Of a stretch of DNA of 24,961 bases, positions 1 to 24,961 are shown one piece after another. The notes under the pieces are model-generated. The model worked only from the letters and a program-made list of their open reading frames with translations. It was not told where the DNA came from and did no database searches. Numbering within the stretch: position 1 is the stretch's first letter; each line of letters starts with the position of its first letter. The position numbers were made by a program, and so were the translations under genes. Source of the stretch: a virus; the IMG/VR virus record IMGVR_UViG_3300043395_002398, positions 1-24,961 of that record; one strand, given 5' to 3'.

Positions 1-30
1 CAGCAGCAACAGCAGCAACAGCAGCAGCAG
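1..30. repeat. CAGCAGCAA-type trinucleotide/9-bp tandem repeat
   Basis: The first 30 bases are about three copies of a 9-mer (CAGCAGCAA, CAGCAGCAA, CAGCAGCAG) plus one more CAG. On the minus strand this reads as Ala and Val codons in the C-terminal part of the left-edge gene. It may continue beyond the window. It is probably a flexible linker and a site of replication slippage. Confidence 0.85.
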
Positions 31-571
31 GCTTCTCGGCCAGCTTGGATTTCACCGCTTCGCGGACCTTGGCCCGCGAAGCATCCCGCCACACCCAATA
101 GCCCTTGAATCCCGCCTTGTCCCACGCAGCCTGCCGCGCCTCGCGAACCGCATCCCACGTCCTCTTGGTCGCGATGTTGTCGGCATGCTCGTCCAGCCCA
201 GCGCGCCTGAACAGGTCCGGAAGGCCAGCGGTGAACACCCAGTCGGTGAGCATCTGCTCCCGCTTGGCCTCAAGCTCGTTGCTGCCATTGGTACCGACCG
301 TGAGGGGGATCAGGTCGCGCAGCGCACGGTTTCGGGCGTCGTCGCTGCGCAGGCGATCGTTCCACCGGATCATAAATCGGCGGATCGTGGGGCTCACGCA
401 CTGGGGTGCGTCGGTTGGTCGCCCGTCGATGTCGCATTCGCCACCGAGGTACGCCGCCCATTCCATCGCGCAGACCCCTGCGTTTAGGTCGAGGGTGCCG
501 TGTGATCCGCCTGCGATGGCGGCTTCCTTGAATATTTCAAGGCGTTCGGGGTCGATGGTTGTTGTGGTCAC
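1..571 (-). CDS. Hypothetical phage protein, 3' end cut off by the window edge
   Basis: An open frame runs from a GTG at 571 to the left edge without a stop, giving about 190 residues. An in-frame TGA lies just upstream of this GTG and an AAAGGGA purine run precedes it, so 571 is the preferred start. The protein is acidic and Trp-rich, with a CAMEWAAYL segment near residues 36-44, a CVSPTIRRF segment near 65-73 and a WNDRL segment. This pattern resembles, from memory, a family of uncharacterised actinobacterial and actinophage proteins with a CxMEA...CxSP...WND layout; no function is known to me. The visible C-terminal end is a low-complexity Ala/Val tract encoded by a 9-bp repeat. It lies one base after an 18-codon ORF, at the distal end of the early operon. 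Confidence is high that it is coding and low for any function. Confidence 0.8.
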   Translation of the reverse strand, partial: MTTTTIDPERLEIFKEAAIAGGSHGTLDLNAGVCAMEWAAYLGGECDIDGRPTDAPQCVSPTIRRFMIRWNDRLRSDDARNRALRDLIPLTVGTNGSNELEAKREQMLTDWVFTAGLPDLFRRAGLDEHADNIATKRTWDAVREARQAAWDKAGFKGYWVWRDASRAKVREAVKSKLAEKPAAAVAAVAA

Positions 572-572
572 G

Positions 573-629
573 TTAGTTCGTCCCTTTCGTTTTGCAGGTC
601 AATTCCTGAAAGCTTCGTTCCATTGTCAT
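573..629 (-). CDS. 18-codon ORF linking two early genes
   Basis: An ATG at 629 overlaps the TGA of the preceding gene (ATGA). It opens an 18-codon frame (MTMERSFQELTCKTKGTN) that ends in TAA at 573-575, one base before the GTG of the next gene at 571. The exact fit at both ends mirrors the coupled junctions elsewhere in this operon. It could be a tiny protein, a leader whose translation feeds ribosomes to the next gene, or chance. No conserved motif is recognisable. Confidence 0.4.
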   Translation of the reverse strand: MTMERSFQELTCKTKGTN

Positions 630-820
630 ACCGCCTCCTCCCATCGTGGAGCCTGCTCATAGCCCTCCACCGACGGGTTATGCCGCTCACACCGCAATAC
701 CAGCTCTGGCCCACCACAGGAGTGGGGGATCCGTATTACGCCGCCGTCGGCTAGGCGTCGGGCGATGTTTAGTGCGTCGCCGCGTTGGGCTGTGATCGTT
801 ATCTCAACCAACTCGCTCAT
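626..820 (-). CDS. Small hypothetical protein downstream of the integrase
   Basis: A 64-residue protein that starts with ATG at 820, overlapping the TGA of the tyrosine recombinase gene by 4 nt (ATGA). Its own TGA overlaps an 18-codon ORF in the same way. The N-terminus looks like a beta strand (ELVEITITA) followed by a helix (GDALNIARRLADGG). A pair of cysteines (IPHSCGG, VLRCERH) is present but does not form a clear zinc-ribbon pattern. I do not recognise the family. The 4-nt overlaps on both sides and its place in the early operon are the main evidence that it is translated. A role as a small accessory or excision factor is conceivable but nothing in the sequence shows it. Confidence 0.65.
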   Translation of the reverse strand: MSELVEITITAQRGDALNIARRLADGGVIRIPHSCGGPELVLRCERHNPSVEGYEQAPRWEEAV

Positions 821-1698
821 GCCGCAGCTCCAAACGACAATCGCTCCACAACACGCATAGCGTCCTCTCCCTCTAGCTCATCAAGGTACCCCTGTGTGGT
901 ACTAATTGCGGTATGGCCCATGAGTTGGCGTAACGCCTCCAGCTGCGCGGGATTCGTGCGCAAAAAATGCACCGCGAACGCAGCGCGCATCGAATGACAA
1001 TGCGCCCTCACCCCACACCGGTTCGCGACGCCTTTCACCAAGTCCCAAATGATCTTCGACTGGCGCTCGCGGTCGGTGGGAATACGAATCTTGTTTGGGA
1101 TCACCCACTGCTCCGGCCGCTGAGGGCCCTCGGCGATGATGTACGCCGTGAACACGCGCCGCAACTCATCGGCAATTGGCTTCGTGATCCGCTTATTGCC
1201 CTTCTCGGTAAATGTCAGCGTATGGCGCTTACCGTCGACGTGAGCCCAGCGCAACGCGCTCGCAGCTGAACGCCGCACACCGGTATATGCCAGCACGTTC
1301 AAACAAAGCTTCTCGGGCCACGTTTCCGCGGCTGTGAGCATCATCTGTACCTGCTCTGTGGTGATCCGCACACGTGGACGATCACGCAACGGCAATACCT
1401 TCGGGCGGCGTACCTTGTCCATCGGATTCGCATCAATCACGTCGTCCAAAACAAGTGTGCGAAAGAAGCTTCGTAGGATCGTGTGATCCAATGCAACGGT
1501 GCTCGCTGCGTGCTCCGTGAACGTCGCCAGGTATGAGCGGCAAGATGCTGGAGTTATCTCCTCAACGGGCGTGGTGGCGCCGACGTGTCGCTGAAACTTC
1601 GCAAGCTGGCGACTGTACCGCTCCACCGACCGCGGCGACCAATCCGGCGACGCCGTGATCTCCTGAACATATGTCCTGATTGCGTCCTCAAGGATCAT
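817..1698 (-). CDS. Tyrosine recombinase (phage integrase, XerC/D-like)
   Basis: A 293-residue site-specific recombinase of the tyrosine (lambda Int/Xer) family, expected to integrate or excise the phage or resolve dimers. Residues 1-95 form a SAM-like core-binding domain and about 110-285 the catalytic domain. Visible active-site residues are Arg142 (TGVRRSA), Lys166 (TEKGNKR), His235 and Arg238 (HSMR), His262 (LMGHT) and the nucleophile Tyr271 (GYLDEL). I chose the ATG at 1698 because AGGAG sits 7 nt upstream and it overlaps the previous stop (ATGA); an in-frame ATG at 1725 is less likely. The protein has no N-terminal arm-binding domain like that of lambda Int. It is sandwiched between coupled early genes, so there is no intergenic space beside it for a long attP, which is unusual for a phage integrase. 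Confidence 0.93.
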   Translation of the reverse strand: MILEDAIRTYVQEITASPDWSPRSVERYSRQLAKFQRHVGATTPVEEITPASCRSYLATFTEHAASTVALDHTILRSFFRTLVLDDVIDANPMDKVRRPKVLPLRDRPRVRITTEQVQMMLTAAETWPEKLCLNVLAYTGVRRSAASALRWAHVDGKRHTLTFTEKGNKRITKPIADELRRVFTAYIIAEGPQRPEQWVIPNKIRIPTDRERQSKIIWDLVKGVANRCGVRAHCHSMRAAFAVHFLRTNPAQLEALRQLMGHTAISTTQGYLDELEGEDAMRVVERLSFGAAA

Positions 1699-1907
1699 CG
1701 TTGTACTCCTGTTTGGATGCGCCACTCAGCGCCAGCAACATCCCGAATCAAACTCGACCCATCCACAAAATCCACCCGCCTACCAAACTGCACACTCGTT
1801 GCATTACGAGCCACAAACTCACCAAGCCGAGCAGCCGCAGCAGAAGCCCCCTCACCAACAACAACCGCCGCTAATAGCTCCAAATGCATGTCCGCGTGAC
1901 ACTTCAC
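1695..1907 (-). CDS. Small hypothetical protein upstream of the integrase
   Basis: A 70-residue protein with a GTG start at 1907 that overlaps the stop of the preceding zinc-ribbon gene (GTGA). Its 3' end contains the AGGAG ribosome binding site of the integrase and its TGA overlaps the integrase ATG, so the two are translationally coupled. The N-terminus has Cys and His (MKCHADMH), followed by an Ala/Gly-rich helical stretch and a FVARNA segment. No family is recognised. Its codons end mostly in G or T, unlike those in the first half of the dnaB gene two genes upstream. A regulator of the integrase is possible from position only. Confidence 0.6.
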   Translation of the reverse strand: MKCHADMHLELLAAVVVGEGASAAAARLGEFVARNATSVQFGRRVDFVDGSSLIRDVAGAEWRIQTGVQR

Positions 1908-2089
1908 TTCGCCACCACCATCAACCGATCAGCCTCCCGAACAAACGACGCCACATAACTAGCCCGCAGCGTCACCGACGCCAACTCGAACGGATCCAAC
2001 TCAACGAGCGGCGAGTCACAAAACCCGCACTCCAGGTTGTACGTTTCAACCGCAAGCTGCTCACACGTCTCACACCAATAACTACTCAC
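1904..2089 (-). CDS. Small zinc-ribbon protein
   Basis: A 61-residue protein beginning with GTG at 2089, overlapping the dnaB stop by 4 nt (GTGA). Two CxxC knuckles are visible (CETC near residue 6 and CGFC near residue 21), the usual layout of a small structural zinc ribbon. The C-terminal half is probably helical and ends with DRLMVVAK. Such mini zinc ribbons are common in phage early operons and have no single assigned role; they may bind DNA or a replication partner. Its position right after the helicase suggests an accessory role in replication, but that is inference. Confidence 0.65.
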   Translation of the reverse strand: MSSYWCETCEQLAVETYNLECGFCDSPLVELDPFELASVTLRASYVASFVREADRLMVVAK

Positions 2090-3447
2090 GCCGCCGTCCT
2101 CTGCCTGATGTTCGTAAACCGAGTGAACTGTGGTTCCCAGCCAAGCGTAAGCACCCCCGTTGAGCCGTTACGATTCTTGGCGATGTTCACCTCGCACACG
2201 TTCGGCTCCATGCTCTGCTTGTTGTAGTAATCGTCCCGGTACAGGAGCACCACGACGTTTGCGTCCTGCTCCAACGAGCCCGACTCGCGTAGGTCGCTGA
2301 GCAGGGGCCGCTTATCAGCGCGTAACTCCACCCCACGATTCAGCTGCGCGACCGCTACCACCGGGACGTTCAACTCCATCGCTAGGCGCTTCAGTTGGCG
2401 ACTGATCTGCGTGACCTCCGCAGTTCGGTTGTCGTGTCTGCCGTCCGCATCAACGAGCTGCAAATAGTCCACAACCACCAAGCTCAGTTCGCGCCCTTGC
2501 CGCTTCAACCGCTTCGCTAAGCGGCGACACTTCATCCGCAGTCCGAATGGCGTAGCACTGCCGGACGCTCCGATGTGAATGCGTCCGGGTGCTCGTTCGC
2601 GGAGACGCTGCATAGCCTCGAACATCGGTGTGAAGTCCTCGGCTCTTGGCACGGTCTGCCGGACGCGCTTACCACTTACCCTTGCTTGGCTGCTGAGAAT
2701 GCGGGACGCGAGTTCTGGCGCGCTCATTTCAAGCGTTTCAATCGCAACGTCCTTGCCAAGCTCGACCGCCACATACTCCGCGATGTTCGTGACAAACGCG
2801 CTCTTGCCCATACCGGGGCGTGCTGCCACGATTGTGAGTTCCGTTGGGTGCAGGCCCCCGACCCGCTCATCAAAAATTGTGAAGCCTGTTTGTAGGCCGG
2901 GGCTGATTCCGTCACGGTAGCGTTCGGATGCCTGGTCGTAGATGGGTTGCAGTAACTCGTCCAGTGTCACCCATTCGTCGGCTTCTGTGTCTGCTTCGAT
3001 TCCTGCTACAAGCTCGGCGGCGCGGTTGATGAGGTCGCGGGCTTGTCCGCTTCCTGGTTCGTAGCCGAGCTTGGTGATCTGGTGGCCGACGTTTACAAGG
3101 AATCGGCGGCGGGCTTGTTCGATCACTTCATTGGCGTAGGCTTGTGCGTTTGCGATTGCGGGGACTCGCTGGGTGAGTGTGTAGAGCCCCACTGTGCCGC
3201 CTGCGCGTTGGAGGTGTCCTTGGCGTTCTAGTTCGGTGGAGACTGTTAGTTCGTCTACTTTGCCGTCGCGCTCCGCGACGCTGAGTACCGCTCGGTAGAT
3301 CGTTTGGTGGGATTCTCGGTAGAAGTCACTTTCCTTGAGTCCGGTTTGTTCGACCGCTTCGAATGCTTTTGGTGATTGCAGGATCGCGCCGAGGACTGCT
3401 TCTTCCATTTCGAGGTTTTGGGGGATTGTGTTTGTTGGCTTGCTCAT
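2086..3447 (-). CDS. dnaB: DnaB-family replicative DNA helicase
   Basis: A 453-residue hexameric replicative helicase that unwinds DNA at the fork. Residues 1-150 match the DnaB N-terminal helical domain (start PQNLEMEEAVLGAIL), about 150-190 the linker, and 190-453 the RecA-like ATPase. Walker A is ARPGMGKS with Lys215; Walker B is LVVVDYLQL with Asp327; the DnaB signature LLSDLRESGSLEQDAN follows. The length is typical. The ATG overlaps the stop of the initiator gene by 4 nt (ATGA), so initiator and helicase are coupled, as expected for a phage replisome that recruits its own helicase. Codon style changes near 2820-2880, close to the linker/ATPase boundary: the N-terminal half uses C/A-ending codons, the ATPase half does not. 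This may mark a mosaic joint. Confidence 0.97.
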   Translation of the reverse strand: MSKPTNTIPQNLEMEEAVLGAILQSPKAFEAVEQTGLKESDFYRESHQTIYRAVLSVAERDGKVDELTVSTELERQGHLQRAGGTVGLYTLTQRVPAIANAQAYANEVIEQARRRFLVNVGHQITKLGYEPGSGQARDLINRAAELVAGIEADTEADEWVTLDELLQPIYDQASERYRDGISPGLQTGFTIFDERVGGLHPTELTIVAARPGMGKSAFVTNIAEYVAVELGKDVAIETLEMSAPELASRILSSQARVSGKRVRQTVPRAEDFTPMFEAMQRLRERAPGRIHIGASGSATPFGLRMKCRRLAKRLKRQGRELSLVVVDYLQLVDADGRHDNRTAEVTQISRQLKRLAMELNVPVVAVAQLNRGVELRADKRPLLSDLRESGSLEQDANVVVLLYRDDYYNKQSMEPNVCEVNIAKNRNGSTGVLTLGWEPQFTRFTNIRQRTAA

Positions 3448-4343
3448 TCGCCCTCCGCATCGTTCCAGCGCACTTCGCCGGCTTTGAGTAGGTCGGGGGG
3501 GCTGGTGATCGTGGTGGGCCGTTGGATCTCTAGTCGTCCTTCGCGGAGGCGGCGGATCACCGAGGGGAATAGGCGTTTTGGGTCGCGGACTGGTTGGCTG
3601 TCTGGGTCTTCGGCTTGGCGGGTTAGTTCTTCGACGGCTTCGAGGATTTCGGCTGGCTGGAAGCTGTTGGCCATTCGTTGCAGGTCGAGGAAGTTGCGCG
3701 CTTTGGCGGGGCCGCCGCTGTTGAATAGCGTGCCGAATAGGTCGGCAGCGGCCTGCATTACCACTTCATCCGTTGATGATTGCTGCTGCGTATGCGCCTC
3801 GCGCGTCGAAGCGTATCTAGCAGCAGTAGGTATGTCTTTGTTATTGTGATTGTGGGTGACACTTTGTGACTTGGCGTGACACCATGTGACATCTTCCTGC
3901 AAATCCCGTGGATTTTCCGCTTCCTCGGGGTGGTGTGCGCTGAGGGACAACTTGCGTGCCCTGGACTCACGTTTTCGCTCAACGGGCGCACCCTTCGGCA
4001 CATTGAACGTGTTGAAATTCGTAACCCGAATAGTCAAGTCAGCGTCCGCATTGACGCTCATGGGCGAACCGCCCTTTAGGCGAATCCACTCTGTACTCAA
4101 GAGCGCATCCAGGCACTGTCGCACGATCTTCTCGGAGGTGTGGTAGTCAGCCGCCAGGTCCGCGATTGTGGTGTCAAATACCCCTTCGGGGTTGTCCTTG
4201 TGGTGGCTCTCAGCGCGTGCATGGTCGAGCATCGCCATACAGCACCCCATTACAGCGAACCCATCGTCAGCTCGCCTTGACGCCCGCCTGACCGTGCCCC
4301 TGCGTCCAGCGCCGGTACTCCATGTCCAGAAATCCCGTGCCAC
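3444..4343 (-). CDS. Phage replication initiator / helicase loader (replisome organizer-like)
   Basis: A 299-residue protein directly upstream of dnaB and overlapping it by 4 nt. I chose the GTG at 4343, one base after the TAG of the HNH gene, because the frame before it overlaps that HNH gene and reads as Arg-rich, non-protein-like sequence; this GTG begins VARDFWTWSTG. Residues about 30-120 look like a winged-helix DNA-binding domain (DTTIADLAADYHTSEKIV, ALLSTEWIRLKG, IRVTNFNTFN), as in phage replisome organizers. A polar His/Gln-rich linker follows, then a helical C-terminal domain (about 195-270), the usual place for helicase contacts. The linker is encoded by DNA carrying five 10-bp-phased GTGAC repeats, a candidate origin. 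The function is inferred from fold hints and context; no catalytic motif is present. Confidence 0.75.
   Translation of the reverse strand: MARDFWTWSTGAGRRGTVRRASRRADDGFAVMGCCMAMLDHARAESHHKDNPEGVFDTTIADLAADYHTSEKIVRQCLDALLSTEWIRLKGGSPMSVNADADLTIRVTNFNTFNVPKGAPVERKRESRARKLSLSAHHPEEAENPRDLQEDVTWCHAKSQSVTHNHNNKDIPTAARYASTREAHTQQQSSTDEVVMQAAADLFGTLFNSGGPAKARNFLDLQRMANSFQPAEILEAVEELTRQAEDPDSQPVRDPKRLFPSVIRRLREGRLEIQRPTTITSPPDLLKAGEVRWNDAEGE
3846..3890. repeat. 10-bp-phased GTGAC iterons, candidate replication origin
   Basis: GTGAT at 3846 and GTGAC at 3856, 3866, 3876 and 3886 are spaced exactly 10 bp apart, about one helical turn, so all would face the same side of the DNA. The last four also form two 20-bp units with the shared pattern GTGACAC-N3-GTGAC-N5. 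The 10-bp period is not a multiple of three, so it cannot come from a protein repeat. An AT-rich patch (3829-3851, about 70% A+T in a GC-rich genome) adjoins the left side and would suit a melting site. The array lies inside the initiator gene, as lambda ori lies inside gene O. Confidence 0.65.
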
Positions 4344-4344
4344 G

Positions 4345-4653
4345 CTACGACGCCACCCGAATCCGCGAGTGAAACAAGCTATGGCACGCCGCACACAACA
4401 CCGTAAGATCGGTAAGCGCTTCGTGCCCTCGCCGCTCATAGGTACGATGGTGTACCTCAAGACGCCCGCCAGCATGGTTGCACACCTGGCACGCGAACTC
4501 CGCGCGTTGGAGCGCTTGGTGGCGTAGGTGCTTCCAGTGGTCTGTTCGTAGGTATTCGGCATACGGCATTGTGTGTAGTTCACGCTCAAGGCGGTGTCTC
4601 GCCTCAAGCGCGCGTAGTGATCTATCCCACATAGTTTCTGGTTCTCCCCGCAC
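4345..4653 (-). CDS. Small HNH endonuclease
   Basis: A 102-residue HNH-family nuclease. The motif occupies the C-terminal half: a zinc knuckle CQVC, then LEVHHRTYER with the catalytic His pair, a DLTVLCAACH segment with the second CxxC, and a final LFH. The N-terminus is helical (RALEARHRLERELHTM). The frame opens with GTG at 4653 just after the TAG of the upstream zinc-ribbon gene; an ATG at 4632 with GGGGAG 11 nt upstream is an alternative. Free-standing HNH proteins of this size occur in phages as homing nucleases or as packaging and recombination helpers. Its place between the annealase and the initiator suggests either an accessory DNA-processing role or a homing insertion; it does not interrupt either neighbour. 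Confidence 0.88.
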   Translation of the reverse strand: MRGEPETMWDRSLRALEARHRLERELHTMPYAEYLRTDHWKHLRHQALQRAEFACQVCNHAGGRLEVHHRTYERRGHEALTDLTVLCAACHSLFHSRIRVAS

Positions 4654-4655
4654 CG

Positions 4656-4862
4656 CTACGCGGCGTCTGTCTCGTCCTCCGCGTCGGACTCAAAGAGGCC
4701 GATCGTTTCGCTCAATGGAGCAGCACATTCCTCACACAGGTGCGCTAGCTCTTTTTCAAATCGTTCTTTGTGGGGGTTCCAGCGGTGGTGCTCCCATACG
4801 CCCACGATCCGGGTCATAAACGCATTGCAGCCTGGTATGTCGCACCGGAATCCCCCGGTCAT
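4656..4862 (-). CDS. Small Cys/His-rich (zinc-binding) hypothetical protein
   Basis: A 68-residue acidic protein. Its ATG at 4862 overlaps the TGA of the Rad52-like gene (ATGA). Cysteines at about residues 7, 11, 43 and 46 (FRCDIPGC and HLCEEC) flank a WEHHRW segment, consistent with a zinc ribbon. The C-terminus is a run of acidic residues (FESDAEDETD). No family is recognised. The tight coupling to the annealase suggests coexpression; an ssDNA- or partner-binding role is only a guess. Confidence 0.7.
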   Translation of the reverse strand: MTGGFRCDIPGCNAFMTRIVGVWEHHRWNPHKERFEKELAHLCEECAAPLSETIGLFESDAEDETDAA

Positions 4863-5545
4863 GGCGCCGTTCCTTTCGCGCGCACGTGCGCGCGCGCGGG
4901 TACATCTAGGGTCGGGGCTGGGGGAAGGTCGGGCTCGGCGCTGCGCTCATCGTCCTGCACATCCCCGTAATCCGTTGGGGCACCGAAACGCTCTTGAAAC
5001 TTGGCGTGCTCTACGATCTTCTTGTACTGCGCGCGGAGCTGCTTCACGCCGTCCGGGGTGAGCCCTTTCACCACGTCGATGGGGTTGCCCTTCGCGTCCT
5101 TGCCTTTTCCCATCCAGTAGCCGTTGCTGTCCACTTTGAATGTTGGGAGGGCGTAGAGGAACGCTCCTACTCCGAACTCCACTGCTGCACGCTTGAGGGC
5201 GTCACTGACGGCGCTCTTGGCGTACTTGCCGTCCTGCCGGGTGGAGTCGAGCTGGCCCATACCTCGCCGCGTGACACCGAGGACCGTTAGTTCGCACGCT
5301 GTTGGGGCGTTGGCCTTGAGTCCTACCGGGTCGCCGGGTGTGCCGGCGAGGAAGCGGTAGTCCGCGGTCCATGCGGGATCCACGTCTGTGAGGCGTTCGT
5401 TCGCGAGGCGCGAGTCAATGTAGGGCAGGCATCGCACCGATCCGTCGCGTGCGGGGATTTTCTGGTCGGCTCGCCATTTGATGGCTTCGGGCGTGAAGGG
5501 AGCGCGGAGCTTTTTCACGCTAGCGGCGGTGAGTTCGCTTGTCAT
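4859..5545 (-). CDS. Rad52/22-family single-strand annealing recombinase
   Basis: A 228-residue member of the Rad52/22 family, which forms rings on single-stranded DNA and anneals complementary strands during phage recombination and replication. The conserved core is visible: a strand-rich first half with CLPYIDSRL and a CELTVLG segment, then the family hallmark helix KSAVSDALKRAAVEFGVGAFLY near residues 105-130. The C-terminal third is charged and proline-rich, as is usual for partner-binding tails. I chose ATG 5545 because it overlaps the upstream TGA (ATGA), rather than the frame-open position at 5557. The gene heads the DNA-metabolism part of the early operon. No cognate 5'-3' exonuclease is seen in the window. 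Confidence 0.88.
   Translation of the reverse strand: MTSELTAASVKKLRAPFTPEAIKWRADQKIPARDGSVRCLPYIDSRLANERLTDVDPAWTADYRFLAGTPGDPVGLKANAPTACELTVLGVTRRGMGQLDSTRQDGKYAKSAVSDALKRAAVEFGVGAFLYALPTFKVDSNGYWMGKGKDAKGNPIDVVKGLTPDGVKQLRAQYKKIVEHAKFQERFGAPTDYGDVQDDERSAEPDLPPAPTLDVPARAHVRAKGTAP
4877..4894. repeat. 18-bp perfect palindrome, alternating Py-Pu
   Basis: CGCGCGCACGTGCGCGCG is a perfect palindrome near the 3' end of the annealase gene. Strict pyrimidine-purine alternation continues to 4898, 22 bp in all, which favours Z-DNA or cruciform formation under negative supercoiling. It encodes a low-complexity tail (ARAHVRA), so selection on the DNA itself is uncertain. Confidence 0.6.
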
Positions 5546-5775
5546 ACGGCGTCCCATTCGCGGTACGCGGCGCTCACATAATCCACCGCATCGGGCCGCA
5601 CGCGCGGGTGTGCGGCGGGGTTCTCGGTGGCGTACTGCGCGTCACAGATCAGGTCAAGAAGCGCGCGGCCGAACAGCTTGAGTACTGGGTCGGTTTCGGA
5701 TAGTTCGCAGTAGCGGCGCGCTGATTCTTCGCAGTAGTCGAGCGCGCTCATGCGGGATTGGTGGCGGGTGCTCAT
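5542..5775 (-). CDS. Small hypothetical early protein
   Basis: A 77-residue protein with an ATG at 5775 that overlaps the upstream TAA by one base (TAATG); its TGA overlaps the annealase ATG. The middle is predicted to be helical (YCEESARRYCELSETDPVLKLFGRALLDLICDAQYA), with two cysteines in the first half and one more in the hydrophobic LLDLICDA stretch. There is no signal peptide or clear membrane segment. The family is not recognised. Its place immediately after the Cro-like regulator and a one-TM protein is typical of small host-takeover genes of temperate phages, but no function can be assigned from sequence. Confidence 0.7.
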   Translation of the reverse strand: MSTRHQSRMSALDYCEESARRYCELSETDPVLKLFGRALLDLICDAQYATENPAAHPRVRPDAVDYVSAAYREWDAV

Positions 5776-5936
5776 TAGTGTGTTACCGCCCAGAGAAAGA
5801 GGGTGCATGTGGCGAGGAAGATTGCCCAGCCGGTGGTTTGCGTTGGCGCGCAACCCTTGTGTGTGGGGAGTAGGGTTGCGCGCCACGCATCGGGGTGTCG
5901 CGGTGTTTCCTGTGTGGGCTTGTGGGGCGGCCTCAT
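5775..5936 (-). CDS. Small one-TM membrane protein
   Basis: A 53-residue ORF. Its ATG at 5936 overlaps the stop of the Cro-like gene (ATGA) and its TAA overlaps the next ATG (TAATG), so both junctions are coupled. The N-terminal 35 residues are polar and Pro/Thr/His-rich; residues about 36-51 (TGWAIFLATCTLFLWAV) form a single C-terminal hydrophobic helix. This would place the N-terminus in the cytoplasm as a tail-anchored protein. No family is recognised. The perfect operon fit on both sides is the main argument that it is real. Confidence 0.6.
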   Translation of the reverse strand: MRPPHKPTQETPRHPDAWRATLLPTHKGCAPTQTTGWAIFLATCTLFLWAVTH

Positions 5937-6175
5937 GCGGCGCCTTCTTGTCTGGGTGGGGTTGTGGTGAAGCGTTCTGGGGGTACGCTGCCCATCAAAA
6001 ATTCGGGGCTCAAGCCGAGCCCAACAAGCGCCTGAAGATTCGCAATCGAGGGGCTGGACTTGCCGGATTCCCACAAAACCACCTGTTGGCGCGTGACTCC
6101 TACCTCTCGCGCGAACTGGTCCTGGGTTTGTGTTCGGCACGCTCGAAGCGCCCTGATTTCCTGTGCGATTGACAT
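5933..6175 (-). CDS. Cro-like HTH transcriptional regulator
   Basis: An 80-residue protein with one HTH_3/XRE domain: EIRALRACRTQTQDQFAREVG, then VTRQQVVLWESGKSSPSIANL as turn and recognition helix, covering residues 5-60. The frame is open further upstream, but I chose ATG 6175 because the domain begins right after it and the upstream residues are Cys/Val-rich and unlike an HTH protein. It is the first gene of the leftward early operon and diverges from a plus-strand HTH gene, the layout of a lambda-type cI/cro switch. It would bind operators between the two genes. The C-terminal 20 residues are Pro/Arg-rich and probably disordered. Confidence 0.85.
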   Translation of the reverse strand: MSIAQEIRALRACRTQTQDQFAREVGVTRQQVVLWESGKSSPSIANLQALVGLGLSPEFLMGSVPPERFTTTPPRQEGAA

Positions 6176-6197
6176 CTGGCATCTCGTGTTCGGTGAA

Positions 6198-6215
6198 TGT
6201 ATGACGCACAATACA
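6198..6215. promoter_or_regulatory. Operator-like inverted repeat TGTAT-N8-ATACA
   Basis: A perfect 5-bp inverted repeat with an 8-bp spacer lies in the gap between the divergent HTH genes and covers the -10 of the candidate leftward promoter. An 8-bp direct repeat ATGACGCA (6201-6208 and 6224-6231) overlaps it and brackets the promoter spacer. HTH_3 dimers typically bind half-sites of this size. The assignment is from position and symmetry only. Confidence 0.45.
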
Positions 6216-6236
6216 CACCGAGGATGACGCATGCAA
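6208..6236 (-). promoter_or_regulatory. Candidate leftward early promoter
   Basis: On the minus strand TTGCAT (6231-6236), a 17-bp spacer and TATTGT (6208-6213, preceded by TGTG) resemble a sigma70-type promoter: 3 of 6 matches at -35 and 4 of 6 at -10. The predicted start near 6201 gives a short leader before the Cro-like ATG at 6175. It drives the early operon if real. Confidence 0.45.
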
Positions 6237-6587
6237 CATACTGCCGACGTAATGTCCGCAAAATGCGGAAAAACGTACAGTGATCGCGTGCCAAGCGCAT
6301 GGACATATGGAACCAAGCTCCGCGAGATGCGAGAGCGCAGCGAACTAACGCAGAACGAAGCAGCGTCCCTAGTCGGGGTCCAGTTGGGAACGTACGGCGG
6401 GTGGGAGCGCGGGACCCAAAACCCGACCCTTGAAAACCTTCGCGCGGTGGCCGAGGCGTTTAGAATTGATCCGCGCGAGCTGGGCTATGAACCACCAAAG
6501 GGATGGGAGCTTGTCCCGTCCGACTGGATACGCAAAGAATTCACAGCCCTCAACGAGAAACTAGACAAGCTCATGGAACGAACGTGA
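6231..6587 (+). CDS. HTH repressor, CI-like lysogeny regulator candidate
   Basis: A protein of up to 118 residues with an XRE/HTH_3 domain at about 26-80 (YGTKLREMRERSELTQNEAASLVGV, turn, TYGGWERGTQNPTLENLRAVAEAF) and a helical C-terminus (RKEFTALNEKLDKLME) that could dimerise. There is no LexA/CI-type peptidase domain, so it would not be cleaved by RecA. The ATG at 6231 has GAGG 7 nt upstream. ATG 6252 and GTG 6288 are alternatives; 6288 gives the most typical HTH N-terminus and would put a palindrome just upstream. It is one of two coupled genes on the plus strand in an otherwise leftward block, diverging from the Cro-like gene, so it is the likely lysogeny repressor. Confidence 0.85.
   Translation: MQHTADVMSAKCGKTYSDRVPSAWTYGTKLREMRERSELTQNEAASLVGVQLGTYGGWERGTQNPTLENLRAVAEAFRIDPRELGYEPPKGWELVPSDWIRKEFTALNEKLDKLMERT
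6255..6269. promoter_or_regulatory. Operator-like inverted repeat TCCGCA-AAA-TGCGGA
   Basis: A perfect 6-bp inverted repeat around AAA. It is inside the frame if the repressor starts at 6231 or 6252 but upstream of it if the GTG at 6288 is used. It is a plausible autoregulatory operator; its half-sites differ from those of the repeat at 6198-6215, which would fit two different HTH proteins. Confidence 0.4.
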
Positions 6588-6835
6588 CGGACAACAACAC
6601 CGCGCTTCTCGCGAGCATCAACCGCCGACTTGGGTGGGTCCTTGCGCTTCTGCTTCTCTCGGCCCTTATTGGGATATCAGCAGGGATCTACACGACCATC
6701 GAAGCTGAGCAAGACACGCCGGCCAAAAAGAAGTCTGCTCCCAAGCCCGACGCCTCGCCGTACGACGAGTGCCTCGCTGACCCTGACACCACTGTCCAGC
6801 AGTGCCAGGACGAATACCCCGAGTTGGCGCCCTAG
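6584..6835 (+). CDS. One-TM protein cotranscribed with the repressor
   Basis: An 83-residue protein starting with GTG at 6584, overlapping the repressor stop by 4 nt (GTGA). Residues 1-15 are polar with RR at 14-15; about 17-40 (WVLALLLLSALIGISAGIYTTI) form one membrane helix. The rest is a lysine/proline-rich linker (TPAKKKSAPKPD) and an acidic tail with a cysteine pair (YDECLADPDTTVQQCQDE), probably outside the membrane and possibly disulphide-bonded. Expression with a lysogeny repressor suggests a prophage-expressed gene, such as superinfection exclusion or surface modification, but no family is recognised. Its stop is directly adjacent to the stop of the convergent minus-strand gene. Confidence 0.75.
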   Translation: MTDNNTALLASINRRLGWVLALLLLSALIGISAGIYTTIEAEQDTPAKKKSAPKPDASPYDECLADPDTTVQQCQDEYPELAP

Positions 6836-7045
6836 TTAGGCTACGTCCTGGCCGTAGTGGTCAACGCCCAAAATCAGTGTCTTCAGCTTACGCGCTGCCT
6901 GCGCTATCCCCATCGCATGCCGCTCAATCAGCTCAAGCTGCGCGACCGCCCGATCCTGGCAACTCAGCTTCGCGAACAGCTCGCCCACCAACTCATTCAG
7001 CTCAGAGTGCAGCACAACATCACCTACCCTGCCGAAATTTTCCAC
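6836..7045 (-). CDS. Small helical hypothetical protein at the end of the late operon
   Basis: A 69-residue frame with a GTG start at 7045 and no strong ribosome binding site. The sequence is convincingly protein-like and mostly helical (SELNELVGELFAKLSCQDRAVAQLELIERHAMGIAQAARKLKTLI), perhaps a short coiled coil. It lies 81 bp after the metallophosphoesterase, on the same strand, and its TAA at 6836 abuts the stop of the plus-strand membrane gene. No family is recognised. The 81-bp gap upstream makes it less certain than the coupled genes. Confidence 0.5.
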   Translation of the reverse strand: MENFGRVGDVVLHSELNELVGELFAKLSCQDRAVAQLELIERHAMGIAQAARKLKTLILGVDHYGQDVA

Positions 7046-7091
7046 ACACCGAGTACAATCGCCGGCCGGGCTCGCCGTGTTTCACTGGATT

Positions 7092-7111
7092 CTTGCAGTG
7101 TGCTTGCAGTG
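7092..7111. repeat. Direct repeat CTTGCAGTG x2
   Basis: CTTGCAGTG occurs at 7092-7100 and 7103-7111, an 11-bp period, in the 81-bp gap between two minus-strand genes. A CACTG at 7083-7087 is the inverse of the repeat's CAGTG. It could be a regulator binding site or a recombination site; nothing decides between them. Confidence 0.5.
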
Positions 7112-7126
7112 GGGCCTTCAGGTTCC

Positions 7127-8020
7127 CTAGGAATACAGCATTGGGGTGTGCATGCGCCCGCCGATAAGTAGGCTGTACCCGTTCTGCATCTTCGGTAGAT
7201 CATTCGTGTACTTATGCAAGTACGCCATACGGGACTGGTCCGCGATCATCCCACCGTCCACAATCATCTTGCCATTCGCAGCGAACCCCTGCGCCAAGTG
7301 GTGACGATGCGCGCCGTAGATGTGCTGCATCCACCGCTTCGCGAGCTTGTCTGGGTAAGCAAGCGGCAAGCGGCTATAGCTGCGCGTATGACACAACCGC
7401 CACTCACCCTCCTCAGTGTCCACAATCACATAATCCCGAGCGGTTACCTTGATGCGGTCGAGCTTCTCGGGCGGTAGGTCGCACAGCAGCATACGGATGC
7501 TTTTCTCGAACGACACGCGCGCTTTCTGTGCGTGATGCCGGTCGTGATTCCCGAACGTAACGATGATCTCTTTCACTACGTCCAGTGCTGTTTCTACCGC
7601 GTAGTGCAGGTGCTGCATCTCGGGGCCCATCCCCGCGCCAGCTTGTTTGTCTTCATGCTGCGCAAGGGCGTCCTGGTTGGTCATATCCCCGACAACTACC
7701 ATCCGCTCCAGGCCGTGCCTGTACGTGTCCTCAAGGTAGCGGTGAAACGTGTCGTAGTGAATGAGTGGCGCGTGCCAATCGTTCGATACGCTGAAGTCAC
7801 CTTCAAGGCGCAACTCCGCGTCCTCTATCGGAACTAGCGGTGGGGGTGGCGGGGCACGAAACGCGAACGCCGTGTGCGAGTGGCTGCCCTTGATTTGGTA
7901 CTTGTTCCCCCAGTGGCGCACTGTTGGCTCGGGGGTTTTGTTTGCGCGCGCCGCTCCGCTCAGACTACCGTGCTTCTGGACTTCGGCTCGAAGGGTTTCC
8001 TCGTCCCGATACCACGCCAC
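7127..8020 (-). CDS. Calcineurin-like metallophosphoesterase with N-terminal HTH
   Basis: A 297-residue protein. Residues about 5-45 look like a homeodomain-like HTH (LRAEVQKHGSLSGAARANKTPEPTVRHW). About 70-297 form a metallophosphoesterase with the metal-binding series DWH at 81-83, GD at 111-112, GNHD at 157-160, His211 in LCHTRSY and GAHRH at 237-240, so both metal sites look intact. The family cleaves phosphodiesters, from nucleases to nucleotide phosphatases; the HTH suggests that DNA is the target. The start is GTG 8020 with AGGGG 5 nt upstream. It lies after the lysis genes at the end of the late operon. The substrate cannot be told from sequence. Confidence 0.85.
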   Translation of the reverse strand: MAWYRDEETLRAEVQKHGSLSGAARANKTPEPTVRHWGNKYQIKGSHSHTAFAFRAPPPPPLVPIEDAELRLEGDFSVSNDWHAPLIHYDTFHRYLEDTYRHGLERMVVVGDMTNQDALAQHEDKQAGAGMGPEMQHLHYAVETALDVVKEIIVTFGNHDRHHAQKARVSFEKSIRMLLCDLPPEKLDRIKVTARDYVIVDTEEGEWRLCHTRSYSRLPLAYPDKLAKRWMQHIYGAHRHHLAQGFAANGKMIVDGGMIADQSRMAYLHKYTNDLPKMQNGYSLLIGGRMHTPMLYS

Positions 8021-8028
8021 ACAGACCC

Positions 8029-8253
8029 CTAACTGTTGTTGGACTTGGCCTCTAGCACATCTAGGCGGTCTTCCACACGATCAAATCGTCGATCAATCGC
8101 GTCACGCAGCGTCTTACCACCGTTTGGTTTCAGCTCGAAATGAACACGCCCGATACTGGCATCAAGACGCCGGCCGAACACAACGACCGCCAGCAGCACA
8201 ACCGCAGCGAGCAGCACACCCACCAACAGGACTGTGGAGTCCACACTACTCAC
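8029..8253 (-). CDS. Small membrane-anchored protein, lysis-region accessory
   Basis: A 74-residue protein with a GTG start at 8253, a few bases after the endolysin stop. Residues about 7-28 (TVLLVGVLLAAVVLLAVVVFG) are one membrane helix, followed by a charged stretch ending in a helix rich in Arg, Asp and Leu (IDRRFDRVEDRLDVLEAKS) that could form a coiled coil. Small one-TM proteins with this outline are frequent next to holin and endolysin genes in actinophages. It may be a second holin, a holin regulator or an antiholin. The family is not recognised with certainty. Confidence 0.7.
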   Translation of the reverse strand: MSSVDSTVLLVGVLLAAVVLLAVVVFGRRLDASIGRVHFELKPNGGKTLRDAIDRRFDRVEDRLDVLEAKSNNS

Positions 8254-8256
8254 CTG

Positions 8257-8733
8257 TCAGCCCGTCCACCGCGCGGGGCCGTCTGGGCGATGATCAACGT
8301 GAACAAACGCAGCGTACGTTCCGATACCGCCGCGACGAAACGCGCGGACCTTCTCAGCAAACGACGCGAGCACCGGGGGTGGTAGTTTGTATCGCCCCCC
8401 GTTCTTATAGATCACCACCGCGTTGATATCCGTAGCGCGACTCTGAGTGTGCTGACTGTTCGTTGCAGCGCCGGGAAGGGTGGCGTTATATTCGGGCGTG
8501 CGGTACCAGCTCGTCACGACAATGGATACGCGCGCCACGCGGCCCGCGCCGCCATAGCCGCGCTTGATCCTGCGGCGTAATCGGTTTAGGTAGATCGCTT
8601 GGCGTACGAGTCGACGCCGCTCAGTGCGTGTCGATGGTAGGGAGCGCTTGCCGTCCTTGCACCACACTTCGCTCCAGCGGAATCCGCGACGCGGCCCCTT
8701 GGTTCCGAACGCGCCGTACCGGCGCCGGATCAT
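8257..8733 (-). CDS. Peptidase M15 (YcbK/VanY-type) endolysin
   Basis: A 158-residue zinc peptidase of the M15 DD-peptidase family, expected to cut peptidoglycan peptide bridges at lysis. The zinc site is visible: SQHTQSRATD gives His95 and Asp102, and FVHVDHR gives His145, with the usual SWYRTPEYN segment before and RGGIGTYAAFVHVD around the last ligand. The first 60 residues are very rich in Arg and Lys and probably bind the anionic cell wall; no separate wall-binding domain is present. The ATG at 8733 overlaps the holin stop (ATGA). It could instead be a virion-associated lysin, but the neighbours favour lysis. Confidence 0.85.
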   Translation of the reverse strand: MIRRRYGAFGTKGPRRGFRWSEVWCKDGKRSLPSTRTERRRLVRQAIYLNRLRRRIKRGYGGAGRVARVSIVVTSWYRTPEYNATLPGAATNSQHTQSRATDINAVVIYKNGGRYKLPPPVLASFAEKVRAFRRGGIGTYAAFVHVDHRPDGPARWTG

Positions 8734-8909
8734 GCGACCCTCTTCAGGTACGCAGCCAGGCTACTCAAGAGTACCGTGAGCGCGCTCGCAACCTCAGGCG
8801 GAACACCTACACCGGCTTGCCCGAGCGACCACACGAGCACGACACTCGCCGCGCCCGCAGCGCCACCGGCTTTGACTTTTGGGTGCGGTGCCCTGGGGGA
8901 TTCGCTCAT
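8730..8909 (-). CDS. Holin-like small membrane protein
   Basis: A 59-residue protein if started at ATG 8909; in-frame starts at 8915 and 8921 are also possible and none has a strong ribosome binding site. Two hydrophobic segments, about 15-32 (AGGAAGAASVVLVWSLG) and 37-54 (VPPEVASALTVLLSSLAAYL), are joined by a short turn and end in a basic KRVA tail. The PPEVA...L...AAYLK pattern matches, from memory, a common actinophage holin family. It overlaps the M15 endolysin by 4 nt, the standard holin-endolysin order. Holins form membrane lesions that release or activate the endolysin. Confidence 0.75.
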   Translation of the reverse strand: MSESPRAPHPKVKAGGAAGAASVVLVWSLGQAGVGVPPEVASALTVLLSSLAAYLKRVA

Positions 8910-8942
8910 GCACATGAGCACACCCGCGCGAGGGGTAACTAC

Positions 8943-9758
8943 CTAGTACAAATCAACCCAGTATGGCTGGTTGAAAGCACCCGCCGCCGTTTCGCTGGCG
9001 TCCAGGTCTGTTTGCCCGGTAACTGCGTACCCCATCGCCTGGGACATCGCCGCAGGTAGGCCGAGCCCATACGACGCGCGCAGCCCAAGCGTTGGTACGG
9101 TACCAGCCACAGACCAATCAGCAAACAAAGCAACGTAGTAGAGGCCCGGCACCGCGTCATACGTCGCTGAAAACGCCTTCTTTGTGAACGTGTCAGCTGT
9201 CCCTTTGAAGAGGGTCGTGTCGTTGGATGAAGACGCCACGCGCGTGAGCGTGCCACCAGAATACGTGTAGAGCCCGACCTTTGCGGTCGTCATGGTACTG
9301 GTACCCGATACGCGCTGCAAAAAATACACGCCCGTGATCGTCGCGCGGTATGGCAGGTACACCGCCTGGTAGATGACCTTGCCATCAACGAGCGCAACGG
9401 ACGCGCCGCTGGCCTCGTCAATTGGACAGCTCATGCAGAGCCCGTCGTACCCCAGGGCGCGCATCAGCGTCTGCTCCCCAACCGCCTGGGGGTAGCCATA
9501 GTTCAAGCCGTCTGTGTCGTTTGCGTGCGCGTTGGCGTAGAGCACCTGCCCAGCCGTACCCAGCGACACCGTGGAGGGTGTTCCCGCTGCGCTTGCGCTA
9601 AGCAAATCTCCCTTCGCTGCGAACCGTGTTTTACTCACTGCGGTACGCAGCGCAACCTCCGCTGCGCGCAAGCGACGACGATCCCCGAGTAGCGCGCTGT
9701 TTGTTGCGTTCTCGGCGGGTGGCGCCAAGGCATTCCTGATGAATTTTACACGGCTCAT
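8943..9758 (-). CDS. Tail fibre / receptor-binding-like minor tail protein
   Basis: A 271-residue protein whose ATG at 9758 overlaps the stop of the Gp37-like gene (ATGA). Residues 1-45 contain a helical stalk (RRRLRAAEVALRTAVS). About 46-85 carry the fibre-type motif AAKGDLLSASAAGTPSTVSLGTAGQVLYA with a GLNYG end, seen in many phage fibre tips. The C-terminal 180 residues are beta-rich (Tyr, Thr, Gly, Ser), with GKVIYQAVYLPYRATITGVYF and a GTLTRVASSS segment, likely a jelly-roll carbohydrate-binding head. Its place between baseplate genes and lysis genes fits a host-recognition protein. No enzymatic motif is seen, and the receptor is unknown. Confidence 0.75.
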   Translation of the reverse strand: MSRVKFIRNALAPPAENATNSALLGDRRRLRAAEVALRTAVSKTRFAAKGDLLSASAAGTPSTVSLGTAGQVLYANAHANDTDGLNYGYPQAVGEQTLMRALGYDGLCMSCPIDEASGASVALVDGKVIYQAVYLPYRATITGVYFLQRVSGTSTMTTAKVGLYTYSGGTLTRVASSSNDTTLFKGTADTFTKKAFSATYDAVPGLYYVALFADWSVAGTVPTLGLRASYGLGLPAAMSQAMGYAVTGQTDLDASETAAGAFNQPYWVDLY

Positions 9759-10789
9759 GCTTCGTTCAGATCCAGGTGAATGGTTTCGTTATCGTTCTCA
9801 TCCAAATCACAGTGCAGTTGCACGATGCGGAACTTTCCATAGATGTCTGCCGAGGGAATGCTGAGTGTCACGGTGTCTCCGACCCAGTACGAGCCCCAAG
9901 GGAGTGATAGGTGGTCGCGCGAAAGGCGTACGCGCGGGATTGCCTGCGGGTGGTCGCGCTCTACGATTGCGTTATCGACCCATTCTTGGAGGTTCGTGGT
10001 TTCGCTTATCGAGTCGGAAACCTGGACGCTAATCTCGCGTCGCCCGTACTGCGCCTGGGCGGTTGCGTCCGTGGCGGTAAATACTGCTGTGGTTTCCGCG
10101 CCAACAATCCGAAAATCAGTACCAATCTGTCCGGGGCTGGTATCCCATACGAACTGGTACGTGTCGACGTTCACGCCATACTGGAGGGTAAGTAGGCCGC
10201 TCTTGTCCTCGCCGCGCTGCGGGTAGTAGCAGCGAAACCGGCGGCCAGCGTCGATCCCGAAATCAAACCCGCTAGACCGTTCAGACAGCGCTATAATTGC
10301 ATCGAGAATGTCGGTGTCCTGCTCAAAGGTAACGCTCTTTGTGGGGTCGGTTGTGGGCGCCCCGAAATCCGTGATCCCGTAGGCGCTGGCACCTGTTCGC
10401 GCCTGGAAGGTGTTTATCAGTCCCCAAGCTATTCGGCTTTGTGCCGTTGTCGCATATGACGTTGCCGCGTACGCTGTGCCAAGCTGGAGGTAAGAGAGGA
10501 TCCCTAGCCACCCAAGTTCGATGCGCTCTCCGCTCTCATCCCCTGCTGGCGCGACGTTCGTGAGCTGGAATACGCTCTCGATTGGTGTTCCGTCACGGTA
10601 GATGACAAGCTCAGAATCGCCACCCTTGCGAATGATTTGGCGTGCTGGGCTGGCGTCGTCTGGACGGATCGTTCCGCGTGCTTCGGGGGGGCGGTTGATC
10701 GGGATACTGAAACCGCGACTCGTGAGGTTTTCAAGCTCGCCATAGGGCGTACCGTTTCGCGCCTGTATGACCCACTGGTACTGTGCCAT
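9755..10789 (-). CDS. Gp37-like (ReqiPepy6-type) tail/baseplate protein
   Basis: A 344-residue protein. I chose ATG 10789, which overlaps the stop of the distal tail gene by one base (TGATG); the open frame upstream overlaps that gene. The sequence is beta-rich and begins with YQWVIQARNGTPYGELENLTS, followed by FSIPINRPPEARGTIRP, as in siphovirus Gp37-type proteins that form the baseplate hub. Later parts include a helical insert (QSRIAWGLINTFQARTGAS) and a C-terminal ligand-like strand region (WGSYWVGDTVTLSIPS, KFRIVQLHCDLDENDNETI). It would sit under the distal tail protein as the hub. It lacks a recognisable lytic domain. The family call is from memory of the pattern and is moderately firm. 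Confidence 0.75.
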   Translation of the reverse strand: MAQYQWVIQARNGTPYGELENLTSRGFSIPINRPPEARGTIRPDDASPARQIIRKGGDSELVIYRDGTPIESVFQLTNVAPAGDESGERIELGWLGILSYLQLGTAYAATSYATTAQSRIAWGLINTFQARTGASAYGITDFGAPTTDPTKSVTFEQDTDILDAIIALSERSSGFDFGIDAGRRFRCYYPQRGEDKSGLLTLQYGVNVDTYQFVWDTSPGQIGTDFRIVGAETTAVFTATDATAQAQYGRREISVQVSDSISETTNLQEWVDNAIVERDHPQAIPRVRLSRDHLSLPWGSYWVGDTVTLSIPSADIYGKFRIVQLHCDLDENDNETIHLDLNEA

Positions 10790-12993
10790 CAGAGGCGCGC
10801 CTCGCGGAAGCTGTACGCCAGGTCCTGAAGGCTGCCCTCGTCGATAGTTGTGGTACCGACTGGTATGTTGAACCATTCCGTCATCGCGGGTTCGATGACG
10901 TAGCCGCCGTAGTTCTCAAATGTTGCGCTGGCGGCGCTGGCGGCGTACAGGTCTGCGACCTGTTGCTTTGTGAGCGCCTGCGCGTACAGTGCGACGTTAT
11001 CTATCTTACCGTCGATGTAGGCGTTACCGCCCCCGTCAGTGACGCGCCCAATTGTGAAGGCGCTGCTAGCTGTGACCGGGCTGAAGACCGCTCCGGCGTT
11101 CGTGAACGAGATCGCTACCTGCAACTCGCCGTCGATGTACAGGCGTGGGCCGTCCTCGCCCATAACCGCGACAATGTGGTACCACGTTGCGGCATCGAGC
11201 GCCGTGAACGCTTGCAGCGAACCCTCTGTTGTACCCGAGCCAGTCCACCACTGCAACACTAGCGAGTTGCCAGAACGCCGCAGTGACCAGCCCGTGTATG
11301 CGCCGCCATTGTTGCGGAACGATCCAGCTATCGCGCCAGCGCCCGAGGCGTCATCGAATAGGCACCACGCCTCGATACTGAACACCGCGGGATTCAACGC
11401 CGCAGCGAACGGCACGGTCACATACTCAGACGAGGCGTCGTCAAAGCTGGTAGAAACAATGCTTGAAGCGTGCCCGCTCTGGTTTAGTGTCGGGGTGTTT
11501 GTGTACGTCCCGTCGTACGATGATGTGCCTTCGCAATTGTCGGCTGTGGTGCCGCTCGTTTCGTTGAGGCGCCAATACGCGATTGGATCGAACAGCTTCA
11601 GGCGTCCGTTGTGGTACGTTGTTGTCCAGTCCGCGGTGCGGTCCCCGGTTCGTACTACAACCACATCGCTACCGGATAGGCGGTCGAGAATGAATCCGAT
11701 CTGGCCGCCCGTGTCGGCTGCGATCCGATCAATCTCCACGCTGGGCAAGCCCGATTGCATTGTGCATGTGAGGGTCACTGGCGCCTCACACTGCCCGCCG
11801 TTACTGATTGCAACGCCAGCGCCGCTACCCGACTCTGGATAGTCGTGGTAGATGCGCGGATCAGACGCGCGAAGCACAACCGTATACGGGCAGGCGCCAA
11901 GCCCCACATGATCACCGAAACGAACTGGATCAATCACGCGACAAGTGGAATGCTCGTACCCGGTTGTGTCGTTATTGGCGACCTCCCCGGACCCGCGCCG
12001 ATACAGCTGCAAAATCTGGTCCGTGGTAAGGGGCGTGTTGAACAGCAGAACGTCATCAATCTTGCCGTTGAACGGTGCAACGATCGCTTCGTCGTACGCG
12101 CCGATAAAGAAATCGTCGGTACTGTTTGCCACGAACGTATCGGTGCTGGTACCTACAGACGCGCCGTTGATATAGAACGTCAGAGTGGTGCCGTCATACT
12201 TCAACGCAAGGTGAAACCACTCCCCGACAGTGGCGGCGGTGCTGCTAACGACCGCAGCGGACTGGCCGCCAGCGTCGTAGAGCGTTGCAGACCATACGTT
12301 TGCGGCGGTGGCGTAGAGCCTCCACCCTGCTGTGGAGCCTGCGTTTCTGGCGCCACACACGCCGCGTGATGTGCCAGCGCCACCGTCAACGCACGCCCAC
12401 GCCGACACCGTAAACGTCGACGGGTTCAGCGCCGCCGCGTACGCCACCTGCACATAGTCGCCCGTTCCATCAAAATCAATGCACGTATCCTCATCCGCGG
12501 TTATTGCCCCCTCGCTTCCGAGCGTGGGGTTGCCGGCAATGGTTCCCGTGTATGAGCCAGTTGCGGACAGCGCTGACGTTCCCGAACTCTCTCCGAGTCT
12601 CCAATACGCAACGGGCGAAAGATCGTTCGCGTACTCGTAGAAAGAAGACTCAACCGAGCTGGTTGGATCGGGAACCTTTAGCAGCCCCTCGGTGGAGTTG
12701 TGCGCGAAGATCGCGGCGAGATCGCGTTTCCTGCTTTGCACGTCCTCCCATGACGCTCCGTACACCATCCCATTGATGGTGATGGTGCGTCCTCCGGCAA
12801 GGAGCGCGTCAGCGCGCTCCCCATCGCGCCCTGCGAGTTGTTCGCGAACGTCGCGCAGTTCGTATCCACCCTCCCAGCCTTCTATGCTGTCGATGCTTAT
12901 GCCGACGTTTTTTCGGAAGAGGCTGATGGTGTTTACGGCCGCGCCGTCGAAATACACTACGTCTCTGTCTGCGCGGGGCTGGTAGGCGGGCAT
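10789..12993 (-). CDS. Distal tail protein with two inserted LamG domains
   Basis: A 734-residue protein right after the tape measure. Residues 1-110 resemble the N-terminal belt domain of distal tail (Dit) proteins (DVVYFDGAAVNTISLF, GRTITINGMVYG, SRKRDLAAIF). LamG/concanavalin-like domains lie at about 125-333 (PVAYWRL, YVQVAYAAALNPSTFTVSAW, YDGTTLTFYINGASVG, GKIDDVLLFNTPLTTDQI) and 467-685 (PIAYWRL, YVTVPFAAALNPAVFSIEAW, LYIDGELQVAIS, GKIDNVALYAQALTKQQV). They are clearly homologous to each other. Between and after them Dit-type sequence resumes (PYTVVLRASDPRIYHD; the C-terminus EGSLQDLAYSFREARL), so both domains look inserted in loops. They likely bind host-surface sugars. The ATG follows the tape-measure TAA directly. 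Most Dit proteins are 250-500 residues, so this is large. Confidence 0.82.
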   Translation of the reverse strand: MPAYQPRADRDVVYFDGAAVNTISLFRKNVGISIDSIEGWEGGYELRDVREQLAGRDGERADALLAGGRTITINGMVYGASWEDVQSRKRDLAAIFAHNSTEGLLKVPDPTSSVESSFYEYANDLSPVAYWRLGESSGTSALSATGSYTGTIAGNPTLGSEGAITADEDTCIDFDGTGDYVQVAYAAALNPSTFTVSAWACVDGGAGTSRGVCGARNAGSTAGWRLYATAANVWSATLYDAGGQSAAVVSSTAATVGEWFHLALKYDGTTLTFYINGASVGTSTDTFVANSTDDFFIGAYDEAIVAPFNGKIDDVLLFNTPLTTDQILQLYRRGSGEVANNDTTGYEHSTCRVIDPVRFGDHVGLGACPYTVVLRASDPRIYHDYPESGSGAGVAISNGGQCEAPVTLTCTMQSGLPSVEIDRIAADTGGQIGFILDRLSGSDVVVVRTGDRTADWTTTYHNGRLKLFDPIAYWRLNETSGTTADNCEGTSSYDGTYTNTPTLNQSGHASSIVSTSFDDASSEYVTVPFAAALNPAVFSIEAWCLFDDASGAGAIAGSFRNNGGAYTGWSLRRSGNSLVLQWWTGSGTTEGSLQAFTALDAATWYHIVAVMGEDGPRLYIDGELQVAISFTNAGAVFSPVTASSAFTIGRVTDGGGNAYIDGKIDNVALYAQALTKQQVADLYAASAASATFENYGGYVIEPAMTEWFNIPVGTTTIDEGSLQDLAYSFREARL

Positions 12994-15564
12994 TTACATT
13001 CTCCCTGCGAGGTCGCGATTGCGTAATTCCCACGCTAGGCGGCCGGCGAGCGCGTGTGGGTCGTTGAGGACGGATCCCGCGGCGTTTACAATGATGGTCG
13101 TTCCGCCACGCGCCGCGCCGCTTGAGGACTTCGCTGCACCAGGACCAACCGTTCCGCTGCTCTGCGACCCATCAGCAAACGACACCTGATACCCACTCGA
13201 AACAAGCTGACCAAGGACCGCGGCCAACCCACCACCACTACCACCGCCGCTACCGCCGCTACCACCAGCGGCGCCGCCCGCGCCCATATCCTCTATCGCA
13301 TCCTGGTCAGACGCGATATCAGAAGCGATCTGCAAAATATCCTGCGGCAACTGCTCCAACTGGCCCGTGAGCTTCTCAATCCTCTCCTTGAGCTTCTGGA
13401 TGCGCTTAGCTTTCGCCTTGATCATCTTCGCGAGCTGCTTACGACGCTTCGCGCTCTCGGTCTTCTTACGCAGCCTATTCAGCTTCCGAATTTCGTTCGA
13501 TAGTTTCTTTATTTCGGCGCGTAGCGCGGCGATACGCGCCGGGAGCTTTGTCTGGTTCTGGATCGCTTGGTTCAGTAGGTACTGGTTCATCTGAACGCGG
13601 CCCTGCAAGAATTCTGCCGTGGGGTCATTCAGAAGGTTTGCGTACTCAAGCGCGTCGGCTGCGCTTGCCACACCGATGATCTGGCCGAGGCTGTTGATAC
13701 CTGTCTGTTTGCCGCCAAGGAACGGGCCAACCATGCGGCTCCCCATCGCCCCGCGAATACCGCTCTTGGGTTGTAGTACGTCGGGGCCTTTGAAGGGGTT
13801 GCTAATCCCGCTGTATTTCTTGACGATGTTGAGCGTAAAAGTCTTGGACGACGGAATTGCATTTATCTCATCATTCAACTGCTGCATCTGCCGGCGCATC
13901 TTCGCGAACCCAGCGCCACCGGCAAGCGCCTTCCCGGTCATCAGGTCGAACTTACGAGCGGCCTCAGACGCAGCCGGGCCAGTTCGCTTCAACTCGCGCA
14001 CAACTTCCTGGTACCGGCGTGCGGCAAGGCGAACCTCGGTGTTGTGCTTTGCCAGCTCGGCGGATCCCATACGAAACTTCGATGTGTCTTGTGTCAGGAT
14101 CGCAACGAGGCGCCGCTTTTCAGCCACCAACGCGCGGTGTCTGTCTGTAACCTCTTTAGCTTCGGTCTTGGACTTGCGAAGACTCTTGTTGTACTCGTCG
14201 GTGGCTTTGTCCGCGCTGCGTTGTGCCTGCTTCACAGCGACCAGGGCTTCGCGCTGCTGCAACACCGCCTCGCGATACTCCTTCGTTCCCTTTTTCGTAT
14301 TCCTAACGGCAACACCGGCACGCTGGTACTCAACGGTGGCGCGCTGCAATGCAACATTCCCAGACTCCATCGCAAGCTCAAGATCAATCTGCGCTGATGC
14401 CTGGGCGCGTAGATCCTTCATTGCGCGCTCGTTTGCGCGAATGGCTTTCTCGGACTCCGACATCCGCATCTTCGTTGCCAAAAATGCCGTACCCAACGCC
14501 GCAGCAGCACCCACCGCCAACCCAATCGGGTTGCCCTTCGACGCAACATTGAAAGCCAACTGAGCGGCCTTCGCGCCATCCACAGCCGTCTTGTACGCCT
14601 TATAACCAGCAACCGCACCAAGCACCGCACCCGCCAACGGCAACAAAGTGCCACTCATCTGTGCCGCGCCACGCGCAACCTCCACACCACCCCGACCAAC
14701 CAACCGCAGCGCGCCACCAAACTGCTCAGCCGCATACCGCGCCTGATCCAACGCCGCCGCACCATCAGCAGTACGCGACCACCGATCAATCGACTGAATA
14801 ACCTGCGTAGCCTCACGCGCCACCGTCCCAAACGACGGAGCCACCCGCCCCGTGAGATTCGCAGCCAACTCCTCAAACGCGCGCTTAGCTTTCTCAATCT
14901 GCCCCGGACCAGTCTGCCCGAACGCCTTCGCGCTACCCCCAAACTCCGTATTCAGCTCGCGCAAAATCACCTTCTGCGCCCGCATCACGTCGCCCTGCTT
15001 CACAAACGACTTGATCTGCTTCTCCTGCTGCGCCGTCAACTGCACCCCAACACGCCGCAAAGCAGTAACACCCTTGATCGGATCATTCAACGCCTTACCG
15101 ATCCGCATCACCGAAGAATTCAGATCCTCACCCAGCGCAACACTCATATCTAGCGCCGCACGAGTAGCACCATCAAACGCCTTCCCCTTCACCTTCACAA
15201 ACGTCGCAAGCAGATTCTCGCCACTCTGAATAACCTCGTCATCAACGCCACTCACCTTCATTAGCGACGATGCGAGCTTCTCGAACTCCTTACGCGAAAA
15301 CCCAGCAGCACCACCCGTCGAGCGGATCACCGCATTCGTCTGAGCACCAACCTTCGCGGCCTCCGCAAGCTCAGCAGCACCGATTTTCACCGTTGCCGCA
15401 AGCCCAGCGCCCAACGCAACCGAGCCCCACTTCGCGGCGCTTTTCATGTGGCGCCCAAACCCACTATTGAAGCGCTGACTCGCCGCCTGCAAATCCCTCA
15501 GCGACTTCTGCGCGTCCCTAGAATCACCACGCGCCCGAACCAGCAAGTCGTACGAGGAAGCCAT
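12994..15564 (-). CDS. Tape measure protein
   Basis: An 856-residue tail tape measure protein, the longest gene here, which sets tail length and helps DNA ejection. Residues 1-330 form the conserved TMP domain (QASQRFNSGFGRHMKSAAKW, VDDEVIQSGENLLATFVKVKG, LGEDLNSSVMRIGKALNDPIKGVTALRRVGV). A hydrophobic stretch lies near 345-375 (IGLAVGAAAALGTAFLA). Long helices follow, with a Lys/Arg-rich coiled coil at about 660-740 and a Gly/Ser linker near 770-785. The C-terminal part is TIIVNAAGSVLNDPHALAGRLAWELRN. At about 0.15 nm per residue this implies a tail near 130 nm, an inference from the general rule. Codon style differs before and after about 14480, hinting at a mosaic gene. Confidence 0.95.
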   Translation of the reverse strand: MASSYDLLVRARGDSRDAQKSLRDLQAASQRFNSGFGRHMKSAAKWGSVALGAGLAATVKIGAAELAEAAKVGAQTNAVIRSTGGAAGFSRKEFEKLASSLMKVSGVDDEVIQSGENLLATFVKVKGKAFDGATRAALDMSVALGEDLNSSVMRIGKALNDPIKGVTALRRVGVQLTAQQEKQIKSFVKQGDVMRAQKVILRELNTEFGGSAKAFGQTGPGQIEKAKRAFEELAANLTGRVAPSFGTVAREATQVIQSIDRWSRTADGAAALDQARYAAEQFGGALRLVGRGGVEVARGAAQMSGTLLPLAGAVLGAVAGYKAYKTAVDGAKAAQLAFNVASKGNPIGLAVGAAAALGTAFLATKMRMSESEKAIRANERAMKDLRAQASAQIDLELAMESGNVALQRATVEYQRAGVAVRNTKKGTKEYREAVLQQREALVAVKQAQRSADKATDEYNKSLRKSKTEAKEVTDRHRALVAEKRRLVAILTQDTSKFRMGSAELAKHNTEVRLAARRYQEVVRELKRTGPAASEAARKFDLMTGKALAGGAGFAKMRRQMQQLNDEINAIPSSKTFTLNIVKKYSGISNPFKGPDVLQPKSGIRGAMGSRMVGPFLGGKQTGINSLGQIIGVASAADALEYANLLNDPTAEFLQGRVQMNQYLLNQAIQNQTKLPARIAALRAEIKKLSNEIRKLNRLRKKTESAKRRKQLAKMIKAKAKRIQKLKERIEKLTGQLEQLPQDILQIASDIASDQDAIEDMGAGGAAGGSGGSGGGSGGGLAAVLGQLVSSGYQVSFADGSQSSGTVGPGAAKSSSGAARGGTTIIVNAAGSVLNDPHALAGRLAWELRNRDLAGRM

Positions 15565-15570
15565 CAGGAC

Positions 15571-16124
15571 TCACCCACCAAGGATGGCCGCGACCTCACT
15601 GCTTGAAAGGCCGGGAACACTTGGCTCCTGCTCACCGAGCCCCATGATGTGTTTCCCTGCGCTAAACAGAACCTCGCGCTCCCAAATAGGTAGCGCGGCG
15701 ACCGAAGCGCGGTCCATGCCGAAAGCGTGCCGGAAGATGACAAGAGCCTGCACATCCTCCGGCGTTAGCCTTCCCCCGCCGTGGCCTCACCCATGTACCA
15801 CTCAAAGATAAAGTCAGACGCACCACGCAACGCCTTCGCGCCAAGCGCCTTGTCGCCGTGCTTCTCCTCATCTGACAGAGCAACGAGCAGCGCAGCGATC
15901 CCAGACCCGTTCTCGCAGGCGGCCTCGCAAAGCCCCCCAACAGCCAGCGCGAAATCCTTCGTTGTGATCTCCGACTGGCTCTCCACGTCGTGAAGCTTCT
16001 TGATTGCTTCACCAATCGCAGCTTCGCGCGAATCCGTGAGGTCGCCAAGCAACCACTCGCCATGCTCGCCAAGACACAGCTTCGGCTTTTCCATCGCAAA
16101 TGGGTCGTACGTCCCTGCATTCAC
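15571..16124 (-). CDS. Tail assembly chaperone, -1 frameshift fusion product
   Basis: The long form of the tail chaperone, about 184 residues. Reading starts at the GTG at 16124 and slips back one base at GGGGGAA (15771-15777), continuing as GRLTPEDVQALVIFRHAFGM and ending at 15571. The second part has no good start of its own at the junction but is protein-like from the slip onward, including ALPIWEREVLFSAG and LSSSEVAAILGG. Siphophages as diverse as lambda (G/GT) make two overlapping chaperones in this way between major tail and tape measure genes, and this pair sits in exactly that place. The frame relation is -1, the usual direction. The frequency of slipping is unknown. Confidence 0.75.
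15765..16124 (-). CDS. Tail assembly chaperone, short form (lambda gpG-like role)
   Basis: A 119-residue acidic, helical protein, starting at GTG 16124 with GGGAGG 6 nt upstream. It begins NAGTYDPFAMEKPKLCLGEHGEWLL, then helices through AIGEAIKKLHDVESQSEITT and CEAACENGSGIAALLVALSDEEK, ending GEATAGEG at TAA 15765. The composition and place between major tail and tape measure genes fit the unshifted tail chaperone, which coats the tape measure during assembly and is absent from the finished virion. There is no close sequence signature; the call rests on synteny and the frameshift partner. Confidence 0.8.
   Translation of the reverse strand: MNAGTYDPFAMEKPKLCLGEHGEWLLGDLTDSREAAIGEAIKKLHDVESQSEITTKDFALAVGGLCEAACENGSGIAALLVALSDEEKHGDKALGAKALRGASDFIFEWYMGEATAGEG
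15771..15777 (-). promoter_or_regulatory. -1 ribosomal frameshift site GGGGGAA
   Basis: On the minus strand GGGGGAA spans 15771-15777, with the zero-frame codons GGG GAA GGC TAA. Slipping back one base gives GGG GGA and opens the downstream frame. The zero-frame stop lies two codons after the heptamer. G-rich slippery sites of this type are used for tail chaperones of actinophages. Confidence 0.7.
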
Positions 16125-16155
16125 AAGCGGCCTCCCTGGCCTATGGATTTACCGG

Positions 16156-16749
16156 CTAGACCTGGCGGTCAATGAGCTTCCACAGACGCTCTGTGCTGGC
16201 CGCCTGCGACTCGTAACGAGCCTCAAACGAGTAAGCCACAAGCTGCGTCTCGTTCTTGTCCGCCTTCAACTCAAGCTCGTTCTTGGGAAGCGCCTTCCAA
16301 ACAATCGCGCGGCGATACTTAGCGCTCGAAGACGTTGCGCCAGGCGCATAACACTCGAAGCCCACGGTGTAGTACGTCGGGAAGCCATCTGTGGCGCTCA
16401 CCCCAAGCGAAGACTCGGTAGACCCAGACGTTACCGTTCCGTAACCGAGCGCCTGCTTGATATTCGTAAGGGTCGCCTCGCCAGCCGCGAAAGTAACCAT
16501 CCCGCGCTGCGCGGTGATAAAATCCACCACTGGCGCGTTGATCTGGTCAAAGTCGGGCGTAAGATGCTCAACCTCTGGCTTCAGAACCACGCCGCCCTGA
16601 GTGAACCCCACTTCGGTCCACCCACCGCCCCACGCGGTGCCCTTCGCAACGGAAGACGCGGGAGCCGCCTCAAGCGCCGAGCTTGAATACGCTGCGATGT
16701 AGATGAGGCAAGGCCCCGGAAGAACGATATTGCTCGCGGTCTGCGACAC
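16156..16749 (-). CDS. Major tail (tube) protein
   Basis: A 197-residue protein starting at GTG 16749, whose first base overlaps the stop of the upstream gene (TAGTG). It is strand-rich with the usual tube-protein layout: an N-terminal SNIVLPGPCLIYIA strand, GGGWTEVGFTQGGVVLKPEVE near 41-61, a QINAPVVDFITAQRGMVTFAAGEATLTNIKQALG stretch near 70-103, and a C-terminal YRRAIVWKALPKNELELKADKNETQLVAYSFEA strand pair. Length and position, just before the chaperones and tape measure, match siphovirus tail tube proteins, which stack as hexamer rings around the tape measure. Confidence 0.88.
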   Translation of the reverse strand: MSQTASNIVLPGPCLIYIAAYSSSALEAAPASSVAKGTAWGGGWTEVGFTQGGVVLKPEVEHLTPDFDQINAPVVDFITAQRGMVTFAAGEATLTNIKQALGYGTVTSGSTESSLGVSATDGFPTYYTVGFECYAPGATSSSAKYRRAIVWKALPKNELELKADKNETQLVAYSFEARYESQAASTERLWKLIDRQV

Positions 16750-16961
16750 TACTCAGCCCCCACGCTGCGAATACGACAAAGTGGGGTGCCGTGCTCATTA
16801 CGAAGCGCGAGAAGACCTTTCGCTTCGGCCTTCGTGAAGTCACGAAACATGCCAACCCAAAGCACGGGCGGATCGCCCAAGACATCCACGGCGCTACCTG
16901 GGTTCAGTTCCAGGCACACCATGTCCGTATCGCTCTTAGATGACTTAGCCGCCTTCGTCAC
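16749..16961 (-). CDS. Small hypothetical protein before the major tail gene
   Basis: A 70-residue protein. I chose GTG 16961, which has a full GGAGGT ribosome binding site 9 nt upstream (16971-16976); a TTG at 16994 is a weaker option. The N-terminus is Lys/Ser-rich (TKAAKSSKSD); the rest is a small alpha/beta protein (MVCLELNPGSAVDVLGDPPVLWVGMF, then FTKAEAKGLLALRNEHGTPLCRI). Its TAG overlaps the GTG of the major tail gene. It sits next to the sugar cassette, just left of the 9-bp repeat copy at 17001. The family is not recognised; it may be a small tail-associated protein. Confidence 0.65.
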   Translation of the reverse strand: MTKAAKSSKSDTDMVCLELNPGSAVDVLGDPPVLWVGMFRDFTKAEAKGLLALRNEHGTPLCRIRSVGAE

Positions 16962-16997
16962 GCGCTTGGCACCTCCAAGCGTGCCCAGCGGCAATGG

Positions 16998-17837
16998 TTA
17001 GGTAGTTACGGCGCGGAGAGTGTCCTCATCCACCGCCACGCGCTCGTGCGGGTTGTAGCGACGCTCCTCAGGAACACGCTCCCACTCACCCGCATTACGA
17101 ATGTCGTAATACTCCCGCTTCACCCGCCGCCGATGCGCGGTACGCCACGGATCGCGATGCTCAAACAAAACCGGGAACTCCGGCACCAACACACCAGCCG
17201 CGCGCCCCACACTCGCACCAGCGATATCAGGACGTAGATTCCACACCACACCATCCACGTCCCGCCCATGATACGAGTAGTGATTGTCCTGCACCCACAT
17301 CTCCGGCATCAACCGCCAAAACCGGCTACACCACTGCTCACCCCGCGCGGGGATATCCATATTGCGATACAACCCCGGCGTATGAGGCGTATTGTTCTTC
17401 CCCTCGGTGGTGGCAGGGTCGATGCTCTCGATCATTTTCGCGCCACCAACATGGTCACGCTCAGCGTCACCGGTAGCGAGCCACGCTTTCACATCGAACT
17501 CGTTAGCGATCACCTCGTCCGCGTCAATGACCGTCACCCAGTCACTCATGGGTTCACCAATCGCGCCCGCAAGACGGAAACACAACGAGCGCTTCTCACG
17601 CTCCGCTAACAACTCGTCTGGACGATGCAGTGTCAACCCGATGCCCGCAGCGTCCGCAGCGAGTTGCACCGCTTCCGACTGTTCCACACCACTCCACCGC
17701 GTGCCCCCCTCAACACCAGGATACGCGCCGTCCACAGCCACCAAATGATCCACACCGATCCGGGTCAGACTATGAATACAGGCCATTAGCCACGTAGGTG
17801 ACTCGTCCCACCACGACACAATTGCGATCAGCTTCAT
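16998..17837 (-). CDS. Glycosyltransferase (GT-A fold, family 2-like)
   Basis: A 279-residue glycosyltransferase, expected to move a sugar from a nucleotide sugar onto an acceptor. Residues 1-45 form the first Rossmann-like strand pair (KLIAIVSWWDESPTWLMACIHSL, HLVAVDGAYPG). The metal-binding DxD is in WVTVIDADEVI near 101-111. Further acceptor-domain parts include RFWRLMPEMWVQDNHYSYHG and the basic HRRRVKREYYDIRNAGEW. There is no signal peptide or membrane helix, so it is cytoplasmic. Its ATG overlaps the oxidoreductase stop (ATGA). The last codons lie in a GGTAGTTAC repeat also found beyond the other end of the cassette. The target could be a virion protein, host teichoic acid or surface glycan; sequence does not decide. 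Confidence 0.85.
   Translation of the reverse strand: MKLIAIVSWWDESPTWLMACIHSLTRIGVDHLVAVDGAYPGVEGGTRWSGVEQSEAVQLAADAAGIGLTLHRPDELLAEREKRSLCFRLAGAIGEPMSDWVTVIDADEVIANEFDVKAWLATGDAERDHVGGAKMIESIDPATTEGKNNTPHTPGLYRNMDIPARGEQWCSRFWRLMPEMWVQDNHYSYHGRDVDGVVWNLRPDIAGASVGRAAGVLVPEFPVLFEHRDPWRTAHRRRVKREYYDIRNAGEWERVPEERRYNPHERVAVDEDTLRAVTT
17001..17009 (+). repeat. Cassette-flanking direct repeat GGTAGTTAC, left copy
   Basis: The GGTAGTTAC copy at the 3' end of the glycosyltransferase gene, followed by GGCGCG. The other copy is at 19130-19138. Counting the next six bases (GGCGCG against TACGCG), 13 of 15 positions agree. A third copy lies inverted at 8935-8943. Confidence 0.6.
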
Positions 17838-18595
17838 GCTGCCCTCCCAGCCAAATCAAGCGCCTCATCGGCCGCGTCCTTAGCGAGCCCAAGATCAACC
17901 GTTTCGCCACGCGCCCACGCACGCAACTCCACACCCAACGGGTCGGGCGTGCCCGCAAACGCCACGCGCGCCTTGCCCCACCCAACCACGCGCCGCGCCT
18001 CATCAAGCGTTACCGCAGGGCCATGCTCAAACTCCACCCGCGTCCACCGCTCAGGCATCACACCAGGCGCGGTGTACTCCGCACGATGCTCCCCCACGAT
18101 CCGCGAATCCACCCACATACGGAACGCAATATCATGCACCGCTAAATCAACCCACGGCCCCCACCCACTCGGCCGGCTACTCGAACGATACGACTCCCAC
18201 CGCGCGACCCGGCCCGCGCGCACAATCTCCGCAAACAAGCGCCCCTCCGGCGCGAACAATGTCTGATGCCCCACGGTATCCACATACTGGGGATCCTCCA
18301 CCAGCGGTTTCTCCACGCGAATGTTGTAGACGCCGAGCGCGCGCAACTCCTCACACACCACTTGCCGCTCATCGCCGGGTGGGATAGCAACAATCGCCCA
18401 ATCCGTCCACCGCGCCGCGGCCTCAAGATTGTGCGCGCCATACCAGCCACACCCCGAAGCGTGCGCAAGCGCCTCCGCACGAGTGTGGTTCTGATCCACA
18501 ACCCCCGCAAGCATAAACGGCACATCCGGCTTCACCAGCCGCGCGGCTAGCTTCGCGCCCCACGACCCCGCACCAACCAGCACCACGCGATTCAC
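17834..18595 (-). CDS. Gfo/Idh/MocA-family oxidoreductase
   Basis: A 253-residue NAD(P)-dependent oxidoreductase. The N-terminal Rossmann domain starts RVVLVGAGSWGAKLAARLV (GxGxxG at about 8-13). WAIVAIPPGDERQVVCEELRALG and the family hallmark IRVEKPLVED follow near 90-105. The C-terminal part has the expected substrate domain (WVDLAVHDIAFRMW, with the conserved HD). At 253 residues it is shorter than the usual 320-380. I chose GTG 18595, overlapping the acyltransferase stop (GTGA), because the Rossmann strand begins right after it. Family members oxidise or epimerise sugars such as UDP-sugars and inositol; together with an acyltransferase and a glycosyltransferase this suggests a modified surface sugar. 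Confidence 0.85.
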   Translation of the reverse strand: MNRVVLVGAGSWGAKLAARLVKPDVPFMLAGVVDQNHTRAEALAHASGCGWYGAHNLEAAARWTDWAIVAIPPGDERQVVCEELRALGVYNIRVEKPLVEDPQYVDTVGHQTLFAPEGRLFAEIVRAGRVARWESYRSSSRPSGWGPWVDLAVHDIAFRMWVDSRIVGEHRAEYTAPGVMPERWTRVEFEHGPAVTLDEARRVVGWGKARVAFAGTPDPLGVELRAWARGETVDLGLAKDAADEALDLAGRAA

Positions 18596-19074
18596 ACGCC
18601 ACTCCACGTATGCAAACGCCGCGCCGGATTCCCCACCCACGTTTCACCAGGCGGAATATCCTTCGTAACAACCGCGCCCGCACCGATCCGCGCGTCCGAA
18701 CCCACCGTAACATGAGGCAGGATCACGGCGCCCAGCCCGACCTTCACGCGATCCCCGAGCGTTACAAGCCCACCAACCACACAGTTCGGCGCAAGCTCAC
18801 AATCCTCCCCAACATGCGCGTCATGGCCCACATGGGAACCAGCCATCAGCAGCGAGCGCGCCCCGATCAGCGTTTCCCGCTCACACCCAGCCTGCACCCT
18901 CGCGAACTCGCGCACAACACAATCAGCACCAACCACAGCCGGAAACCGCGACTCACGATCACGCCACTCCCCCGGCAACCCAATCGCAGCACGCCTACTA
19001 ACATCCGCACTCGCCGCGACCTCAAAAAGGGCTTCGTCTACGTCACGAATCGTAAGGGGCGCTTCTGCGCTCAT
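18592..19074 (-). CDS. Left-handed beta-helix (hexapeptide) acyltransferase
   Basis: A 160-residue acyltransferase of the hexapeptide-repeat family (WbpD/PglD/LpxA-like). The repeats are visible from about residue 45: ADCVVREFARVQAGCERETLIGARSLLMAGSHVGHDAHVGEDCELAPNCVVGG, then VKVGLGAVILPHVTVGSDARIGAGAVVTKDIPPGETWVGNPARRL, a textbook C-terminal end. The conserved His in SHVGHDAHVG is the likely catalytic base. It would N- or O-acetylate a sugar using acetyl-CoA. I chose ATG 19074 because GGAAGG is 7 nt upstream; the frame is open to 19119. It is the first gene of the sugar cassette, and its TGA overlaps the oxidoreductase GTG. Confidence 0.88.
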   Translation of the reverse strand: MSAEAPLTIRDVDEALFEVAASADVSRRAAIGLPGEWRDRESRFPAVVGADCVVREFARVQAGCERETLIGARSLLMAGSHVGHDAHVGEDCELAPNCVVGGLVTLGDRVKVGLGAVILPHVTVGSDARIGAGAVVTKDIPPGETWVGNPARRLHTWSGV

Positions 19075-19129
19075 CCGTACACCTTCCGGCAGGGAACACT
19101 CTTCACCCCCGGACACCACCCCCCCACCG

Positions 19130-19138
19130 GGTAGTTAC
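19130..19138 (+). repeat. Cassette-flanking direct repeat GGTAGTTAC, right copy
   Basis: GGTAGTTAC at 19130-19138, followed by TACGCG; its last base is the first plus-strand base of the tail terminator stop triplet. Same orientation as the copy at 17001-17009. The two enclose exactly the three sugar genes. Confidence 0.6.
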
Positions 19139-19563
19139 TACGCGACGTTCGCGAACGGCGTCACAACCACCACAAACGTGGTAATCGCATACATCTGCCC
19201 CGACTCTGTACGCCAATACGACGTACTCACAGCAGACTCCAAATCGCACGACGGAACCTTCCCGCCCAGCGTACGATCACCACCAAGCGCCGCCAACACC
19301 TTGTGAAAGTTCGCGTCCACATACGCCTGCGAGGCGTCCGCCGCGTCTATCAGCGTGTAGCAATGAATCGGGAAGCTGATGCTCGCTACGCCGTACTGCT
19401 GATCCGGCTGCTCCGGCTGCTCGCGTAGCTGCCAATCCGGCGACCCGATCGTTACATAGCTTGATCCGTGAATATCCTGCGAATCGTACTTCCGTACCAC
19501 ACTGAACTGGTCATCCAGTTTCGCGGCGAGCGCGGTACGCGCGTCCTGTGTGACAGTGCTCAT
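19138..19563 (-). CDS. Tail terminator-like protein
   Basis: A 141-residue protein with ATG 19563 overlapping the stop of the gp10-like gene (ATGA). It starts with a helix (STVTQDARTALAAKLDDQFSVVRKYD), then strands (YGVASISFPIHCYTLI) and another helix (DASQAYVDANFHKVLAALG), and ends with the strand pair SYWRTESGQMYAITTFVVVVTPF. This helix-strand layout and its place after HK97 gp10-like proteins fit the tail terminator (lambda gpU-like), which caps the tube and joins it to the head. Normally the major tail gene follows directly; here the sugar cassette lies between. Confidence 0.75.
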   Translation of the reverse strand: MSTVTQDARTALAAKLDDQFSVVRKYDSQDIHGSSYVTIGSPDWQLREQPEQPDQQYGVASISFPIHCYTLIDAADASQAYVDANFHKVLAALGGDRTLGGKVPSCDLESAVSTSYWRTESGQMYAITTFVVVVTPFANVA

Positions 19564-20030
19564 GCGATGCGATCCAACTGGTCGACAACATCAGCGAGCA
19601 CTTCCCACTTCGCGCTCCTGATCGACTTCTGAGCGACGCCCTGCCCACGCGACCCAGGATGGTGTACTTCCTCTACGAACTTCCCGCCAAGCAGCAGAGC
19701 GCCACCATTCTTCGCGCGAATCGTGTGGGGCTTCGTTCCAGACTCCACCCACGCTCCACGCTGATCACGCGCACCAGCCACACCACTGAACTTCGCCGCG
19801 GCGCCACGATACCCAACCATCGCCCCATCACCGTCAACGTACACACCAATACCACTACGCAGCGTCCCCGAGCGGCTCGGCGCGCGCATCTTCATTTCCG
19901 TAGCGAGCGCACCACCACCATCACCACGCAAGCTCGCGCGAATAGCTAGCGGCAAGCGGCGCTCAAACTCGCGCAAATCCGCGCCAAGCTCCCGCAACCC
20001 ATCAACATCAATACGTAAGCCACGCGCCAC
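19560..20030 (-). CDS. HK97 gp10-like head-tail / tail completion protein
   Basis: A 156-residue protein of the HK97 gp10 family. It starts at GTG 20030, right after the TAG of the connector gene. The sequence LRIDVDGLRELGADLREFERRLPLAIRASLRG is the long N-terminal helix; MKMRAPSRSGTLRSGIGVYV is the family hallmark (APxxTGxLR type). AAKFSGVAGARDQRGAWVESGTKPHTIRAK and HHPGSRGQGV with a final helix complete the fold. These proteins act at the head-tail joint between connector and terminator, which fits the gene order here. Confidence 0.88.
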   Translation of the reverse strand: MARGLRIDVDGLRELGADLREFERRLPLAIRASLRGDGGGALATEMKMRAPSRSGTLRSGIGVYVDGDGAMVGYRGAAAKFSGVAGARDQRGAWVESGTKPHTIRAKNGGALLLGGKFVEEVHHPGSRGQGVAQKSIRSAKWEVLADVVDQLDRIA

Positions 20031-20663
20031 CTAGACCCGGCCCCCCGTACCATAAATCCGGTACGGCGCAAGCAACTGCACCACACCAGGCGCCCAAGCC
20101 ATCGGCCCAAACCGCTCCCCCTCACCAGACAAATCACGTCCTGGGACCGATGAATGCTGGCGATACAAGTACGCAACCTGCATCTGCGCGGCCAACTCCA
20201 CATCGTCCGGCACACTCGCGAAACCCCAAGTTCCCGTCACGGTAACTTGGCGCCACGGACGATAATCCACCCCGCTATGCCGCCCCTGCGGCGACATATT
20301 GCGAAGCTCCATCCCCTCATACACACCATTCGGCGCATTACGTGGGAAAAGGAAATAGTCCTCATCAACGGTGAGCGCCAGTGGGCTGGAGGTTTCCGTA
20401 TCAATCGACACCGCCGTAACAGCAGCAGCGTCATACGCCCCCTCGCTCGAGAACCACAACGCACCACCACCGTAATAGCGAAACTTGCGCGCCACACCCG
20501 CAGCGGTCTGAGGAGCGAACTCACGCTGCGTATACCGCTTGATCGCCGCACTAGCCTGCGTAATCAACGCCGTCAGCTCGGTATCCATGTCAGTCTGCGA
20601 CGAATCGCTCAACCGCATAAACGCACGAACTTCCGCCAGGGTTGTCAGATCCCCAGCCGCCAC
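20031..20663 (-). CDS. Head-tail connector (gp6-like adaptor) protein
   Basis: A 210-residue protein starting at GTG 20663. The N-terminal 70 residues are a helix bundle (TTLAEVRAFMRLSDSSQTDMDTELTALITQASAAIKRYTQREF) typical of the HK97 gp6/phage connector family. A strand-rich middle follows (VARKFRYYGGGALWFSSEGAY, VTAVSIDTETSSPLALTVDEDYFLF), then a C-terminal helix (PDDVELAAQMQVAYLYRQHSSV). It would form the ring under the portal. Length and gene order (capsid, connector, gp10, terminator) agree with the role. Confidence 0.85.
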   Translation of the reverse strand: MAAGDLTTLAEVRAFMRLSDSSQTDMDTELTALITQASAAIKRYTQREFAPQTAAGVARKFRYYGGGALWFSSEGAYDAAAVTAVSIDTETSSPLALTVDEDYFLFPRNAPNGVYEGMELRNMSPQGRHSGVDYRPWRQVTVTGTWGFASVPDDVELAAQMQVAYLYRQHSSVPGRDLSGEGERFGPMAWAPGVVQLLAPYRIYGTGGRV

Positions 20664-20665
20664 AA

Positions 20666-20857
20666 CTAACCCGCCTTCTTACGAGTCGTCCCACCCGGTG
20701 ACAACTCGCGCGTTTCAACACCAGCCGGCAGCGTGACCTTCACACCCCGCGAAGCAAGCTGCGCCACGATCTCCTTCGCGCGCTCCGGACGCTGAGCGAG
20801 ACACCCAGCCATCTCACGCTTCAACGCACCAACCTCATCCCTCGGCAAATCAGTCAT
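20666..20857 (-). CDS. Small hypothetical head-region protein
   Basis: A 63-residue protein with ATG 20857 and a stop three bases before the connector start. The N-terminal half is helical and charged (DEVGALKREMAGCLAQRPERAKEIVAQLASRG), followed by VKVTLPAGVETRELSPG and a basic tail (TRKKAG). The upstream DNA has a GGTGCT triple rather than a clean ribosome binding site. Small proteins of this kind often lie between capsid and connector genes of actinophages and are unassigned. It is now separated from the capsid gene by the HNH insertion. Confidence 0.65.
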   Translation of the reverse strand: MTDLPRDEVGALKREMAGCLAQRPERAKEIVAQLASRGVKVTLPAGVETRELSPGGTTRKKAG

Positions 20858-20875
20858 GCACCAGCACCAGCACCG

Positions 20876-20891
20876 TAACTAGGTAACTAGG
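20876..20891. repeat. Tandem TAACTAGG x2
   Basis: Two perfect head-to-tail copies of TAACTAGG, 20876-20883 and 20884-20891, in the 131-bp gap between the small head gene and the HNH gene. They resemble the GTAACTACC motif found at three other module borders. The rest of the gap shows only a weak minus-strand promoter-like pair (TTGCGC and TATTTT). Confidence 0.5.
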
Positions 20892-20988
20892 CCCGCACCA
20901 AAAACGTCCGACAAGGATGCGAAAATAAGAGGGCCCGGCGGTGCGCAAACACCCCGAGCCCAGGCCACCGCTAACCAGGAGCGACGAC

Positions 20989-21624
20989 ATGCAGAACAAT
21001 ACCAGCAAGACCTGCCGCGGGTGTGGAATTACGAAGCCGCTTGACCGGTACCACCGACATCCGAAGATGCGAGACGGCCGCCTAAACTACTGCGTCGAAT
21101 GTATCCGGGAAAAAGATCGTGCTCGCCGTGCAAAGAAATCCGAGGACCCGGCCTTCCGTGAACGGGAACGAGAACGATCCCGCGTGTACCGCGAGAAGAA
21201 CCCCGAGCGCAGGGCTCAAACCGTACGTGTGTACCGGGAGCAGAACCGGGAAGCCTGCATTGCCAGGACACGCGCATGGCAAGAGGCAAATCGCGAGCAC
21301 GTAAACCAAACAGTCCGCAAGCGCCGCTCCGAGAACCCCGAACAATCACGCGCAAACTGGAAGCGCTGGAATCGCGTGCGTAAGGCCCGCATTCGCGGTG
21401 CCGAAATCCGCGAGGCAGTAGACCCCGCCATAGTATGGGCGCGCGACAACGGAAAGTGCCACATCTGTGGTAAGCGCGCAGATCCCGATGATTGGCACCT
21501 AGATCACCTAGTCCCCGTGTCGCTCGGCGGCGATCACAGTTATGCCAACGTCGCGGTATCGCATCCGCTATGCAACATGCGCAAGGGCAACCGCAGCGCT
21601 AACGATCAGCTCCGCCTCATGTAA
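20989..21624 (+). CDS. HNH endonuclease with N-terminal zinc finger (homing-type insertion)
   Basis: A 211-residue HNH nuclease on the opposite strand from the surrounding head genes. I chose ATG 20989 because AGGAG lies 7 nt upstream; the frame is open to 20941. The N-terminal zinc finger uses CRGC (9-12) and CVEC (35-38). Residues 55-130 hold about four degenerate, Arg-rich helical repeats (YREKNPERR, YREQNREAC, WQEANREHV, RSENPEQSR), likely for DNA contacts. The HNH core follows: CHIC at 157-160, LDHLVP with Asp172-His173, Asn187, then HPLCNMRKGN. It ends at a strong bidirectional terminator. The layout suggests a mobile free-standing homing endonuclease in the late operon. Confidence 0.9.
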   Translation: MQNNTSKTCRGCGITKPLDRYHRHPKMRDGRLNYCVECIREKDRARRAKKSEDPAFRERERERSRVYREKNPERRAQTVRVYREQNREACIARTRAWQEANREHVNQTVRKRRSENPEQSRANWKRWNRVRKARIRGAEIREAVDPAIVWARDNGKCHICGKRADPDDWHLDHLVPVSLGGDHSYANVAVSHPLCNMRKGNRSANDQLRLM

Positions 21625-21662
21625 AAAGGGGGGGTGACCCGTGCGGGTCACCCCCCCTTTTT
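21623..21662. terminator. Strong bidirectional intrinsic terminator
   Basis: AAAAAGGGGGGGTGACCC (21623-21640), loop GTGC, then the exact complement (21645-21662) ending in TTTTT. The 18-bp stem is perfect, with a U-tract on either strand. It lies between the HNH stop (21624) and the capsid stop (21683) and would end both converging transcripts. Confidence 0.92.
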
Positions 21663-21682
21663 ACCTTGAGCCTACCAACAGA

Positions 21683-23053
21683 TCACGGGCTGTCATTGAG
21701 CGCGGTTCCCGAAATCACGCTAAATGCGCCAGGGTATCGCTCTGCGGTGAAAGCAATATCTTGGGTTACCCTTGCGATTGTCTGGTCTTTCTTGAACTGT
21801 GCTTCGGTCGACACCGCGAACTGCGGAGCGGCCTCGAACAGGTACGCCTCGCTGAACACACCAACGATGATGCGATCCTCGTCCGTGCCCGATCCGAGCG
21901 TCGTTGGGATGTTCGCGTCCAGGTACACCGGGACGCCCAGGATCTCACCGGCAACGAGTGCTGCTGCTTCGGTGCGGCCCTGTCCGACGTTCTGCAGCGC
22001 AGCGGGGCTGTTCCACGGGTTGATCGAACCGACGTACGGTCGGGTGTCCGCATCGAGGCGTCCGAGCAGCCAAGCCCAGCGGCGCGGGTGCATCACGATC
22101 GCCTCGGGACGGCCGACGTAGTGGGCGGCGGTCACGTCGTAGATGGCGTTCACGAGCGCGGGCCACAGATCACCGAACGTCGCGGTTCCAGCGGTTGCTG
22201 TGGCGGTGCCGATACCGTCAGCGTTCAGGATACCCTCGGGAGTGGTGCCACCGATGATGTCGGTATTGACCTTCACCGCCAGCTGGCGAGCGAGATCGCG
22301 CATAACGATCTCATCCACACCAGGCAGCGAACGCTGCAGCAGGAAGTTCGGCATCGTCTGAGCGCCCGCATACCGCAGTACACTGGCCTGCACCGTCGCG
22401 AACGTTGCGCTGGTTTCCTGCGCGTCGTTGTTCTCGGTGTGGACCGCGACGGCGGTAGCGCCGTCCTGCTTTGGCATGTTGATCTGGTCGGTCTTTGGCG
22501 GCAGCGGCATCTTGCTGACCAGCTGCGTGACCGGCACACCAGCGGTGCGGTACTCGATGAACTTGTCCTGCAGGTGAGCAGGAGCAACGAGGTAGCCACC
22601 CTCAGCGTCGGTTCCGGCGCTCAGTGCGCGTACCTCGCGGTACGAACCTTCCTGCCCCTCGGCCTCGTAGTGGCCCATTAGGCGTTCGCGGGCTTCCTTT
22701 ACGTCCGCATTGCTCACGGTGCGGTCGCGCAGGGTTGCAACGTCACGGAACCAGGACTGCTTGGGATCCTGGTAGGCGCTGCGCTGTGTGACCTCGACGC
22801 TCGGTGCGGCCTGCTTGGCGACGTCGCGAATCTCGGGCTTCGCCTCAGCAGCGGCAGGGGCTTCCTCGGCTGGCTTGCGATCGCGCATCTCATCGAGCAG
22901 CGAGATGCGCTCGTCCAGATCGGCGATTTCGGCGCGAAGCTCGGAAACGCGCTCGCGCTCCTCGTCGCTCCACTTGCGGGTTTCCCCCACCTCGGCGAGC
23001 TTGTTCAGCTCGTCAATAGCGCGCTGTCGCGCCTCCTTCAGTGCCTGACTCAT
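21683..23053 (-). CDS. HK97-fold major capsid protein
   Basis: A 456-residue major capsid protein with ATG 23053 preceded by AAGGGG 6 nt upstream; it overlaps the end of the protease gene by 41 nt. Residues 1-75 are a charged coiled coil (ALKEARQRAIDELNKLAEVG, ERERVSELRAEIADLDERISLLDEM), the delta/scaffold domain usually removed by the protease. The mature fold starts near AEGGYLVAPAHLQDKFIEYR and includes FATVQASVLRYAGAQTMPNFLLQRS, LARQLAVKVNTDIIGGT, HYVGRPEAIVMHPRRWAWLLG, EILGVPVYLDANIPTTLG and FSEAYLFEA, all typical of HK97-type capsids. Hundreds of copies would build the icosahedral head. A terminator follows 20 bp after its stop. Confidence 0.96.
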   Translation of the reverse strand: MSQALKEARQRAIDELNKLAEVGETRKWSDEERERVSELRAEIADLDERISLLDEMRDRKPAEEAPAAAEAKPEIRDVAKQAAPSVEVTQRSAYQDPKQSWFRDVATLRDRTVSNADVKEARERLMGHYEAEGQEGSYREVRALSAGTDAEGGYLVAPAHLQDKFIEYRTAGVPVTQLVSKMPLPPKTDQINMPKQDGATAVAVHTENNDAQETSATFATVQASVLRYAGAQTMPNFLLQRSLPGVDEIVMRDLARQLAVKVNTDIIGGTTPEGILNADGIGTATATAGTATFGDLWPALVNAIYDVTAAHYVGRPEAIVMHPRRWAWLLGRLDADTRPYVGSINPWNSPAALQNVGQGRTEAAALVAGEILGVPVYLDANIPTTLGSGTDEDRIIVGVFSEAYLFEAAPQFAVSTEAQFKKDQTIARVTQDIAFTAERYPGAFSVISGTALNDSP

Positions 23054-23861
23054 TAGTAACCCCTTGAGTGAGCAGCCACTGCCTCAGCAGCACTGCGTTT
23101 TCGTCGGGGTCACTCGCGTCAACACTTGTCGACGCATCACCATCAGGGGCCGTGTCGCGCTGCTCCTCGTCGCTAGCCAGCGCTGCCCGCTCCCCCTCGG
23201 TCTCGTTTTCACGAGCGACCGTTACAGTCGTGTCGGGGTAAGCCGGGTACGTAACTACACTGTCGTCGAGCAGTTCGCCGATCTCGCGAATGTCTCGCTC
23301 CCACTCGCACGAACAGCCGGCGTAGTTGTCTTGCTCCACACAGCCGCAGGTGCGCCACTCGTCACGCGCGACGGTGAAAGCGAAACTGGACTGGGAATAG
23401 TCGCCCCGCTCAACGCCGTGGTACAGGTCGCGCGAGTCCTGGCGGCGCGAGTCGAGCAGCGCATCGCGGAACAGTCCGCGTGGCTTTTCCTCGAGTTTCA
23501 GTGTGCCGTTCGTGGTGCGCGCGTGTGGGCGGCCTTCGTGATTCTCTAGGAGGCGCACATCTGGCCCGCGCTTGAGTACGTTCTTGAACGCGCCGCGCTT
23601 GATCTGCTCTCGCACGAAACCGAACAGCAGTTCCGAGTCTGAGTCGAAAACGGCGCTGTAGCCGCGTAGACGCATTTCGCCCGCGCCAGCTGGTGCTTGC
23701 TCGTCTTCGTCTGTGGCGCGCGCTTCGGTCTTCTCGCTGCGTGTGACGATCAGCGGCGCATTCCAACACCGGGGATCGCTGCGCGTTCCGTCCATCTTGC
23801 TACGGATCTCGACCGCCGGAATGCCCGTGCGAATCTCCAGCAATTCCTCAATCGGACGCAC
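23013..23861 (-). CDS. HK97-family prohead protease
   Basis: A 282-residue prohead maturation protease. The core is visible: MRLRGYSAVFDSDSELLFGFVREQIKRGAF, RLLENHEGRPHART with the catalytic His, then YSQSSFAFTV with the catalytic Ser, and LDDSVVTYPAYPDTTV. A cysteine-rich insert (TCGCVEQDNYAGCSCEWE) between the Ser and the last strand is unusual and may bind zinc. The frame overlaps the portal stop; several in-frame GTGs are possible (23870, 23864, 23861), and I use the last. The acidic C-terminal tail of about 60 residues overlaps the capsid start. It would cleave the capsid delta domain during head maturation. Confidence 0.9.
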   Translation of the reverse strand: MRPIEELLEIRTGIPAVEIRSKMDGTRSDPRCWNAPLIVTRSEKTEARATDEDEQAPAGAGEMRLRGYSAVFDSDSELLFGFVREQIKRGAFKNVLKRGPDVRLLENHEGRPHARTTNGTLKLEEKPRGLFRDALLDSRRQDSRDLYHGVERGDYSQSSFAFTVARDEWRTCGCVEQDNYAGCSCEWERDIREIGELLDDSVVTYPAYPDTTVTVARENETEGERAALASDEEQRDTAPDGDASTSVDASDPDENAVLLRQWLLTQGVTNESGTEGGATARY

Positions 23862-24961
23862 CACTACCACCCCCAACCACAGACTCCGCAGCCGTGGCCC
23901 CATCGTCGTAATCGTCGCCCCCTTCACGGGGTTCCATTCCTTCCATCCGCCGCACATCGTTCGCGCTGTACGCCTTCATCCGCCGGCCCGACTCGTACAC
24001 CTTGAATCGCGTCTCAACGTCCGCGCGCAACGCCGCATCGGTGTTGAAACGAGGCACCCACGCACTCGTATAACCGAACAAGTCATCGTCCAGATTCAGA
24101 GCCATCTCACACAGCACAATGCGCGGGTGATACGTCTGCTTGAACAGGAATAGATCGTCCTGTCCCTGGTTCGCGTACGTCAGCGAAGACCCCTCACCGT
24201 TCAGACGGCTAGCGGGAATGTTGAATGCCGTAGCAACCTCGGTGTGACCCCACCGCATCGTTTCGATGAACTGGGCATCCTCAGGACTCATCGACACCGG
24301 CACAAACTGCGAACCACTATGCAGGACGCTAATGCCCCACATGTTCTCCGCACCGGAGTGGTCCTGGCGCCACATCTGCTTGATACGTGCCACCGCATCC
24401 GGGTTCAGGCGCTCTGGCGTAACAATCGCACCCTGTATTGACAGTCCGTCCTGGAAGAATCGCGACTGGTACTCCGACTGCGCCAAGTGCCGCCCATACG
24501 TGTTACGCATCACCGCAATGGGACTAGCACCCTGAATCCCGCTATCGAAGCTCGGACCCATCACGTGCAGAATGTCGCGCTTGTCGTAGTCCGCTTCGAT
24601 CCACTCGGTGCCGCTCATCATCCGCACCCGAAACGTCTTGCGCCCATCCTCAGCCCGGCGGTAGGGGCTCACGTACTGCGGGTGGATGGGAAAGAGCTCC
24701 ACCACCTCCCCCATGCTGTTGCGGATCTTCGCGAGGTACGCGTTGCCCCACAAGAGCATGTGCGCGTACACCAGCGTCCACAACACCGCGCCGCTCATGT
24801 CCTCGTTTGGGCGGTAGCGCAGCATCGCTGCCAGCCGTCCTCCGCTGACCTTTCGCCGATCGCCATCTGCGCGCTCGTCCACGATCTCCAGCGGCATCGT
24901 CCCGCACGCATTCGCGATCAGCGACACCGCGCCATACACCGCACTCAACGCCAGCGCGCCC
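23848..24961 (-). CDS. HK97-family portal protein, 5' end beyond the window
   Basis: About 371 residues of a portal protein; the frame is open through the right edge, so perhaps 40-80 N-terminal residues are missing. Hallmarks in order: ALSAVYGAVSLIANACGTMPLEI, a long helix LWTLVYAHMLLWGNAYLAKIRN, YDKRDILHVMGPSFDSGIQGASPI, ALNLDDDLFGY and the C-terminal RADVETRFKVYESGRRMKAYSANDVRRMEGMEP. A FNIPASRLNGEGSSLTYANQGQDDLFLFKQTYHPRI segment matches the HK97 portal core. It forms the dodecameric DNA gate at one head vertex. The tail of the gene overlaps the protease start. The terminase is expected just upstream. Confidence 0.96.
   Translation of the reverse strand, partial: GALALSAVYGAVSLIANACGTMPLEIVDERADGDRRKVSGGRLAAMLRYRPNEDMSGAVLWTLVYAHMLLWGNAYLAKIRNSMGEVVELFPIHPQYVSPYRRAEDGRKTFRVRMMSGTEWIEADYDKRDILHVMGPSFDSGIQGASPIAVMRNTYGRHLAQSEYQSRFFQDGLSIQGAIVTPERLNPDAVARIKQMWRQDHSGAENMWGISVLHSGSQFVPVSMSPEDAQFIETMRWGHTEVATAFNIPASRLNGEGSSLTYANQGQDDLFLFKQTYHPRIVLCEMALNLDDDLFGYTSAWVPRFNTDAALRADVETRFKVYESGRRMKAYSANDVRRMEGMEPREGGDDYDDGATAAESVVGGGSGASD

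Follow-up and report, generated by a model that had tools for sequence, protein, structure and literature searches.

A likely lysogeny switch with a single-pass membrane protein gene behind the presumed repressor in a siphovirus-like phage

Gene content of the locus

At the locus described here, two HTH genes diverge from a short gap, and the rightward gene is followed directly by a gene for a small protein with a single transmembrane (TM) segment. The locus lies in a virus record of 24,961 bases (the whole stretch that was analyzed, referred to here as the window), which by Pfam and PHROGs scans codes for a tailed, siphovirus-like phage. The features on which the argument draws are as follows.

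6231-6587, plus strand: P0001, an XRE/HTH_3 protein of 118 aa and likely lysogeny repressor (HTH_3, 8.3e-14)
6584-6835, plus strand: P0002, a single-TM protein of 83 aa and candidate exclusion protein (start at GTG 6584, otherwise ATG 6503)
5933-6175, minus strand: P0003, an HTH_3 protein of 80 aa whose gene heads the leftward set (HTH_3, 4.6e-9)
6176-6230, no strand: control gap common to the two divergent genes, bounded by the starts adopted in this analysis and presumed to hold operators and promoters
6201-6208 and 6224-6231, no strand: direct repeat ATGACGCA (count reached by 19% of shuffles)
6255-6269, no strand: palindrome TCCGCAAAATGCGGA with 6-bp arms (255 of 1,000 shuffles hold as many)
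5775-5936, minus strand: possible one-TM ORF of 53 aa (KD 1.47, borderline), overlapping P0003 by 4 nt and the next gene by 1 nt
817-1725, minus strand: XerD-like tyrosine recombinase/integrase (Phage_integrase, 2.8e-20; PHROG integrase, 4.8e-39)

The window holds 37 listed ORFs, 36 of which (all but ORF 15571-15753) were scanned against Pfam or PHROGs. Pfam returned a portal (PF04860, 6.5e-78), an S78 prohead protease (2.5e-28), and a Phage_capsid match (1e-27), and the scans also recovered a tape measure protein, an M15 endolysin, a holin, a DnaB helicase, and a Rad52/Erf annealing protein. The integrase matches XerD itself at 6.2e-30, under the XerD cut-off. With the exception of an HNH gene (20941-21624) and the pair at 6231-6835, all listed ORFs occupy the leftward strand, including those for the integrase, DnaB, Rad52/Erf, portal, protease, capsid, tape measure, endolysin, and holin. 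Another virus record, L003, shares 13,276 identical bases with the window and extends it by 2,344 bases on the right; this extension (L003 1-2344) encodes a large terminase of 532 aa (TerL_ATPase, 4.9e-14) upstream of the portal. L003 was the only near-identical record; its fetched part ends at window position 11,686, and even with the other 2,917 bases of its contig it would stop at about 8.8 kb of the window. Capsid relatives in the phage collection came from 58 records, all less than 60% identical; one is a Pseudomonas phage and the other 57 are Mycobacterium phages. The host of the window phage is probably actinobacterial.

The HTH gene pair and its control gap

The initial annotation described two divergent HTH genes sharing a short gap, and this description holds: HTH_3 was detected in both products at the values listed above, and the gap measures ∼55 bp. 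Its statement that the repressor has no cleavable CI domain is borne out as well, as P0001 has no peptidase, CI, or S24 match in Pfam, PHROGs, or NCBIfam. The C-terminal S24/LexA-like peptidase domain of the lambda CI family is absent, all such matches being to the HTH, and longer PHROGs repressor families align to P0001 over the HTH part only. The nearest named relatives, found via the HTH, include RstR, C.AhdI, and P22 C2, small HTH regulators that resemble P0001 in the HTH fold, with similarity confined to that part. The best solved relative is the restriction-modification controller C.AhdI (1e-7), and the NCBIfam RstR model gave 42.7 bits against a cut-off of 80 bits. PADLOC control-protein models align over the HTH stretch only (1.3e-9), and antitoxin-type matches are weak, far under cut-off, and again limited to the HTH. 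Phage records matching P0001 at an E-value of ≤0.01 numbered 110, none of them across 80% of the query. The AlphaFold2 (AF2) model of P0001 is poor (pLDDT 44), with a C-terminal helix (residues 97 to 116) predicted at low confidence. Several apparent relatives were discarded. Record L002, among the viral contigs, is a false friend that has one peptide in common with P0001, inside an unrelated 520-aa frame, and the lone genome-contig match, from a Synergistaceae MAG, spans the HTH only. For P0003, PDB matches to plant receptor kinases were attributed to chance, and no HTH chain reached an E-value of 0.01.

The codon score of P0001 was equalled by 1 of 182 wrong-frame controls, while that of P0003 was poor, being equalled by 11.5% of controls. 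The ATG of P0001 at 6231 has GAGGA 6 nt upstream. In this long reading, the first 25 codons score −0.144 nats/codon, a value reached by 27% of controls; as this stretch is not coding-like, a start at 6252 or at GTG 6288 is possible in place of 6231. A leaderless start at GTG 6288 is an attractive candidate: a possible −10 element, TACAGT, lies at 6276-6281 (letters confirmed), with the palindrome at 6255-6269 just upstream. With the start at 6231, this palindrome would fall inside P0001.

Within and beside the gap, the initial annotation had placed a leftward promoter (6208-6236), an inverted repeat over its −10, a direct repeat in two copies, and a second palindrome. The letters of the repeats are present, with TGTATGACGCACAATACA at 6198-6215, ATGACGCA at 6201 and 6224, and TCCGCAAAATGCGGA at 6255-6269, but their numbers are not above chance. 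Positions 6155-6300 contain one 8-nt direct repeat, three inverted repeats with 5-bp arms (14% of shuffles), and one with 6-bp arms, the shuffle values for the first and last being those listed above; across the window, 6-bp-arm palindromes with loops of 0 to 8 occur at 3.2 per kb. The 18-mer at 6198-6215 has no second window copy at ≤3 mismatches, and loose motif copies elsewhere in the window were not enriched, whether counted as 23 versus 16.5 expected (7 of 100 shuffles had as many) or as 26 versus 19.4 expected (11 of 100). The proposed leftward promoter, TTGCAT-17-TATTGT, agrees with the consensus at only 3 + 4 of 12 positions (7/12). Promoters at 9/12 were not found in 5400-7300 (shuffle mean, 0.6), and the three promoter-like sites at 8/12 in 6155-6260 are all rightward, at least three being reached by 197 of 1,000 shuffles (mean of 1.3 in a separate set of shuffles). 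Actinobacterial promoters often lack a good −35, so the 7/12 score neither proves nor excludes the site. In all, the promoter and operator details of the gap are not statistically supported. An apparent leftward terminator inside P0003 (6006-6022) was likewise discarded, being unremarkable (z of −1.4), with 3 terminator-like sites versus 1.7 expected.

In an integrase-bearing phage, an HTH gene that opposes the lytic genes occupies the usual position of a lysogeny repressor. Because, the lone HNH gene aside, only the plus pair opposes the rest of the window, P0001 is likely the repressor and P0003 likely the early lytic (Cro-type) regulator. The compact lysogeny switch first proposed for this locus is also the reading that we find best, given the tyrosine recombinase, the divergent HTH genes, and the plus pair as the only operon opposite the rest. 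P0001 would then be a non-cleavable XRE repressor of a temperate siphovirus-like phage, keeping P0003 and the leftward genes behind it repressed and controlling its own gene from the gap common to both. As a regulatory switch, this arrangement adds nothing unusual.

The membrane gene P0002

Calculated with the phage's own codon usage, the codon score of P0002 is 0.164 nats/codon, versus a maximum of 0.125 in 182 wrong-frame open stretches; on the antisense strand of the region, one frame scores 0.068. This score is specific rather than sensitive, as P0003 (11.5%), the HNH gene (16%), and the holin (6%) fall inside the control range. P0002 is coding-like and is very probably a real gene. Its stop codon lies directly ahead of a convergent ORF at 6836, so the plus operon holds no third gene.

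The initial annotation called the product a one-TM protein with an extracytoplasmic cysteine pair. The single hydrophobic segment (KD 2.22 from residue 17) and the pair, Cys63 and Cys74, are present, while the membrane side assigned to the pair is a guess. These are the only cysteines of the protein and sit well behind the hydrophobic segment, giving a layout of TM segment, Pro/Lys-rich spacer, and C-terminal Cys63/Cys74 hairpin. The structural model consists of a long helix (residues 2 to 40) and short helices or a hairpin at 59 to 64 and 71 to 77 that carry Cys63 and Cys74, with a pLDDT of 83 to 84 for residues 61 to 80 and a pTM of 0.29. A Cys63-Cys74 disulfide may form. Arg14 and Arg15 precede the helix and three lysines (KKK) follow it, so the positive-inside rule does not decide the topology.

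A 4-nt overlap (GTGA) between P0001 and P0002 had also been reported, and it stands if P0002 starts at GTG 6584, where the ribosome site is weak. The only other in-frame start in 6503-6700, ATG 6503, would yield a product of 110 aa and an overlap of 85 nt. With the starts that we chose, same-strand junctions in the window show a 4-nt overlap in 12 of 32 cases and a 1-nt overlap in 3 of 32; of the 12, eight take the ORF at its full length, from the longest start, and four, the P0002 junction included, rest on an inner start. As 4-nt overlaps are so frequent in this phage, the short P0001/P0002 overlap carries little weight. On the opposite strand, the possible one-TM ORF at 5775-5936, which was absent from the initial annotation, lies behind the minus HTH gene and mirrors the plus-strand arrangement; its codon score is equalled by 21% of wrong-frame controls, its coding status is uncertain, and it has no family match.

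Relatives of P0002 were sought by sequence and by structure. Six 8-residue patterns, a scan that finds close relatives, gave 17 pattern matches in viral contigs and 271 in genome contigs, with no relative in either set. A tblastn search of phages and plasmids at an E-value of 10 returned no match, and P0002 was found in 0 of 35 capsid-related records, an empty answer that is uninformative without a known positive. Among solved structures, the best E-value was 0.67, and a search of viral structures with the P0002 model gave five matches at an E-value of ≤10 and none at ≤0.001, which is weak evidence at a pTM of 0.29. Exclusion and defence families in Pfam, PHROGs, NCBIfam, and PADLOC gave no match; the best sub-threshold matches were phrog_11828 (0.0085, a family of unknown function, over 19 spacer residues) and OAD_gamma (0.11, under cut-off). 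The pattern scan also returned no viral relatives for the neighboring Rad52/Erf and metallophosphoesterase genes, and sister phages spanning the switch region were therefore not found. Within the sensitivity of these searches, P0002 thus has no relative in any of the collections queried.

Operon context and candidate function of P0002

Genes on repressor operons are a productive source of prophage-encoded phage resistance. In the Gordonia phage CarolAnn, genes 43 and 44 are described as cotranscribed with the repressor gene 45 and as defending against cluster CZ phages, and the authors compare genes 43 to 45 to lambda cI-rexA-rexB (PMC6426606). The window resembles CarolAnn in that a membrane protein gene of a probably actinobacterial phage appears, from gene order, to be cotranscribed with the repressor; it differs in having one gene and one TM segment, with no detected homology, as compared with a pair of defence genes and a four-TM protein in CarolAnn (PMC6426606). 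Lambda cI-rexA-rexB likewise is a repressor operon with a membrane gene expressed in lysogens, as P0002 would be, but the window has no RexA-like partner, a cleavable CI domain is missing from P0001, and RexB and CarolAnn gp43 are both reported to have four TM segments (PMC6426606, PMC7542560). The combination of a RexA-like cytoplasmic partner with a four-TM protein is therefore absent from this operon, in which P0002 has one segment and no third gene follows. Another parallel is Ltp of Streptococcus phage TP-J34, an exclusion protein of the lysogeny module built from anchor, spacer, and domain; the same source notes that many exclusion proteins sit at the outer face of the membrane via an N-terminal helix or lipid (PMC3952083). 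P0002 shares with Ltp a membrane anchor, a spacer, a small further domain, and a location in or beside the lysogeny module. Ltp, however, is a lipoprotein with a repeat domain (PMC3952083), whereas P0002 has a TM anchor and a cysteine pair, no lipid-anchor cysteine, no repeat exclusion domain, and no sequence or family match. Butters gp30/gp31 is a further case (PMC7542560), as is Fc02, whose exclusion genes occupy both strands upstream of the repressor gene (PMC9936078).

The same position was surveyed in capsid-related phages. Of 239 capsid relatives in IMG/VR, 80 were kept. P0001 was queried against 35 of these records and matched in seven at an E-value of ≤0.01 with 26 to 32% identity. An HTH_3 search of 25 of the 35 records plus the window (26 in all) placed a divergent HTH pair, in positions that we read ourselves, in 8 of 26, window included; in G011 and G012 one HTH partner is under the family cut-off, and the HTH proteins of G029 and G034 resemble each other closely, so that these two records are not independent. 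In the other seven records, the downstream stretch (−40 nt to +150 nt of the stop) was read for 10 of 14 HTH genes, and a membrane-type ORF immediately behind was seen for 1 of these 10, in G021. There, the gene for a 147-aa HTH_3 protein (2.9e-9) is flanked by the gene of its divergent HTH partner on one side and a serine recombinase gene (Resolvase, 2.3e-32) on the other, and overlaps by 4 nt a 214-aa membrane-type ORF that is unrelated to P0002. The product of this ORF combines a hydrophobic segment (KD 2.00) with a long charged tail and has no Pfam family. In G035, a 90-aa ORF whose product has a single strong hydrophobic segment lies 129 nt behind the minus HTH gene, on the side away from the integrase. 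Two ORFs were set aside, one in G012 (KD 1.64) with a weak HTH_17 match (0.00028, under cut-off) and one in G011 at +93 (KD 1.94) that was judged by eye to be off-frame. The slot behind the repressor is thus taken by unrelated membrane genes occasionally rather than regularly. In one capsid-related phage (L124, 1554-2638), an HTH gene and an overlapping membrane-type ORF have third-position GC values of 0.67 and 0.64, with neighboring genes at 0.85 to 0.94, as if the two had been acquired together.

Judging from gene order and orientation, P0002 is likely co-expressed with the repressor. It would be translated from the repressor mRNA, probably in a coupled manner, and so would be present in lysogens. 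With its N-terminal helix as the membrane anchor and a short helical hairpin beyond the Pro/Lys spacer, it would most likely act in superinfection exclusion, blocking genome entry or protecting the lysogen, and its layout and position make an exclusion or defence role plausible. CarolAnn gp43/gp44 and Ltp provide precedents (PMC6426606, PMC3952083), and in G021 an unrelated membrane-type ORF overlaps an HTH_3 gene in the same manner. Against this stand the missing exclusion or defence family match, the one TM segment in comparison with four in RexB and CarolAnn gp43, the 1-in-10 frequency among HTH genes of the other seven records, an overlap that is commonplace and start-dependent, and a promoter and operators that are not above chance. 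We tentatively favor a lysogeny switch with P0002 as a lysogen-expressed exclusion protein, and would put the whole of this explanation at somewhat under an even chance.

The same switch could instead carry P0002 as an accessory gene (moron), for example one for envelope modification, or as a membrane toxin held in check via the repressor operon. The lack of a homologue or family match for P0002, the unrelated ORF in the same slot of G021, and the antitoxin-type HTH matches of P0001 are all compatible with such a role; those matches are nevertheless far under cut-off and limited to the HTH, and P0002 contains no enzyme or toxin domain, so that we hold this unlikely while still giving it appreciable weight. 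A reversal of the HTH roles, or a pair that is not a lysogeny switch at all (the minus gene a repressor, the plus gene an early regulator or controller-type protein), would suit the C.AhdI and PADLOC control-protein matches of P0001 (1e-7 and 1.3e-9), the generic HTH character of both proteins, and a partial record for which lysogeny is deduced. It is distinctly unlikely in view of the integrase and of a plus pair that opposes the lytic genes, and the scans of 36 of 37 ORFs (Pfam/PHROGs) returned no restriction-modification enzyme, the nuclease matches being of phosphoesterase/repair type and otherwise only HNH.

Lysis modules often include small membrane proteins, and genes for an endolysin, a holin, and another TM protein lie at 8029-8921. 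An antiholin-like role of P0002 in lysis or lytic growth, with a plus operon that is not lysogeny-specific, is very unlikely all the same: P0002 is on the opposite strand, is separated from the lysis genes by ∼1.2 kb and two ORFs, and has no holin match. The initial annotation also offered the membrane protein as a signal input that controls the repressor, for which we found nothing in support. P0002 would in that case tether P0001 to the membrane or relay an outside (redox) signal via the cysteine pair; the two genes are adjacent and probably coupled, and the C-terminal helix of P0001 (97 to 116, in a low-confidence model) could bind a partner. We give this scant credence, since such overlaps are routine in this phage, only ∼15 residues of P0002 would be cytoplasmic if the N terminus is inside and GTG is the start, and a full-text search, of which titles were considered, yielded no paper title on such repressor-membrane control. 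A further long shot is that P0002 founds a new one-TM exclusion/sensor family, with a membrane hairpin, possibly disulfide-closed, that protects the lysogen at its surface and, by way of coupled synthesis, also tunes repressor amount or location. Finally, a chance ORF would explain why no homologue turned up in the collections searched, the GTG start with its weak ribosome site, and an antisense frame scoring 0.068, yet it is hardly credible for a frame whose codon score exceeds 182 of 182 controls, which encodes a TM segment and fits flush from the P0001 stop to the convergent ORF at 6836.

Other genes of the window bear separate mention. Between the lysis genes and the switch lies a metallophosphoesterase/DNA-repair exonuclease-like gene (7127-8020, minus strand; PHROG, 9.2e-6). 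The lone HNH endonuclease gene (20941-21624, plus strand; PF01844, 2.3e-9), downstream of the capsid gene and opposite to its neighbors, looks like a homing-type insertion. A tail-region protein (10789-12993, minus strand) with two concanavalin/laminin-G-type domain matches (PF13385, 3.4e-49) is likely a carbohydrate-binding tail part. Between the head-completion and tail genes, 16998-19119 (minus strand) encodes a GFO_IDH_MocA oxidoreductase (1.7e-8), a hexapeptide transferase (2.3e-20), and a 279-aa ORF that is glycosyltransferase-like by eye and has no Pfam match, possibly a sugar-modifying cassette inside the structural operon.
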